Source: an uncultured Aureispira sp. | GTDB lineage: Bacteria > Bacteroidota > Bacteroidia > Chitinophagales > Saprospiraceae | Reading direction: 5' to 3' | Assembly: GCA_905480075.1 (NCBI GenBank) | Contig: CAJQOX010000074.1 | Coordinates: forward strand, 1 to 64,000 | DNA: 64,000 nucleotides | Shown: positions 1 to 64,000 of the stretch, one piece after another | Numbering within the stretch: position 1 is the first letter of the stretch | How the letters are laid out: each line of letters begins with the position of its first letter | Notes under the pieces: generated by a model | Database searches by the model: none | What the model saw: only the letters and a program-made list of their open reading frames with translations | Told to the model about the DNA's origin: nothing | Translations under genes and position numbers: made by a program

Positions 1-1
1 C

Positions 2-772
2 GACGCTTCACAGATCATCAAAGACATCCAAAAAGAAATCAGACGTTTCAAAGCTTCTGAACGCAATATTTCAGAAATCCTGTCCAAAGGAAAGTATTTA
101 GAGGCCAAATCAGAGAACTATTACCACGTCAGCGCCTTCAACCATCCTTCAATCGCCGCATTTTATAATAAGGACAATCAACTCGACCTCGAACTCTTTT
201 CATGGGGCCTCATACCACATTGGGTAGAGACAGAAGAAAAAGCAGGGGATATTGCTATTAAAACTTTAAATGCAAGAGGAGAAACTATCTTTGAAAAGCC
301 TTCCTTTCGTTATGCGGCTGAACACTTTAGAGTTATTGTTCCTCTTAATGGCTTTTATGAACATCATCACAAAAAGAATAAAAAACTTCCTTATTTTATA
401 AAATCAGGCGACGGCAGAAGATTAATGGTGGCCGGAATAGCCACCGAATGGCTGAATGGAGAGGCTGAAATTACCAAAACACTGAGTATTGTTACTTGCA
501 GTGCCAATGAAACTATGACTTTTATTCACAACAACCCCAAACTCAAAGCAGCAAGAATGCCCCTCATTCTCGATGATGAAAATCTAAATCAGTGGATATA
601 TGGCAGCACAGAAGAGGCTAAATCATTGATAAGGCCCAATATTTCTATCGAGATGGATTATTACACTGTAAAACCCGTCCGGGGCAAAAAATACATCGGA
701 AATTCCCCTGAAATACAGGAAAAACATATTTACCCGGAGACTTATGAACCACCTACCCTTTTTTCTTTTTGA
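2..772 (+). CDS. SRAP-domain protein (HMCES/YedK-like), 5' truncated
   Basis: The reading frame is open from base 2, so the N-terminus, including the catalytic Cys2 expected of this family, lies outside the window. The visible protein has the SRAP signatures in order: WGLIPHW, NARGET, GFYE with its conserved glutamate, and ARMPLIL near the C-terminus. HMCES/YedK proteins crosslink to abasic sites in single-stranded DNA and shield them; the Glu and His of this fold take part in crosslink formation and reversal. The usual GFYEW has become GFYEH here, a minor deviation. An internal ATG at 425 is not the start, because conserved SRAP sequence lies upstream of it. The gene appears monocistronic, with an acyltransferase gene about 115 bases downstream. 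Confidence 0.85.
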   Translation, partial: DASQIIKDIQKEIRRFKASERNISEILSKGKYLEAKSENYYHVSAFNHPSIAAFYNKDNQLDLELFSWGLIPHWVETEEKAGDIAIKTLNARGETIFEKPSFRYAAEHFRVIVPLNGFYEHHHKKNKKLPYFIKSGDGRRLMVAGIATEWLNGEAEITKTLSIVTCSANETMTFIHNNPKLKAARMPLILDDENLNQWIYGSTEEAKSLIRPNISIEMDYYTVKPVRGKKYIGNSPEIQEKHIYPETYEPPTLFSF

Positions 773-887
773 TAAGAATTTAATATCAGACTATATTATT
801 TCTGAGGTAATATGTATTGTTCCTTGAATCTGACAATATGATTGCTTATTTTTAATGAGAATATACTTCTGTATAAGTTTATCACCT

Positions 888-1901
888 ATGAATAATAAAA
901 TAAGATATCCTGAGTTAGATGCACTTCGGGGCGTCGCAGTTTTGATGGTACTTCTCTATCATTTTTCACTGAATACTTTAGAGGCAGCCTATGGTTTTAA
1001 ATTTGGCCTGACAGGGGTAGAACTGTTTTTTCTTATCAGTGGCTTTGTAATTTCCTGTAGTATCAATAACGTTAAGAATAGTCTGCATTTTGTCATTAAC
1101 AGGTTTTGCCGACTTTTTCCGACTTATTGGGCATCAGTGAGTTTTACTTTTTCAATTATTTGTCTTTATAATTATAATAAAGGGATTGCGGTGGATTGGA
1201 ATATATATTGGACTAATATGACTATGGTTCAGCACTATCTTTCATTTCCTGACCTGGATATTACCTATTGGACAATGATAATTGAATTGCTTTTTTATCT
1301 TTTTATGGTTCTTGTTTATAGCGCAGGATTGATTAAGTATTTAAGGCTGTGTTCGCTTTGTTTTTGTTTAGTGATACTTTATCAGCTCGTTTTTTCAGAC
1401 AAGCAACAGATGTTAGTCTTTTGTAGTTGGCTACCCTTAATTGAGTTTTTTCCATTGTTTTACTCCGGGATTTTATTTTATCAGATTTTGGTGAATAATA
1501 AAAATACTTTTTTGAGCTATCTCTTAATATTTTTTTGTTTTATAATACAATGTTTACTTTTTGATCTTACAAACAGGTCAAATGACATTTCAGAAGCATC
1601 TTATTATGTTTTGTTGTTCTTGTTTTATATTGTGTTTGTTCTTTTTGTGAACGGAAAATTAAAGTGGATAATTTTAAAGCCTCTGCTTTTAATGGGTAAA
1701 ATATCTTTTTCGCTTTACCTCATACATTATTATTTTTCATGCTGCCATTTAATTCCCTGGATCAAAAATAATATATCAGATAATTTCTGGATTTATAGTT
1801 TCTGTTTTGCTTTGCCTGCCAATATTATAATCGCTGCACTAATTACAAATGTGATCGAAATTCCCATTAACAGAAAATGGAGAAAATTATTGATACAATG
1901 A
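888..1901 (+). CDS. Acyltransferase 3 family membrane protein (OafA/YrhL-like)
   Basis: A 337-residue integral membrane protein with about ten hydrophobic segments. The N-terminus PELDALRGVAVLMVLLYHF carries the R-x10-H motif of acyltransferase-3 enzymes (R14, H25). These proteins transfer acyl groups, often acetyl, onto surface polysaccharide or lipid sugars at the inner membrane. I chose the ATG at 888 because the family motif begins immediately after it; an in-frame ATG at 855 would add eleven residues (MRIYFCISLSP) with no family support. No SGNH domain is fused. No polysaccharide genes adjoin it, so the substrate is unknown. Base composition is even more AT-rich than its neighbours, which could reflect transfer but is also usual for membrane genes. 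Confidence 0.82.
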   Translation: MNNKIRYPELDALRGVAVLMVLLYHFSLNTLEAAYGFKFGLTGVELFFLISGFVISCSINNVKNSLHFVINRFCRLFPTYWASVSFTFSIICLYNYNKGIAVDWNIYWTNMTMVQHYLSFPDLDITYWTMIIELLFYLFMVLVYSAGLIKYLRLCSLCFCLVILYQLVFSDKQQMLVFCSWLPLIEFFPLFYSGILFYQILVNNKNTFLSYLLIFFCFIIQCLLFDLTNRSNDISEASYYVLLFLFYIVFVLFVNGKLKWIILKPLLLMGKISFSLYLIHYYFSCCHLIPWIKNNISDNFWIYSFCFALPANIIIAALITNVIEIPINRKWRKLLIQ

Positions 1902-2064
1902 ACCCTGTACCTGGTTTTGTATTTCATTTTTCTATGGTGTTTTTATAATTTATGTCCATGTTTTAGCTTAGGAAGTATACTTCAGTATTATTAACCTAAA
2001 ATCATCTTAATAGCCCTGGATCAATTATTAACCTGAATATTCTTTTTCCTTCAATCCTATTTAC

Positions 2065-2072
2065 TATCTTTG
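2065..2072 (+). promoter_or_regulatory. Bacteroidota -7 element (TATCTTTG) for the aldehyde dehydrogenase
   Basis: TATCTTTG fits the phylum -7 consensus TAnnTTTG and lies 43 bases before the ATG at 2116. I do not see a clear -33 TTG at the expected distance. Confidence 0.5.
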
Positions 2073-2115
2073 CGGCATTGATTTAAATTTATCCTTAAAA
2101 ACTTCATTATCAGTT

Positions 2116-3672
2116 ATGCAAGAAGTATTAAAAAAACCAGTTATGCAAGAAGTACTGAATACACTTGGTCTCTCTGAGATTAATTTCGGAACAAGTACAG
2201 GGGCAGATTTTTTTGGTGACAGCAGCCAAAATTTAATTGAATCTTACTCTCCTGTTGATGGTAAGTTGATCGGTAAGGTCAGCACGACTACAAAAGAAGA
2301 ATATGAGCAGGTAATGTCTGCCGCTCAGGATGCTTTCAAAGTATGGCGTTCCACTCCGGCACCTTTGCGTGGAGAAATTGTAAGACAATATGGTGATGCA
2401 TTACGTAAATATAAAGATGAACTCGGTCGTTTGGTTTCCTACGAAATGGGCAAAAGCCTGCAGGAAGGTTTCGGTGAGGTTCAGGAAATGATCGATATCT
2501 GTGATTTTGCTGTTGGCTTGTCCCGTCAGCTTTACGGTCTGAGTATGCACTCTGAACGTCCTTCTCACAGAATGTATGAACAATGGCATCCTATGGGTGT
2601 TGTGGGAATTATCTCTGCCTTTAACTTCCCGGTTGCTGTTTGGGCATGGAATTCGATGATCGCGATGGTCTGCGGAAATGTTTCTGTATGGAAAGGTTCT
2701 GAAAAAACGCCTTTATGTGGTATCGCCTGTCAGAATATCTTTGCGGAGGTGCTCAAAGCAAATGACCTTCCCGAAGGTCTCTGTTCTATTGTTACAGGGA
2801 ATTACGAAGTAGGTGAGTGGATGTCTACGGACAAACGTATGCCTTTGATCTCGGCGACAGGCTCTACAAGAATGGGCAAAATTGTTGCTCAGAAGGTGGC
2901 TGCACGTTTGGGACGCTATCTACTCGAATTGGGTGGTAATAATGCTATTATTGTTACTCCTTCTGCCGATTTGGATGTTACCTTGATCGGTGCTGTCTTT
3001 GGAGCAGTAGGTACCTGTGGTCAGCGTTGTACTTCTACTCGTCGTCTGATTATTCACGATTCTGTTTATGATGCCTTTACTCAGAAACTGGCAAATGCAT
3101 ATACTCAGTTACGTATCGGAGATCCTTTGGATCAGAACAATCATGTCGGACCCTTGATCGATAAAGATGCGGTCGCTATGTACAACAACTCTATAGAAGA
3201 GGCCAAAAAATCCGGTGGCAATGTATTGGTCGAAGGAGGTGTGCTGACAGGGGAAGGCTATGAAAGTGGTTGCTATGTTAAACCTTGTGTTATTGAAGTG
3301 GATGCTCAGTATGAGATTGTCAAACATGAAACCTTTGCACCTATCCTTTATCTGATGAAATATTCTACTCTTGATGAGGCCATGCAAATACAGAATGATG
3401 TTCCTCAGGGCTTGTCTTCTGCTATCATGACAACTAACCTCAGAGATTCTGAACTATTCCTTTCTGCCAACGGTTCTGACTGTGGTATTGCGAATGTCAA
3501 TATCGGTACTTCAGGTGCTGAGATCGGTGGTGCCTTTGGCGGTGAGAAAGAAACTGGTGGTGGACGTGAATCGGGTTCTGATTCCTGGAAAGCTTATATG
3601 CGCAGACAGACAAATACGATCAACTACAGTACGGAGGTTCCTTTGGCACAGGGTATAAAGTTTGATTTTTAG
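2116..3672 (+). CDS. Aldehyde dehydrogenase, antiquitin (ALDH7) type
   Basis: A 518-residue soluble NAD-dependent aldehyde dehydrogenase of the usual ALDH7 length. The catalytic cysteine is Cys305 in GTCGQRCTSTRR and the general base is Glu271 in LLELGGNNA; the cofactor region includes GIISAFNFPVAVWAWN. ALDH7 members oxidise alpha-aminoadipate semialdehyde (lysine catabolism) or other semialdehydes and aldehydes; which one applies here is inference. The N-terminus has a near repeat, MQEVLKKPVMQEVLNTLGL, so translation could also begin at the second Met (residue 10, base 2143). The gene stands alone between a -7 element and a strong terminator. Confidence 0.9.
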   Translation: MQEVLKKPVMQEVLNTLGLSEINFGTSTGADFFGDSSQNLIESYSPVDGKLIGKVSTTTKEEYEQVMSAAQDAFKVWRSTPAPLRGEIVRQYGDALRKYKDELGRLVSYEMGKSLQEGFGEVQEMIDICDFAVGLSRQLYGLSMHSERPSHRMYEQWHPMGVVGIISAFNFPVAVWAWNSMIAMVCGNVSVWKGSEKTPLCGIACQNIFAEVLKANDLPEGLCSIVTGNYEVGEWMSTDKRMPLISATGSTRMGKIVAQKVAARLGRYLLELGGNNAIIVTPSADLDVTLIGAVFGAVGTCGQRCTSTRRLIIHDSVYDAFTQKLANAYTQLRIGDPLDQNNHVGPLIDKDAVAMYNNSIEEAKKSGGNVLVEGGVLTGEGYESGCYVKPCVIEVDAQYEIVKHETFAPILYLMKYSTLDEAMQIQNDVPQGLSSAIMTTNLRDSELFLSANGSDCGIANVNIGTSGAEIGGAFGGEKETGGGRESGSDSWKAYMRRQTNTINYSTEVPLAQGIKFDF

Positions 3673-3727
3673 ATTTAATGATGTATAATGCAGATTGGAT
3701 ATGATGCCTCTTTGCTTAATAATATAA

Positions 3728-3758
3728 CGCGGACTGCCTTTGGGTGGTCCGCGTTTTT
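3728..3758 (+). terminator. Rho-independent terminator of the aldehyde dehydrogenase gene
   Basis: A perfect 7-bp stem CGCGGAC/GTCCGCG with a 12-nt loop, followed directly by TTTTT, 56 bases after the stop codon. Confidence 0.85.
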
Positions 3759-3804
3759 ATTTTTGGTTGTTCCGGCAATCATTTCATTTCCTAATCTATT
3801 GAAC

Positions 3805-3846
3805 AAAAAAAAGTCCTGCTGCCAATTTGCAACAGGACTTTTTTTT
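3805..3846. terminator. Bidirectional terminator between convergent genes
   Basis: The stem AAGTCCTG/CAGGACTT is extended by an A-run on the left and a T-run on the right, so it ends in a U-tract on either strand. It lies between the plus-strand aldehyde dehydrogenase and the minus-strand TraB gene and most likely serves the latter. Confidence 0.8.
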
Positions 3847-3863
3847 CTGTTTGGAATGAAACC

Positions 3864-4793
3864 CTACTTCACAGCAGTCACCTTATATCCCTCCTTTCTT
3901 AACAAACGGATAACCCCATTCTCGCCACCAAGGTGTCCGGCTCCCACCGCATAAAAAACAGGCATCTCCTTAGACATTTCACCTATCTTAGGAATCCACT
4001 TTTTGTTTCGGCCATCAAGCATAACTTCCTGATTGTCCATCTCGTCCAGTTCGCCCTGCATAGCAGTCAGCATGCCATCGACATCCTGCTCTTTATATTT
4101 CTCTACCATTTTAGCAAATTCGTTTGCTCCGGAATCCCCCTTTTTGATATTCTGAATCATCTCCACTAAAGCCTCAGCCTGTTCTTTGTAGGGGATTGAG
4201 TTAAATACTGCCATCTGCTCCGCTACTGTTTCCAGTCCGTCAAAGGCCATTTCGGCCTTTCTCGCCTTACTTGTCAATTCCATTTCATACATTTTTACAG
4301 GTCCGTCAATCATCTCTGTATACAAAAGAGATTGCAGAAGCATCGGCTGCCAGCTTTGTGCCATTCCGAACGTCATTTTTGCTTCAGGTGATTTGGATTC
4401 CTCCATAAAGTATTTTTTTACCAGGTCATAATCTTCTTCCGACAACAAGTCGGCCAATGATTTGTCTCCCTGCATAGGGGCTAGTTGCATCATTTGAACT
4501 GCCATTGCCATGGTTTGACTCATGTCTATTTCCATTACCAGCTTTTTACTCTTTTTAAAAGCTTTTTCCATGTTTTTATCCCAAAAGAAATCTTTTTCTG
4601 CGATCAAATGTATTGTTCCGAAAAGATAGGATGGCTTGATTCCATTTCCGGTAACTTTCCACAATAATGATTTTTCAAGTTTTCCTTCTTCAGGAGTAGA
4701 GGATGTTTTGTTATCCTGAGCTTCTGAGTTGTTGAAGGAAACGGCAAGAAGCGCAATAGTAAGAAAGGCAGTTATTTTTTTAAATATGGACAT
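3864..4793 (-). CDS. TraB/GumN family protein, exported
   Basis: A 309-residue protein with an N-terminal signal peptide (hydrophobic residues about 8-20, then NNSEAQDN). The mature start LLWKVTGNGIKPSYLFGTIH is the hallmark of the TraB/GumN family (PF01963), and the C-terminal AVGAGHLGGENGVIRLL is the second family block. TraB-family proteins are proposed metal-dependent peptidases related to Tiki; the conserved GTIH and GxGHLxG motifs fit that. The product should act in the periplasm or outside the cell. It is monocistronic, facing the terminator at 3805-3846. Activity and substrate are unknown. Confidence 0.85.
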   Translation of the reverse strand: MSIFKKITAFLTIALLAVSFNNSEAQDNKTSSTPEEGKLEKSLLWKVTGNGIKPSYLFGTIHLIAEKDFFWDKNMEKAFKKSKKLVMEIDMSQTMAMAVQMMQLAPMQGDKSLADLLSEEDYDLVKKYFMEESKSPEAKMTFGMAQSWQPMLLQSLLYTEMIDGPVKMYEMELTSKARKAEMAFDGLETVAEQMAVFNSIPYKEQAEALVEMIQNIKKGDSGANEFAKMVEKYKEQDVDGMLTAMQGELDEMDNQEVMLDGRNKKWIPKIGEMSKEMPVFYAVGAGHLGGENGVIRLLRKEGYKVTAVK

Positions 4794-4865
4794 TTTAGAT
4801 TTTGTTATAGTAAAATGATGAAATATCGTCTCATCATTATTAATGTGTTACAAGGATGAGAAGTT

Positions 4866-4873
4866 CAAATTTA
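4866..4873 (-). promoter_or_regulatory. Possible -7 element for the TraB gene
   Basis: On the minus strand the bases read TAAATTTG, matching TAnnTTTG, about 70 bases before the TraB start codon. A TTTG lies upstream but only 13 bases away, closer than usual. Confidence 0.35.
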
Positions 4874-4973
4874 TTGCCAATTCAGACAAAAGTGCCATTT
4901 TTACCGATAAAATTAAATTTCTGCTAAATAATATCAGTTTTAGTAATGTAGAACAGTAATTTAAGATGTTCTG

Positions 4974-7763
4974 TCAGTCTTTCCTGAGTTTTACATAGCC
5001 AAAGAGTACAAAAAACAAAATAACGCCTATTGCAGCCCATAAAAAGGGAGAACGGAGGAGGGCGCTTTTTTTACCGTATTTTAACTCTATAGAGTCAGTG
5101 TCTCCTGTCTGTATAAAGGCAGCCCAGAAGGCAGGTTGTATGGAAAGTCCTTCTTTGTTCTGATCCAGATAGTCAAGTTTAGCTCTTTGTAATGCCTTGT
5201 CTTTTGTCATGCCGGAAGAAAGGTGGGTGTAAAATAACTTCATGATTTTTGAGGTCGAATAATCATTTACCTGCCATAAACTCATCAAAACAGAGGAGGC
5301 CCCGGCATAGGAAAAAGAATGTGCGAGCGACATAACCCCTTCCCCTTGCTGAAATTTCCCATAGCCTGTCTCACAGGCACTTAATACAACCAGTTCGGCA
5401 TCAATATCCATCTGTGCAATTTCATAGGCCCTCAGAAAATTGTCCTCCTCTTCAGAATTATCTTCAGTAAATACCAGACTGGAAAGGATGGGGTTTTTGT
5501 TGTCTAGCAAACCATGCATGGCAAGATGAATTATTCCAAAATTTTTCGCATTCTCTTTGAAGGTCTTCTCGTTTGCCATTATACCCTTGTAGAATTCACC
5601 CGGTAAAACTTCGCTCATCATGCTTACCTCTTTTTCGGCACCCGGCAAAGGGGACAATCCATCCCGCATCATTCTCGTGCTTCCTCCCCTTGAAGATTCT
5701 GATTTCGAAGCACCTTCTTCAGGGTATTCAGCAGCAAAGGCAAGTATCCCTTTTTCTGATATCATGCGTTTTTCTTTTTCTTTTTTCTTGCCAAGCATAA
5801 TGGTAGCAGAATAATTATAACTGACAGGATAGTCTTTTATCAGGAATGGATAACTTTTGTATACTCTTGGGTTTTCAGGGTCTGAAGTCAAAAAAGTTTC
5901 AAAAGGAATATGTGCCAGGTGTTGGTCGGGTACAATGATTAAATGTTGCCCTTTTTTTACCTTTTTTAAAGGGCCCGCTAAAAATGTCTCATGGAAATAA
6001 CGGGCAGCGGCAGTGTATATTGAATCTGATAAGGTGACGTTTTGAGCAATGAAACGGTAGTTTGTCAATGTTTTTCGTAACATAATTGTATGATGCTTGT
6101 CCTTGGCTCGGTCTATCTGCAATGGAAAAATATCAAGACTGTTTTTTGTTACTACAAAAACATAATGCATCTGAATTCCCAGGGCATATTCTATTAGAAC
6201 AGCATCGTCCTTTGCTAAAAAATTCTGAACTGATTTTAAATCGCCAAGGCCAATTTCATATCGGTGGTTATAATAATCAGGGTATTCTACCATTAACTCT
6301 TTTTTGAAATTTTCTATTTCACGGTTCAGGCTGTTAATTGATTGTTGAATCTCATTTAAGTCCTCCTCGTTGTTTGTTTCTATTTTTATTTTTTGCAAAG
6401 ACTTTAATTTTTGTTGATATTCTTTTTCTTTTATCTTCATTTCCTCGGGCAAATCCACCAAAGATTGATTTTCCTTTGAACGAAGGGCATTGACCAATAA
6501 GGTAGATTTGCTGCGTTCTGAGTAAAAGAAGGCATCTTCCAGGTATTTTTTATCTTTTGTACTCTTATAAAGCTCATGGGCATAAAATATACTTCTGTCA
6601 AACAAAATAGCTGCGCCAAGTCGGAATAGTATCAATTTGTTTTCTTCAGAAAGATAACTGTCCATCAGTTGTTCGCCATACTTTGCCATCGCTTGCACGA
6701 CCTTATAACCTTCCTTTAATTCCTCGATGTTATGGGTGTTGTCATACTTTTGCTTATATAATTCAATGCTGTACATCATGATAGCTGCCTGTGCACAGGT
6801 AGCAAGAAAGTCGTTGTTAAAAGTCAGCTGCTCGGCCATGTCAGGAATATTGTCGATTTCCATTATGTTGCTGCTGTTGCTCAGAAAAGCCTTGATATAA
6901 CATCTGTTTGCAGCGTCGAAATCTTTGATGACAGAATAGGCAAAACCATATTGAGTCCATATTCTGGCATTAATAAGGTTTTTTGTGGAAATAAGCCGGT
7001 CTGCTATAGGTTCATATTTATTTAATAACTTTTTTGCTTCTTCTGTTTTAGCTGACCAGCCATAAATTTCGGCAAGATTTGCTGCAACACTGATAGCAAG
7101 GTCAGGATGCTTTTCTGATAGTTCCATTGCTTTGAAGTAACTTTCGTAAGATTTTGAAAAGTTATATTGGTTTTTGTATATGGCCCCAAGATTATTATAG
7201 AAAATCGCAGAATACTTACTGTCTGCTTGCTTGTTTGCTTCAAGAAGTACTATTCCCTCTTTGCATAAACCCTTTGCTTTTGTCCAGTTTTTTACTTTTG
7301 CATAAACAATGATATTTTCATTCAGAGCATGCCAATAGGCCATAGAGTTCTCACCGGCAATATTCAAAACCGTATTCAATATCTCCTGATACATGCCTTG
7401 TGCCTCTGAATATCGTATCAATAACATATATGAACAGGATAAATCCAATAAGGAGTTAGTGTAGTTCAGGTTGTTAGTGCCATAAATTTCTTTATTGATA
7501 TCCAAGGCTTTTTGAAAGGAATTCATCGCATATTCGTGTTCCCCCAGGTTCTGAAACTGATGCCCGGCAGCCTTGAACTTTTTTGCGTGCTCCAGGTTTT
7601 TTTCTTTCTTATTTTTGCATAGTTCGTTATATGATGCTACACAGGCTTCAAAGCTCATGTCATTATGCTGTATTACAGATTCAGGGAAAACCAAAAAGTT
7701 TTGTCCGTAAACAAAGGAGTGATTAAATGAGGTCACCAATAAAAGAATCAGTATCTGTTTCAT
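4974..7763 (-). CDS. Secreted, membrane-anchored TPR-CHAT protein (caspase-like peptidase fold)
   Basis: A 929-residue protein built as signal peptide (MKQILILLLVTSFNHSFVYG), tetratricopeptide repeats over about residues 55-430, a charged coiled-coil linker around 430-500, a CHAT domain over about 560-890, and one transmembrane helix near residues 905-922 with the tail KLRKD. The CHAT catalytic dyad is visible: His750 in IHLAMHGLLD and Cys797 in VVLSACETGYG. CHAT domains are clan CD (caspase/separase-like) proteases; some are activated by partners or by cleavage. Topology predicts that TPR and CHAT face the periplasm. It appears monocistronic, with no recognisable substrate gene beside it. 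Both catalytic residues are present, so I expect an active enzyme; the target is unknown. Confidence 0.87.
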   Translation of the reverse strand: MKQILILLLVTSFNHSFVYGQNFLVFPESVIQHNDMSFEACVASYNELCKNKKEKNLEHAKKFKAAGHQFQNLGEHEYAMNSFQKALDINKEIYGTNNLNYTNSLLDLSCSYMLLIRYSEAQGMYQEILNTVLNIAGENSMAYWHALNENIIVYAKVKNWTKAKGLCKEGIVLLEANKQADSKYSAIFYNNLGAIYKNQYNFSKSYESYFKAMELSEKHPDLAISVAANLAEIYGWSAKTEEAKKLLNKYEPIADRLISTKNLINARIWTQYGFAYSVIKDFDAANRCYIKAFLSNSSNIMEIDNIPDMAEQLTFNNDFLATCAQAAIMMYSIELYKQKYDNTHNIEELKEGYKVVQAMAKYGEQLMDSYLSEENKLILFRLGAAILFDRSIFYAHELYKSTKDKKYLEDAFFYSERSKSTLLVNALRSKENQSLVDLPEEMKIKEKEYQQKLKSLQKIKIETNNEEDLNEIQQSINSLNREIENFKKELMVEYPDYYNHRYEIGLGDLKSVQNFLAKDDAVLIEYALGIQMHYVFVVTKNSLDIFPLQIDRAKDKHHTIMLRKTLTNYRFIAQNVTLSDSIYTAAARYFHETFLAGPLKKVKKGQHLIIVPDQHLAHIPFETFLTSDPENPRVYKSYPFLIKDYPVSYNYSATIMLGKKKEKEKRMISEKGILAFAAEYPEEGASKSESSRGGSTRMMRDGLSPLPGAEKEVSMMSEVLPGEFYKGIMANEKTFKENAKNFGIIHLAMHGLLDNKNPILSSLVFTEDNSEEEDNFLRAYEIAQMDIDAELVVLSACETGYGKFQQGEGVMSLAHSFSYAGASSVLMSLWQVNDYSTSKIMKLFYTHLSSGMTKDKALQRAKLDYLDQNKEGLSIQPAFWAAFIQTGDTDSIELKYGKKSALLRSPFLWAAIGVILFFVLFGYVKLRKD

Positions 7764-8120
7764 TTTGTATTATTTTTCTATTCAGAAATCCGAAAATGAG
7801 AGTTGAGTTTCTTCTCAGGATTAAAAAAGGGCATGGCTTAACAAATTATTACCCTAAATTAATATAATTGTTTACCAATTTTGTGCTTTAAATAAAAAAC
7901 TAAACAATTTTATTCTTGTTAAGTTTTTAAATGAAAGTTAAATTTCTTTTAAAGGATCATTTATAAATCATTGGTTTCTGATAATTAATAATATTATTCA
8001 TATGATGACTTGATTTTATTTTCATTGAAAAACAGAAATCCTCAAATATTTACTAATTTTGTTTTTTGAATTGAAAAACTCAATTTATCCCTTTTTTTAA
8101 GATAAGCCTTAATAATAAAT
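7764..8120. other. Divergent intergenic region between the CHAT gene and lgt
   Basis: AT-rich region with no coding potential on either strand. The only recognisable signal is a -7-like element at 8054-8061 for the rightward gene. I see no convincing minus-strand promoter or stable hairpin. Confidence 0.5.
8054..8061 (+). promoter_or_regulatory. Possible -7 element (TAATTTTG) for lgt
   Basis: TAATTTTG matches TAnnTTTG, 59 bases before the lgt ATG. The nearest TTG (8025) is 26 bases upstream, a long spacer. Confidence 0.4.
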
Positions 8121-9350
8121 ATGTATCCTAATTTACGGTATGCTTTTTATGATATCCTCGGATTGGATATCCCTGCCCTCAGCCTTATTCAGACCTATGG
8201 TTTTTTTCTTGCCTTTACCTTTGTTTGCTGTGGTCTTGCACTCAGGGCCGACCTGATGAGGAGAGAGAAGTTGGGTCTGTTACATGGAGTAGAAGAAGAA
8301 AAGCAGGTAGGTGGGGCCTTATCGGTGGCGGACGTTCTAACTAATGTGTTCATGGGCTTTTTGTTGGGGTTTAAAGGCTTTTATGCTATGGCTTATCCGC
8401 AGCTTTTTACCGGTTCCAATGCGAAAGATTATCTGTTTTCCCTGGAACATGGCTATTGGTGGGCAGGAATTTTACTTGCTCTTGTTTTTGTTTTTTTTAA
8501 ATACAGAGATAATAAGAAAGAAAGTGCGGAATATCCTGAAAGACAGAGGATTAAAGAAATGGTTATGCCCCACAAAAGGGTAGGAGATATAGTTATTCTT
8601 GCTGCGGTCAGTGGTATTGTAGGGGCTAAGTTGTTGTATATGACAGAAAGGGATTATCCTACATGGTCTGCCATGATTCAGGACTTTTTCAGTGGCAGCG
8701 GATTGGCAGTTTATGGTGGTTTTATTCTGGCTTTCTTTGTGGTGTCTTATTATGTAAGATCAAAAAAAATACCACTGAGTCAATTGCTCGATGCCTGTGC
8801 CCCGGCTATGATTCTCGGTACCGGCCTTGGTCGACTTGGTTGTCATTTTTCAGGTGATGGGGATTGGGGAGATCCAAATCCTTATGCAAAACCTTTTGAA
8901 TGGCTCCCGGATTGGTTGTGGGCCTATAATTACCCGAATAATGTGATGAATCAGAATTTATTGATGGATGATTGTTATTATCCTGCTGATTTTGGCGACT
9001 ACTGTCATATGCTGACCAAACCGGTTTTTCCAACCCCTATTTATGAACTGATTATTTGCCTTGTTATTTTTGCCATTCTATGGAAACTAAGGCATCGTGT
9101 CAGATTACATGGTATTGTATTTAGTGTATATCTTATTTTTACCGGCCTTGAACGATATCTTTTGGAAATGATCCGGGTTAATGATGATTATAGTATTGCA
9201 GGTTTTAATTTATCTCAGGCTCAGTATATTGCAATGGCACTTTTTTCTGTCGGAGTGGTTCTGACGACAGTTCTGCTTATTAAACAGCGTAAAATGACTG
9301 ATGCTACTCAGGTACTGACCGGGGAAGATCGTAAAATACATAATGAGTAG
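8121..9350 (+). CDS. lgt: Prolipoprotein diacylglyceryl transferase, long form
   Basis: Lgt attaches diacylglycerol from phosphatidylglycerol to the lipobox cysteine of prolipoproteins in the inner membrane. The protein has about seven or eight hydrophobic segments and the blocks SGIVGAKLLYMTERD, GLAVYGGFI, GRLGCHFSGDGDWG, FPTPIYELI and GLERYLLEMIRVN. Arg238 in GRLGC is the expected catalytic/lipid-binding arginine; the canonical asparagine after GRxG is Cys241, which I believe is common in Bacteroidota. At 409 residues it is over 100 longer than E. coli Lgt, with an extended N-terminus and extra loops (about residues 40-60 and 125-145). Its last 47 bases overlap the convergent gene. Confidence 0.85.
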   Translation: MYPNLRYAFYDILGLDIPALSLIQTYGFFLAFTFVCCGLALRADLMRREKLGLLHGVEEEKQVGGALSVADVLTNVFMGFLLGFKGFYAMAYPQLFTGSNAKDYLFSLEHGYWWAGILLALVFVFFKYRDNKKESAEYPERQRIKEMVMPHKRVGDIVILAAVSGIVGAKLLYMTERDYPTWSAMIQDFFSGSGLAVYGGFILAFFVVSYYVRSKKIPLSQLLDACAPAMILGTGLGRLGCHFSGDGDWGDPNPYAKPFEWLPDWLWAYNYPNNVMNQNLLMDDCYYPADFGDYCHMLTKPVFPTPIYELIICLVIFAILWKLRHRVRLHGIVFSVYLIFTGLERYLLEMIRVNDDYSIAGFNLSQAQYIAMALFSVGVVLTTVLLIKQRKMTDATQVLTGEDRKIHNE

Positions 9351-10734
9351 TAGAGTCAGTAAATTTTAAATAATGTGATTGTAGCTCATCATAGCCCAAA
9401 GAACCCCATTTGGTAAGAAACCGTGTTTTGTATTTGTATCGGTCCCATTGCCTTACTTCATGCCTTGTGTTGTATATAAGCACCGTTCTCTGTTCGTCAA
9501 ATTCCAATGTTGAAAGCATCCAGAATTCATAGGGGCTCGACCAGGTTTGTTCAAACATCCCTTCAGGAACTTGTTTGGCGTCAATCAGTAATTTTCGGTT
9601 TTCTAAATCTGCAGTCTTTGCCAGTAATTCTCTCTTCCAGTTAAGTGCAGCAGTGAATTTCTCATGCTTATGCTCTATATGTACTAATCTTGCGCCGGTT
9701 ATTAGTACGATAAGAGCCAAACCGTAACTTTTTTTTATGCGGGGTAAAATATCAGTGACGAATGGTAATAAAAGAAAAATACCCAAAGGCATATAAAATG
9801 ATTCTAGATGCCACTGATCTGTAGATGTGGGAAAACTTGTAATCAGAATCAGTAGATAACCCCAGAAAAATGCGCTAACCAATCCTGCCTTCAGCCATAA
9901 TTTGTTTATCAGGTAATAGAGGGTTACCGTTACTAATAGTATAGGAAGAAAGTAATAGTCATGCATTACATAGTTCCAGAAAATTCCGTTCGATTCCAGT
10001 TTGTGATAGTTCGGAAAATATTCCAAAAGATTAACAATCCGGCCACTTGCTGCGGTATCGTATTTTGTTTTTAAGGCGAATGTTTTAAACAGTAGTATAA
10101 TAAAAGCAAGCGGGATGCCGCTGTAAAGGTATTTTAGGTGCTTTTTATCTATTGTGCTTAAAATTGAAAAGATGCTGATAAAAAGAAATATTATTATCAT
10201 CAGGGGATGAAAAAACACAAGAGTTACCAGCATCACTGATAAAATAATTAATCGCAATACCTTTGTATCCTTGCCGGCAAAATGCTGAAGAACACCAAAA
10301 TACAAGAGTGTGAAGGTGATGCCCTCTATCAATTCTGATTGTATCCAGTAAAAAGTGCAGGCAACCATAAATACATTGGACAGCAATAATGTAAGTGCCA
10401 AACCTGAGTTTTTGAGCCATTTGAGACTGATAAAAAAAACAAGTGCATTAAGGATTATAAATCCAACGGAATAATTGATCATAATATACTTCAGCGGCAA
10501 GCCCAGGTGATAGCTGAAATAAATGAAGGATTGAGAGAATACAGACCCAAAACGGTTTACCTGAAGGACATAATTGCCGTCTTTCAGCATGTAAAAAAAA
10601 CGGAAAGAACTGTCAAGGAGAATGGTGCGCTCCTTAAAAAAAACAATTGCCAGTATAAAAAGAATCAAATAGCTAATTATTCCGATTCTGAATAAACTTT
10701 TCTCTGTTAAAGGTTTTTGTTCGTTAATGTCCAT
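9304..10734 (-). CDS. Multispan membrane protein, GT-C glycosyltransferase-like
   Basis: A 476-residue protein with roughly ten transmembrane segments between residues 15 and 350 and a soluble C-terminal part of about 125 residues. The overall layout, with a first loop carrying acidic residues after TM1 (FKERTILLDSSFRFF), resembles GT-C fold enzymes such as dolichyl-phosphate-mannose transferases, but I do not see a diagnostic motif, so this is a structural guess. It starts 16 bases after the M29 aminopeptidase stop and probably belongs to the uvrA-M29 transcript. Its 3' end overlaps the end of lgt by 47 bases, tail to tail. Confidence 0.6.
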   Translation of the reverse strand: MDINEQKPLTEKSLFRIGIISYLILFILAIVFFKERTILLDSSFRFFYMLKDGNYVLQVNRFGSVFSQSFIYFSYHLGLPLKYIMINYSVGFIILNALVFFISLKWLKNSGLALTLLLSNVFMVACTFYWIQSELIEGITFTLLYFGVLQHFAGKDTKVLRLIILSVMLVTLVFFHPLMIIIFLFISIFSILSTIDKKHLKYLYSGIPLAFIILLFKTFALKTKYDTAASGRIVNLLEYFPNYHKLESNGIFWNYVMHDYYFLPILLVTVTLYYLINKLWLKAGLVSAFFWGYLLILITSFPTSTDQWHLESFYMPLGIFLLLPFVTDILPRIKKSYGLALIVLITGARLVHIEHKHEKFTAALNWKRELLAKTADLENRKLLIDAKQVPEGMFEQTWSSPYEFWMLSTLEFDEQRTVLIYNTRHEVRQWDRYKYKTRFLTKWGSLGYDELQSHYLKFTDSTTHYVFYDLPRSVPE

Positions 10735-10750
10735 AAAAACTCAAATTCTC

Positions 10751-11851
10751 TTAGAATATAAAGTGGCCACTTTCGTAAATCAATTCATCGTCAGCAAAAA
10801 TCTGACCTCCGTTTTTCATGTCTGCTATCATGTCCCAGTGTATCGCCGATTTGTTAACACCACCATTTTGAATGTATGCCTGTCCAACCGCCATGTGGAC
10901 GGTCCCGCCAATTTTCTCATCAAATAAAATATTCTTTACCGGGGTTTGAATTCGCATGTTTGTTCCTATTGCCGCCTCTCCAAAACGTCTTGAACCTTCA
11001 TCAATTTCAAAAATTTTGTCCAATAACTTTTTGCCTTTCTTTGCTTCCCATTTCTCAACCCAACCATCTTTTACCCATAGAGTTATTCCCTCCACTTCCT
11101 CTCCCATAAACATTGAAGGGTAAGAAAAATGTATCGTACCGTTCACTGAATCGTCTACAGGTGCTGTGTACACCTCGCCTGAAGGCATGTTCGTCTTTCC
11201 GTCTGAATTTATCCAGGTTCTGCCTTCTGTGGAAAAGGAAATGTCTATCCCCTCTCCTAAATAGCGCATTTTTGTTCTTTTGTTGAGTAAGTCCACAGCC
11301 GCCTGTTGATTGCGGCTGACTTCTTCCCAGCACCCCTGAGGGTTCTCGTCATAAAGGTGACAGGCATGATAAATGAAGTCTGCATATTCTTCCAATGACA
11401 ATCCCGCATTCTGTGCATGTGCCAATGTAGGGTATTCGCAAAGTGTTCTTTTTAATTCCAGGCTTGCTGTTCGTTCAGAATATCTTGTTCTGTATGGCTT
11501 TCTTGCCTGTGTTTCAATTTTTGCTTTTTCGGAACTTACTTTTTGGGTAGAACGGCTGTAAAATGGTGCCCGGATATATATATAGGCATTAAACTCTTCC
11601 ATTGCCAATGAGTAAAGAGGGGGTACATATTGAAGCTGTTCAGTATTGCTCTCCCTGAGCCTGATAGTCCGCTGATCCCTGAAATCCATTGAAATATGTG
11701 GAAGCCCCCCTGCCCGGAGTACTTCTCTGTAAACTTCTCTGACAAGCGGTTCTGCCAGGGTTGTCGATTGAACCATTACCCGCTCGCCTTCTTTCAGGCT
11801 GACACAGTAATTAACAAGTAGTTTAGCATATTTATTTAATATCGAAGACAT
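10751..11851 (-). CDS. M29 family aminopeptidase (AmpS/AmpT-like)
   Basis: A 366-residue cytosolic metalloaminopeptidase. The N-terminus (YAKLLVNYCVSLKEGERVMV) and the region MPSGEVYTAPVDDSVNGTI are characteristic of M29. Expected metal ligands are visible in EVEGITLW, GEAAIGTN, GTVHMAVGQAY and IHWDMIADM. M29 enzymes remove N-terminal residues from peptides using zinc or cobalt and are usually dimeric. It is a little shorter than the roughly 410-residue thermophile enzymes. It begins 39 bases after the uvrA stop codon and is followed after 16 bases by a membrane-protein gene, which suggests one transcript; a functional link to DNA repair is not implied. Confidence 0.88.
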   Translation of the reverse strand: MSSILNKYAKLLVNYCVSLKEGERVMVQSTTLAEPLVREVYREVLRAGGLPHISMDFRDQRTIRLRESNTEQLQYVPPLYSLAMEEFNAYIYIRAPFYSRSTQKVSSEKAKIETQARKPYRTRYSERTASLELKRTLCEYPTLAHAQNAGLSLEEYADFIYHACHLYDENPQGCWEEVSRNQQAAVDLLNKRTKMRYLGEGIDISFSTEGRTWINSDGKTNMPSGEVYTAPVDDSVNGTIHFSYPSMFMGEEVEGITLWVKDGWVEKWEAKKGKKLLDKIFEIDEGSRRFGEAAIGTNMRIQTPVKNILFDEKIGGTVHMAVGQAYIQNGGVNKSAIHWDMIADMKNGGQIFADDELIYESGHFIF

Positions 11852-11890
11852 GTTTTTTAATTTTTATAAGAATGTAAATCAATCTGTTTC

Positions 11891-14683
11891 TCAAAAATTA
11901 GAATTTTCCATTTTTTCCTTCAGATACTGTGCAGTATATGAATCTTTAACTTCTGTCAACCCTTCAGGAGTACCCTGATATAACAGGTGCCCTCCGTTTA
12001 TTCCTCCACCTTTTCCAAGGTCTATTACATAATCTGCTGATTTGATAACATCAAGATTGTGTTCTATTACTATTATTGAATGTCCTGTTTCTACGAGTGC
12101 ATTAAAGGCATCAAGGAGTTTGCTGATGTCGTGAAAGTGAAGGCCCGTGGTAGGCTCATCAAAAATAAACAGAATTTTATCTCTGCTGCTTTCTTTTGCC
12201 AGGAATGAAGCTAGTTTTACCCGCTGTGCTTCTCCTCCACTCAATGTACTCGAGGGTTGCCCAAGTCCGATGTACCCAAGGCCAACATCTGCAAGAGGTT
12301 GAATTTTTGCAGAGATATCTGCATCATCAGCAAAAAATACCAATGCTTCGTCTACAGACATTGCCAGAGTTTCATAGATGTTTTTTCCTTTGTACCTGAC
12401 CTGTAACACTTCTTTCTGAAATCGTTTTCCTCCGCATTCGTCGCAAATAAGTCGTACATCTGCTAGAAATTGCATGCTGACGATAGTCTCTCCGGCGCCT
12501 TTACAGGTCTCACAGCGTCCGGCTTCTACATTGAATGAAAAATGTTTTGGTTTGTATCCTTTTATTTTTGCAGCCTGCTGTTTTGAGTAAAGCTTGCGTA
12601 TCGAGTCATAGGCTTTTACATAGGTAACCGGGTTGGACCTGGAAGACTTTCCTATTGGTTGCTGATTGACCATTTCTATCTTACGGATAGATTTTAAATC
12701 TCCCTCTATGCTGTCGTGTGCCCCCGGCTTGTCCTGCCCTTCTCCCATACGGTGTAACATAATAGGATATAGTATTTGCTTAATAAGTGTTGTCTTGCCA
12801 CTTCCGCTTACACCCGAAACAGCAATGAATACATTCAGGGGGAAGGTTACATCAATATCTTTCAGGTTATGCTGCCTTGCCCCTCTGATGGTTATTGACT
12901 CTGTCCAGCTTCTTCGGTGCTTTGGTGTTGCAATCCCCATCCGGCCACTCATGTATTTTGCGGTTAAACAATCCGCCGCATCGTCGTGTATCTTTTCATA
13001 AGGCCCTGCAAATACAACATTTCCTCCATGGATTCCTGCGGCCGGCCCGATATCAACCAAATAGTCTGCATTGGCAATAATATCTTCTTCATGCTCAACC
13101 ACTACCACGGTGTTGCCCAGGTCCCGAAGTACTTTTAAAACGGAGATTAATTTAGAGGTGTCTCTTGGATGCAAGCCAATACTTGGTTCGTCGAGCACAT
13201 ATAATGAACTTGTCAGATTGGATCCTAACGAACGGGTCAGGTGTATTCTCTGTATCTCTCCCCCCGATAAGGTGTACGATATCCTGTTGATCGAAAGGTA
13301 ATTTAGTCCTACATCAAGCATGAATTGTAACCTTGTTGTGATTTCAATTATTAATCTTTTGGCTATTTCAAAATCTGTCTCGGATAAATCCAATTGCTCA
13401 AAAAAAGCAAATAACTCATCTATAGGAATGTTGATCAGATCGGAGATAGCCTTGCCTCCTACAAGAACATACAAGGACTCTTTCCTCAACCTTGATCCTT
13501 TGCATTCAGTACAATTGGTTTTGCCCCGATACCTGGCCAACAAAACCCTGTTTTGTATTTTATAGGTTTTTTCTGCAAGTTCATTGAAGTATTGATTGAT
13601 CCCGCCAAACAGTTCATTGCCCGTCCACAATAGCGTTCTTTGTTCTGCTGTTAGTTCCCGGTAGGGAGTATGGACAGGGAAATCTATCTTGTGGGCTATG
13701 TCAAGAAAGGCCTGTTTCCACTTTCCCGATTTTTCTCCACGCCAGCAAACGATGGCTTCTTCAAATACAGATTTTTTCTTATTGGGCACCACCTTGTCTT
13801 CGTCTATGCCCAAGATTTGCCCGTAGCCCTCGCAGGAGGGACAAGCGCCGAAAGAACTGTTGAAGTTAAATAGCTGAGGCCCGGGTTCTTCAAATTGAAT
13901 GCCGTCCAGTTCAAACTTATTATTGAATTCAACCTCCTCGCCATCTGTCGTCCTGAGTATACATACTCCTTGTCCTTCAAGAAAGGCAATCTGGGTAGAA
14001 TCTGCTATACGTTTTGCATTTTCTTCATCGTCTTTTGTTGAAACAAAGCGATCTATTAATATTTTTAAATCTTTGGAAGGGTCTTCTATCTCTGCATGGT
14101 TCTCAATCAACTCCTCAACTTTTCTCAGTTTTCCATTATGTAATACCCTCGTATAGCCTTTTTGTAATAAAAAATCCAGGGTTTTAGGCAATGTCTGTGT
14201 CTCGCTGAAAAAAAATGGAATCAAAAGCATTATGCGTATTCCTTCGTCAAGAGAAACCATATAATCAACAACGTCAGAAACAGTATGTCTTTTGACTTCC
14301 TGATTGGAAATCGGGGAATATGTTTTACCGATACGTGCATATAATATCCGAAGGTAATCATATACTTCTGTAAGAGTGCCTACAGTAGAACGTGCGTTTT
14401 TTACACCTACTTTTTGTTCGATAGCAATAGCAGGACACAGCCCTTGTATATTGTCAACGTCAGGTTTTTTCATGCGCATCAGGAATTGTCGCGCATAGGA
14501 AGATAAACTCTCGACATACCTGCGCTGACCTTCAGCATACAAGGTGTCGATAGTCAATGAAGATTTGCCTGATCCTGAGACACCGGTTACTACTACTAGT
14601 TGATTATAAGGTATCTCGATGTCAATATTTTTCAGGTTGTTTGCCCGGGCACCTTTTATTAAAATAGATTTTTTCTTTATCAT
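11891..14683 (-). CDS. uvrA: Excinuclease ABC subunit A
   Basis: UvrA recognises DNA damage with UvrB in nucleotide excision repair. The 930-residue protein has two ABC modules: Walker A GVSGSGKSS (residues 34-42) and GVSGSGKTT, signature motifs LSGGEIQR and LSGGEAQR, and Walker B regions LDEPSIGLHP and FDEPTTGLHF. Zinc-binding cysteines are present as CPSCEGYG, CTECKGSRL, CETCKGAGE and CDECGGKRF. The upstream half of zinc module 1 (CPxC in E. coli) is absent, replaced by FELDGIQFEEPGPQLFNF; I recall this form from other Bacteroidota UvrA proteins. It is first in a minus-strand group with the M29 peptidase. I saw no LexA-like operator. Confidence 0.95.
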   Translation of the reverse strand: MIKKKSILIKGARANNLKNIDIEIPYNQLVVVTGVSGSGKSSLTIDTLYAEGQRRYVESLSSYARQFLMRMKKPDVDNIQGLCPAIAIEQKVGVKNARSTVGTLTEVYDYLRILYARIGKTYSPISNQEVKRHTVSDVVDYMVSLDEGIRIMLLIPFFFSETQTLPKTLDFLLQKGYTRVLHNGKLRKVEELIENHAEIEDPSKDLKILIDRFVSTKDDEENAKRIADSTQIAFLEGQGVCILRTTDGEEVEFNNKFELDGIQFEEPGPQLFNFNSSFGACPSCEGYGQILGIDEDKVVPNKKKSVFEEAIVCWRGEKSGKWKQAFLDIAHKIDFPVHTPYRELTAEQRTLLWTGNELFGGINQYFNELAEKTYKIQNRVLLARYRGKTNCTECKGSRLRKESLYVLVGGKAISDLINIPIDELFAFFEQLDLSETDFEIAKRLIIEITTRLQFMLDVGLNYLSINRISYTLSGGEIQRIHLTRSLGSNLTSSLYVLDEPSIGLHPRDTSKLISVLKVLRDLGNTVVVVEHEEDIIANADYLVDIGPAAGIHGGNVVFAGPYEKIHDDAADCLTAKYMSGRMGIATPKHRRSWTESITIRGARQHNLKDIDVTFPLNVFIAVSGVSGSGKTTLIKQILYPIMLHRMGEGQDKPGAHDSIEGDLKSIRKIEMVNQQPIGKSSRSNPVTYVKAYDSIRKLYSKQQAAKIKGYKPKHFSFNVEAGRCETCKGAGETIVSMQFLADVRLICDECGGKRFQKEVLQVRYKGKNIYETLAMSVDEALVFFADDADISAKIQPLADVGLGYIGLGQPSSTLSGGEAQRVKLASFLAKESSRDKILFIFDEPTTGLHFHDISKLLDAFNALVETGHSIIVIEHNLDVIKSADYVIDLGKGGGINGGHLLYQGTPEGLTEVKDSYTAQYLKEKMENSNF

Positions 14684-14939
14684 AAGTGTAACCTTTTGTT
14701 GATTGCCTCGTATTATCTAAATAAAAAAATATACCAGTAAAAAAAATAACTCTGAACATTCTCTACATTCTGAATTTGTCAAAAAAATAAAGATAATTTA
14801 TTTTGGCGCAATTTAGCTAATTTTATTATTCAAAGTATTCTTTGTCTGAATTTTCTATATTATACTGAGGATATTTTCCCTTTATTAAATACACTTAAAT
14901 AAAAACCTTATTGCCTGCACCTCTACTCCACTGAATTTT

Positions 14940-14954
14940 GTAAGTAAGTAAATA
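14940..14954 (+). repeat. GTAAGTAAGTA motif, copy 1
   Basis: GTAAGTAAGTAAATA, 25 bases before the ATG of the truncated sigma factor. Copy 3 sits 24 bases before the full-length paralogue, so motif and gene appear to have duplicated together. Confidence 0.7.
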
Positions 14955-14964
14955 ATAAATATTT

Positions 14965-15237
14965 ATGTTGAGTAGTAAGCCATGTAGTGATAAAGACCTT
15001 GTGTGCAGATACATCAAGGGAGATGACAGAGCATTCGAAATTTTGTTTAACAGACATAAAGGGAAAGTTTATACTTGTGTCTATTGTTACCTGAAAGACG
15101 AAAATCTCGCGGATGATGTTTTTCAGCAAACATTTATGAAGGTGATCGATGTATTGCGTTCAGGTACCTATGATGTTGATACAAAGTTTCTTCAATTCGT
15201 TTTGAGGACCGCTTATGAGATAGTCAGCTTAAAATAA
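14965..15237 (+). CDS. ECF sigma factor-like protein containing region 2 only
   Basis: A 90-residue protein that aligns from its first residue with the N-terminal half of the ECF sigma factor encoded 285 bases downstream. Shared blocks include DKDL-C-YI, RAFE-L-NRHK, the helix LADDVFQQTFMKVID and RSG-Y. Region 2 binds the -10 element and core RNA polymerase; region 4, which reads the -35, is wholly missing because the frame ends after YEIVSLK. It could be a decaying duplicate, but the frame is intact with a clean start and no frameshift, so a functional competitor or regulator cannot be excluded. I see no convincing remnant of region 4 in the following 280 bases. Confidence 0.7.
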   Translation: MLSSKPCSDKDLVCRYIKGDDRAFEILFNRHKGKVYTCVYCYLKDENLADDVFQQTFMKVIDVLRSGTYDVDTKFLQFVLRTAYEIVSLK

Positions 15238-15384
15238 AAATAAGGCCCTAAAAGATTCTTTGCAGTCGAATTTTTGATTTAAATGTTAAAAACGAAAAAA
15301 AATACAATAAAGATAAGGAGTTTCGACTCAATTTAATTAACTTTATTTGCTCAAAGCAATATTTCCCAAAATTAACTTCGCATG

Positions 15385-15394
15385 GTAAGTAAGT
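15385..15394 (+). repeat. GTAAGTAAGT motif, copy 2
   Basis: Located between the two sigma genes, about 150 bases after the stop of the truncated copy and not next to a start codon. Confidence 0.6.
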
Positions 15395-15497
15395 GAAAGG
15401 TTGATTTTGTTTATTGTTCCCAAGTTTAAAAAAAAGTAAATTTCTAAAAAAAAAAACAGTACCTATTGTAAAAAAAATTACACCCTAGCATTTTTTT

Positions 15498-15510
15498 GTA
15501 AGTAAGTAAA
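15498..15510 (+). repeat. GTAAGTAAGTA motif, copy 3
   Basis: GTAAGTAAGTAAA directly upstream of the full-length sigma gene (ATG at 15522), same spacing as copy 1 relative to its gene. It follows a T-run. Confidence 0.7.
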
Positions 15511-15521
15511 TCAAATTAATT

Positions 15522-16109
15522 ATGCAAAGTTGTAAGTCTTGCACAGACAAAGACCTCATATGTATGTATATACATGGAGGCAAGGAAAGAGCGTTCGAAA
15601 CGCTGCTCAACAGACACAAGTCCAAAATCTACACGTCTATTTACATGTTTGTAAAAGACAGAGATTTGGCCAATGACATCTTCCAGGAAACTTTTATTAA
15701 AGTTATTGATACTTTCAGATCAGGAAAGTACAATGAAGAAGGTAAATTTATTCAATGGGCACTTCGGATTTCTTATAATTTATGTGTTGACTTTTTTCGT
15801 AAAAATAAACGAAGAAAGACAATTACGCCTTCCGAAGACTTTGATATCTTCAATTTAATTGCCGCAAAAGATGATAATCAGGAAACGGTTATCATGAAAG
15901 AACAAACCTATTCCAAAGTCCGGAAATTGGTAGATTCTTTACCTCAGGAACAAAAAGAGGTTGTCTTGTTGAGGAATTATGCAGATTTAAGTTTTAAGGA
16001 AATTGCAGAGCTGACAAATGTCAGTATCAATACCGCACTGGGTAGAATGCGTTATGCACTTATTAATATTCGTAAAACAATAAGTGAACACCACATTAGC
16101 CTGCAGTGA
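15522..16109 (+). CDS. ECF (extracytoplasmic function) RNA polymerase sigma factor
   Basis: A 195-residue sigma-70 family protein of normal ECF size. Region 2 covers about residues 20-90, with the core-binding helix DLANDIFQETFIKVID and the -10 recognition segment continuing to SYNLCVDFFRKNKRR. Region 4 covers about 130-185, with LPQEQKEVVLLRNYADL and the helix-turn-helix FKEIAELTNVSINTALGRMR. No anti-sigma (FecR-like or ZAS) gene follows, and a terminator comes about 80 bases after the stop. It is preceded by a shortened paralogue and flanked by GTAAGTAAGT motifs that may be its own target. The regulon is unknown. Confidence 0.93.
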   Translation: MQSCKSCTDKDLICMYIHGGKERAFETLLNRHKSKIYTSIYMFVKDRDLANDIFQETFIKVIDTFRSGKYNEEGKFIQWALRISYNLCVDFFRKNKRRKTITPSEDFDIFNLIAAKDDNQETVIMKEQTYSKVRKLVDSLPQEQKEVVLLRNYADLSFKEIAELTNVSINTALGRMRYALINIRKTISEHHISLQ

Positions 16110-16117
16110 TTTTTAAA

Positions 16118-16128
16118 GTAAGTAAGTA
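16118..16128 (+). repeat. GTAAGTAAGTA motif, copy 4
   Basis: Located 9 bases after the stop codon of the full-length sigma gene and about 60 bases before its terminator hairpin. Confidence 0.65.
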
Positions 16129-16187
16129 CTATTTGTAACTGCGATGTTTTGGGGGGAGCTCCAATTCATTTTATGTTGCACAGAAAG

Positions 16188-16221
16188 CTTTGTTGAGGAT
16201 TTTCCTCAACAAAGTTTTTTT
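16188..16221 (+). terminator. Rho-independent terminator of the ECF sigma gene
   Basis: A perfect 12-bp stem CTTTGTTGAGGA/TCCTCAACAAAG with a TTT loop, followed by seven T. Confidence 0.92.
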
Positions 16222-16325
16222 ATGGTCCTGAATTTGTTTTTAATGGGGTATTGATTATTTGTCATTATCCTGTAATGAATTTTGGTAAAATTGTTTCCTG
16301 GTTTTAGAATCTAGGTTTTTATTCT

Positions 16326-16333
16326 TATATTTG
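16326..16333 (+). promoter_or_regulatory. Possible -7 element (TATATTTG) for acyl-CoA dehydrogenase
   Basis: Matches TAnnTTTG. If used, it gives a 5' leader of about 165 bases containing the hairpin at 16372-16410. The -33 box is not clear. Confidence 0.45.
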
Positions 16334-16371
16334 TTTCGAAGAAGAGGGATAATGTTTTCCCTTTTAAATCC

Positions 16372-16410
16372 AAGAAAGAGATTTCGCTTTACCTGCGATA
16401 TCTCTTTCTT
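16372..16410 (+). promoter_or_regulatory. Stem-loop in the acyl-CoA dehydrogenase leader
   Basis: An 11-bp perfect stem AAGAAAGAGAT/ATCTCTTTCTT, with an inner CGC/GCG pairing. The following bases (TGCGTTTAAG) are not a U-tract, so it is unlike a simple terminator. Confidence 0.6.
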
Positions 16411-16504
16411 TGCGTTTAAGGAAAAATGTTAAACTAATCCGGCGTTTTTAGTTCAATCTGAAAATGCTCAATTATCATTAATCAAATTAATTATCGTTTT
16501 AATT

Positions 16505-18304
16505 ATGCAAGAAGTAATAGAAAATATGGTAAACCAGGTTTTAAATGGTGGAGAGTTCATTGTTAAAGATTCTAAACCCGAAGATGTTTTTACTCCGGAG
16601 GATACGAATGAAGAACAGGATATGATTCGGGCCATGGTCAAAGATTTTGTTAGCGCAGAAGTCGAAACAAGATATGCTGACATAGAAAAACAAAAAGATA
16701 ATATTTCCAAAAAAATACTGGCATCTGCCGGTGAGTTGGGAATACTTGGAGCGCATATTCCGGAAGAATACGGAGGAATGCCCATGGATACTAATACCAA
16801 TACGATCATTGCCGAGGAAATTGGTTATGCCGGTTCATTTTCTGTAGCGGTTTCTGCCCATACAGGAATAGGTATGTTGCCCGTTTTGTATTTCGGTACC
16901 GAAGAGCAAAAGAAAAAGTATTTGCCTGGCTTGTCTTCAGGGCAGTTAGTTGCCTCTTATTGTCTGACAGAACCGAGTTCAGGTTCTGATGCCTTGTCTG
17001 CTAAAACCAAGGCGATTTTATCTGATGATGGGGAGCATTATTTGCTCACAGGGCAAAAAATGTGGATAACTAATGCCGGTTTCGCGGATGTATACATTGT
17101 TTTTGCACAGGTAGATGGGGATAAGTTTTCTTGTTTTCTTGTTGATAAGGGCGCAGAAGGACTTAGTCTTGGTGCTGAAGAAGATAAGCTCGGTATTAAA
17201 GGTTCATCGACCCGGCAGGTCTTTTTCGAAAATGTAAAAGTGCATAAATCAGCACTGCTCGGCGAAATTGGCAAAGGTCACCTGATCGCTTTCAATGTGC
17301 TGAATATCGGTAGGTTCAAGTTAGGCGTTATGGCCCTTGGTGCTGCAAAAAGAAATTTTGATGTAGGGGTGAAATACTCCAATGAGCGTCAGCAATTTAA
17401 ACAGTCTATATCTAATTTTGGAGCAATACAATACAAGTTGGCCGAACAAACAATTAAAATGTATGCTGCCGAATCTGCATTATACAGAACCTCTATGTTG
17501 CTGCAACAAAAAGCGGAGGCTTTACATAAGGCCGGTGCTTCTTTTGCAGAAGCAAAACTTGAAGCAGCGGAAGAATATGCTGTTGAGTGTGCAATGCTAA
17601 AAGTCCTGGGGTCAGAAATGTTAGATTATGTTGTTGACGAAACAGTTCAGATACATGGTGGATACGGTTTCTCCGAAGAGTATGAGGCTGCCCGTCATTA
17701 TCGCGATGCCCGTATAAATCGAATCTTTGAAGGCACAAATGAAATTAATCGCCTTCTGACCGTTGCTATGATGATGAAAAGAGCTGCTAAAGGAACTTTT
17801 GATCTTGCAGGGCCTGCTTGGGCCGTGCAAAAAGAACTCACCTCAATGCCGGTGGCTTCTAAATCTGATGGTGCCTTTGCCGCAGAGGTTGACACCGTCA
17901 AAAATATGAAGAAAATTTTGCTTATTGTTGCCGGGGCTGCCGCTAAATATCAGATGGATGGTAAGCTGAATCTCAAAACGGAACAGGAAATTACTATGAA
18001 TGTTGCTGACGTAATGATAGATGTCTTCACTTGTGAGTCTCTCTTGTTGCGAGTACAGAAATTAGCTGACAAAGGAGGTGATGTTGCCAATCATGTTCAC
18101 ATTCTTGAAGTATTTCTTTCTGATGCCATAGACCGGATTGCCAAAAATTCCAAAGATGCGCTTTGTTCCTTCGTAGAAGGGGAGCCCCTCAGAATGATGC
18201 TTATGGGAATTAAACGTTACGCAAAATACAAAATTGTGAATGTAAGAGATGCTCGCAGAGCTATTGCCAAGCCGATCATTGAAAATAATAAATACTGTTA
18301 CTAA
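16505..18304 (+). CDS. Acyl-CoA dehydrogenase, long form
   Basis: A FAD enzyme for the first oxidation of fatty acid beta-oxidation. Signatures are CLTEPSSGSDA (FAD/substrate binding), WITNAGFAD, and IHGGYGFSEEY near the C-terminus of the core. The catalytic glutamate is Glu409 in RIFEGTNEI. At 599 residues it is longer than the roughly 380-residue short/medium-chain enzymes and, like VLCAD, carries an extra C-terminal helical domain (about residues 430-599), which suggests long-chain substrates. Its first four residues (MQEV) match those of the aldehyde dehydrogenase, probably by chance. It is monocistronic, with a terminator after the gene. Confidence 0.93.
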   Translation: MQEVIENMVNQVLNGGEFIVKDSKPEDVFTPEDTNEEQDMIRAMVKDFVSAEVETRYADIEKQKDNISKKILASAGELGILGAHIPEEYGGMPMDTNTNTIIAEEIGYAGSFSVAVSAHTGIGMLPVLYFGTEEQKKKYLPGLSSGQLVASYCLTEPSSGSDALSAKTKAILSDDGEHYLLTGQKMWITNAGFADVYIVFAQVDGDKFSCFLVDKGAEGLSLGAEEDKLGIKGSSTRQVFFENVKVHKSALLGEIGKGHLIAFNVLNIGRFKLGVMALGAAKRNFDVGVKYSNERQQFKQSISNFGAIQYKLAEQTIKMYAAESALYRTSMLLQQKAEALHKAGASFAEAKLEAAEEYAVECAMLKVLGSEMLDYVVDETVQIHGGYGFSEEYEAARHYRDARINRIFEGTNEINRLLTVAMMMKRAAKGTFDLAGPAWAVQKELTSMPVASKSDGAFAAEVDTVKNMKKILLIVAGAAAKYQMDGKLNLKTEQEITMNVADVMIDVFTCESLLLRVQKLADKGGDVANHVHILEVFLSDAIDRIAKNSKDALCSFVEGEPLRMMLMGIKRYAKYKIVNVRDARRAIAKPIIENNKYCY

Positions 18305-18317
18305 TACTTACTATTGT

Positions 18318-18356
18318 CTGTCCGGCTAATTTTTACTTTCCGGACAGGCATTTTTT
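18318..18356 (+). terminator. Rho-independent terminator of the acyl-CoA dehydrogenase gene
   Basis: An 8-bp stem CTGTCCGG/CCGGACAG with a loop of about 14 nt, followed by GCA and a long T-run. Confidence 0.88.
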
Positions 18357-18409
18357 ATTTTTTTTTATTAAAATTATCGGTAATTGAATAATATCCGCTA
18401 TTTACTCCT

Positions 18410-18417
18410 TATTTTTG
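18410..18417 (+). promoter_or_regulatory. Possible -7 element (TATTTTTG) for pyrD
   Basis: A consensus match only 11 bases before the pyrD ATG, which would give an almost leaderless transcript. An alternative upstream promoter is not obvious. Confidence 0.35.
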
Positions 18418-18428
18418 TATAAAAAACA

Positions 18429-19466
18429 ATGTATAAGTTTTTTATCAAGCCCTTCTTCTTCAGAATGCAACCTGAAAAGGCCCACTACTTCGCTATGGGC
18501 TGTCTTTCTTTTTTTTCTAAAATACCAGGTTTCTCCGCTTTGTTCAGATTGTTTTATGATTTCAGGCATCCAAATCTCGAAAGGAAGGTTTTTGGCCTTA
18601 CCTTTAAAAATCCGGTAGGATTGGCTGCCGGCTTCGATAAGGATGCAAGGTGGTTCAATCAGTTGTCTGACCTTGGCTTTGGTTTTATAGAAATCGGGAC
18701 GCTTACTCCAAAACCGCAAACAGGAAATGAAAAACCCAGGTTGTTCAGAATTCCGGAAGATGAAGGGTTGATCAACAGGATGGGATTTAATAACCTTGGC
18801 CCTGAAGATGCTGTACTGAGACTGAAAAAAAGAAAAACCAACATTATTATTGGAGGGAATATCGGGAAAAATACTGCCACTCCCAATGAAAATGCACTGG
18901 CTGATTATGTATTTAACTTCAATGTGCTGCACGAATATGTCGATTATTTTGTAGTAAACGTGAGTTGCCCCAATGTGAAAGACCTTACTAAATTGCAGGA
19001 TACTGAATTTCTTCTCAAGTTGCTATCTGAACTCAAAAGTATCAACGCCGACAAAGAAACCCCAAAACCTATCCTGCTCAAAATTGCGCCCGACCTGAAT
19101 CATGACCAACTGGACGAGATAATTGAGATTGTAGCGCAAACTAATATAGAAGGTGTGATAGCTACTAATACCACAACGTCAAGGGATGGCCTGAAGACTT
19201 CTGATACTATAATAAGTGAAATTGCCAATGGAGGCCTCAGTGGCAGGCCGCTGAAAGACCGTTCTACAGAAGTCATCCGGTATTTGTCCGAAAAATCAAA
19301 GAAGGCCTTCCCTGTTATTGGTGTAGGAGGCATATATAGTCCTGAAGATGCGCTTGAAAAACTCCAGGCAGGTGCTGACCTGGTTCAGATTTATTCAGGC
19401 TTTATTTATGAAGGTCCGGGCCTTGTGAAAAGAATCAATAAGGAAATTCTGAAAATGAATCTCTGA
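18429..19466 (+). CDS. pyrD: Dihydroorotate dehydrogenase (quinone), class 2
   Basis: PyrD oxidises dihydroorotate to orotate in pyrimidine synthesis, passing electrons to membrane quinone. The N-terminus ([20 protein letters not shown]) is the amphipathic membrane-binding helix of class 2 enzymes and supports this start. Other signatures are [39 protein letters not shown] with the class 2 catalytic serine, [11 protein letters not shown], and [11 protein letters not shown] with [13 protein letters not shown] at the FMN-phosphate site. The 345-residue length is normal. A quinone-linked enzyme implies a respiratory chain. It ends 8 bases from the convergent TIR-like gene. Confidence 0.95.
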
Positions 19467-19474
19467 AACCCATC

Positions 19475-20002
19475 TTACTTCTTTGAATTGTAATACATTT
19501 CTTTTGCCTTTTCAAAGTCTTCCCTCCCTGGTGCAGAGGCTGACATTTCATATTCTTTTGTCCCGCATGGATTCTCTATCGCCTCCGATGTCCAGCTGAG
19601 AATGTTTTCTGTGCCCCTATCCTCTGTCCAGTCGTAATGTGGGTATTCAGAATCAAGGGGGCTTTTTCCTTTTTTGTCCGTCATTCCGGCTTTGTCTGGA
19701 ATCTGATGGATAAATAGACCATAAACAGGCTTTTTTTGTAAAACAGCCTCCCTTATCTCATATTCAATGAAATATCGCCCATAGGATTCTGAACCAATTA
19801 ACACTATAACTGCATCGGCCTGAGAAATTTCTTCCTCTATCCATTGGTGGATTGAAGGAAGTCCTATTTCCATCATTTCTGCTATTTGTTCAGCGCTGAT
19901 AAAGGGCGTCATACTACAGCCTGGCAGGCTGTTCCAAATTGCTGTCAATGTTTTGATACGGTCATAGTCATAACTGTAGTGAAAGCTAAAAAAAACATGC
20001 AT
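19475..20002 (-). CDS. TIR-like protein of the DUF1863/ThsB type
   Basis: A 175-residue protein with the features of MTH538-type TIR-like domains (PF08937), the family of Thoeris ThsB: N-terminal strand HVFFSFHY, ADAVIVLIGSESYGRYFIEY, EIREAVLQKKPVYGLFIHQI, and the C-terminal block YPHYDWTEDRGTENILSW. Glu82 in YEI (or Glu80) is the probable catalytic glutamate if the protein cleaves NAD, as ThsB does to make a cyclic ADP-ribose-type signal. No ThsA effector (SIR2/SLOG) is in the window. The gene starts 9 bases after the stop of a glycosyltransferase-like gene, so the two are probably one transcript. A short tail follows the fold (about residues 150-175). Confidence 0.8.
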   Translation of the reverse strand: MHVFFSFHYSYDYDRIKTLTAIWNSLPGCSMTPFISAEQIAEMMEIGLPSIHQWIEEEISQADAVIVLIGSESYGRYFIEYEIREAVLQKKPVYGLFIHQIPDKAGMTDKKGKSPLDSEYPHYDWTEDRGTENILSWTSEAIENPCGTKEYEMSASAPGREDFEKAKEMYYNSKK

Positions 20003-20011
20003 TCTTTTTGT

Positions 20012-20917
20012 TTATATTTCTTCATAATTGTCAAAATCTGATGGTTTATTTATTGATAAATCTACAAATTTCAGCATAATTTTCCAATATTCTCCCCCTG
20101 CAAAATGTAGAAACCAGGAATGACAGTAGGCCGATGTAAGGGCTAATCTGATTATTTTCGAGTCTTTTGGGACTGCAGCTCTAGCTTCTGTGAAATCTTC
20201 TGAATGGCATAAATAAGGGTAAGCGTAATACAGGTAGTTACTTAGAATAAAGTTGAATCTGTAATCTATAAAATGATGTAGTTCAGCCTTTATTATTTCG
20301 TAGGACAAAGGACGCATTTCATAGTTGTAGGCATAGCCGGTTTCTTCATCGTACTTTTCTTCGTACTTGTTGTATACTTTGTTTAAAATGTCTTTATGCT
20401 TTTCAGGGTTCAATACAAGGACACCCGCCTGCAAAACTTCATTTAATTCTGTGTGTATTCCGAAATTCTGATAATAGGAGGCAGGAGTAGGGTTTATTAC
20501 CAGTTTTTTATTTCTTTTTTTGCAGTAATCTATATAGCAGCCATACAGATAGTCATGCATTTCTTCAGATATGAATGAGTAGGCATTGGTTGCGCCTATT
20601 TTTTCTGATGGAACTTGGCTGAAAACACAGGGGGCTTCCGGGTTTATTAGTATGTCACTGTCCAGCCACAATATACGTTCATATTTACGACATTCCGGGG
20701 GGTTAAGTACAAGGCACTTCTGCCATGATACAGACCGCTCTGCTGCCCTTTTGCTTTTGTCTAAGGGTTCTGTGAAAATTATTATATCACAATGTTGTTT
20801 CAGTGCATATGACTGCCATGTTTCCCGTATGTATTGATTCCATTCCCCCAGAAATACTTCGCCAATAGCTATGCTTACTATCAGCCTACGGGAATCTTTG
20901 TTTTTAATGAAGATCAT
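20012..20917 (-). CDS. Putative GT-A fold glycosyltransferase
   Basis: A 301-residue soluble protein with no signal peptide. The N-terminus (LIVSIAIGEVFLGEWNQYI), a nucleotide-sugar-type Rossmann half, and the DxD motif in RILWLDSDILI (Asp86, Asp88) point to a metal-dependent GT-A enzyme resembling GT8/GT34 (galactosyltransferase GMA12/MNN10-like) families. QAGVLVLNPEKHKDI and CHSWFLHFAGG are also typical of such folds, where the last histidine can bind metal. Donor and acceptor are unknown. It is the upstream partner of the TIR-like gene (9-base spacing). The start ATG is preceded by an AT-rich divergent region of about 150 bases facing the metallophosphoesterase. Confidence 0.7.
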   Translation of the reverse strand: MIFIKNKDSRRLIVSIAIGEVFLGEWNQYIRETWQSYALKQHCDIIIFTEPLDKSKRAAERSVSWQKCLVLNPPECRKYERILWLDSDILINPEAPCVFSQVPSEKIGATNAYSFISEEMHDYLYGCYIDYCKKRNKKLVINPTPASYYQNFGIHTELNEVLQAGVLVLNPEKHKDILNKVYNKYEEKYDEETGYAYNYEMRPLSYEIIKAELHHFIDYRFNFILSNYLYYAYPYLCHSEDFTEARAAVPKDSKIIRLALTSAYCHSWFLHFAGGEYWKIMLKFVDLSINKPSDFDNYEEI

Positions 20918-21066
20918 GAATGACTATAGTTTGTCCTGTTGGTTTTGTCAGTTTAATATAAGTATATTATTAGATTCTCTGTTAATTCTTTATTGATTTT
21001 TATCTTGTTTTGAATCCCTTTAGCCTCTTTTTAATATCTTGCGATTTCTATAAAAACATATTGACT

Positions 21067-21867
21067 ATGAAAGTATGGGCAACCTCTGACTTGCACATTG
21101 ATTATCCGGAAAATTTTAAATGGTTTCTGAATCTGTCTTCTGTGGATTATACAGATGATATTCTGATTATTGCAGGTGATATTACCGATGAGTTGATTAA
21201 TATGCAATTACTCTTTAAATCCATAGTGCCAAAGTTTAGTAAGGTGCTCTTTCTGCCCGGAAATCACGATTTGTGGCTTTATAAAAAGGATGCGCTAGAT
21301 TCAATGGAAAAATTCCATAAGGTTCTTCAGCTGGCAAATGATGAAGGCCTTCAAACGAAGCCTTTTCTGAGGGATGAATTAAGCATCATTCCACTCTACA
21401 GCTGGTATGATTTTACTTTTGGTACTCCTTCTAAAACTATCAGAAGGGCATGGCGCGATTTTAAACGTTGTAAATGGGGGATGGACTTTCCTGAATTGAC
21501 TCATTATTTTCATCAGATGAATGAGAAATACCTCTGTACCCAAAGTGAAGAAATAATATCTTTCTCTCACTTTCTTCCCTCTGTTTCAATGATGCCGGAG
21601 GATATTCCCCAAATCGTTAAATCGCTTTTTCCTGTTTTTGGCAGCAAAAAACTGGGTGAACAGCTACGGATTTTGAAGCCCGACATGCATATTTATGGAC
21701 ATAGTCACCTCAACAGGTCTTTCGAGAAAGAGGGGACTTCTTATATTAATAATGCCTTTGGCTACCCTCAGGAAAGTCATATCTGCAGAAAATCCCTGCT
21801 TTGTGTTTATGAGGATGGAGTACTTAATCGTTCTGTGCCACAGTGGCCCGAACACAGAAGTTTATGA
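21067..21867 (+). CDS. Calcineurin-like metallophosphoesterase
   Basis: A 266-residue cytosolic protein with the dinuclear-metal motifs in order: SDLHID (Asp8, His10), GDITD (Asp38), GNHDLW (Asn66, His67), SHFLPS and YGHSH. These enzymes hydrolyse phosphomonoesters or phosphodiesters; the substrate cannot be told. I chose the ATG at 21067 because the first conserved strand (MKVWATSDLH) begins there; an ATG at 21010 would add 19 unrelated residues. It is divergent from the glycosyltransferase/TIR pair, which may or may not be meaningful. Confidence 0.87.
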   Translation: MKVWATSDLHIDYPENFKWFLNLSSVDYTDDILIIAGDITDELINMQLLFKSIVPKFSKVLFLPGNHDLWLYKKDALDSMEKFHKVLQLANDEGLQTKPFLRDELSIIPLYSWYDFTFGTPSKTIRRAWRDFKRCKWGMDFPELTHYFHQMNEKYLCTQSEEIISFSHFLPSVSMMPEDIPQIVKSLFPVFGSKKLGEQLRILKPDMHIYGHSHLNRSFEKEGTSYINNAFGYPQESHICRKSLLCVYEDGVLNRSVPQWPEHRSL

Positions 21868-22181
21868 CAGGTATTAATATTTGTCCGATATGATACTGTT
21901 TTTGTTATTATTTTATATGCATTAAACTTCATTTTTGCTTGTTAAATCAATTTTTATTATATAATTATAGTTTAGTTGGCTTATTTTTGTCTGATTATGA
22001 TGTGTTGTTTTGTTTAAAAAATAATGCTCCTGGAAGCTTGAATACATTCGAATCATTTCGTTAATTTTTTCATTTTTTAATCACTGACAATTAATTGCAA
22101 ACACAAAAGGGCATCTGCTTCTGTCTCATTTGATTCTTAAATGTTTATTAAAAAAAACCAAATTAAAACAAAGAATCCTTT

Positions 22182-22208
22182 AAGCCTGTTATTCCTTTAG
22201 GCTTTTTC
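22182..22208 (+). terminator. Weak terminator-like hairpin
   Basis: The stem AAGCCT/AGGCTT (6 bp) with an 11-nt loop is followed by TTT. It lies 315 bases after the metallophosphoesterase stop. Confidence 0.4.
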
Positions 22209-22220
22209 ACTAAAATTTCT

Positions 22221-22228
22221 TAGTTTTG
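22221..22228 (+). promoter_or_regulatory. -7 element (TAGTTTTG) for the secreted TPR-like gene
   Basis: Matches TAnnTTTG and is followed by CAGCG, a typical start region. The ATG is about 144 bases downstream. Confidence 0.5.
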
Positions 22229-22371
22229 CAGCGCAGGAAATAAAATTTTACTTTTAAGGGTGAAATTATAAGGACTGTACCAGAAAGACTGATGTATGAA
22301 ATTTTTATGGCACGGCTTTTGGATTTTAGGATAATGTGTGAATTTATAATTATTAAAAAATAGTAATCGAT

Positions 22372-23835
22372 ATGATTCAGAAATGGAATTTACTTCTGAC
22401 TTTTAGTGCAATAATGGCACTTATTTTATCAGCTCCCAATCAGGTTTCTGCACAATGTGATTCCTGGGAAGCACACCCTGATGGCAAGGAAAGTGCTATG
22501 GAACAGCATGTGATTTACAGACGACTTTTTGAAGCTAAAAAATATGAGGAAGCATTTCCTTTATGGGAAAAACTTTTTGCACATGTTACTGCTCCTAAAG
22601 AATCGAAATCGGTTCATTTTAAGGACGGCATCATCATGTACAAGGAAAAGGCAAAAGCTGAAAAAGACAGAGAGAAAAAGAAGGTCTTGGTTGAAAGTAT
22701 GATGAAACTATATGACGATATGGCTGCCTGTCTCGGAGAAAAATCCAGCGACAGGGCAAGAGAAGGCTATAATATTTATGCAGTAAGAGGAACTCCGTCA
22801 TTGGCCGTTAAAATGTTTGAAAAATCTATCGAGTTGGGAAAAAAAGAAACACATAACATGATCCTCGTCCCGATGGCTCAGTTGACGGTTTCAATGTTTA
22901 TGAGAAAAAACCCTGACTATAATGACGAATACATGCGTAAATTGTATGATACGCTTAAAGAAATAGTAGACCATAACGTCAATAACAAGACTAAGGATGC
23001 TGCTAAATATCAGTCTAAATGGGAGAGAGTAGATAAAGAGTTTGGCAAGATCGGAGATAAGATCTGGGGCTGTGATTTTCATGTTAAAGAGTGGAAATCT
23101 AAATTTGAAGCAGACAAAAATAACATGGTACAGAACAAGGAAATCCTTAAAATCCTTAAAAGAAAATGTGGTGTAGAAAATGAATTGTATGTAGCGGTAA
23201 ACACAATTTATGAACCATGGAACAGGGCAAGGCTTGATTCAATAGCCGAAGCCAATTTTGAAGCCTTGTGTAATTATAAGAAAGGAAATTATAAAGAATC
23301 AAAATCTCAGAAAGCCAGAAAGGCAGGGGATCAAGTTAAAGCAGATTCCTTAAAAGCAATTGCCTTTGAATGGTATGAAAAATCCCTAGATGATGCTTCG
23401 TCTGAAAATTGCGAAGTTTCCGATGCTGATAAAGGGGATTTGGCTTACAGACTTGCCGATAGCTACTACAGAAAAGGAGCTTATTCAAAAGCGAGGTCTT
23501 TATGCAATAAAGCGGCTTCATTGAAGCCCGGATGGGGAAACCCTTATATGCTAATCGGTACAATGTATGCCTCAAGCGGAAAACGTTGTTCCGGCGGGAA
23601 GGGTACAGGCTGGGATGCACAGGTGGTAGCATGGGCAGCAATGGACATGTGGTCAAAAGCAAAAAGTGTTGACTCTTCCGTAGCGGAAAAAGCCAATAAA
23701 CAAATTTATAAATATAAAAAATACCTGCCCACCAAAGGAGAAATCTTTCAACGTGGTCTTGCGGTAGGAAGTAGCTATAAAGTGGGTTGTTGGATAAATA
23801 CCACGACTACTATCCGTGCAGGAGGTGAAGAATAA
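22372..23835 (+). CDS. Exported TPR-like protein of unknown function
   Basis: A 487-residue protein with a cleavable signal peptide (to about residue 28, VSAQ). It is rich in Lys and Glu with alpha-helical repeat character: YRRLFEAKKYEEAFPLWEKL near the N-terminus, AVKMFEKSIELGKKE in the middle, and a clear TPR pair RLADSYYRKGAYSKARSLCN and AASLKPGWGNPYMLIGTMYA near residues 365-405. Several cysteines suggest periplasmic disulfides. Such proteins are frequent in Bacteroidota and usually serve as protein-interaction scaffolds. It has its own promoter and a very strong terminator, so it is monocistronic. I cannot assign a role. Confidence 0.78.
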   Translation: MIQKWNLLLTFSAIMALILSAPNQVSAQCDSWEAHPDGKESAMEQHVIYRRLFEAKKYEEAFPLWEKLFAHVTAPKESKSVHFKDGIIMYKEKAKAEKDREKKKVLVESMMKLYDDMAACLGEKSSDRAREGYNIYAVRGTPSLAVKMFEKSIELGKKETHNMILVPMAQLTVSMFMRKNPDYNDEYMRKLYDTLKEIVDHNVNNKTKDAAKYQSKWERVDKEFGKIGDKIWGCDFHVKEWKSKFEADKNNMVQNKEILKILKRKCGVENELYVAVNTIYEPWNRARLDSIAEANFEALCNYKKGNYKESKSQKARKAGDQVKADSLKAIAFEWYEKSLDDASSENCEVSDADKGDLAYRLADSYYRKGAYSKARSLCNKAASLKPGWGNPYMLIGTMYASSGKRCSGGKGTGWDAQVVAWAAMDMWSKAKSVDSSVAEKANKQIYKYKKYLPTKGEIFQRGLAVGSSYKVGCWINTTTTIRAGGEE

Positions 23836-23861
23836 ACCGTACAGGAATATTTTATTAACTG

Positions 23862-23924
23862 AACAGCCCTTCGTTTAATTGCTGCATCTTTCTTTCAGCT
23901 TTTACGAAGGGCTGTTTGTTTTTT
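23862..23924 (+). terminator. Strong rho-independent terminator
   Basis: A perfect 13-bp stem AACAGCCCTTCGT/ACGAAGGGCTGTT with a loop of about 29 nt, followed by TGTTTTTTG. Confidence 0.85.
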
Positions 23925-23956
23925 GTCTGTTTACTTTTTCTATTTGTTACATCAGA

Positions 23957-23988
23957 TTGTACTGAACAACATTTTTTTTCTAAATTTG
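23957..23988 (+). promoter_or_regulatory. Promoter-like TTG-N21-TAAATTTG for the M1 peptidase
   Basis: TTG at 23957 and TAAATTTG at 23981-23988 approximate the Bacteroidota -33/-7 arrangement. The ATG lies 81 bases after the -7 element. Confidence 0.5.
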
Positions 23989-24069
23989 GAGCCGTCACAT
24001 ATTTCTTTCCTGGAGAAATAATAATTTGTTGAGCTATTTTGACATTTTTATCTTATAAAATATTGAATA

Positions 24070-26688
24070 ATGAATTTCAGATTTTTTCAAATACTTGCCA
24101 TTGCCTCTCTGTTTTTTGCCGGATGCAAAACCAACAGCAAAGTTATTACCACAGACTATACAGTTGAGAACAGAATACTTGATACACTTTCTGTTACAGC
24201 ATCTAAAATTTCAACGTATAAAAGGCCCGTTTATAATCCGGCTGCTGAAAGAACCAACGATCTTATTCATACCAAACTCGACGTTACCTTCGATTGGCAG
24301 AATCAATACCTCAACGGGAAAGCGACACTCGATCTGCAACCTGTCTTTTATTCTGTTAAATCAGTCAGGCTCGATGCAAAAGGTTTTGATATTCATAAAG
24401 TAGCCCTGATAAACGCCAAAGCTGAAATACCTCTGAAATATGTTTACGAAAACAATAAAGACCTGATCGTTAAGCTTGATAAATATTATAAAAAAGGTGA
24501 AAAATACAGGCTTTTTATTCAATATACTGCCAAACCCAATGAATTGCCCATAGGAGGAAGTGAGGCAATTACTTCCGACAAAGGCTTGTATTTTATCAAC
24601 CCACTGGGGAATGATAAAGGGAAACCTCAGCAAATATGGACACAAGGAGAAACGGAATCAAGTTCTTGTTGGTTCCCTACTATCGACAGGCCGAATGAAC
24701 GTTGCACGCAGGAGATGAATATTACTGTTCAGGACAAATTTAAAACCCTGTCGAATGGAAAACTTACCGGTTCTGTTAAAAACCCCAATGGTACCCGTAC
24801 CGATAATTGGGTGATGGACCTGCCACATGCCCCTTATCTGTTTGCAATGATTGTAGGTGAATTTGCTGTTGTGTCGGAACAGTGGAATGGGAAATTGCTG
24901 GAATATTTTGTAGAGGCTGAATACGAAAAAGATGCAAAGGCCATTTATAAAAACACACCGGAAATGTTGACTTTTTTCTCTGATAAATTCGGGGTTACTT
25001 ACCCATGGAATAAATACTCTCAGGTTGTTGTCCGCGATTATGTTTCGGGGGCTATGGAAAATACCACCGCGGTTATTTTTGGTGACTTTGTACAACTTAC
25101 ATCCCGTGAATTGATTGATCACTCTGACCTCAATGAGTCTATTGTAGCGCACGAAATGATGCACCACTGGTTCGGAGACCTTGTTACCTGTGAAAGCTGG
25201 GCCAACCTCCCGCTAAACGAATCTTTTGCCAATTATAGTGAATACCTTTGGTTTGAGCACAAATACGGAAGGGATGCTGCAGATTATATTCGTAAAAATG
25301 AAATAGACGGATATATGAATCAGGCAGTAATGAGAGGCGATAAACATCCGCTGATTCATTTTGGTTATAATGATAAAGAGGAGATGTTCGATGCCCACAG
25401 TTATAACAAAGGAGGGACAATACTCCACATGCTCCGATATGTTGTTGGTGACAATGCCTTCTTTGCCAGCCTGAAAAAATACCTGGAAGATAATCAGTTC
25501 AAAGCTGCAGAGGTGCACCACCTTCGACTTGCATTCGAGGAGGTAACTGGCAAAGACCTTAATTGGTTCTTCAATCAATGGTTTCTTTCTGCAGGTCATC
25601 CTGTACTCGAAATTACCAAAGATTATGACGAAGATTCAAAAATGTTGAATGTTACTCTGAAGCAAACTCAGGACTATAAGAAGAGTGCCGTTTTTGTACT
25701 CCCCTTTGCAATAGATGTGTATAAAAATAATAACGACGAACCAGTTCGTACAGATGTTGTTATGACTCAGCAGGAACAGACTTTTTCGATAAAAGCAGAT
25801 TCTGAACCCGTTTGGGTTGCTGTTGATGCCGAAAGGGTCTTGTTATGTAAGTATAAATTTAATCAATCCAACCAGGATTTAATCAATCAGTACAGATTGT
25901 CTGGCAGGTTTCAAAACCGATATGATGCTATAAAAGGATTAAGGTATGCTCAGAAGGATGAACCTGAAGCTATAAAGTTATTTATACAGGCCCTGGATGA
26001 TCCTTTCTGGAAAATCAGGGAGAAAGCAGTGGATGTGGTTCAAATCAGCAAAGAGGATAAGGCTGTAATAAATAAAATAATAGACATGGCACAGAATGAC
26101 CCGCGTTCTCAGGTAAGAGCAGCGGCGATGGAAAAAATTGCCGAATTTAATAATGCTGATTTGCTTGTTGTCGCTAAAGAAGCAATCGAAAAAGACTCCT
26201 CTTACCTCGTTGTTTCTGCTGCACTCAAAGCCATTAATGATAATAACTCTGAAGCAGGAATTGAATATGCTAAGAAGTTAAGGGATCTTGATAGTCCTTC
26301 ATTATTAAACGCTATTGCAGCAATTTTTGAAAAAACTGGTGATTTGAAATACGTGAGTTTCTATGAGCAAAACTGGAACAAAACGGATAATTATGCCCGA
26401 TTCACTTTCTTTAACTCTTATGCTGCTTTTCTTCAGAACACCAAAGATGAAAAACTGATAATTGAAAAAGTGAGTTACCTCAAAGGAATTTCCCTTGATA
26501 TGAATGTTTCTCAGTGGGGAAGATATGCCGCTTCCAATGCGCTTAAAAAAATGAGAGATTTCTACTTTGAATCAAAAGGGAAGTCGTCGGATAAAAATAT
26601 CTATGATGTTATCGTGGCAGCTATTACAGAAATAAAAAAAGGGGAAAAGGATGAAACCCTCCTGAAGTTGTATAGCTCCTGGAAATAG
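24070..26688 (+). CDS. M1 family aminopeptidase, lipoprotein with HEAT-like C-terminus
   Basis: An 872-residue zinc aminopeptidase. The lipobox LFFAGC (Cys19) predicts a lipid anchor. The M1 exopeptidase motif is GAMEN, and the zinc site is HEMMH (His361, His365) followed 19 residues later by Glu384 in NESFANY; Glu362 is the general base. The N-terminal beta domain spans about residues 50-250. After residue 610, HEAT-like repeats (KLFIQALDDPFWKIREKAVD, NDPRSQVRAAAMEKIAEF) replace the usual ERAP-type C-domain. The protein probably digests peptides at the outer membrane or in the periplasm. It appears monocistronic and ends 12 bases from a convergent gene. Confidence 0.93.
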   Translation: MNFRFFQILAIASLFFAGCKTNSKVITTDYTVENRILDTLSVTASKISTYKRPVYNPAAERTNDLIHTKLDVTFDWQNQYLNGKATLDLQPVFYSVKSVRLDAKGFDIHKVALINAKAEIPLKYVYENNKDLIVKLDKYYKKGEKYRLFIQYTAKPNELPIGGSEAITSDKGLYFINPLGNDKGKPQQIWTQGETESSSCWFPTIDRPNERCTQEMNITVQDKFKTLSNGKLTGSVKNPNGTRTDNWVMDLPHAPYLFAMIVGEFAVVSEQWNGKLLEYFVEAEYEKDAKAIYKNTPEMLTFFSDKFGVTYPWNKYSQVVVRDYVSGAMENTTAVIFGDFVQLTSRELIDHSDLNESIVAHEMMHHWFGDLVTCESWANLPLNESFANYSEYLWFEHKYGRDAADYIRKNEIDGYMNQAVMRGDKHPLIHFGYNDKEEMFDAHSYNKGGTILHMLRYVVGDNAFFASLKKYLEDNQFKAAEVHHLRLAFEEVTGKDLNWFFNQWFLSAGHPVLEITKDYDEDSKMLNVTLKQTQDYKKSAVFVLPFAIDVYKNNNDEPVRTDVVMTQQEQTFSIKADSEPVWVAVDAERVLLCKYKFNQSNQDLINQYRLSGRFQNRYDAIKGLRYAQKDEPEAIKLFIQALDDPFWKIREKAVDVVQISKEDKAVINKIIDMAQNDPRSQVRAAAMEKIAEFNNADLLVVAKEAIEKDSSYLVVSAALKAINDNNSEAGIEYAKKLRDLDSPSLLNAIAAIFEKTGDLKYVSFYEQNWNKTDNYARFTFFNSYAAFLQNTKDEKLIIEKVSYLKGISLDMNVSQWGRYAASNALKKMRDFYFESKGKSSDKNIYDVIVAAITEIKKGEKDETLLKLYSSWK

Positions 26689-26700
26689 CTTGTTTGGTGC

Positions 26701-27702
26701 TCAGAAATAAAATGGATGAAATTTAACCTCCCCTGTGGTGTTTATCTCCAGGGCAGGAAAGGGTACCTTGAATAGGTTTAAGATGCCAAAGATTGTCTTC
26801 AGCCATTTGTGTTTTGTGGGTATGCGCTCAAAGTCTATGTCCAGAGAAAGAAAAAACTGACTCTGTCTTTGTAAATGTGAAGGCGCAGTAAATGAATTGC
26901 CCCACTCGTCTTCCCAGGTGTTGCTTTCTGCACCATAAACATTTTCGATGCCATAACCGACTGCTATGTTTATCCAGGAAGGAGGAAAATTGTGTTTTCG
27001 GTTTTTGATAAAACTGGCAATATTCACAGACAACCATATCGTCTGTCCGTTATACTCCTTGAAGAGTAATTCAGGAGGGCTTGTTCCGAATAGTTCAGCC
27101 GTCCTGTCTTTGATAGTGGTTGTCGCATTGCCATTGGAAGATTGAATAGGTGCAGTGGAGTATTCAGGTCTGTGAGCAGACATCTTAAGCCTGAATCGTT
27201 GTTCATTCCATAATAATTCCTGACCAAGATATAAGCTGCTCCCTATCAGATTAAAGCCCATGTCGCCCCAGGAAAACCCCCACTGTTCAGAAAAACCATC
27301 CATCATCTCTAATGTAGTCTGAAATAGCAATCCCGTGCCGAACCCTATCCAACAAGCTTGTTTTTTGGGGACCCCGGCCCAGTGGTATAGATCGCCGGCC
27401 CATTTGCTTTCAAAATACCCTGTCATTGCATGGCCGAATTTGTCCATCTGACGCCATCCCTGCCAATCATCAAAAAAATGAAATTTCCCCCGGGGATACT
27501 GTGCATACCATGCTTGGTCCAAGCCAATTGTTATTCCTGTGTACCCTGCAACCCCAACACTTGTTAATGCCCAAAATCTGGCTTTATTATATGATGGAGC
27601 ATTGTCAAAGAAATTTATTTTCATTAATCCGGGGATACTGTCTCCCTGAGCAGGAACATTGGTAACTAAGAACAATAATAGTATAATCCGGAATAGTGTC
27701 AT
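26701..27702 (-). CDS. DUF2279 family exported protein (YfiM-like)
   Basis: A 333-residue protein with a signal peptide (to about residue 19, NVPAQ). The region DKFGHAMTGYFESKWAGDLY, followed by GFGTGLLFQTTLEMMDGF and SWGDMGFNLIGSSLYLGQE, matches DUF2279 (PF10043), a family of predicted periplasmic or outer-membrane proteins with conserved His, Glu and Asp residues in membrane-like helices. The C-terminal third is predicted beta-rich. Function is unknown. It is the second gene after an exported unknown on the same strand (82-base gap), so they may be co-transcribed. Confidence 0.78.
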   Translation of the reverse strand: MTLFRIILLLFLVTNVPAQGDSIPGLMKINFFDNAPSYNKARFWALTSVGVAGYTGITIGLDQAWYAQYPRGKFHFFDDWQGWRQMDKFGHAMTGYFESKWAGDLYHWAGVPKKQACWIGFGTGLLFQTTLEMMDGFSEQWGFSWGDMGFNLIGSSLYLGQELLWNEQRFRLKMSAHRPEYSTAPIQSSNGNATTTIKDRTAELFGTSPPELLFKEYNGQTIWLSVNIASFIKNRKHNFPPSWINIAVGYGIENVYGAESNTWEDEWGNSFTAPSHLQRQSQFFLSLDIDFERIPTKHKWLKTIFGILNLFKVPFPALEINTTGEVKFHPFYF

Positions 27703-27784
27703 TGGTAACTTTATATGGGATTTGTGATATTAAAATATCCATTTCACCTGAAGTTATTGGAATGATAATATAACCATCATTCGT

Positions 27785-28750
27785 TTATTCAGACAAGTGT
27801 TTCCCTCTGCGCATTTCATAATATAATAAAGATTCTCTTGTTTTTCCATGTTGAAGCTCTACTGCCTTTAACATGGATTTTACACCTCTGTGCATGATAA
27901 CATAATAATCTTCCATTGTGGAGGTTTCTTTTACAGGTATTTCCAAGACCTTCCTGCCTCCCTGACTTTTGGGTAGTTGAACTTCTTTTTCTTTTTTAAG
28001 TAAAAATGTGAGTTCTTTCTTTTCTCTTGTCTTGAAAATAATACATGGAAGGGATTTTTCTTTTTTACCTCTCATTACCATCCTGTTTTCAAATGTAATG
28101 TCAATGTCGTCACTTGGGAAAATCCTTTTTGCAACCCGGTGATCTTTTAAATTATGGTGTTTGATCGAGACAAAGGGGTATAATTTTTTGCCGGTAAATT
28201 CTTCCATCGTTCTTGCGTCATAATCTTCCTGATGTGAGAAAAACTTACCGTCCAGTTTGCTTTGATCTTCAGGAGTCGGTTGAATAAAATAGGTGTGTTC
28301 GGCATCTGTCATCGTAGGTCGAAACTTGATTTGAGTAACATGGCTGATTCCATTTTTGTAAATCTTCAGATGTCCTTGCAAGTCCCGGTTTTTGGTGTTC
28401 ATAAGCCTAATCTCAAAGCCATAACTGGTCTTGTCTATTCTTGCTATATTAAGTTTATAGGGTTTATCATTAGTTGATTCAGATGTTATTCCGGCAGGAG
28501 TGAACTTTGCCCTCTCGTCTACCGTAATATAGAAGCTGTTAATTTTAAATGAAACAATACCTTCCTCAACAGAATTTGGATAGTGTGCATCACTCATCTT
28601 TCCTTCAAAGGGTACAAAGGTGTATCCGTATAGGTCGAGTTCTTTGGTAAATTGATAATCTTCAGAAAAAGTATATCTTTGAAATTCCTGAGCATATGAA
28701 AAAGGAGGTATGATTAACCAGATTATAATAAAAAGGAAAATTGTTTTCAT
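27785..28750 (-). CDS. Exported protein of unknown function
   Basis: A 321-residue protein starting MKTIFLFIIIWLIIPPFSYA, a clear signal peptide ending in AQ. I chose this ATG (28750) because an upstream start at 28795 would place a 15-residue polar extension before the signal sequence. The mature protein alternates charged and aromatic residues with predicted beta structure and a basic C-terminus; no known motif or lipobox is visible. It shares strand and direction with the DUF2279 gene downstream. I do not recognise a family. Confidence 0.65.
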   Translation of the reverse strand: MKTIFLFIIIWLIIPPFSYAQEFQRYTFSEDYQFTKELDLYGYTFVPFEGKMSDAHYPNSVEEGIVSFKINSFYITVDERAKFTPAGITSESTNDKPYKLNIARIDKTSYGFEIRLMNTKNRDLQGHLKIYKNGISHVTQIKFRPTMTDAEHTYFIQPTPEDQSKLDGKFFSHQEDYDARTMEEFTGKKLYPFVSIKHHNLKDHRVAKRIFPSDDIDITFENRMVMRGKKEKSLPCIIFKTREKKELTFLLKKEKEVQLPKSQGGRKVLEIPVKETSTMEDYYVIMHRGVKSMLKAVELQHGKTRESLLYYEMRRGKHLSE

Positions 28751-29060
28751 AGTTTGTTCGTTGTTTTGTTTGTTCAGTTGTCTCAATCTGTGCAAAAGTT
28801 ACCGGATAACTTTAGATTTCATCTGATCTGTTTGCCTTTAAGAGTAATTTGTTTTTAGACAATAGAACAAAAATAAGAATTATTGCTGTATTTTTAAATA
28901 TTGTAAGGATTTTGTATATCCACTACTCTTGTTGTATAAGTTCTTTGTTTTAAGACTTTCGTTATTATTTATTTATATTTCTGATTGTTACATAGGCAAT
29001 GCGTATGCCATTTTTGATACTATAGGTTTAAAAGTTGATTTTTTAATGTTTTTCATTAAG

Positions 29061-31319
29061 ATGATGAAAGAAAGATTAGTTAATGTTTTTTATACATTTC
29101 CCGTGCAGCTTATCAAAATGCAACTTAAGCATAATTTGCTTTTGTTGGGATTTTGGGCATTCCTGTTTGTTGTCATTAGTGGAGGAATTGGCTCCTCTAT
29201 GGGTATTCATTACCTTTTTTTGGACCCTGAATATATGGGGGAAGTTTCTTTTTGGAGCTTTTTTATTATTGGGCTTGCCTATGGCAGTTTTTTTATAGCA
29301 TGGAATTCTAGTGTCTATATTCTGAATAGCTACAGATTTCCTTTTCTTGCATCACTTCATCGACCTTTCGCAAAGTTTAGTTTCAATAATATTCTGCTCC
29401 CTGTCGCCTTTGCTGTGTTTTATGTCTTCAGAATTATTCAGTTTCAGTGGTATAATGAATATGCCGGACAATATAGTGTAATCTTTTATTGCCTGGGGTT
29501 TTTAGCGGGAACTTCCTGTATGCTGCTGCTCTCTATGCTATATTTCCATAATACAAACACGGATATGCAAACTTACAGGAAGGCTAATAAACTTAAGCTT
29601 TCCAAAATGCTGAGGTCAATTGTTGTGAAAAGGAAAGAAAGGGAACAGAACCTTTCGCTTGAGGGGCCTTATAAACACGCATGGAGAGTTGACTTCTTTC
29701 TTAATGAATATTTTCAGTGGAGAATAGTGCGTAATGTCGAACACTATAATTTTAAATTGCTGGATCGTGTTTTTAAACAGAATCACGCGAACGCTTTGGT
29801 TATCCAAAGCCTTAGCATCACTGCTTTGATATTGATGGCTGCCCTGGTCGAGTATCCCTATTTCAGGATTCCGGCAGCAGCTTCTATGTTACTGCTGTTT
29901 TCTGTTCTAACTACTATCGTTGGTGCTTTGACTTATTGGATGGAGGAATGGAGGGCGCTTTTTATACTTGTTGTGCTGTTTTCGGTTAGTCAAATGATGA
30001 ACTGGGGATGGTTTGCTTATCAAAACAGGGCATATGGCCTCAATTATGACAAACCGCCTGTTGAATACTCTGTTAATGTACTCGATTCTGTAAGTTCCAA
30101 AAAACTATACCAGAAAGATGTCAGGAATACACTGAAAATTCTGAACCGGTGGCGGGCTAAGTTTGGCGAAAGCCGCTTGCTCAGAAAACCCAAACTTGTA
30201 CTACTTTGTGTCAGCGGAGGGGGGATTCGTGCTAGTCTGTGGTCAAATCATGTTATTCGCGAAATTGACAAGGAATTAAATGGTAAGCTTATGAAACATG
30301 CCGCCCTGATAACCGGTTCATCCGGAGGAATGTGGGGGGCTTCAATTTACAGGGAACTTTATTATCAGAAACTAAAGGGGGAAAATGTCAATCTTTACGA
30401 TAGCAAATACCTCGATTACACTTCAAAGGATTTAGCGAATGCCTTGTTGTTTACTTTTCTGGTAAATGATATCTTTATCCCCTGGGTGAACCGAGAGGTA
30501 AACGGCTATACTTATAAACAAGACAGAGGCTATGTCTTTGAACAACAGTTTATTGAAAATACAGAAGGATTAATGGATGTTGATTTGGGCTATTATAAGG
30601 AACCTGAAGAAAAGGCGCTTCTCCCTATGATGTTTTTGACCCCTATGATTACCAACGATAGCAGAATGATGCTTATTTCCCCTCACGGTGTCAGTTATAT
30701 GATGAGACCCCCCTTTAGTTATCATAGAGGAGGAAACGAAGCAGGAATAGATGCCGTTGATTATGGCGCTTTGTTTAAAGATCATGATCATCTCAATCTT
30801 CGTTTTGCTTCTGCCCTTAGGATGAGTGGCACTTTTCCGTTTATTTTCCCAAGTGTTCAAATGCCCACAAAACCGGTTCTGAATCTTATGGATGCAGGGT
30901 TCAGAGATAATTTTGGATTGGAAACTGCTACTCGTTTTGCTACTATCTTCAGGAAGTGGATTAAAGAGAATACAAGTGGAGTCACTATTATCTCTGTCAG
31001 ATCCTATGCTAAAAAAGATAAAATTGCTGAAACTAATTCAAAGTCTCTTTCTGAACTTGCTTTTAATCCTCTTGGTCCTGTTTTTTCAGTCGATGCCCTA
31101 CAGAATTATCATCACGATGCCTATATTTCTTACCTCAGATCTAAAATAGGATACGATAAAGTAGATGTTGTGAAATTCGTCTATAAACCTACTGTTTTGG
31201 ATAACAGGGCTTCTCTTAGTTTGCATCTTACTCAACGTGAAAAAAATGATATTCTGAAGGCTGTTTACCTGGAAGAAAATCAGGAAAGTATTAAATTATT
31301 AAAAGATTTGATAAAATGA
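29061..31319 (+). CDS. Patatin-like phospholipase with N-terminal membrane domain
   Basis: A 752-residue protein. The first half has about seven hydrophobic segments; the C-terminal half is a patatin-like lipase with the oxyanion loop SGGGIRASLWS, the nucleophile in GSSGGMWG (Ser421, fitting GxSxG) and the dyad aspartate in MDAGFRDNFG (Asp611). Patatins hydrolyse acyl esters of phospholipids or other lipids; the membrane domain suggests action at the inner membrane. The longest frame opens with TTG at 28929; ATGs at 29046, 29061 and 29064 are more likely starts, and I chose 29061 because MMKERLVNVFYTFPVQL resembles the beginning of related proteins. Monocistronic; physiological role unknown. 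Confidence 0.82.
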   Translation: MMKERLVNVFYTFPVQLIKMQLKHNLLLLGFWAFLFVVISGGIGSSMGIHYLFLDPEYMGEVSFWSFFIIGLAYGSFFIAWNSSVYILNSYRFPFLASLHRPFAKFSFNNILLPVAFAVFYVFRIIQFQWYNEYAGQYSVIFYCLGFLAGTSCMLLLSMLYFHNTNTDMQTYRKANKLKLSKMLRSIVVKRKEREQNLSLEGPYKHAWRVDFFLNEYFQWRIVRNVEHYNFKLLDRVFKQNHANALVIQSLSITALILMAALVEYPYFRIPAAASMLLLFSVLTTIVGALTYWMEEWRALFILVVLFSVSQMMNWGWFAYQNRAYGLNYDKPPVEYSVNVLDSVSSKKLYQKDVRNTLKILNRWRAKFGESRLLRKPKLVLLCVSGGGIRASLWSNHVIREIDKELNGKLMKHAALITGSSGGMWGASIYRELYYQKLKGENVNLYDSKYLDYTSKDLANALLFTFLVNDIFIPWVNREVNGYTYKQDRGYVFEQQFIENTEGLMDVDLGYYKEPEEKALLPMMFLTPMITNDSRMMLISPHGVSYMMRPPFSYHRGGNEAGIDAVDYGALFKDHDHLNLRFASALRMSGTFPFIFPSVQMPTKPVLNLMDAGFRDNFGLETATRFATIFRKWIKENTSGVTIISVRSYAKKDKIAETNSKSLSELAFNPLGPVFSVDALQNYHHDAYISYLRSKIGYDKVDVVKFVYKPTVLDNRASLSLHLTQREKNDILKAVYLEENQESIKLLKDLIK

Positions 31320-31353
31320 TAGCTTCTTTTTTCTTTATCAAGAAAATGTTTTC

Positions 31354-31361
31354 TATCTTTG
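31354..31361 (+). promoter_or_regulatory. -7 element (TATCTTTG) for rplY
   Basis: TATCTTTGCACGTTC matches the phylum -7 element, 48 bases before the rplY ATG. A TTTT run lies roughly at the -33 position. Confidence 0.65.
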
Positions 31362-31408
31362 CACGTTCATAAATAAAAGTGATTTTTAGATTTAAATATA
31401 ATATTCAA

Positions 31409-32023
31409 ATGGAAACAATAGCATTAGAGGGGACTTTAAGAACGGACCTTGGCAAGAAAAGTACAAAAGCTTTACGTAATGCCGGTTTAGTACCCTGCGT
31501 CATTTATGGTAGTGGGAATAATATTCATTTTAGCTCAGCTACTCAGGCGTTCCGCGACCTGATCTATACTAATGAGTTTAGAATTGCTGAAGTTAATGTT
31601 GATGGAAAAAAAATCAAGGCTATTATTAAAGCTGTACAGTTTCATCCTGTTAACGACCATATAATGCATGTTGACCTTCTCGAACTGATTGAAGGAAATG
31701 TTTTGAAAACGGAAGTTCCTATCCGTCTGGTTGGTTCTCCTAATGGAGTGAAAGTAGGGGGTGTCCTTATGCAAAAAATTCGTAAACTGAAAGTTAAGAC
31801 TACTCCTGAGTTCCTTTCTGCATCTATCGATGTTGATGTTTCTCACCTTGAAATGGGTAAGTCAATTCGTATCCGTGAAGTCAATGTACCGGAAGGTGTT
31901 GAGATTATGAACTCTGGTGGTATTCCACTTGCTTCTGTTGAAGTTCCACGTGCTCTTCGTTCTTCTTCTGCTGAAGAAGAAAAAGAAGCAGAGGGTGAAA
32001 CAGAAGAACAGGCGGCTGAATAA
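31409..32023 (+). CDS. rplY: 50S ribosomal protein L25, CTC (two-domain) form
   Basis: L25 binds 5S rRNA in the large subunit. This 204-residue form has the 5S-binding domain (about residues 1-95: LRTDLGKKSTKALRNAGLVP, YTNEFRIAEVNVDGK) and the CTC/TL5 C-terminal domain (NVLKTEVPIRLVGSPNGVK, GGVLMQKIRKLKVK, DVDVSHLEMGKSIRI). A Ser/Glu-rich acidic tail of about 20 residues ends the protein. I start at ATG 31409 (METIALEGTLRTD), the usual family start, not ten codons upstream. It has its own promoter and terminator, so it is separate from pth. Confidence 0.94.
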   Translation: METIALEGTLRTDLGKKSTKALRNAGLVPCVIYGSGNNIHFSSATQAFRDLIYTNEFRIAEVNVDGKKIKAIIKAVQFHPVNDHIMHVDLLELIEGNVLKTEVPIRLVGSPNGVKVGGVLMQKIRKLKVKTTPEFLSASIDVDVSHLEMGKSIRIREVNVPEGVEIMNSGGIPLASVEVPRALRSSSAEEEKEAEGETEEQAAE

Positions 32024-32050
32024 TAATTGACAGTCATTCAGACTTGTTTT

Positions 32051-32090
32051 AAGACGTAGTATATGCTTTGGTGTGTACTACGTCTTTTCT
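32051..32090 (+). terminator. Rho-independent terminator of rplY
   Basis: A perfect 11-bp stem AAGACGTAGTA/TACTACGTCTT with a loop of about 14 nt, followed by TTCTTG. Confidence 0.85.
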
Positions 32091-32232
32091 TGTTTTCGGG
32101 CTTTTTATACAGAGTTGCTCTATTCCTTTGAGGATCTTTACTCTTACCCCGATATTCCTGATAAAATTTTCTTGTTTGCATTTATTATTTTGAAGATGTC
32201 AGGACCTTTTTTTTAGCAAAATACTTATTCTG

Positions 32233-32943
32233 ATGATGTCCTTGTTCAGGAAGTTATTTAGTAAAAAAAATATTCCGCAAAATGTGGAAAAAATCCTTGA
32301 CGATAATCCTAAAATTGATCAAAATTTGAAATTCCTTATTACCGGACTTGGAAATATCGGAACAGAATACAGTGGCACACGTCATAATATTGGGTTTGAT
32401 GTTGTCGATTTCCTGGCTTTAAAATTCGATGTCAGTTTCAAAAGTGTACGGTATGGCTTTTTGGGTACATTTAAGCACAAAGGGCGCTTTTTTTATTTGC
32501 TGAAACCGAATACTTATATGAACCTCAGCGGTCAGGCGGTCAGGTATTGGCTGCAAAAAGAAAAAATAAATACTAAGAACCTCCTTGTTGTTTCCGATGA
32601 CCTGAATATTAATTTCGGACAGGTGAAAATCAAAGCCAAAGGTAGTGCAGGGGGGCATAATGGCTTGAAAAATATTGAGCAATTACTTGGTTCTTCTGCT
32701 TACCCAAGACTCAGAGTAGGTATTGGGGATAGGTTTAGTAAAGGTAGACAGGTAGATTTTGTGCTTGGAAAATGGTCAGATGAGGAAGGTTTAATCCTAC
32801 AGGAAATTATCAGTCATGCTGCTGATGCTGTGTTGTCTTTCGGCAGCATTGGCCTTGAACGTACAATGAATTCCTTTAACAAAGACCTGTTTAAAAAGAA
32901 GGAAGCCAAAAATAAGAACAATAAAAAAGACCCCGGAACTTAG
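32233..32943 (+). CDS. pth: Peptidyl-tRNA hydrolase
   Basis: Pth frees tRNA from peptidyl-tRNA dropped by the ribosome. The core has GLGNIGTEYSGTRHNIGFD with the catalytic His51, KPNTYMNLSGQAV, and SDDLNINFGQVKIKAKGSAG followed by GHNGL. At 236 residues it is longer than the roughly 190-residue E. coli enzyme, having a basic N-terminal extension of about 33 residues (MMSLFRKLFSKKNIP) and a Lys-rich tail. The start could be the second Met. It follows rplY, an association common in bacteria, but a terminator separates them here. Confidence 0.93.
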   Translation: MMSLFRKLFSKKNIPQNVEKILDDNPKIDQNLKFLITGLGNIGTEYSGTRHNIGFDVVDFLALKFDVSFKSVRYGFLGTFKHKGRFFYLLKPNTYMNLSGQAVRYWLQKEKINTKNLLVVSDDLNINFGQVKIKAKGSAGGHNGLKNIEQLLGSSAYPRLRVGIGDRFSKGRQVDFVLGKWSDEEGLILQEIISHAADAVLSFGSIGLERTMNSFNKDLFKKKEAKNKNNKKDPGT

Positions 32944-32998
32944 AGGGCCTATATTGATTTTACGATTATTAATTAGCAAACAGCTGTACTAATTGCTA

Positions 32999-34081
32999 TC
33001 AGTAGTACTTGTAATCGTAAGTATGTTCAGATATCATATTCCCATCCTTGTGGACTGTCTTTCGTAAAATGCTGTTTTTTGCATCATACTCTACCGTTTC
33101 TTTTGTGGTTCCTGATTCTTTTCCGTCTTCATAAGATACCCGTAGGCTTTCTGTCAGATTAGAGTATTTGTCATATTTGTAATGAATGATCTCTGTGATA
33201 TCGTCATCAATCATTTGTGTGGTTTTGACCTTGTTGCCGGTTTCGTCATATTCATCTTCGTTGTGCCAAAGACCCATGCCTCCTTTTTTATTGTTGAAAT
33301 CTATCAATACCCTTGCCTTGGTTGGGTCGTAAGAAGCTTTTGCTCCACCAAAAGAACTTATTTGTTCCCCGTTCTTATACTTAAGGTGTTCCTTTATTTT
33401 GTTGCGTTGAAATGTAATAATATCTTTATAAGTATCCTGGCCATCTTTTATTACGGACTCGGATGAGGCAAGATATCCGGCTTTTGTATAGGCTGTTTTT
33501 TTTGTTTCTGAGTATTTTACTTTTTCCGAATTTACTTCCCATTTTTTATACAAGGTTTCTTCATGTAGCTTATTGTATTTGTATAGTTCTTCTCCTACCT
33601 TTTTGCCTTCTTTGTTTGTCAGCTTTATTTTAAATGGTTTCCCGATTTTATTGTACTTGTAAGTTTTGTTGAATGTTTCCCCGTTGGATTTTGTGAATTC
33701 AGAAAATTCTACTTTGGTTTTTCTGTTATTTAAAAGCAGAAAAAAAGTTTTATACCTTGACATTCTGTCACCGGTTTCATCGTACTTTGAAACTTCAACT
33801 ATCCTGAATTCATCTTTCCATTCTGTAGATCGTAATGATCTGACAGTAAGTTCCCCTCCCGGATTACATAAGTAGAGTTCGTGTTTCAGCATCCTGCCCT
33901 TTTCGTCAAATTCCTTCAGTTCTTTTTTTGTTAACTTCAGCTTTTCTTCTTCTTTCTGCTCTTCAAATCTTTCAAAGTTTTTGGATTCAACTGATGCAAC
34001 TTTAGTGTTTTGTGCCTTGCTATAGCTAGATATAAAGATAGCAGTACTTAATAGGAGTAAAGTTATTCGCGTATTTTTCAT
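32999..34081 (-). CDS. Exported protein with YD-like repeats, copy A
   Basis: A 360-residue protein with a signal peptide (MKNTRITLLLLSTAIFISSY, cleavage near SKAQ). The mature part repeats short units built on Y-D-x-x-G or F-D-E-K-G turns followed by charged strands (LKEFDEKGRMLKHELYLCN, VSKYDETGDRMSRYK, YDETGNKVKTTQMID), reminiscent of RHS/YD-repeat and antigen-like secreted proteins of Bacteroidota. It ends in YDYKYY. No catalytic motif is visible. It lies 101 bases downstream of a longer paralogue with the same repeats and ending, so the pair looks like a tandem duplication. Confidence 0.72.
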   Translation of the reverse strand: MKNTRITLLLLSTAIFISSYSKAQNTKVASVESKNFERFEEQKEEEKLKLTKKELKEFDEKGRMLKHELYLCNPGGELTVRSLRSTEWKDEFRIVEVSKYDETGDRMSRYKTFFLLLNNRKTKVEFSEFTKSNGETFNKTYKYNKIGKPFKIKLTNKEGKKVGEELYKYNKLHEETLYKKWEVNSEKVKYSETKKTAYTKAGYLASSESVIKDGQDTYKDIITFQRNKIKEHLKYKNGEQISSFGGAKASYDPTKARVLIDFNNKKGGMGLWHNEDEYDETGNKVKTTQMIDDDITEIIHYKYDKYSNLTESLRVSYEDGKESGTTKETVEYDAKNSILRKTVHKDGNMISEHTYDYKYY

Positions 34082-34132
34082 AATGGTAATAATTTATTGA
34101 CAGTATAAAAGATTATACCTATACCTTTTATC

Positions 34133-34162
34133 GCAATTTAAATTATTGTAGGTTTAAATTGC
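34133..34162. repeat. Inverted repeat between the two YD-repeat genes
   Basis: Perfect 10-bp arms GCAATTTAAA/TTTAAATTGC with a 10-base spacer and no U-tract on the minus strand. It could be an operator-like palindrome or an RNA stem ahead of copy A. Confidence 0.6.
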
Positions 34163-34182
34163 CTCAATATTGCTTATATCTT

Positions 34183-35403
34183 TTAGTAGTATTTATAAAT
34201 ATACATTGTTTTTTCGAAAGTTTTGTTATTATCCATCGATAAACTTTGTAAAACAGGATTGCCCTGCGAATCGTATTTTATTTTTAACATTGAAAGAATT
34301 TTCTGTCTGTTTTTTTGTTCCTCTTTTATTGCCTGACCGTTTTTGTTGTAATGTGTAGTTAATGTATAACGCAACAGACCTTGGTTTGAGAATTTGCTGC
34401 TGATTTTTTTTAATATTTTTCCTTCTTTATTGTATTCAAAAGAATCAACTTGTGTTAAAGAGGAATTCCTGTATGTTTTGCTGATATAAGGTAGGCTGTC
34501 CCTGTATTCTGTCTCTTTTTTATTTGTTTCTTTGTTGTTTCTCAGTTTTATATCACTGTATATCCTGCCGTTTTTGTATTTAATGATATGTTTGTCACAG
34601 ATGATTTTGTACTTTTTTGCAGACCCTTTTTTGCTTTTGTTAACGGATACCTTTAGTTTCTTTCTTAATACCGTGTTGTTTTCCAAAATCTTACCATTAT
34701 TGTCATACTTTAATTTTTGTTTGTAACGGTTTAAGTAGTGCTTTCCCCATGAACGGATAAGTTCATTTCTTTTGTTGTAACGGAACCTGTAGTCCCTTCT
34801 TTTTGCCTTTCTTTCTGCTACCTCTCCTTTTCCATTTATTGTAGTCCATTTCGAATAGGTTTTCCATCGGTTCTGAAGCCCTTTGTTGTTGTAACTGTAG
34901 TAATGACAAAACAATGAGGTGTTGCCCCTGTAATCATAACTGCATCGCTCGATCAGGTTATTGTTTGAGTTGTAAATTAAGGTATCTTCTCTGGAAATAT
35001 CTCCGAAATCATCATATAACTGCCGGTATAGCCTTTTGCTGTTCTCTTCCTTTAGCTCGTATTCCAGATATTTTGTTATTAGTTTTGTACTTACAGGTTC
35101 TTTGTCAGAAGGATAGTTGATGATGTGTTCTGTTAATGTTTTTGATTCTGAATCAAAATAAGATTTCTCTTCTTTTTTTAATTTATTGCTATTTAAATGA
35201 TAGTAATAATAGAGTTTCCTTATTTCCCTGCCCTTCTTATCATAAATAGTGGTTTTATGATACCTTGTCAAACTGTCACTTTCTGATGTCATAAAGGAAA
35301 TTTCAATCTTCTCCTTTATCTTTCCCTGCGATTTACATTGATTAAATGTAAATATAAGGATAAGTATAAAAATCCATTTGCTTATAAAAATCATATTGGG
35401 CAA
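34183..35403 (-). CDS. Lipoprotein with YD-like repeats, copy B
   Basis: A 406-residue paralogue of the preceding gene. The N-terminus MPNMIFISKWIFILILIFTF followed by NQCKS looks like a lipoprotein signal, although the residues before Cys are not a perfect lipobox. Translation could also begin at Met4 (base 35394). Repeats include TIYDKKGREIRKLYYYY, QLYDDFGDISREDTLIYN, YDYRGNTSLF, YNKRNELIRSWG and KYDNNGKILENN, and it ends in YIYKYY like its neighbour. It is Lys-, Tyr- and Asn-rich. Probably displayed on the cell surface; function unknown. It and copy A likely form one minus-strand transcript. Confidence 0.72.
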   Translation of the reverse strand: MPNMIFISKWIFILILIFTFNQCKSQGKIKEKIEISFMTSESDSLTRYHKTTIYDKKGREIRKLYYYYHLNSNKLKKEEKSYFDSESKTLTEHIINYPSDKEPVSTKLITKYLEYELKEENSKRLYRQLYDDFGDISREDTLIYNSNNNLIERCSYDYRGNTSLFCHYYSYNNKGLQNRWKTYSKWTTINGKGEVAERKAKRRDYRFRYNKRNELIRSWGKHYLNRYKQKLKYDNNGKILENNTVLRKKLKVSVNKSKKGSAKKYKIICDKHIIKYKNGRIYSDIKLRNNKETNKKETEYRDSLPYISKTYRNSSLTQVDSFEYNKEGKILKKISSKFSNQGLLRYTLTTHYNKNGQAIKEEQKNRQKILSMLKIKYDSQGNPVLQSLSMDNNKTFEKTMYIYKYY

Positions 35404-35510
35404 TTTGATGTTATGAAGGTTTTTCTGTTTATTTGCCGCCTCTCTCGTTCAGAGGACTAAAACCCATGCCAAAGATAAGCCATTCTTTTTGAAATGACCT
35501 TTCATCAAAA

Positions 35511-35541
35511 CAAAAAAGGCAAATCATTGAGGATTTGCCTT
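35511..35541 (-). terminator. Terminator-like hairpin, minus strand, with no obvious gene upstream
   Basis: A 10-bp stem AAGGCAAATC/GATTTGCCTT with a 6-nt loop. Read on the minus strand it is followed by a run of T; on the plus strand by only TTA before mixed sequence. No minus-strand coding gene lies to its right. Confidence 0.6.
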
Positions 35542-35602
35542 ATTCGTAAAAAGTTAGCGTAAACTAAACTTTTATTTTTGCCTTTTATTTAAAATTTATA
35601 TT

Positions 35603-35633
35603 ATTGATACAAAGGTATGAGTTTTGTATCAAT
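35603..35633. repeat. Perfect 11-bp inverted repeat
   Basis: Arms ATTGATACAAA/TTTGTATCAAT with a 9-base spacer. It could be an operator or an RNA stem. Confidence 0.65.
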
Positions 35634-35838
35634 TTATCTTCGTTGGGTACATAACGAAAATCGCCTTGTAAATAAAACGAAAGTTTTTTTCCTTTCGCTG
35701 CTTTGGGTGTTATTTTTTTTATTATCCGTTTTTTTACAAATTAGCTTCAAAATTGGTTTTATTATAAAAAAAGTATAACTTCTTCTCTTTATTGTGAAAA
35801 TATATGGTTTTTAATATTATTAAAACTCTTAAGTTGTA

Positions 35839-35846
35839 TACTTTTG
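35839..35846 (+). promoter_or_regulatory. -7 element (TACTTTTG) for the DUF58 gene
   Basis: Matches TAnnTTTG, 28 bases before the ATG at 35875. No clear -33 box is seen. Confidence 0.5.
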
Positions 35847-35874
35847 TTTTAAGCCCTTTGTATATTTAATTTTT

Positions 35875-37227
35875 ATGTGGAAAAAAATAATCAGAACGTT
35901 AACCCTTCGTAATGTCTATCTCGGAAACCGATTTTTTTGGCTTTTCGGAAGTATAGCGGCATTGTTTATTATTAGTTTTCCCTTTTCTCTCTTGTTTGCT
36001 GTAGCTAAAACAGCACTGGTTTTTGCTTCCGCTTTACTCCTCGTCGATTTCTTTTTGCTATTTAACAAAGGGGTGAATGTTGATTGTGAAAGAATACTTC
36101 CCCGTAAACTTTCGCTGGGTGATGATAATACGGTGAACTTAAAATTATTTAACAGGTATGGCCTGGGCCTTGATATTTGTATTATCGATGAATTGCCGGT
36201 TGAGTTTCAAAAAAGAGATTTTCAAATTGTAGATTTCTTAAAGGCAGGGCAACAAAAAACGTATCCTTATACTTTAAGACCCGTTCTGAGGGGGGAGTAC
36301 ACTTTCTATAATGTGAACCTTTATGTGAATTCCAGACTTGGCTTGGTGCAACGTAGAATTACTCACAGACTTAAAGAAAGTATTCTTGTCTACCCTTCTA
36401 TTATGCAAATGAACAGGTTTTCTCTTATGGCTGTCGCCAAAATTTCTACCATGAAAGGGGTGAAAAAAGTGCGTAAGGTCGGTTCAAGTTATGAGTTTGC
36501 TCAAATCAGAAATTATGTAAAAGGGGATGATTACAGATCCATAAACTGGAAGGCTACCAGCAGGAAAAACAGCCTGATGGTTAATCAGTATGAAGATGAA
36601 CGCTCTCAGCAAATTTACTCTGTTATCGATAAAGGGCGTTCTATGCAGATGCCTTTTAATGGGATGAGTTTGCTGGATTATGCTATCAATTCATCTTTGG
36701 TTATTTCGGGAGTCTCTCTCAAAAAACACGATAAGGCAGGGCTGATGACTTTTTCTGATAAAGTCGGTTCTACTGTTAAGGCAGAATCAGGCCCAAAACA
36801 ATTGAATTTGATTATTGAAACTCTTTATAAAGAAAACCCGCGTAACTTCGAGGCAAACTATGAACTTCTTTATACTGCTACAAAGCAATTCATAAGAAGA
36901 AGGAGCCTTATTTTTCTCTATACCAACTTTGAAAGCTTTTCTGCTATGCAAAGGGTTTTGCCGCTTCTTAGACGTATTAATGCTTCTCACCTGCTTGTAG
37001 TTGTCTTTTTTGAAAATACCGAAATTGTCGATTACTCCCATAATGAAGCCCATACTACCGAAGAAATTTATAATAAAACCATTGCCTCCAGATTCGTGGA
37101 GGAAAAATACCGCATTGTTCAGGAATTAAGACAGTATGGTATTCAGGCTATTCTCACAAGACCCGAAAACTTGTCTGTTAACAGCGTTAATAAATACCTG
37201 GAAATGAAATCAAGAGGGATGATTTAA
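35875..37227 (+). CDS. DUF58 domain protein
   Basis: A 450-residue protein with two N-terminal transmembrane helices (about residues 18-65), then a beta-rich region and the DUF58 domain. The signature VGSSYEFAQIRNYVKGDDYR followed by SINWKATSRKNSLMVNQYED is present. The domain continues into a von Willebrand factor A-like fold (SVIDKGRSMQMPFNGMSLLD) whose MIDAS is degenerate. DUF58 proteins are partners of MoxR AAA+ ATPases, here 7.8 kb downstream, and are thought to help assemble or activate membrane or periplasmic complexes. Two small genes follow closely, making a possible three-gene unit. Confidence 0.88.
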   Translation: MWKKIIRTLTLRNVYLGNRFFWLFGSIAALFIISFPFSLLFAVAKTALVFASALLLVDFFLLFNKGVNVDCERILPRKLSLGDDNTVNLKLFNRYGLGLDICIIDELPVEFQKRDFQIVDFLKAGQQKTYPYTLRPVLRGEYTFYNVNLYVNSRLGLVQRRITHRLKESILVYPSIMQMNRFSLMAVAKISTMKGVKKVRKVGSSYEFAQIRNYVKGDDYRSINWKATSRKNSLMVNQYEDERSQQIYSVIDKGRSMQMPFNGMSLLDYAINSSLVISGVSLKKHDKAGLMTFSDKVGSTVKAESGPKQLNLIIETLYKENPRNFEANYELLYTATKQFIRRRSLIFLYTNFESFSAMQRVLPLLRRINASHLLVVVFFENTEIVDYSHNEAHTTEEIYNKTIASRFVEEKYRIVQELRQYGIQAILTRPENLSVNSVNKYLEMKSRGMI

Positions 37228-37259
37228 GATTTCTTCTCTTTTTGTAACTAATTTGTTCT

Positions 37260-37517
37260 ATGTCTGAAAAACTTAAAGTAATTCCTTCTGTACTCCTTAA
37301 AATGGGATCGGATTGGTCTGTAAAAGTTAATGAAAATCCATTCACTCCCGGTAAAGGGGCTAATTTGCCTTCCCTCGGTTATCCCTGTGCTTCTTGTGCA
37401 GGTGTTGATACTAAATTGCGTTTCGCAAAAAGTACTGAAGTAGCAGAAAGTACGCTTGAATGGATGGAATTAATCTGCAAATCTTGCGGCAACTACACTT
37501 TATATACTAAAAAATAA
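37260..37517 (+). CDS. Small zinc-ribbon-like protein
   Basis: An 85-residue cytosolic protein with two CxxC pairs, Cys43/Cys46 in YPCASCAG and Cys73/Cys76 in LICKSCGNY, spaced as a zinc ribbon. The N-terminal part is mixed with no other motif. It lies 32 bases after the DUF58 gene and 23 bases before an oxidoreductase gene, all on the same strand, so it is probably co-transcribed. I do not recognise a named family. The intact Cys pairs, good spacing and lack of overlap argue that it is a real gene. Confidence 0.72.
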   Translation: MSEKLKVIPSVLLKMGSDWSVKVNENPFTPGKGANLPSLGYPCASCAGVDTKLRFAKSTEVAESTLEWMELICKSCGNYTLYTKK

Positions 37518-37540
37518 TTATTTAATTTAAATATCTAAAA

Positions 37541-38566
37541 ATGCGCGCTGTAGTCCTTACTAAATTCGGAAAATCAGATAAGGCTTTTCAAATTCAGGAA
37601 CGGGATATACCTGTTCCCGAAAATCATGAAATTTGCGTTAAAGCGGAGGCTTTTGGACTCAATTTTGCCGATGTAATGGCCCGGCAGGGCTTATATGATG
37701 ATTGCCCTGCCTTACCCGCTGTTATTGGCTATGAGGTGGTTGGGCGTGTTCATGCAATAGGTAAGGATGTTAAAGACTTTGAAATCGGACAAAGGGTAGT
37801 TTCTCTTACCCGATTTGGCGGGTATGCTGAATATGCTGTTGCAGATGCTCGGGCAGCTATACTTATCCCTGATGAGATGGATTACTGTGTTGCGGCGGCA
37901 CTTGCCACGCAATATGCTACTGCTTATTATTGTTCTGCTTACACTACTCAACTTCATGAAGGGGAACATGTCCTTATTCAGGCTGCAGCTGGCGGAGTGG
38001 GAACGGCACTTGTGCAAATGGCTAAAAATAAAGGCTGTATTGTATATGGTACTGCTAGTTCTCAAAAAAAACTGGACTACCTGAAGGAGTTGGGGGTCGA
38101 TTATCCTATTAATTATAAAGATACTGATTTTGAAGAGTTTATTAATAAAACTTCAGGTAAAAAAGCGATAGATGTCGCTTTCGATAGTATTGGTGGTAAT
38201 TCTGTTAAAAAAGCAAGGAGGCTTCTGGCTAATGGAACCGGCCGTATCATTTGTTATGGCGCTGCAAGTATGTCAGGAAAAAGAAAAAGTATCCCGAGAC
38301 TACTCAAATTGGTTTTTGGCTTTGGTTTTCTTCCCTCAGTTGAACTTTTATTGAAGTCTCAAGGGATCACAGGAGTAAATATGTTACAAATCGCTGATAA
38401 TCGCCCCGAAGCACTTAAGGTCTGTATGCAGGAAGTATCAAAAATGGTAGTAGAAGGAAAACTTAAGCCTACTGTTGGGGGCAAATTTTCTATTGACGAA
38501 TTGGCTGAAGCACATGATTTTCTTGGTAATCGACAATCAATAGGCAAAGTAGCAGTTCATTGGTAG
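37541..38566 (+). CDS. Zinc-free MDR oxidoreductase, quinone reductase/VAT-1-like
   Basis: A 341-residue medium-chain dehydrogenase/reductase. The N-terminal catalytic domain has GLNFADVMARQGLYDD and GYEVVGRVHAIGKDV, and the Rossmann domain has the cofactor loop AAAGGVGTALVQMAK. The structural and catalytic zinc ligands of alcohol dehydrogenases are missing, placing it with zeta-crystallin/QOR and VAT-1 proteins that use NADPH to reduce quinones or enones. The substrate is unknown. It is the third gene in a DUF58 - zinc ribbon - MDR run, an unusual insertion in an otherwise MoxR-related locus. Confidence 0.87.
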   Translation: MRAVVLTKFGKSDKAFQIQERDIPVPENHEICVKAEAFGLNFADVMARQGLYDDCPALPAVIGYEVVGRVHAIGKDVKDFEIGQRVVSLTRFGGYAEYAVADARAAILIPDEMDYCVAAALATQYATAYYCSAYTTQLHEGEHVLIQAAAGGVGTALVQMAKNKGCIVYGTASSQKKLDYLKELGVDYPINYKDTDFEEFINKTSGKKAIDVAFDSIGGNSVKKARRLLANGTGRIICYGAASMSGKRKSIPRLLKLVFGFGFLPSVELLLKSQGITGVNMLQIADNRPEALKVCMQEVSKMVVEGKLKPTVGGKFSIDELAEAHDFLGNRQSIGKVAVHW

Positions 38567-38599
38567 GTAATTCTTATCAATTGATATGCTTGAAATAGT

Positions 38600-39331
38600 T
38601 TAACGGGTTAACACAATGTAGTCGTTGATCAATGTCCTCAGAAATTTACTCCGGTCTTTTGGTATAGGGCTGATGTTCAATTGCTCTGATACATGGTCAG
38701 ATAGTTCTTTTATGGCCTTTTTATGTGCCTGGTTTGGATACCTCCGCTCTCGTTCAAGTGATTTTTTGATGAATAACATGTCTTGTTCGTTAAATTTCCG
38801 AATCTGTGGAAATGTTGGCTGATAAGTGTCAAGAGTCGATATTTTTAAAATGTCATTCAGCGTGAACGTTCTCTGTGATGTAGTTCTTATTACTGTGGTT
38901 CCGGATAACAAGCCACCCAGTCGCTGACTCTTAGGGGATGCGTTTATTAATAAGGAACCTACTGAACCCAATGACATGAATATGTCTATAAACCGGAACA
39001 TCCAACGCATAAAATAATCCTGACTCGTCGGTGCATCTCCATTTAGTTTTACTACTTTCAGCCCCATAGCCTTTTTGCCCAGAGATTGTCCGTTCATTAA
39101 TATTTCTGACGCCAATGTATAGAAAATGAATATTGGTGCAAGAATAAGGTAAAGAAACAATGTGTAACTATCGCTCGAACCGATTGCTGAACTCCCAAGT
39201 ATGCTCAGAAAGGTTATTATTCCTGACATTACCAGTATATCTATAAAATACGACATGAACCGGTTGCCTAATGATGCCAGTTCGTATTGTATAGTTACTT
39301 TTTGAGCGGTGTTTATTTCTATTGTTTTCAT
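38600..39331 (-). CDS. RDD family membrane protein
   Basis: A 243-residue protein with the RDD fold: an N-terminal soluble strand region, LGNRFMSYFIDILVMSG carrying the family Arg and Asp in TM1, a second hydrophobic segment, then LMNGQSLGKKAMGLKVVKLN and the final hydrophobic segment. A soluble C-terminal tail of about 80 residues follows. I use the ATG at 39331 (MKTIEINTAQKVTIQYELAS) because a 14-residue upstream extension is unsupported. RDD proteins are often encoded with SpoIIM/MoxR/DUF58 genes in Bacteroidota; here the gene is reversed and divergent from the SpoIIM gene. Role unknown, possibly transport or complex assembly. Confidence 0.85.
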   Translation of the reverse strand: MKTIEINTAQKVTIQYELASLGNRFMSYFIDILVMSGIITFLSILGSSAIGSSDSYTLFLYLILAPIFIFYTLASEILMNGQSLGKKAMGLKVVKLNGDAPTSQDYFMRWMFRFIDIFMSLGSVGSLLINASPKSQRLGGLLSGTTVIRTTSQRTFTLNDILKISTLDTYQPTFPQIRKFNEQDMLFIKKSLERERRYPNQAHKKAIKELSDHVSEQLNISPIPKDRSKFLRTLINDYIVLTR

Positions 39332-39595
39332 TTGTTTAATAATTCTGATTATCTGCCGGAATGAAATATACAATTATTTTTTGCTTTTCAGCAAATTAAC
39401 ATGGGGGATTCTATGGAAAAATATTAAAACTTAATATATTGTATTCTTAATGGGTATTAAAATCTTTATCCCGTTTCAAATAACTTCAGAACTTATTTTG
39501 TGATTTTATTGTTGGTTTTCCTGACGGCTTAATACTATAAAGTCCCTTCTGATTGTTTTAATTGTTTATATCCTTTTAATAAAGTCAAAATCTGA

Positions 39596-41476
39596 ATGCG
39601 CGAAACTCATTTCATTAAACAAAACAAAGACAAATGGGCAAGGTTTGAACGTAATCTTGGTAAAGGAGATGCAAACCCCGATGAACTGAGTGACTTGTTT
39701 ATTGAAATTACAGATGATTTATCCTATTCCAGGACATTCTATCCAAATCGTTCTGTCAGAGTTTATCTTAATAATATAGCGCAGAAAGTTTTTTATAGTG
39801 TTTATAAAAACAGAAAAGGACGGTTGTTTAAGGTTGTTGGCTTCTGGAGAGATACTGTTCCTCAAATAATTTACGAATCCCGCCGGTCTTTTCTCTTCGC
39901 TTTTCTCATTTTTATCGCTTCGGCACTCGTAGGTGCTTTCTCTTCTTATATGGATGTCGATTTTCCAAGAGTTATTCTTGGTGATGAATATGTCAATATG
40001 ACCTTGGATAATATCGAAAACGGAAGACCTATGGCGGTTTATCAGGATCCTGATTCCAGACAAATGTTCTTCTCAATTGCGAAGAATAATCTGATGGTCT
40101 CTGCACTCTGTTTTATTGTCGGCCTTTTCTTTGGTGTCGGAACTATTTTTGTCCTCATTCAGAATGGTATCATGGTTGGCGCATTTCAATATTTCTTTTT
40201 TAGTCAAGGGGTCTATATGCAGTCTGTTTTTACTATTTGGATGCATGGCGCCCTCGAAATCCCTTGTATAATTATTGCAAGTGCTGCAGGATTAACTATG
40301 GGGGGAGGGCTGGTTTTTCCGAAAACACTGTCAAGAATGCAAAGCCTGCAATTGTCTGCCCGAAGGGGCCTGTTGATTATGCTAACTATTGCACCGCTTA
40401 TTGTTCTTGCTGCTTTCATCGAAAGTTATATTACAAGGTATACAGAGGCTTCTTTTATTGTCAGAGGTGTTGTTATATTCGGTTCTTTCGCCTTTATTAT
40501 CAGCTATTATATTGTCTATCCTTATATGAAGGCTAAAAAAGGTTTTACCTCTTTCCTCAATGACATTAAATTGCCTCCCGTTCAGGAATCCGGATTAAAT
40601 TATACTAAAATTAAAAATAGCGCTCAGGTCTTTAGTGATGCTTTTATCTTTTACAGACAAATGGTTAAACCGGCGGCTATTATCTCATTGCTGCTTGCTT
40701 CGGTTTATACTGCCATTTTGTTACTCGATGGAGACAGGTATGCTTTTAATACTATCGTCGGCCTTGAACAGTTGTTTTTAAGCCCATGGTCCCTGGTCTC
40801 TTACACAATAGAAAATGTTTCTCAGTTTATGCTTGTTGGTGAACTGACGGTTCCATGGTTTCTGAATTTTATTACTTCAAGTGTAATGGCTTACCTCGTC
40901 CTATTTTGGGTGCAAAAAGATGTTCATAAAAATAAAAATATTGAATACAATGCCTCTTTCTTCTTTAATACTATTAGCTCGACGGCAATTTGTATGTTTG
41001 GTATTCATTTCATTATGCTCGCCTCCGAAGGATGGTTGTTTTTGCTGATGGTTTTTCTTGTGCCTGTTATTATGGTGATTATGGCTACCGTCTTTAATGA
41101 AAACCTCAACCTTATTTCTGCAGCGGGCCGTGCTTTGTCTATTATTTCAGGAAATTGGGTGGTCATGATGGGCGCTTATATTGTTATATCTGTTATGTGC
41201 CTTGTTTTTCTCTTTATGGCTACTGCGCCTATTGCAGGATTTTATTTAGGGGTTATTGCCAATGCGTTTCCAATTACTGATCTTGAACTGGTAAGACAAG
41301 GGTTTTATCTTTTTCTTTACTCTTTCATGCTCAGCTTCCTTTTTCCCCTTGTCTTTATTGTTATGAGTATTGGCTTTTTTAGCTTCAGGGAAACTAAAGA
41401 GGCTGCTAGCTTATTTAAAAAAATTCCCGATGTCGGGGTTCGTAAAATCAGCTATGGAATGGAAGCCGAAAATTAA
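39596..41476 (+). CDS. SpoIIM-family integral membrane protein
   Basis: A 626-residue protein that begins MRETHFIKQNKDKWARFER, the typical opening of Bacteroidota SpoIIM-like proteins. A soluble helical N-terminus of about 95 residues is followed by ten or more transmembrane segments. The SpoIIM domain (PF01944) is about residues 95-300 (FLIFIASALVGAFSSYMD, FFGVGTIFVLIQNGIMVGAF, HGALEIPCIIIASAAG). The second half is an additional multispan module. The name comes from the sporulation protein of Firmicutes, but this phylum does not sporulate. It heads the run SpoIIM - DUF4129 - DUF4350 - MoxR - DUF5522 on one strand. Confidence 0.88.
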   Translation: MRETHFIKQNKDKWARFERNLGKGDANPDELSDLFIEITDDLSYSRTFYPNRSVRVYLNNIAQKVFYSVYKNRKGRLFKVVGFWRDTVPQIIYESRRSFLFAFLIFIASALVGAFSSYMDVDFPRVILGDEYVNMTLDNIENGRPMAVYQDPDSRQMFFSIAKNNLMVSALCFIVGLFFGVGTIFVLIQNGIMVGAFQYFFFSQGVYMQSVFTIWMHGALEIPCIIIASAAGLTMGGGLVFPKTLSRMQSLQLSARRGLLIMLTIAPLIVLAAFIESYITRYTEASFIVRGVVIFGSFAFIISYYIVYPYMKAKKGFTSFLNDIKLPPVQESGLNYTKIKNSAQVFSDAFIFYRQMVKPAAIISLLLASVYTAILLLDGDRYAFNTIVGLEQLFLSPWSLVSYTIENVSQFMLVGELTVPWFLNFITSSVMAYLVLFWVQKDVHKNKNIEYNASFFFNTISSTAICMFGIHFIMLASEGWLFLLMVFLVPVIMVIMATVFNENLNLISAAGRALSIISGNWVVMMGAYIVISVMCLVFLFMATAPIAGFYLGVIANAFPITDLELVRQGFYLFLYSFMLSFLFPLVFIVMSIGFFSFRETKEAASLFKKIPDVGVRKISYGMEAEN

Positions 41477-41549
41477 TTGCATTTTTTTTCGCTTCTCACC
41501 ATTCTCTTGCAATTTTTGTAGTTTTTTTACGTAGTTTTTAATCTGTTAA

Positions 41550-42272
41550 ATGAATCTGAATATTAAATATCTTTGCTTGATTGCTTTCTTTCTTCTCTTT
41601 GTAAAGGTACCCGCTTTTGCAGATAACGATGAAACGTTGGCCTATAAAAATGAATCGCTGGAATTGAAGACTTTTGATAAGAGTCAATGGCGTAGCTTGT
41701 CTGAAAATATGTCTTTTACCCAAAAAGTTAAACCTAAGAAAATAAAAAAAGACAAAGGTCAGAATTCCAGTAATAACACAATTGTCCCCCCCGAGATCAA
41801 CCCGGTCTCTTTTATGACATTTGCCAGATTTGTCTTGGTTTTTCTTGCAGTTCTTCTTCTTGCTTTTGTGATTTTTAAAACAGTCGCAGGGGATGCAATT
41901 CTGGTAAATAATCAGGTGCAACGAAAAAATATTTCTTCTATCAGGGATGTCGAAACCAACCTTCAGGAAGCAGATGTAGATGGATTTCTCCAAAAATCTC
42001 TCACAGATGAGGATTATCGGCTTTCTATTAGGTTGTACTATCTCTCTATTATTAAAGAATTGTCCCTGAAAAATGTTATAAATTGGAAAAAAGACAAAAC
42101 CAATGGACACTATTTAAGAGAAATGAGAGACGGGAAACACCCGCTGCTAAAGGAGTTCAGAAATGTAACCCGTATATTCGAATATGTCTGGTACAGCAAT
42201 ACTGCCTTTGATAAAGGTCAGTTTCTTGAGGTGTCCGTCGATTTTAAAAATTTATTAACTGCTATTAAATAA
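41550..42272 (+). CDS. DUF4129 domain membrane protein
   Basis: A 240-residue protein with a signal peptide (ending about PAFAD), a low-complexity basic stretch (about residues 64-75), one transmembrane helix around residues 87-108 and a cytosolic C-terminal DUF4129 domain. The domain signature is RLYYLSIIKELSLKNVINWK then DKTNGHYLREM and FEYVWYSN. DUF4129 proteins nearly always sit in MoxR/DUF58 loci and some are linked to transglutaminase-like proteins; the molecular role is not known. It lies 73 bases after the SpoIIM gene and 14 before the DUF4350 gene. Confidence 0.83.
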   Translation: MNLNIKYLCLIAFFLLFVKVPAFADNDETLAYKNESLELKTFDKSQWRSLSENMSFTQKVKPKKIKKDKGQNSSNNTIVPPEINPVSFMTFARFVLVFLAVLLLAFVIFKTVAGDAILVNNQVQRKNISSIRDVETNLQEADVDGFLQKSLTDEDYRLSIRLYYLSIIKELSLKNVINWKKDKTNGHYLREMRDGKHPLLKEFRNVTRIFEYVWYSNTAFDKGQFLEVSVDFKNLLTAIK

Positions 42273-42286
42273 CTTTTCTGCCTTCT

Positions 42287-43624
42287 ATGAATAAAAGAAC
42301 CACTTACTTTATTGCTGCTTTGGTTTTTATTGGCCTGATTGTGTACTTTACGCAATTTCAACAGCAATTCTATAGCTGGTCGGAAGATTATGAAGTCAAA
42401 GGAGAAAATCCTTACGATATTAAAGTTCTTTATGAATTGCTCGACAATAGATTCAATCTTGATGTCATCGAAAACAGGGTGACTACCGAACTTTCTGATG
42501 ATGAAAATAAGGCTGAAGGAACTTCTTATCTTTATATAGGAAAAAATCCGCAATATACCGAAAAAGAAGCCTGGCATCTCAAAGAATATGTCAAGGCAGG
42601 GGGGGAAGCTTTTTTGATTACGGATCATATTCAGGATAGCCTGGCGGAAATCCTCTTTTACAGGGAAGATTGTGGTTCGGCTACTACATGGGCCGGAAGG
42701 AACCCCGAAAAGTATACTCCTAAGGTGCTTTCAGGATTCAACCACCCCGATATCAGTAATCATTATTACGAGTTTCAATATACCTTTAATCACTTTCCCG
42801 CTTCTTATTCTTGGAAATATGTACCGGAGGCTGCTTTTTGTAATAAAAGGGATTATCCTGTCGCCGCCCTCGGTTCCTTTGTTATTGATAAAAAAAATGA
42901 AAATTATATCAACTTTTTTCGTGTCAAAGTAGGTCTCGGATATTTTTACTTTCATACCAATCCTATTATGTTTTCTAATAAATTTATGGTTGATAGCGTG
43001 GGACTCGAATATGCTGACTTTGTATTCTCTCACGTCAAAAGTAATGATATGTTCTGGGATAGGGAAAGCCTCAATCTGCCCGAAAATCAGAAGGCAAAAC
43101 GACGCGACAGACCGCAGATTCCTGCCAAATCCCCTCTCGAATATATCTTCTCTCAACCTGCACTCCGATGGAGTTGGTATATGTTTTTAACCCTCGGGGT
43201 ACTTTATGTCCTTTTTGGCGCAAAACGAAGACAAAGAGAAATTCCTGTCCTGGAAAATAACAGGAATACTTCTCTCGAATTTATTGAAACGATCGGAAGG
43301 CTTTATTTTCAGAAACAGGACCATAAGGGAATTGTTAAAAAACAAATGCACCTGTTTTTAGCCCATGTCAGACAAAGATATAACCTGGTAACCAGGGATC
43401 TGGACGATAAACTTATTGCCAGAATTGCGATAAGGTCTAAGGTGGATGCTGATATCGTTAATGATATCTTTAAAGCTCATTTTAAATTGAGAAAAATTTT
43501 GCAGAAACCTTATTCTAAAGTGTCTGCTGATACCCTCAATAACTTTTATTTGCTTATTGAAAGGTTTCATAATGAAGAACGAAAAACAAAATTTGAAAAA
43601 ATAGCTGATAATTCCGAAAATTGA
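42287..43624 (+). CDS. DUF4350 domain protein
   Basis: A 445-residue protein with a single N-terminal transmembrane helix (residues 7-24), a periplasmic region whose start (ENPYDIKVLYELLDNRFNLD) is typical of DUF4350, a glutamine-amidotransferase-like core (YIGKNPQYTEKEAWHLKEYV, GGEAFLITDHI), a second transmembrane helix near residues 286-304 and a cytosolic helical tail of about 130 residues. DUF4350 is a MoxR-locus companion without known activity. It is 14 bases from the DUF4129 gene upstream and about 90 bases from the MoxR start downstream. Confidence 0.82.
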   Translation: MNKRTTYFIAALVFIGLIVYFTQFQQQFYSWSEDYEVKGENPYDIKVLYELLDNRFNLDVIENRVTTELSDDENKAEGTSYLYIGKNPQYTEKEAWHLKEYVKAGGEAFLITDHIQDSLAEILFYREDCGSATTWAGRNPEKYTPKVLSGFNHPDISNHYYEFQYTFNHFPASYSWKYVPEAAFCNKRDYPVAALGSFVIDKKNENYINFFRVKVGLGYFYFHTNPIMFSNKFMVDSVGLEYADFVFSHVKSNDMFWDRESLNLPENQKAKRRDRPQIPAKSPLEYIFSQPALRWSWYMFLTLGVLYVLFGAKRRQREIPVLENNRNTSLEFIETIGRLYFQKQDHKGIVKKQMHLFLAHVRQRYNLVTRDLDDKLIARIAIRSKVDADIVNDIFKAHFKLRKILQKPYSKVSADTLNNFYLLIERFHNEERKTKFEKIADNSEN

Positions 43625-43714
43625 TGTTTATATCACTATATTCTTTTCGATTTTTAGAATCTGAATGTGTTTTTAATACATTTTTATTTTCAATACCATA
43701 AACTTTTTAACAAA

Positions 43715-44698
43715 ATGAATGATAATTATTCCTGGGACGATGACCAGGCTTCTGTTGCCGAAATACAAAAAGTGGTCGATAAGGTAAGGGACGAAGTTCA
43801 AAAAGTAATCATTGGACAGGATAGCCTCATTGAATTGATTATGGTTTCTGTCTTTGCCGGGGGGCATGTCCTTCTTGAAGGGGTGCCGGGAGTCGCCAAA
43901 ACCCTTGCCTCCAAATTGATGGCCAAAACTTTAAATGTCGATTTCTCACGTATTCAGTTTACTCCCGATATGATGCCCTCTGATGTTACAGGGACTAGTA
44001 TCTATAATATGCAAACTGCTAAATTCGCTTTCAATAAGGGTCCTGTATTCTCTAATATGGTCCTTATTGATGAAATTAACAGGGCCCCGGCCAAAACCCA
44101 GGCTTCCCTTTTTGAAGTTATGGAAGAAAAACAGGTGACCGTCGATGGGAATACTTATAAAATGGCTTTCCCTTTTATGGTCATTGCTACCCAAAACCCT
44201 ATTGAACAAGAAGGTACTTATAAATTACCTGAAGCTCAGTTGGATAGGTTTTTGTTCCGGATTCAACTCGATTATCCCTCGCTGGAAGAAGAACAGGAAA
44301 TCCTTCGCCGTTTCAGAAATGATTTCTCTAAAAAGCAAATTGGAGAGGTCCAGGCGGTTATAAATGCCAAAGAAGTGGAAAAATGTCAGAGAATTGTCGA
44401 AAAAATTCACGTAAAAGATGAATTACTCGATTATATTGCCGCTATCACCCTTAATACAAGAAATAATGGCGACTTGTTCCTTGGGGCTTCTCCCAGGGCT
44501 TCTCTTTCTATTATGCAGGCTGCAAAGGCGGTCGCTGCTATTAATGGACGAGATTTTGTTACGCCGGACGATATTCAATATGTCGCTTTCCCTGTCCTCA
44601 ATCACCGTATTATCCTTACGCCAGAAAGAGAAATGGAAGGTATGGACGTCAGAGATGTGATTAAGGATATTATTGCCAAAGTGGAAGTGCCAAGATAA
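43715..44698 (+). CDS. MoxR-family AAA+ ATPase
   Basis: A 327-residue ATPase of the MoxR/RavA clade. Walker A is GVPGVAKT (residues 56-63), Walker B VLIDEINRAP (from residue 116), sensor 1 is in FMVIATQNP and the arginine-rich sensor 2 region follows GASPRASL. MoxR proteins are chaperones that use ATP to activate or assemble protein complexes together with VWA or DUF58 partners. I start at ATG 43715 (MNDNYSWDDDQ) because the sixteen residues upstream in frame (MFLIHFYFQYHKLF...) are unlike the family. The next gene begins 1 base after its stop, suggesting coupled translation. Confidence 0.93.
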   Translation: MNDNYSWDDDQASVAEIQKVVDKVRDEVQKVIIGQDSLIELIMVSVFAGGHVLLEGVPGVAKTLASKLMAKTLNVDFSRIQFTPDMMPSDVTGTSIYNMQTAKFAFNKGPVFSNMVLIDEINRAPAKTQASLFEVMEEKQVTVDGNTYKMAFPFMVIATQNPIEQEGTYKLPEAQLDRFLFRIQLDYPSLEEEQEILRRFRNDFSKKQIGEVQAVINAKEVEKCQRIVEKIHVKDELLDYIAAITLNTRNNGDLFLGASPRASLSIMQAAKAVAAINGRDFVTPDDIQYVAFPVLNHRIILTPEREMEGMDVRDVIKDIIAKVEVPR

Positions 44699-44699
44699 T

Positions 44700-44903
44700 A
44701 TGTGTAGGTTCTTCAAAAAAAAACAAAAAAATACGGATAATAAATCCCTCAGTATCAAACCTGAAAGCCAGGAAAAGTTAAATTATCCACTGGTGGAAAA
44801 TTTGCATTTTTATATCGAAAATGGCAATTATGTTTTTACCGGGTTTTACCTAAAAAACAGAGGCTATTGTTGTGAAAATAAATGCAGACATTGCCCTTAT
44901 TGA
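44700..44903 (+). CDS. DUF5522 small cysteine-rich protein
   Basis: A 67-residue protein starting 1 base after the MoxR stop codon. The N-terminus is basic, and the second half has ENGNYVFTGFYLKNRGYCC followed by ENKCRHCPY. This YVFT-x-YL-x-RGYCC-x-CxHCPY pattern is DUF5522 (PF17653), with Cys57, Cys58, Cys62 and Cys65 probably binding a metal. Function is unknown; the family is common in Bacteroidota. A start ten residues earlier (44673) would overlap the MoxR end; I prefer the ATG at 44700 because of its tight junction with the MoxR stop. Confidence 0.8.
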   Translation: MCRFFKKKQKNTDNKSLSIKPESQEKLNYPLVENLHFYIENGNYVFTGFYLKNRGYCCENKCRHCPY

Positions 44904-45173
44904 TGCGGTCATTTTTTTGTAATGTTGCAAAATATTTTGTTCCGCTTTAATCTGTTTCATCCTGGAATCTTTAAATCACTGCCCTTTGCCGGAAAGTGGT
45001 GTTGTAGTTCAGAATAATAAATGTCTCTCCTGTGAATGTTTATTTGCCTGATAATTATTTTTATATTAAACGGCTGTATCTGTTATGCTTCTCAGACTAA
45101 TTAACTTGAATCTGATGATTTTTGTTAATTATTTGATGATGTGATTAATGAAAGATGCTGGGTTTTTGAAATT

Positions 45174-45938
45174 TTAATCAAATATGGCAACTACCCGTGC
45201 AGGCGCTGCAGAACCTCCCTTTATTTTGAGGGGAAATACCGCTACTTTGAATCCACTCGGTGGTAATGATTTAAGGTTGGTCAATTGCTCCATATGAAGG
45301 TATTCATGCTCTATTCCAACTAAATGGCCTTCCCAAAATAATTCTTTATTGTTTGTCTTTCTTGCCTCCTCTGCTAAGTGCTTTAGTGGAAGGTCCCAGC
45401 CCCATTGATCGATACCCATTACTTTTATTCCCTGAGAAATAAGCCACTCTGTCGCTGCCTTACTCATCCCGGTACCTCGAAGAAAAAAATCTTTGCCCTT
45501 TAACTGATCCCGGTCGGTTCGTATCAATACTATATTACCCGCTTTTAAATTTACTCCGGTTTTTTTTAAATCCGAACGAAGGTCGTCAACCGTAATGGCT
45601 TCAAAATCTCTTTTATGACTCATGTCTATTACTACTCCATCCCCATATAACCAATCTAAAGGAACTTCATCTATTGTTTTCGCCTTCTTGCCTTCCGATA
45701 TTGGACCGTAATGCCAGGGGGCATCCAGGTGGGTTGTGGAATGTACTCCCATGTTTTTAATCTTGTCATCTGCCCATCCACTGAATTTTTCAGGGACAAG
45801 CCGCTTGGGAAGTTTTAATATATGTCGGATTAATTTCATGCTTTTTGAATGTGGCAGGTGTTTTACCTTAATTCGCATGAACCAGGGATCCTCTTTTTTG
45901 TACTCTATCGTTTTTGAAAGATCTGTTATTTTTGCCAT
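45174..45938 (-). CDS. Cyclase/kynurenine formamidase-like hydrolase
   Basis: A 254-residue protein of the cyclase family PF04199. The metal-binding motif HSTTHLDAPWHYG (variant of HxGTHxDxPxH) is intact, with further family blocks PLDWLYGDGVVIDMSH, AGNIVLIRTDRDQ and GIDQWGWDLPLK. Members include kynurenine formamidase and isatin hydrolase, zinc or manganese amidohydrolases. The WGWDLP variant near the C-terminus and the lack of tryptophan-pathway neighbours leave the substrate open. It is monocistronic, convergent with the MoxR unit, from which a gene-free 270 bases separates it. Confidence 0.85.
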   Translation of the reverse strand: MAKITDLSKTIEYKKEDPWFMRIKVKHLPHSKSMKLIRHILKLPKRLVPEKFSGWADDKIKNMGVHSTTHLDAPWHYGPISEGKKAKTIDEVPLDWLYGDGVVIDMSHKRDFEAITVDDLRSDLKKTGVNLKAGNIVLIRTDRDQLKGKDFFLRGTGMSKAATEWLISQGIKVMGIDQWGWDLPLKHLAEEARKTNNKELFWEGHLVGIEHEYLHMEQLTNLKSLPPSGFKVAVFPLKIKGGSAAPARVVAIFD

Positions 45939-46144
45939 TGTTTTTATTTAAGGATTTTGCAGCATCTGAATGTGTTTTTATTTCTGATACAACTAAATTA
46001 CAGGGGAAGAATATAATTTTTAAAAAAATACCCTTAATTCGCTTTCACCAGGGGAAAATAGGAGCTTTAGAACTTTTATTTCATGAAAAGTAGAATTTTT
46101 TTTAAAAAAAACATTTAAGTTTTTCTTTTTCTCAAAAAGTATTG

Positions 46145-46152
46145 TACTTTTG
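46145..46152 (+). promoter_or_regulatory. -7 element (TACTTTTG) of the ribosomal superoperon
   Basis: TACTTTTGCATTCGCTT matches the phylum -7 element and shares its downstream bases with the site at 54091. The rpsL ATG is 60 bases downstream. A T-rich stretch lies at the -33 position. Confidence 0.72.
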
Positions 46153-46212
46153 CATTCGCTTAAGTAAACCCCTTCTATAGGGAGATTAGAAAAATGTAGT
46201 AATATTTATTAA

Positions 46213-46593
46213 ATGCCTACGATAAACCAATTAGTTAGAAAAGGACGAAAAGTAATCAAGCTTGCTTCTAAAGCCAGAGCCTTGGATTCTTGTCCTCAGA
46301 AACGAGGCGTATGTACACGTGTTTACACTACAACGCCTAAAAAACCAAACTCAGCCTTACGTAAAGTTGCTAAGGTGCGTCTGACAAACGGATTTGAAAT
46401 TATTGCCTATATTCCGGGTGAAGGACACAACTTACAAGAACACTCTATAGTTTTGGTAAGAGGAGGTAGAGTAAAAGATTTACCTGGTGTACGTTATACT
46501 GTTGTCAGGGGTGCCCTTGATACTGCAGGTGTTGCAGACAGAAAACAATCCAGGTCTAAATATGGTGCTAAAAGACCTAAAGTTAAGAAGTAA
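46213..46593 (+). CDS. rpsL: 30S ribosomal protein S12
   Basis: S12 lines the decoding centre of the small subunit. The 126-residue protein has the decoding loop [15 protein letters not shown] and the second functional loop [11 protein letters not shown]. The lysine in KKPNS and those near PGEG are the streptomycin-resistance positions; they look wild type. It is the first gene of the superoperon and is followed by a 124-base spacer with two hairpins before rpsG. Confidence 0.97.
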
Positions 46594-46637
46594 ATAATAA
46601 TTTAATATTTTTTAGATATAACGTCATAAGTTGATTA

Positions 46638-46691
46638 AGTTCTGAAGAAGTCGGAACTGAAGATTGAGCCAACAATGTTTTTAAGGCTCAA
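46638..46691 (+). promoter_or_regulatory. Paired stem-loops between rpsL and rpsG
   Basis: There is a 5-bp stem AGTTC/GAACT (46638-46658) and a 7-bp stem TTGAGCC/GGCTCAA (46664-46691), ending about 26 bases before the rpsG start. In E. coli the S12-S7 spacer is the S7 autoregulatory target; similarity here is positional only. Confidence 0.5.
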
Positions 46692-46717
46692 ACAACAGCT
46701 AAAAAGATTTATAGATA

Positions 46718-47203
46718 ATGAGAAAGAGAAAACCGAAAGTGCGCCAGATCGCACCCGATCCACGGTATGGAGACAAACAAGTTACACGTTTTGTGAATAT
46801 GCTAATGTTGGACGGTAAAAAAACAACTGCATACAGAGCCTTCTATCAGGCTATGGATATTATGGAAGAGAAAACCGGCGAATCTGCTCATGAAATTTTC
46901 CAGAAAGCAATTAAAAATGTTATGCCCGCTATAGAAGTACGCTCTCGTCGTATCGGTGGTGCTACATTTCAGATTCCAACCGAAATTCGTCCTGAACGCC
47001 GACTCTCAGTCGCTATGAAATGGATGATTAAATATACCCGTCAGCGTAGTGGTAAAGGTATCGCAACCAAATTGGCTGCTGAGATGCTCGCTGCCTCTAA
47101 AGGGGAAGGCGCTACAGTTAAAAAGAAAGATGATACACACAAAATGGCGGAGTCCAACAGGGCTTTTGCTCACTTTGGCCGTAGAAGAACTAAATCTAAA
47201 TAG
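46718..47203 (+). CDS. rpsG: 30S ribosomal protein S7
   Basis: S7 nucleates assembly of the 30S head and contacts E-site tRNA. The 161-residue protein has the N-terminal arm MRKRKPKVRQIAPDPRYGD, the RNA-binding RSRRIGGATFQIP hairpin and the C-terminal AFAHFGRRRTK. The length is slightly above the E. coli core form. It lies 66 bases before fusA. Confidence 0.96.
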   Translation: MRKRKPKVRQIAPDPRYGDKQVTRFVNMLMLDGKKTTAYRAFYQAMDIMEEKTGESAHEIFQKAIKNVMPAIEVRSRRIGGATFQIPTEIRPERRLSVAMKWMIKYTRQRSGKGIATKLAAEMLAASKGEGATVKKKDDTHKMAESNRAFAHFGRRRTKSK

Positions 47204-47269
47204 TTAGTTATTCCAATTATATATCCAAGACATTTTTTTATACATAATTAAAGACGCTATTCAAAAGTC

Positions 47270-49399
47270 ATGGCAAAGATAGATTTAACATACACTAGAA
47301 ATATTGGTATCGCTGCACATATTGATGCAGGAAAAACCACTACCACTGAACGTGTTCTGTATTATACAGGTATTAGTCACAAAATTGGCGAAGTACATGA
47401 TGGTGCAGCTACTATGGACTGGATGGAACAGGAACAAGAACGTGGTATTACTATTACTTCTGCAGCTACCAAAACAGAGTGGCCCTGGAAGGATGAACAG
47501 TATGCTGTTAATATTATTGACACTCCCGGCCACGTGGATTTTACCGTTGAAGTAAATCGCTCTTTGAGGGTTTTGGACGGTCTTGTCTTTTTGTTCTGTG
47601 CTTCAGGTGGTGTAGAACCGCAGTCTGAAACGAACTGGAGACTTGCTGATGGTTATAAAGTGCCTCGTATTGCCTTTGTTAATAAAATGGATCGTCAGGG
47701 TGCTGACTTTTTCTCTGTTTGTCAACAAATGAGAGATATGTTGGGTGCTAATGCAATTCCTCTTCAGGTGCCTATCGGTTCTGAAGATGACTTTAAAGGA
47801 GTAGTTGACCTTATTACAGGTAATGCTATTGTTTGGAATGAACATGATATGGGAATGACTTTCGAAATTGTTCCTATTCCCGAAGACTTGGTAGATATTG
47901 CAGCTGAAGCTCGTGAAAAATTACTTGAAGCTGTTGCTGAATATGATGAAAATTTATTGGAAAAGTACTTTGAAGATCCGGATTCAATCTCTCATGATGA
48001 AATCCGTGCTGCTGTCCGTGCTGCCGTTTGTGATATGAGTATCATCCCGGTTATGTGTGGTTCTGCTTTCAAAAATAAAGGGGTTCAGGCTGTCTTGGAT
48101 GCTGTATGTGCTTTCTTGCCTTCTCCGCTGGATGTTGATGCTGTAACAGGTACAAATCCGGATACTGAAGAGGAAGAATCTCGTCCGGCTGATTTTGATG
48201 CTCCCTTTGCTGCTCTTGCTTTCAAAATTGCTACAGACCCTTATGTTGGTCGTCTGTGCTTCTTCCGTTGTTATTCAGGGAAATTGGATGCAGGTTCTTA
48301 TGTCTTAAATACTCGTTCAGGTAAAAAAGAACGTATTTCACGTATCTATCAGATGCATGCAAACGAACAAAAGCCTGTTGAAACTGTCTATGCAGGAGAT
48401 ATCGCCGCAGGTGTTGGTTTCAAAAATATTAAAACCGGTGATACTCTATGTGATCTCGATCATCCGATTGTCCTGGAAAGTATGGACTTCCCCGATCCGG
48501 TTATCAGTATCGCTATTGAGCCTAAAACTCAAAAAGATGTTGAAAAACTAGGTATGGCTTTGGCTAAATTGTCCGAAGAAGATCCTACTTTTATCGCAAG
48601 ATATAACGATGAAACAGCTCAGACTATTATTAGCGGTATGGGGGAACTTCATCTCGAAATAATTGTTGACCGCCTCAAACGTGAGTTTAAGGTTGAAGTG
48701 AACGAAGGGGCTCCTCAGGTTAACTATAAAGAGGCTTTAACTAAATCCGTTACGCACCGTGAACGTTTGAAAAAACAATCTGGTGGTTCTGGTTTGTTTG
48801 CCGATATGGAGTTTGAATTAGGCCCTGCTTCAGAAGAATTCCTGGAAAGTGATGACTTTAAAAATTCTAAAGTTAGAATGGAGTTCAATTGGGATATCAA
48901 AGGAGGGGTTATCGACAAAGCTTACGTTAATCCTATTAAGAAAGGTTTTGATTCTATGATGGATAATGGTGTGCTAGCAGGGTACAATATCGATAGTATG
49001 AGTGTAAGGGTTTATGATGGTGGTATGCACGCGGTGGATTCCAAACCTATTGCCTTTGAACTTTGTGCTAAAGAAGGCTTTAAAGCGGCTGCAAGGTCTT
49101 GTAAACCTGTTCTTCTTGAACCTATTATGAAATTAGAAGTGGTTTCTCCTGAGGACTATATGGGCTCTATTATCGGTGACCTTAACCGTCGTCGTGGTAT
49201 TATGAAAGCGCAGGAACCTAAAGGCTCTGGTATTATCATTAAGGCTGATGTGCCTTTGTCAGAAATGTTTGGTTATATAACTGACCTGCGTACGCTGACT
49301 TCAGGACGTGCTTCTTCCAGTATGGAGTTCTCTCACTATGCACCGGCTCCGAATGCAGTGGCTTCTAAAGTCATTGAAAATGCTAATGCAACTGTTTAA
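47270..49399 (+). CDS. fusA: Elongation factor G
   Basis: A GTPase that drives translocation. The 709-residue protein has G1 [14 protein letters not shown]2 RGITI, G3 DTPGHVDF and G4 NKMDRQGAD, then domains II-V including [10 protein letters not shown] and the C-terminal RGIMKAQEP region. It is a canonical EF-G. No tuf gene follows; rpsJ comes next, as is usual in this phylum. Confidence 0.97.
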
Positions 49400-49477
49400 A
49401 TGTTTTTAATATTAATATAGTCAGTCTTTTTAGCTGGCTTGCTTTTAATCATATTTTATAAAATTATTCATCGAGGC

Positions 49478-49786
49478 ATGAATCAGAAAATTAGAATCAA
49501 ACTCCGTTCTTACGATCACAATTTAGTAGACAAATCTACTGCAAAGATTGTAAAAACCGTACGCAATACCGGTGCAGTTGTTACTGGACCGATTCCGCTG
49601 CCCACTCATAGAAAGGTGTTTACAGTTTTGCGCTCTCCGCATGTAAACAAAAAATCTCGTGAGCAGTTTCAACTTCGTACGCACAAACGTCTTATTGAAA
49701 TTTATAGTTCAACTGCTAAGACGGTAAGTGCTCTTGAAAAACTCGAACTGCCTAGTGGCGTCGATATTCAGGTGAAATTAATGTAA
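49478..49786 (+). CDS. rpsJ: 30S ribosomal protein S10
   Basis: A 102-residue S10 (NusE), first gene of the S10 segment and also part of transcription antitermination with NusB. The motif [20 protein letters not shown] is intact. I start at ATG 49478 ([14 protein letters not shown]), the family start, not the in-frame ATG 13 codons upstream. The spacer after fusA (78 bases) shows no obvious promoter. Confidence 0.95.
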
Positions 49787-49832
49787 TTTGTTCATTTGTA
49801 GATTTTACTACAATTCTTAAAAAAAGAATAAA

Positions 49833-50453
49833 GTGGAAGGTTTAATAGGAAAAAAAATAGGTATGACCAGCATTTTTAATGAAGCTGGTGATAACATAGC
49901 CTGTACTGTCGTTCATGTCGGACCTTGTGTTATTACACAGGTTAAAACGGATGAAACGGATGGCTATAATGCAGTTCAGATCGGATATGGTGAACGTAAA
50001 GTTAAAAGTTCAACAAATCCCATGAAAGGACATTTTGCAAAAGCAGGGACTACTCCCAAACAAAAAGTTGCTGAGTTTCGTGATAGCGAAGTGAAGGCTG
50101 CTATTGGTGATGTTTTAACTGTTGCTGACGTATTTAATGAAGGTGACTTTGTAGAAGTTACTAGCAACTCTAAAGGAAAAGGTTTTCAGGGGGTTGTTAA
50201 AAGACATGGCTTTCATGGTGTCGGACAGGCAACGCATGGTCAGCATAATCGCCTTCGTGCTCCAGGTTCAATTGGTGCCGCTTCTTATCCCGCTAAAGTT
50301 TTCAAAGGTATGAAAATGGCAGGTAGAACAGGTGGAAAAAAAGTAACTACTATCGGTTTAAAGGTAGTGAAAATTTTTGCAGAAGAAAATTTATTACTTA
50401 TTAAAGGAGCTGTCCCTGGTCATAAGGGCGCTTTTGTAATCGTGAAGAAATAA
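49833..50453 (+). CDS. rplC: 50S ribosomal protein L3, GTG start
   Basis: A 206-residue L3, which contacts the peptidyl-transferase region. The GTG at 49833 opens [15 protein letters not shown], the expected L3 N-terminus, and no ATG precedes it in frame. The tip loop [20 protein letters not shown] is present. rplD begins 2 bases after its stop codon. Confidence 0.95.
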
Positions 50454-50455
50454 TC

Positions 50456-51283
50456 ATGAAATTAGAAGTATATAACATAAACGGTGAAAACCTCGGTAGA
50501 GAGGTGGAACTGCCAGACTCAGTTTTTGGTCTGGAGTTGAACGAGAAACATGATCATGTTGTCTATCTTGCTGTTAAAAAGTACCTTGCCGCTCAACGTC
50601 AGGGAACTCATAAAGCTAAAGGTCGCGCAGAAATTAAAGGTTCAACCAAAAAAATTAAAAAACAAAAAGGTACAGGTACTGCTCGTGCAGGTTCTATCAA
50701 AAATCCTTTGTTCCGTGGTGGTGGTCGTGTTTTTGGTCCTGAACCAAGAGATTACACCATTCAACTGAATAAAAAGGTGAAAAAACTTGCCCGTAGATCT
50801 GCTTTGTCTTCTAAGGCTCAGGAAGGTGCTATTATCGTCGTTGAAGATTTTGTCTTCGATAGCCCTAAAACTAAAACATATCTCAATTTGTTAACTAGCC
50901 TGAAAAATGGTGAAAATGACTTGAGTGATGCTAAAAGTCTTTTGATCCTTGATGCTCCTCAGATTGATAATGCTCCGGTAAAACCTAAGTTGCCTACCAA
51001 GAAAAGAGGCGCTAAGAAAAAAGCGGCTTTTGCTGATGCGATGAAGTCTTACTCCTCTGACTTGAAAGCGTATAAGGAAAATCTTAAAACTTATACAGCT
51101 TCCATGGATGAGCATATGGATAAAGTCGAAAAAGGTTATGACAATATTGTTTTGTCTAGCCGTAATATTAAAAAAGCTGTTGTGGCAGATGCCAAAACAC
51201 TTAATGTTTATCAAATTTTGAATGCTAATTGTTTAGTAGTTTCTGAAAGTGCGGTGAATCGCCTGTCTGAAATGCTTTCATAA
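50456..51283 (+). CDS. rplD: 50S ribosomal protein L4 with an internal insertion
   Basis: L4 lines the peptide exit tunnel and, in some bacteria, represses the S10 operon. The extended loop ([35 protein letters not shown]) and C-terminal [14 protein letters not shown] are normal. At 275 residues it is about 65 longer than usual: between LLILDA and the NIVLSSRN block lies a Lys-rich, alpha-helical insert (about residues 168-228, bases 50957-51139). The frame is intact and the flanks align, so this is a true insertion and not a misread frame. Confidence 0.95.
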
Positions 51284-51318
51284 TCGTATTCTCAAGTCTT
51301 TAAATTGATATATCAGAA

Positions 51319-51669
51319 ATGAAAAATATTATAATCAGGCCGATTCTTACTGAAAAAACGAATGCCCTGGCTGAAAATCCACTTCTTAACCAATATACTT
51401 TCGAAGTGTTGAAATCAGCTAATAAAATAGAAATTAAAAATGCAGTTGAAGAACAGTTCGGTGTAACTGTAAATTCTGTCAATACTTCTATTCGCCCGGG
51501 TAAAGCTAAATCAAGAGTCGTGAAAGGCCGCCATACTAAAGGTCGTACTTCTTCTATCAAAAAAGCAATCGTTACTATTGCTGAAGGAGAATATATCGAT
51601 GGTTTCTTTGGTGATATGGGTATGGATGAGGTTGAACTCATCGATGATAACGAAGAAGCTAATGCTTAA
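51319..51669 (+). CDS. rplW: 50S ribosomal protein L23
   Basis: A 116-residue L23, at the tunnel exit where trigger factor and SRP dock. The N-terminal IIIRPILTEKTNALAE and the VNSVNTSIRPGKAKS block are typical. The C-terminus carries an acidic extension of about 18 residues (GMDEVELIDDNEEANA) beyond the usual end. Confidence 0.93.
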   Translation: MKNIIIRPILTEKTNALAENPLLNQYTFEVLKSANKIEIKNAVEEQFGVTVNSVNTSIRPGKAKSRVVKGRHTKGRTSSIKKAIVTIAEGEYIDGFFGDMGMDEVELIDDNEEANA

Positions 51670-51746
51670 GATGTATATGAATAATATACACAATATTTAA
51701 ATTTATTATTTAACTATAGTCGCGAAACTGATAAATTCGTATAACA

Positions 51747-52577
51747 ATGCCAGTAAAAAAGTTTAATCCGATTACCCCTGGTACAAGAACCCGCGTAGCT
51801 AATACCTTCGCGGAGCTCACGACTGATAAGCCCGAGAAAAGCTTATTGTCCAAGCTGAAAAAATCAGGAGGTAGAAACAACGAAGGTCATAGAACAGTAC
51901 GCCACAGAGGTGGTGGACATAAACGCCGTTATCGTGTGATTGATTTCAAACGTAATAAAGATGGTGTCCCTGCTACTGTAAAAAGTATTGAATATGATCC
52001 TAATCGTACAGCGTATATTGCTCTTTTGGTCTATGCCGATGGTGAAAAACGCTACATTATTGCACCAAATAAATTAATGGTTGGTGATTCTATACTTTCG
52101 GGTAAAGGAATTGCACCTGACCTCGGTAACTGTCTGCCTTTGGGAGATATGCCGGTCGGTACCAAAATTCACGCTATCGAAACACGCCCTGATAAAGGAG
52201 CTGTTTTAGTGAGAAGTGCCGGGGCCTCCGCAGAGTTGGCAGGTAAGGATGGTAAATATGTCCTTGTCAAATTACCTTCCAGTGAAACTAGACTAATACT
52301 TGCTACTTGTAGGGCTACTATCGGTGAGGTCTCTAATAAAGACCACGGTTTAGAAGTACTTGCTAAAGCTGGACGTAGTCGTTGGTTAGGTCGCAGACCT
52401 AGAGTAAGAGGGGTTGCAATGAATCCTGTTGATCACCCGATGGGGGGTGGTGAAGGTAGATCCTCTGGTGGACACCCACGTTCTCGTAATGGTATTATGG
52501 CTAAAGGTCAGAAAACCAGAAATAAGAAGAAATACTCTAATAAGTTAATTGTTACAAGAAGAAAAACTAAAAAATAG
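51747..52577 (+). CDS. rplB: 50S ribosomal protein L2
   Basis: L2 is central to subunit association and peptidyl transfer. The 276-residue protein has [34 protein letters not shown] and [19 protein letters not shown]. The second His of E. coli HPHGGGEG is Met here, which I recall as normal for Bacteroidota. rpsS starts at the very next base after the stop. Confidence 0.97.
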
Positions 52578-52844
52578 ATGGCACGTTCACTAAAAAAAGG
52601 ACCTTACATTTATCACAAACTTGTGACAAAAGTACTTAAGTCCAAAGAATCTAAAAAGAAATCAGTAATTAAGACATGGTCTCGCTCTTCTATGATTATT
52701 CCTTTAATGGTAGGAGAAACAATTGCTGTTCATAATGGTAAAACTTTTGTCCCTGTTTTCGTAACTGAAAATATGGTTGGTCATAAACTCGGTGAGTTTT
52801 CTCCAACTCGTACTTACAGAGGACACGGAGGTAAAAAGAGGTAA
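52578..52844 (+). CDS. rpsS: 30S ribosomal protein S19
   Basis: An 88-residue S19 of the 30S head with [13 protein letters not shown] at the start and [20 protein letters not shown] at the end. It is joined to rplB with no spacer, so translation is probably coupled. Confidence 0.97.
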
Positions 52845-52882
52845 TTAAAAATTAATACAATAGCAAAGTTCAAATATAAGTT

Positions 52883-53302
52883 ATGGAACAAAATCAAGAG
52901 TTTGTAACGGCTGTTGCGAAAATTAAAAACTGCCAGATGTCTGCCCGCAAAATGCGGTTAGTAGCAAATATCATCAGGGGAGTAGAAGTTGAAAAAGCAC
53001 TCGGTATTCTTAAATATACCAAAAAAGAAGCTGCTTTATGGTTGGATAAACTATTAACTTCCGCTATCGCTAACTGGAGTGTTTTGACTGAAGAGGAAGC
53101 TGATGATTATCAGTTGGTAGTCTCTGCAATCTGGGTAGACCAAAGTTCGCAACTCAAACGTTTTCGCCCGGCTCCACATGGCCGCGCTCATCGTATTCGC
53201 AAACACTTCTGCCACGTAACCCTTCAGGTTTCTAATTCAAAAGCATTGGAAATTTATGAAGAAGCAGAGCAGGAAGTTGAAGAATTAGAAGAAACCGAAT
53301 AA
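52883..53302 (+). CDS. rplV: 50S ribosomal protein L22
   Basis: A 139-residue L22 whose hairpin reaches the exit tunnel. CQMSARKMRLVANIIRG and RPAPHGRAHRIRKHFCHVT are the conserved blocks. It has an acidic tail (EEAEQEVEELEETE) of about 15 residues and a slightly extended N-terminus. Confidence 0.95.
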   Translation: MEQNQEFVTAVAKIKNCQMSARKMRLVANIIRGVEVEKALGILKYTKKEAALWLDKLLTSAIANWSVLTEEEADDYQLVVSAIWVDQSSQLKRFRPAPHGRAHRIRKHFCHVTLQVSNSKALEIYEEAEQEVEELEETE

Positions 53303-53329
53303 TCAATAGTATAACACTAATTAAATATT

Positions 53330-54055
53330 ATGGGACAAAAAACTAATCCTATAGGTAACCGGTTGGGTATCATCCGTGGATGGGACTCTAATTGGTTTGG
53401 TGGTAAATCATTCGCAGATAAAGTTGTTGGTGATGAAAAAATTCGCCGATACCTTAAAGTAAGAATCGATAAAGGAGGAATCGCTCGCATCGTTATTGAG
53501 CGTACTCTTAAACGTATCACTGTAACTATTCATACTTCAAGACCAGGTATCATTATTGGTAAGGGCGGTCAGGAAGTAGATAGAATTCGTGAAGAATTAA
53601 AAAAATTGACCAATACTGATGTTCAAATCAATATCGTCGAAATTCGTAAACCTGAAATGAATGCTCAGATTGTAGGAGAAACTATCGCTAAACAGGTAGA
53701 AGCTCGTATCAATTATAGAAAAGCTACTAAAATGGCTATTCAGGCTACTATGAGAGCCGGTGCTGAAGGTATTAAGGTTCGTTTGTCAGGTAGATTGAAT
53801 GGCGCTGAGATGGCTCGTTCTGAAGAGTATAAAGAAGGAAGAAGTCCTTTGCATACTTTTAGAGCTGATATAGACTACGCTTTGGTGGAAGCCAATACAG
53901 TTTATGGTAAAATTGGTGTCAAAGTCTGGCTTTGTAAAGGTGAGATACTAGACAAAGTTGATTTATTTCCTGCCCCTGTTAAACGTGATCGTAAGGGCAA
54001 TTATGGTAAAGGAAATAATGACAGAAAAAGAAATGATCGCAGAAGAAGAAAATAA
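53330..54055 (+). CDS. rpsC: 30S ribosomal protein S3
   Basis: A 241-residue S3 at the mRNA entry site. [20 protein letters not shown] is the usual start; the KH domain has [20 protein letters not shown]; the C-terminal domain has [20 protein letters not shown]. The tail is basic (Lys/Arg/Asn-rich). A promoter-like site follows before rplP. Confidence 0.97.
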
Positions 54056-54090
54056 AATCGCAAAATTTAGGAACTTCTAAAAGTTTTTTA

Positions 54091-54098
54091 TATTTTTG
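54091..54098 (+). promoter_or_regulatory. Internal -7 element (TATTTTTG) between rpsC and rplP
   Basis: TATTTTTGCACTCGCTTTG fits TAnnTTTG and closely resembles the rpsL promoter (TTTTGCATTCGCTT). It sits in a 121-base spacer, 79 bases before the rplP ATG, in the middle of the S10 cluster. Confidence 0.65.
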
Positions 54099-54176
54099 CA
54101 CTCGCTTTGAATTTTACATGGCTTTATGCTTTGCTCATCGCGTTTAATATTAATAGAAATATTCAATTGTAGATAA

Positions 54177-54599
54177 ATGTTACAGCCGAAAAAAACAAAA
54201 TACCGCAAGCAACAAAAAGGTCGCAATAAAGGCCTTGCCCACAGAGGCTCTTCTGTTGCTTTTGGCTCGTTTGGTCTCAAGACCCTTGAAGGTGCTTGGA
54301 TCACTAGCCGTCAGATAGAAGCTGCGCGTATCGCTATGACCCGCTACATGAAAAGGGAAGGTAAAGTGTGGATACGCATTTTTCCCGACAAACCTGTCAC
54401 CAAAAAACCATTGGAAGTAAGAATGGGTAAAGGTAAAGGGGCTTTGTCTCATTATGTTGCGGTTATCAGACCGGGAAGAATTATGTTTGAATTGGATGGT
54501 GTATCCAGGGAAGTGGCCAGTGAAGCGCTACGCCTCGCCGCTCAAAAACTTCCTGTCAGTACTAAATTTGTAGTGCGTAATGATTACTCCGAAGATTAA
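54177..54599 (+). CDS. rplP: 50S ribosomal protein L16
   Basis: A 140-residue L16, near the A site and the central protuberance. [19 protein letters not shown] and [18 protein letters not shown] are conserved. Its 121-base upstream spacer is unusual for this cluster and carries a promoter-like site. Confidence 0.96.
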
Positions 54600-54620
54600 T
54601 ACACTTAAACTGTTATTAAA

Positions 54621-54875
54621 ATGTCTAAATCAGAACTAAAAGGCTTAAGTGTTCAGGAATTGAATGACGAGTTGGAAATTTTTCAAAAACACTATTATAC
54701 TCTAAAATTTAATAATGCTGCTTCCACTTTGGAAAATACTGCTGAAATTAAAAATGTGAGACGTAATATTGCTCGTGTCAAAACTGAAATAAGAGCCAAA
54801 GAATTATCTGAATCTACTCCAAAAAGAGATAAGATTCAACTAAGAAGAAGATTAGCTAAAAAGATTAAAAAGTAA
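54621..54875 (+). CDS. rpmC: 50S ribosomal protein L29
   Basis: An 84-residue L29 at the tunnel exit. LSVQELNDELEIFQKHYYTL and NVRRNIARVKTEIRAKEL form the two helices. It is about 20 residues longer than the typical 60-65, owing to a basic C-terminal extension (RDKIQLRRRLAKKIKK). Confidence 0.93.
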   Translation: MSKSELKGLSVQELNDELEIFQKHYYTLKFNNAASTLENTAEIKNVRRNIARVKTEIRAKELSESTPKRDKIQLRRRLAKKIKK

Positions 54876-54892
54876 TTTAAATAAATTCCGCA

Positions 54893-55156
54893 ATGGAAGA
54901 AATTAAAAGAAATTTACGTAAACAACGTGTTGGTGTCGTAACCAGTAACAAAATGGATAAATCCATATCAGTTATAGTTGAGCGTCGTGTTAAACACCCG
55001 ATTTATAGCAAGACCATGAAAAGTACTAAAAAGTACCTAGCTCATGATGAAACGAACTCTTGCAATATCGGTGATACTGTTCGCATTATGGAAACTCGTC
55101 CACTCAGCAAACGCAAACGCTGGAGATTATTGGAAATTATTGAACGCGCCAAATAA
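54893..55156 (+). CDS. rpsQ: 30S ribosomal protein S17
   Basis: An 87-residue OB-fold S17. [40 protein letters not shown] and [12 protein letters not shown] are the family blocks. Followed 11 bases later by rplN. Confidence 0.96.
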
Positions 55157-55167
55157 GATATTAAGTC

Positions 55168-55533
55168 ATGATACAACAAGAAAGCAGACTGAGAGTTGCC
55201 GATAATTCCGGCGCCAAAGAGGTCCTTTGTATTAAGGTACTCGGCGGTTCTAAAAGACGCTATGCATCTATTGGTGACATTATAGTTGTCACTGTCAAAG
55301 ATGTTGCCCCTGGTGGGCTAAAAAAAGGTACTGTTTCCAAAGCAGTTATCGTTAGAACAAAAAAAGAAATCCGTAGAAAAGATGGTTCTTATATCCGGTT
55401 TGATGACAACGCTGTTGTCTTACTGAATGATAGTGAAGAACCAAGAGGATCACGTATTTTTGGCCCTGTGGCCCGTGAACTTCGTGATCGTGATTTTATG
55501 AGAATTGTTTCATTAGCACCTGAAGTACTTTAA
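55168..55533 (+). CDS. rplN: 50S ribosomal protein L14
   Basis: A 121-residue L14 at the subunit interface. [20 protein letters not shown] and the C-terminal [20 protein letters not shown] are canonical. rplX begins 3 bases downstream. Confidence 0.97.
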
Positions 55534-55536
55534 GTA

Positions 55537-55869
55537 ATGAAAAAGTCAAATAAAAAAGTAATTAAAAGTCACATTAAAAAAGGTGACACAGTAGTGGTCC
55601 TTTCCGGAGATTCTAAAGGCGATACCGGAGTTGTAGAGGCTGTTTTTGCCGCCGAATACAGAGCGATTGTCAAAGGGGTTAACATGGTTAAAAGACATGT
55701 CCGTCCCAGCGCTGATCAAATGGGAGGTATCATTGAAAAAGAAGCTTCTCTTCATATTTCCAACCTGATGTTGTTGGATGGGAATGGAGAAAAAAGCCGT
55801 ATTAAAAATGAAAGGAATGAAAACGGAAATAAAATCCGTGTTTCTAAAAAAACTCAAGAAGTAATTTAG
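55537..55869 (+). CDS. rplX: 50S ribosomal protein L24
   Basis: A 110-residue L24, an assembly initiator. The KOW motif [20 protein letters not shown] and the block [20 protein letters not shown] are clear. Two bases separate it from rplE. Confidence 0.96.
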
Positions 55870-55871
55870 TC

Positions 55872-56423
55872 ATGGAATATCAACCAATATTAAAGACGAA
55901 ATACAAAAAGGAATTGATTACTGCTTTGATGGATAAATTCCAGTATAAGTCAGTTATGCAGGTTCCTAAGTTAATCAAAATATGCCTTAGCCAAGGTGTC
56001 GGATTAGCTACCTCTGATAAAAAGTTAGTGGATAATGCAGTTTCTGAAATGACCGTTATTGCAGGACAGAAGGCTGTCAAAACCAAAGCTAAAAAATCTG
56101 TCTCTAACTTCAAACTTAGAGAAGGTATGCCAATCGGTGCAAGGGTAACTCTTCGTAATGATAATATGTATGAGTTTCTTAACAAACTTGTTACTATTGC
56201 TCTTCCAAGGGTAAGGGATTTTAGAGGGATCAATAATAAAAGCTTTGATGGCCATGGTAATTTTACTATGGGAATCACTGAACAAATTATTTTCCCTGAA
56301 ATTAACCTCGATAAAATACCTAGAATAACTGGTATGGATATCACTTTTGTAACTAATGCTAAAACAGACGAGGAAGCATTGGAGTTGTTGAAACTCTTAG
56401 GTATTCCTTTTAAAAACCAATAA
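55872..56423 (+). CDS. rplE: 50S ribosomal protein L5
   Basis: A 183-residue 5S rRNA-binding protein. [35 protein letters not shown] and [18 protein letters not shown] are conserved. rpsN starts 6 bases after its stop. Confidence 0.97.
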
Positions 56424-56429
56424 TTTACA

Positions 56430-56699
56430 ATGGCTAGAAAATCAGTAGTAGCAAGAGAAGTCAAAAGACGTAAACTAGTTGCCAAGTATGCTAAATTGCG
56501 TGCTGAACTGAAGGCAAATGGAGACTATGAGGCTTTGGATAAATTACCCAAAAATTCTTGTCCTATTCGTTTACACAACAGGTGTCAACTGACAGGCAGA
56601 CCAAAAGGTTATATGCGTCAATTTGGTATCTCTCGCGTAACATTTAGAGAAATGGCCCTCAAAGGCCTTATCCCGGGTATCACGAAGGCAAGTTGGTAA
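56430..56699 (+). CDS. rpsN: 30S ribosomal protein S14
   Basis: An 89-residue S14 of the long form. It lacks the two CxxC pairs of the zinc form; the end [19 protein letters not shown] and [12 protein letters not shown] is canonical. A spacer of 114 bases with a small hairpin follows before rpsH. Confidence 0.96.
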
Positions 56700-56721
56700 T
56701 CAACTCCTTTATTTTATCCTC

Positions 56722-56746
56722 CCGTTGTCTTTTAATCAACGGTTTT
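56722..56746 (+). promoter_or_regulatory. Hairpin between rpsN and rpsH
   Basis: A 6-bp stem CCGTTG/CAACGG with a 9-nt loop, followed by TTTT. It lies inside the operon, so it would be a partial terminator or regulatory stem. Confidence 0.45.
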
Positions 56747-56813
56747 AATTATTATTATTCAATCAGCAATTAAATCCAACTCAGGGATAATTATTGCGAT
56801 TAAAACAGAAAGT

Positions 56814-57218
56814 ATGGCACTTACTGATCCTATTGCGGATTACCTTACTCGTATTCGTAATGCACAAATGGCCGGTCACCGCATGGTTACTATTCCGGCG
56901 TCCAACATGAAGAAAAGTATTACTCAAATCTTGTATGACCAGGGGTATATTCTGAAATATAAATTTGAGGAAACAGCTAATAAACAAGGTCAGATTCTCA
57001 TCGCTTTGAAATATAATAAGGAAACTAAAAAGCCTGTTATTCAAATGATGAAAAGAGTTTCAAGACCAGGTTTAAGACATTATGTGAAATCTACATCTAT
57101 GCCTAGCGTTATTAATGGCTTAGGTACTGCTGTAGTTTCAACTTCTAAAGGTGTTTTGACCGATAAAGCTGCTAGAAAAGAAAATGTTGGTGGTGAAGTC
57201 CTTTTCTATATTTATTGA
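56814..57218 (+). CDS. rpsH: 30S ribosomal protein S8
   Basis: A 134-residue S8, which in E. coli also represses the spc genes by binding mRNA. DPIADYLTRIRNAQMAGH at the N-terminus and VVSTSKGVLTDKAARKENVG near the end are canonical. A 61-base spacer precedes rplF. Confidence 0.97.
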   Translation: MALTDPIADYLTRIRNAQMAGHRMVTIPASNMKKSITQILYDQGYILKYKFEETANKQGQILIALKYNKETKKPVIQMMKRVSRPGLRHYVKSTSMPSVINGLGTAVVSTSKGVLTDKAARKENVGGEVLFYIY

Positions 57219-57279
57219 TGCTTTGCATTGTTTATAGAATTACGACTTACTTATATATTAAATATTAAATCTATTAAAG

Positions 57280-57834
57280 ATGTCAAGAGTAGGAAATTCT
57301 CCGATTAATATTACTGCCGGAGTAGATATAAAAATTGATAAAAACCTGGTTACTGTAAAAGGGCCTAAAGGTGAATTGAAACAATTGATTAATTCTGATG
57401 GTATTACTGTTAAAATTGAAGAAAATCGATTGATAGTCAAAAGAGCTACTAACCAAAAACGCCACAAAGCAATGCATGGCCTTTATCGTCAGCTTCTTTC
57501 TAATATGGTTTATGGTGTCTCTGTTGGGTTTGTTACTGAACTAGAACTTCACGGGATTGGTTTTCGGGCCAAAAATTCCGGACAACTACTGGAAATGGCA
57601 CTCGGTTTTTCTCATCCCGTTATGTTTTTCTTACCGGATGAAGTTAAATTGGAAACAATTTCTGAAAAAGGAAAACCGCCGGTTATCAAACTAACTAGTT
57701 CTGATAAACAATTAATCGGACAGATCGCTGCTAAAATTCGTGCCTTCCGTAAACCTGAGCCTTATAAAGGTAAAGGTATCAGATTTAAAGGTGAAGAAAT
57801 CAGAAGAAAAGCAGGTAAAACAGCTGCTAAATAA
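57280..57834 (+). CDS. rplF: 50S ribosomal protein L6
   Basis: A 184-residue L6 with two tandem alpha/beta domains. VTVKGPKGELKQLI lies in domain 1; YKGKGIRFKGEEIRRKAGKT is the canonical C-terminal RNA-binding segment. Confidence 0.97.
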   Translation: MSRVGNSPINITAGVDIKIDKNLVTVKGPKGELKQLINSDGITVKIEENRLIVKRATNQKRHKAMHGLYRQLLSNMVYGVSVGFVTELELHGIGFRAKNSGQLLEMALGFSHPVMFFLPDEVKLETISEKGKPPVIKLTSSDKQLIGQIAAKIRAFRKPEPYKGKGIRFKGEEIRRKAGKTAAK

Positions 57835-57874
57835 TTAAATACAATATTCTCTTAAAAGATATATATTCAGAATC

Positions 57875-58243
57875 ATGAGTTCTAAGACACTAAATCGTCG
57901 TAAAAAGGTTCATAAAAGAATCAGAAAAACTCTCTCAGGTACGGCTACAAGACCTAGATTGTCAGTATTTAGAAGCAATAAGGGTATTTATGCTCAAGTT
58001 GTTGATGATACTACTGCTACTACGCTTGTTGCAGCTTCATTCAAGGAAATTGAAGCAACTACTAAAATTGAGCAGGCTAAGGCTGTAGGTCAGTTAATTG
58101 CTTCTAAAGCAATAAAAGCTGGTATTACTACAGTGATTTTTGATAGAAGTGGTTACTTATACCATGGCCGGGTTAAGGCTTTGGCTGATGGTGCCCGCGG
58201 TGAACGTAAAGAAGACGGAACCAACGAATTGTTACAATTCTAA
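57875..58243 (+). CDS. rplR: 50S ribosomal protein L18
   Basis: A 122-residue 5S rRNA-binding protein. [20 protein letters not shown] and [20 protein letters not shown] are the family blocks. rpsE follows after 10 bases. Confidence 0.97.
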
Positions 58244-58253
58244 ATCTAAAAAA

Positions 58254-58775
58254 ATGGCTAAGAATAAAAAAAATAACAGAGTTAAATCCTCTGAATCCGA
58301 AATGAAGGATAAATTAGTCTCTCTGAACAGAGTTGCTAAAGTTACTAAAGGTGGTCGTACATTCAGCTTCGCTGCTATTGTTGTGGTTGGAGATGGAAAA
58401 GGTACTGTAGGACATGGTCTGGGAAAAGCCAGAGAAGTTGCTTCTTCAATTACTAAAGCAACTGAAGATGCTAAAAAAAGTCTTATACATGTTCCTGTAT
58501 ACAAAGGTACAATACCTCATGCTCAGCATGGTAAATATGGTGCAGGAAAGGTCCTTATTATTCCTGCTGCTGATGGTACAGGGGTTATTGCAGGGGGGAC
58601 TATGAGAGCTGTTTTAGAAATGGCAGGAATTCAAAATGTCCTAGCTAAATCTATCGGTAGTTCTAACCCGCATAATGTTATAAAAGCTACTATTGATGCG
58701 CTAAGCAAATTACGCTCGCCTATCGATGTTGCTAAAGCAAGAGGAATCTCTTTAGAGAAAGTTTTCAATGGCTAA
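58254..58775 (+). CDS. rpsE: 30S ribosomal protein S5
   Basis: A 173-residue S5, which helps fidelity and mRNA unwinding. I start at ATG 58254 ([17 protein letters not shown]), after the rplR stop, because upstream in-frame codons overlap rplR and lack S5 sequence. [20 protein letters not shown] and [19 protein letters not shown] are conserved. Confidence 0.96.
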
Positions 58776-58793
58776 TTGCTAAATACTATTATT

Positions 58794-58973
58794 ATGTCTA
58801 AAGTAAAAGTTACTCAGGTAAAAAGTATTATCGATCGTCCTAAAAGTCAAAAAGCTACTATGAAAGCTTTAGGTCTTCGTAAGATGAATCAATCGGTAGA
58901 ACATGAAGGTACTCCTCAGATTATGGGGATGATCAATAAAATTAAACACTTGGTTCTTGTTGAAAACTTATAG
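58794..58973 (+). CDS. rpmD: 50S ribosomal protein L30
   Basis: A 59-residue L30 starting [20 protein letters not shown]; an ATG at 58776 would add six non-family residues and abuts the rpsE stop. [20 protein letters not shown] and the final [13 protein letters not shown] match the family. Confidence 0.95.
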
Positions 58974-59048
58974 TTTTCCGTTTACCATTGCTGTTATTTA
59001 TTATTATAATTATTGATTTATTTCAATCAGTAAAATAATTTTAATCTA

Positions 59049-59735
59049 ATGAAACTTAATAATTTAAAACCCGCTAAAGGTTCTGTTAAAAATAGAAAAC
59101 GGATTGCCAGAGGTGTTGGTGCAGGTTCAGGTCGTACGGCTACTCGTGGTCATAAAGGGGCTAAATCTCGTTCAGGTTACTCTAATAAAAGAGAATTTCA
59201 AGGTGGTCAAATGCCTTTGCAGAAACTCTTGCCTAAAAGAGGGTTTAAAAATTCGCACCGTAGATATCAATCGGGAAGACCTGCTGAATATACTGCTATT
59301 AATCTCTCTCAGTTGGAATACTACGCAGGTAAACATAACCTGACTGAAATCACTCCGGCTATCTTTGCTGATTTAAATATCGTTAGCAAATCCAATACCT
59401 TTAAGGTGTTGGCCAAAGGTGATCTAAAACTTGCTCTTGAAGTTACCGCTCCTCGTTTTTCCGCCGCTGCTAAAAAAGCAATTGTGGATGCCGGAGGTAA
59501 AGCTTTTGTCGAGGTTAAGTTGAACTCTTTGCAAGGGATAGCTCATTCTGAAAAAGTTGAAAAAGTTGATTTGGCTCTCATTAAGAAGCACTTTCCCTTT
59601 GTTCAAGATGACGATTGTTTTCATGTTGTAGCAGAAGGTGATATTTCTAATAAGCTAACTATTGAGACTCATAAAATTTCTGAAGAAGCTAAAGCTCAGA
59701 TTGAAGCCCTAGGCGGTTCTGTTGTTTTGGTTTAG
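59049..59735 (+). CDS. rplO: 50S ribosomal protein L15 with duplicated C-terminal half-domain
   Basis: The 228-residue protein is about 80 longer than the usual 145-150. The N-terminal basic part (KRIARGVGAGSGRTATRGHK, RGFKNSHRRYQSGRPAE) is normal. The L15/L18e-type C-terminal unit occurs twice: VLAKGDLKLALEVTAPRFSA then AAKKAIVDAGG (about residues 117-156), and VVAEGDISNKLTIETHKISE then EAKAQIEALGG (about 190-228). The linker has its own L15-like start (EKVDLALIKKHFPF). The frame is continuous, followed by secY after 61 bases. Confidence 0.95.
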   Translation: MKLNNLKPAKGSVKNRKRIARGVGAGSGRTATRGHKGAKSRSGYSNKREFQGGQMPLQKLLPKRGFKNSHRRYQSGRPAEYTAINLSQLEYYAGKHNLTEITPAIFADLNIVSKSNTFKVLAKGDLKLALEVTAPRFSAAAKKAIVDAGGKAFVEVKLNSLQGIAHSEKVEKVDLALIKKHFPFVQDDDCFHVVAEGDISNKLTIETHKISEEAKAQIEALGGSVVLV

Positions 59736-59796
59736 TATGGATCACAGTTGATTAACAACTTGTTTTGTACTCTTCAAATTATAATATCTTAAGATA

Positions 59797-61125
59797 ATGA
59801 ATGCTTTAATTAAAAAATTACAGGCAATCTGGGAAATTGAGGATTTGAGAAATCGTATCCTTATTACTATAGGTTTTCTTGCAGTTTACCGCTTTGGTAG
59901 TTTTGTCATTTTACCTGGTGTAGATTCCGCCGCTTTGTCTAAAGCTATTGGTTCTACTGGTGGAATGATGGGTATGTTGGATATGTTTACTGGTGGATCC
60001 TTTTTTAAGGCTGCTGTTTTCGCCCTGGGTATCATGCCTTATATTTCAGCTTCTATTATTGTTCAGTTACTTGGTTTTGCTGTCCCCTATTTTCAAAAAC
60101 TCCAGAAAGATGGAGAAAACGGGCAAAGAAAAACCAATCAGATAACAAGGGTTATAACTATCGCAATTACGATTGTTCAGGGATCTGCTTATCTTACTTA
60201 TCTGAATGCTCAGCAAGGTGTTATTCTTCCTGAAATTCCGCCTACTGTTTTTTGGCTGGCTAATATTATTATTCTAACTGCAGGTACTGTTTTTTGTATG
60301 TGGCTGGGGGAACGTATTACAGATAAAGGTGTAGGAAATGGTATTTCTTTGTTGATTACTGCTGGTATTATTGCGGCTTTACCTGGTGCTTTTGTTCAGG
60401 AATTCTACCTGAAACTTGATAACCTCATAATCTTTATTATTGAAATTGCTCTGTTTGTTGCTGTTGTAATGGCTAGTGTGGCTTTGGTTCAGGCAGTTAG
60501 AAAAATAAAAATTCAGTTTGCTAAACATATGATTGGTAAATCTAATCTTAGTGGGCTTGGTACTGAAAGGGATTATTTGCCTATCAAATTAAATGCAGCT
60601 GGAGTTATGCCTATTATCTTTGCTCAGGCTTTGATGTTTGTTCCGGGTGCTGTCGCTGCAGGTTTAGGTGCCGAAAGTGGATTTTGGACGCAAATGGCAG
60701 ATTTTACTTCTGTACCGTATAATATAGTGTTCTTTATCCTTGTAGTTGTCTTTACTTATGTTTACACAGCTTTAATTGTTAACCCGCAGCAATATGCTGA
60801 CCACCTTAAAAGACAGAATGCTTTTATACCGGGTGTCAAACAAGGAAATGATACTGCTGAGTATATAGATGATGTTACTACTCTAGTTACTTTACCAGGG
60901 TCTATTGCTTTAGGTTTTATATCTATTATCCCTGGTATCGCTGCTGCTACTATTACTTCAAATGTTGGCTTTGCTATCTTTTATGGTGGAACTTCATTAC
61001 TGATACTTGTAGCTGTTGTTTTAGATACTCTTCAGCAAATTGATAGTCACATGTCAATGCATGGGTACGACGTTAGAAAAATTAAGACAAGAACAAGATC
61101 TACTGAGACTGATTCAGTTATTTAG
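59797..61125 (+). CDS. secY: Protein translocase subunit SecY
   Basis: The 442-residue channel protein of the Sec translocon with ten transmembrane helices. The start (ALIKKLQAIWEIEDLRNRIL), GMMGMLDMFTGGSFFKAAVF, the cytosolic loop NGQRKTNQITR and KLNAAGVMPIIFAQALMFVP are typical. In many bacteria adk or map follows; here infA is next, 110 bases on. Confidence 0.97.
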   Translation: MNALIKKLQAIWEIEDLRNRILITIGFLAVYRFGSFVILPGVDSAALSKAIGSTGGMMGMLDMFTGGSFFKAAVFALGIMPYISASIIVQLLGFAVPYFQKLQKDGENGQRKTNQITRVITIAITIVQGSAYLTYLNAQQGVILPEIPPTVFWLANIIILTAGTVFCMWLGERITDKGVGNGISLLITAGIIAALPGAFVQEFYLKLDNLIIFIIEIALFVAVVMASVALVQAVRKIKIQFAKHMIGKSNLSGLGTERDYLPIKLNAAGVMPIIFAQALMFVPGAVAAGLGAESGFWTQMADFTSVPYNIVFFILVVVFTYVYTALIVNPQQYADHLKRQNAFIPGVKQGNDTAEYIDDVTTLVTLPGSIALGFISIIPGIAAATITSNVGFAIFYGGTSLLILVAVVLDTLQQIDSHMSMHGYDVRKIKTRTRSTETDSVI

Positions 61126-61235
61126 ACTGATTTAATCTTTTGTAAGTATAAAACCTTATCTTTTAGCATATAAATTGCATAAAATTAGGTTATTTAAATA
61201 AATATTCAGATATTCGCACTCCGAAAAGTGAATCT

Positions 61236-61454
61236 ATGGCTAAGCAAGAACTAATAAGACAAGATGGAACAATTACCGAAGCACTGTCAAATGCTATGTT
61301 CCGTGTCCAATTAGAAAATGAACATATTATTGTTGCTACTATCTCTGGTAAAATGAGAATGAATTATATTCGTATTCTTCCCGGGGATAAAGTTGCAGTA
61401 GAAATGTCTCCATATGATTTAACCAGAGGACGCATTATTTATCGTTATAAATAA
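61236..61454 (+). CDS. infA: Translation initiation factor IF-1
   Basis: A 72-residue S1-like OB-fold factor that blocks the A site during initiation. [38 protein letters not shown] and [15 protein letters not shown] are canonical. The upstream spacer contains TATTCGCACTCC, a degenerate relative of the ribosomal promoter sites. Confidence 0.97.
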
Positions 61455-61466
61455 ATTAATTAAATC

Positions 61467-61583
61467 ATGAAAGTAAGACCATCGGTAAAAAAACGTTCAA
61501 TTGATTGTAAAATTGTTCGCCGAAAAGGAAGATTATATATTATTAATAAAAAAAATCCTAAGTTCAAACAACGTCAGGGTTAA
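61467..61583 (+). CDS. rpmJ: 50S ribosomal protein L36
   Basis: A 38-residue protein read directly from the [23 protein letters not shown] then [18 protein letters not shown]. Only one of the zinc ligands of C+ L36 remains clear (Cys14), with Asn/Lys at later positions, so this is the zinc-free (C-) type. It lies 12 bases after infA and 24 bases before rpsM. Confidence 0.95.
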
Positions 61584-61607
61584 TTAATACAGGTTTAAAT
61601 TTAAGAT

Positions 61608-61985
61608 ATGGCTCGTATTGCAGGGGTAGATTTACCCAAGAACAAAAGAGGTGTAATTGGACTGACTTATATTTTTGGAATAGGTCCGACTTCAGCTGAA
61701 AAAATCCTTCTAGAAGCTAAGATAGGTATTGATGTAAAGGTCCGTGAATGGACTGACGAAAATATTAAAAGTATTCGTCGCATCCTTGGTGATTCTTATG
61801 TTATTGAAGGTCAGTTGCGTACTGAAATCCAGTTAAATATAAAACGTTTAATGGATATTGCCTGCTACAGGGGATTGAGACACAGAAAAGGCTTGCCTTT
61901 ACGTGGACAAAGAACTCAGACCAATGCGCGTACCCGTAAAGGGAAACGTAAGACTGTTGCAAATAAGAAAAAAGCAGGTAAATAA
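61608..61985 (+). CDS. rpsM: 30S ribosomal protein S13
   Basis: A 125-residue S13 of the 30S head, contacting P-site t[23 protein letters not shown] and [20 protein letters not shown] are canonical. Confidence 0.97.
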
Positions 61986-62021
61986 AATATGAAATCTAAT
62001 TTATTCTAGATTATAAAAGTT

Positions 62022-62408
62022 ATGGCAAAGTCAAAAAAAGTTAAAAAGAAGAATGTAAAAGTCGAATCGCAAGGTCAGGCTCACATTCGCGCATCGTTTA
62101 ATAATATCATTATTACTTTAACTAATAATGCTGGACAGGCTATCTCATGGGCTTCTGCTGGTAAAGCAGGGTTTAGAGGGTCTAAGAAAAATACTCCTTA
62201 TGCCGCTCAGATTGCTGCTACAGATGCAGCTAAAGAAGCTTACGATTGTGGCCTTAGAAGTGTTACAGTTTTTGTTAAAGGACCTGGTTCAGGTCGCGAA
62301 GCAGCTATCAGAGCAATAGATGCTGCTGGTATTAAAGTGTTATCTATTCAGGATGTTACACCCATGCCTCACAATGGTTGTCGTCCTCCTAAAAAACGTA
62401 GAGTTTAA
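62022..62408 (+). CDS. rpsK: 30S ribosomal protein S11
   Basis: A 128-residue platform protein. [37 protein letters not shown] and [18 protein letters not shown] are canonical. Confidence 0.97.
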
Positions 62409-62467
62409 TTCATTTGATCTTCCTGTCTTAATAATTGGTGGGGATCAAAATAAATGTTAGTAAACAA

Positions 62468-63082
62468 ATGGCAAGGTATACAGGACCAAAAACTAAAAAA
62501 GCTAGAGCCTTAGGTGAAGCTATTTTTGGATACGATAAAGTCTTCGAAAAGAAAAAATACGGCCCGGGTCAACATGGACCTTCTAAGCGTCGTAGACAAA
62601 AATCGGATTATGCTATCCAGTTGATGGAAAAACAAAAAGCAAAATATACTTACGGTGTTTTAGAACGTCAATTCCGTATAATGTTTCAAAAAGCAAGCAG
62701 AAAATCTGGTGTTACTGGTGAAAACTTGTTTCAACTGCTCGAAGCTCGCCTCGATAATACTGTCTTTCGTTTGGGAATTGCCCCGACTCGTAGTGCTGCA
62801 AGACAATTAGTCTCTCATAAACACATTGCTGTTAATGGTGTTGTGACTAATATTCCTTCTTGTTCTCTTAAAGAAGGTGATGTAGTTACTGTCAGAGGTA
62901 AATCTCAGGGTTTGGATGTTATTCTCGAATCACTTGGAGTTAATGCTCAGAATGTTCGGAAATACCCTTGGCTTGAATGGAATGATTCCAAAATGGAAGG
63001 AACTTTTATTCAGAATCCAACAAGAGATCAAATTCCTGAAAAAATTAATGAACAGCTTATTGTTGAGCTGTATTCAAAATAA
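62468..63082 (+). CDS. rpsD: 30S ribosomal protein S4
   Basis: A 204-residue primary 16S-binding protein, in E. coli also the repressor of the alpha operon. I start at ATG 62468 ([20 protein letters not shown]); a TTG at 62435 would add 11 unsupported residues. [20 protein letters not shown] and [20 protein letters not shown] are conserved. Confidence 0.96.
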
Positions 63083-63108
63083 TCCTTCTGTTCAAAATGA
63101 ATAGTTTT

Positions 63109-63138
63109 ATTCAGAACTTCCCTATGGGAGTTCTGAAT
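63109..63138 (+). promoter_or_regulatory. Strong hairpin between rpsD and rpoA
   Basis: The arms ATTCAGAACT/AGTTCTGAAT are extended by CCC/GGG across a one-base bulge, with a tight 3-nt loop. No U-tract follows (ATATTG), so it is not a normal terminator. The rpoA ATG is 60 bases downstream. Confidence 0.6.
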
Positions 63139-63197
63139 ATATTGTTAGGAACATAGTCAATTTTTCAGATCATTTTCAATAGTCATATTCTAATCTT

Positions 63198-64000
63198 ATG
63201 AGTTTATTAAACTTCCAGAAACCAGATAAAATCCTTCTTAAAAAAGCGGATGATTTTGATGGGAAATTTGAATTTAAACCCCTCGAACCAGGATTCGGAC
63301 AAACTATGGGGAATTCTTTGCGTAGAGTCTTATTATCTTCATTGGAGGGACATGCTATTTCTGCTGTTCGTATCCGTGGAGTCGACCACGAATTTTCATC
63401 TATCAAAGGTGTTGTAGAAGATGTCGTTGATGTCATTCTTAACCTCAAACAGGTATGTCTAAAATACTTGCTAGAGGACGATATTGATGAAGTTGAAAAA
63501 ATCTATGTTACTATTTCAGGTAAAGATGTTTTTACTGCAGGTGATTTGGGTGAGGCTACTAATGTATTTGAAATCACTAATCCTGATCTTGTAATTTGTC
63601 ACCTCGAACCTTCTGTAACTTTAGAAGTTGAACTCAATGTGACTAAGGGAAGAGGTTATGTTTCTGCAGAAGAAAATTTGCCTAAAGATGCTCCTATTGG
63701 ATTTATCCCAATCGACGCTATCTATACTCCAATCAAAAATGTAAGGTATGCTGTATCTTCAAGTAGGGTTGGTCAACACACAGATTACGAAAAGTTAGTA
63801 GTCGATATCAAAACGGATGGTACTATTCATCCTGAATATGCTATTAAAGAAGCTTCTAAAATTTTGATTCAACACCTGATGTTAATTTCTGATGAGAATA
63901 TTACATTTGATGATGATTCCAAAAAAGAAGATAATATCGTTGATGAACATATTTTGCACATGAGAAAACTTCTCAAAACTTCTCTCGAAGATTTAGATCT
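63198..64000 (+). CDS. rpoA: DNA-directed RNA polymerase subunit alpha, 3' truncated
   Basis: The alpha subunit is the assembly platform of RNA polymerase. About 267 residues are present before the window edge: the complete N-terminal domain (FKPLEPGFGQTMGNSLRRVL, EGHAISAVRIRGVDHEFSSI, NVTKGRGYVSAEEN, and the dimerisation region) and the linker leading into the C-terminal domain (HMRKLLKTSLEDLD). The remaining C-terminal domain and rplQ are expected beyond position 64000. The start MSLLNFQKPDKILLKKADDF fits the family. Confidence 0.95.
   Translation, partial: MSLLNFQKPDKILLKKADDFDGKFEFKPLEPGFGQTMGNSLRRVLLSSLEGHAISAVRIRGVDHEFSSIKGVVEDVVDVILNLKQVCLKYLLEDDIDEVEKIYVTISGKDVFTAGDLGEATNVFEITNPDLVICHLEPSVTLEVELNVTKGRGYVSAEENLPKDAPIGFIPIDAIYTPIKNVRYAVSSSRVGQHTDYEKLVVDIKTDGTIHPEYAIKEASKILIQHLMLISDENITFDDDSKKEDNIVDEHILHMRKLLKTSLEDLD

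Follow-up and report, generated by a model that had tools for sequence, protein, structure and literature searches.

A partial tandem duplication of an ECF sigma factor gene in Aureispira and its product as a candidate sigma-region-2 mimic

Two ECF sigma paralogs stand in tandem in a 64,000-nt stretch of DNA from an uncultured Aureispira sp. (the window, meaning the whole of the stretch that was analysed), and the first of them is reduced to 90 residues that match only the beginning of the second. The locus thus raises the question of whether the short gene is a duplicate in decay or encodes a functional protein, and, if the latter, what a sigma-like protein devoid of region 4 might do. Comparison of the sequences indicates that the short gene is not a decaying duplicate and that its frame is under purifying selection. 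We see roughly an even chance that its product is a functional, fast-evolving paralog, namely a sigma-2 mimic that would tune its full-length neighbor via a partner.

The tandem genes and their leaders

The tandem arrangement claimed in the preliminary description is present, with both frames starting with ATG on the same strand and 284 bp between them (Table 1). Residues 1-87 of the short protein align with the long one at 55% identity and 76% positives (BLASTP, E 2e-36), and Pfam detects Sigma70_r2 alone in the former (profile positions 1-57 of 71, E 1e-5) and both r2 and r4 in the latter. The sigma homology of the short protein stops at about codon 87, inside helix 4 (region 2.4), the frame ends at residue 90, and a search for a region-4 match in it returned none; it is hence a 90-aa single domain, with neither a receiver domain nor a full ECF-like domain. 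The earlier view of a cleanly ending region-2 protein therefore stands as far as the alignment goes, with the correction that region 2 is not whole, its end lying within helix 4. A clean stop of this kind is what a tandem duplication with its right end inside the gene leaves in the upstream copy. The homolog in a sister species (96 aa) has no Pfam match, but it does have NCBIfam sigma matches down to 2e-11, and the occurrence of the same architecture in that separate assembly (L016/L087) shows that the short frame is no assembly artefact.

Throughout the nine Aureispira genomes, and in several further genera, the long gene lies beside uvrA in divergent orientation. Among the matches listed for 298 Saprospiraceae genomes, nearly every genome has a full-length protein as its best match to the long gene. 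The encoded sigma factor has close relatives across Bacteroidota, which display a nearly invariant EEGKFIQW motif. NCBIfam offers no name for it, the best model, PRK12513, scoring below the cut-off; it may be the sigma factor linked to PorXY, SigP, which in P. gingivalis has 193 aa (PMC4800418). Elsewhere in the window, a minus-strand gene (19475-20002) that adjoins a dihydroorotate dehydrogenase-like gene codes for a TIR-like protein of 175 aa, of the ThsB type found in Thoeris systems (Pfam ThsB_TIR, E 2e-14; PADLOC ThsB, E 4e-28).

Table 1. Features of the sigma paralog locus (positions in the window)
Feature	Position	Strand	Evidence or remark
Promoter-side repeat, upstream copy (74% identity with 15301-15347)	14781..14827	+	Repeat D2
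Duplicated cis element GTAAGTAAGTAAAT, 25 nt before the short ATG	14940..14953	+	Eroded in the sister genome
Short paralog, 90 aa, confined to sigma region 2 (helices 1-3 plus half of helix 4)	14965..15237	+	Pfam, BLASTP, AlphaFold, Foldseek; intact homolog at L016:963-1253
Duplication junction zone: end of sigma homology at codon ~87, then intergenic DNA	15226..15300	+	BLASTP and repeat comparison
Promoter-side repeat, downstream copy, with TTAACTTTATTTG inside it	15301..15347	+	TTAACTTTATTTG at the same place in the other species
Block ATTACACCCTAGCATTTTT (consensus in the genus, TTTACTCCCTAGCATTTTT), conserved ahead of the long gene	15477..15495	+	Genus comparison
GTAAGTAAGTAAAT element, 24 nt before the long ATG	15498..15511	+	Conserved in 9/9 Aureispira genomes
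Long paralog, a full-length ECF sigma factor of 195 aa with regions 2 and 4, from which the short one derives	15522..16109	+	Homologs adjoin uvrA in Aureispira and other genera of the family

The proposal that start context and motif were duplicated together with the short gene is borne out by the GTAAGTAAGTAAAT elements before both ATGs and by the promoter-side repeat, which demonstrates duplication of the upstream DNA as well; the duplicated unit measured about 520-560 bp and spanned the promoter side, the leader, and the first ~87 codons. Since GTAAGTAAGTAAAT precedes the long ATG in every one of the nine Aureispira genomes, it belongs to the parent gene as a conserved cis element and did not arise through the duplication. 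The motif GTAAGTAAGT occurs four times in the window (0.12 expected), all within 14940-16127, and the copies at 14940 and 15498 occupy equivalent positions ahead of the two start codons, at -25 and -24. The extra copies are located between the frames (15385-15397) and just past the long frame (16118-16127), and neither has a counterpart at the equivalent position in the sister; longer GTAA runs, seemingly simple repeats, are found elsewhere in the present genome, at G000:C11:3432-3451 and G000:C88:102264-102295. Upstream of the long sigma gene in Aureispira, the TTTACTCCCTAGCATTTTT block is followed at a variable distance by GTAAGTAAGTAAAT (15477-15511 in the window), forming a gene-specific leader element. 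When up to two mismatches are allowed, each genome has essentially a single copy of the block, the one ahead of the long gene; considered as an autoregulatory promoter, it therefore yields no regulon. In this genome the short leader resembles those of the long genes, with a score reached by 0 or 1 of 500 shuffles, whereas in the sister it is mostly eroded (shuffle fractions 0.01 to 0.96). Co-regulation of the two genes is accordingly plausible here and doubtful in the sister.

Origin of the duplication and selection on the short frame

The short copy is found in two of the nine Aureispira genomes, both incomplete assemblies: the present one and the sister (G007), where it likewise occupies the interval that separates uvrA from the long gene. 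The conserved synteny of short and long copies, for which the preliminary description proposed a search, is thus seen in these two genomes. The uvrA-sigma intergenic DNA of the other seven contains no recognizable remnant of the short copy; that of one of them (G001) includes a run of N and shows no recognizable homology to it. The two short sequences are monophyletic (bootstrap 99-100 in codon trees, 95 in the protein tree) and are placed, weakly, beside the long genes of the carriers (47-54 in codon and protein trees). In a nucleotide tree under a plain HKY model they again form a pair (68), but at another place among the long genes, with a support of 18. Five derived residues are common to both and occur in none of the 35 long proteins. 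The single clade and the shared derived residues together point to a single duplication and disfavor independent events in the two carriers. Of the states specific to the carriers' long proteins, V61 is seen in both short proteins and C14 in that of this genome, while C4, H18, S34, R47, and a one-residue insertion near residue 19 are missing from them. As some but not all of these states are shared, the duplication most likely took place part-way along the stem of the two carriers, and we regard it as most likely one old event in the common ancestor of two Aureispira species.

Absence of the short copy from close relatives had been put forward as support for a decaying duplicate. The copy is indeed absent from seven of nine genomes, but this absence is better read as ancestral than as decay, because those genomes hold no remnants and the tree puts the duplication on the carriers' stem. 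Neither carrier has any other region-2-only frame, all other Sigma70_r2 frames being at least 164 aa long. Among the matches listed for the 298 genomes, which extend to about E 4e-25 such that weaker copies like that of the sister may lie below, second region-2 matches in 23 genomes of the family all fall in frames of at least 181 aa.

The long proteins of the carriers are 90% identical and the short ones 48-49%. Neutral sites are saturated between the two species, with fourfold sites differing at 67% in uvrA and at 70% in the acyl-CoA dehydrogenase gene. In the short genes, differences at codon positions 1, 2, and 3 number 28, 24, and 57 (33%, 28%, and 66%), and the first two positions together (30% different) lie below both the third (Fisher p 6e-8) and the 66.5% neutral rate (p 3e-22). 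A codon model with a separate omega for the short genes rejects neutrality (2dlnL 68.5), as do single-tip tests for this genome (p 1e-6) and the sister (p 0.02). The dN/dS comparison suggested earlier was therefore informative in that omega is below 1; its values were discarded and are not given, because synonymous sites are saturated, and branch lengths stood at their bound. When neutral drift was simulated to the divergence seen, 0 to 2 of 2000 trials (at most 0.1%) ended with both frames still open. The frame is thus not evolving neutrally, as that of a pseudogene would, and the earlier remark that an intact frame is not what an old pseudogene looks like gains support from the rejection of neutrality and from the probability of about 0.001 or less that both frames were retained by chance.

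Predicted fold and residue changes

AlphaFold models of the two short proteins, built from alignments that include the long proteins and are helped by them, comprise four helices with mean pLDDT of 92.9 and 85.7, and the model for this genome finds its best fold match in region 2 of E. coli sigma-E (5or5, 2map, 4lup; Foldseek). Both are accordingly predicted to fold as sigma region 2. Among positions at least 90% conserved in the 35 long proteins, those up to residue 65 (helices 1-3) are kept at 17/20 and 15/20 in the two short proteins, and those beyond it at 6/11 and 2/11 (Fisher p 0.09 and 0.007). The divergence between the short proteins is nonetheless not concentrated in the DNA-contact part: they are 45% identical in the last third as against 50% in the remainder, suggesting that this part was remodeled and kept rather than abandoned.

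Three residues, W81, I85, and N88, form the -10 pocket in the open complex of sigma-H, and their replacement by alanine is detrimental to transcription (PMC6411747). Aligned with them in the long protein are W79, I83, and N86, all of which are replaced in both short proteins (this genome/sister: F/L, T/T, and E/T). In addition, both lack the specificity-loop residues E73 and G74 as well as the remainder of helix 4. Hence, the binding of -10 DNA that had been envisaged for the short protein is unlikely and, given the residue loss, we reject it. What the protein retains of a functional ECF sigma factor is the region 2 fold; with neither a -10 pocket nor region 4, it would not itself start transcription. 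At D52, Q55, and E56 in region 2.2, which we take to be homologous to the beta-prime contacts D403, Q406, and E407 of sigma-70, the short protein of this genome has D/Q/Q and that of the sister I/E/E. Binding of the short protein to core RNA polymerase, the other activity envisaged, therefore has partial support: D52 and Q55 are retained here and E56 is replaced by glutamine, and in the sister D52I, Q55E, and K60E would weaken it.

Candidate roles and known sigma-like proteins

These features show that a tandem duplication of ~550 bp copied the promoter and leader of a conserved ECF sigma gene together with its first ~87 codons, and we propose that the product of the copy, presumably expressed, would be a compact mimic of sigma region 2 that neither reads the -10 element nor possesses region 4. 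Such a mimic would most likely act via protein contacts on the better-kept face of regions 2.1/2.2, the regions that bind the beta-prime clamp helices and class I anti-sigma factors (PMC7406223). By occupying a partner of the full-length sigma factor it could tune the latter in either direction: were the partner an inhibitor (an anti-sigma factor or adaptor), the sigma factor would be freed and the mimic would activate, and were it the beta-prime clamp helices of the core polymerase, the sigma factor would be damped and the mimic would repress. The fast evolution and the altered region 2.2 of the sister lean, we infer, towards a regulator as the partner. Against the mimic as a whole speak the altered charged residues of region 2.2, which differ more in the sister, the erosion of the promoter-side elements before the sister's short gene, the even spread of divergence between the short proteins, and the fact that no anti-sigma gene is evident beside the gene pair. 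Of the competitor or modulator role suggested previously, a modulator remains plausible for a paralog without region 4 and with a selected frame, while binding of -10 DNA does not. Somewhat more tentatively, with odds that we would place a little short of even, a single partial tandem duplication may have turned part of the parental sigma factor into its own trans-acting regulator, a promoter-blind sigma-2 mimic competing for a partner.

Several other explanations have to be set against the mimic. One of these, a truncated by-product of tandem duplication that is still open by chance, would account for the presence of the short gene in only 2/9 genomes, for the 48% identity of its copies as against 90% in the long ones, and for the eroded leader elements of one carrier; we nevertheless hold it to be improbable, as codon positions 1 and 2 differ at 30% versus ~67% at neutral sites, neither lineage has acquired stops or frameshifts (neutral probability ~0.001 or less), and the conserved positions of helices 1-3 are mostly kept in a confidently predicted fold. 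That fold and the constraint at the amino-acid level also speak against a translated upstream frame or leader that controls the long gene in cis, its peptide being unimportant. Its related leader and its position, 284 bp before the long gene and on that gene's strand, would suit such a role, but the long gene's own conserved leader elements lie between the two frames, and it is the explanation to which we give least credence.

Two further alternatives grant the short protein a function in transcription. It could, as the preliminary description proposed, be purely a competitor for core RNA polymerase, i.e., a dominant-negative sigma-2 and thus a narrower, core-only form of the mimic, in keeping with the role of region 2 as the main core anchor (PMC6411747, PMC7406223) and with the D52 and Q55 kept in this genome. 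This is a doubtful option in view of D52I, Q55E, and K60E in the sister, and because a lone ECF sigma-2 without region 4 and the linker should bind the core weakly. Alternatively, the short protein could supply region 2, and another protein region 4, in a split two-subunit sigma factor such as RsoA/SigO, RsoA being likewise a separate sigma-2 domain protein (PMC8103513). This we consider highly improbable, and less likely than a mimic competing for a partner: the -10 recognition residues are lost in both short proteins, the neighboring sigma factor already has its own region 2, and neither carrier (G000 and G007, both incomplete assemblies) has an evident stand-alone region-4 protein that scores above the Pfam cut-off.

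Sigma mimics (PhyR) and split sigma factors (RsoA-SigO) are known as finished systems, whose birth is hard to see. Here, one genus holds the parent, the duplicated segment with its leader, two diverged and constrained descendants, and several unduplicated relatives that serve as controls. If the function of the mimic is confirmed, it would exemplify a one-step route from a sigma factor to a sigma regulator, and provide a small protein of natural origin that inhibits or derepresses an ECF sigma factor conserved widely in Bacteroidota. That sigma factor, possibly SigP-like, is the direct parent of the short protein (55% identity in region 2) and, unlike it, is full-length. The phage T4 protein gp55 is also a region-2-type sigma-like protein without region 4, and it reads promoters with phage partners; the short protein, by contrast, is chromosomal and no longer has the -10 residues. 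In the SigO-RsoA pair of Bacillus subtilis, RsoA (YvrHa) resembles the short protein in being a small protein with the sigma-2 domain alone. However, RsoA starts transcription together with a region-4 protein, whereas the short protein adjoins a full-length sigma factor, has lost the -10 residues, and has a visible origin in the partial duplication of its neighbor. The sigma-like domain of alphaproteobacterial PhyR, which activates by titrating NepR (PMC8103513), shares with the short protein an ECF-derived fold in which promoter-binding and, in part, core-binding residues have degenerated, and the short protein indeed combines degenerate DNA-binding residues with a retained ECF fold, as expected of a PhyR-type mimic. 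PhyR is a response regulator that deploys its ECF-like domain in this way, while the short protein is a lone sigma-2 without a receiver domain; a PhyR-like action on its part would consist in titrating the partner of a true ECF sigma factor.
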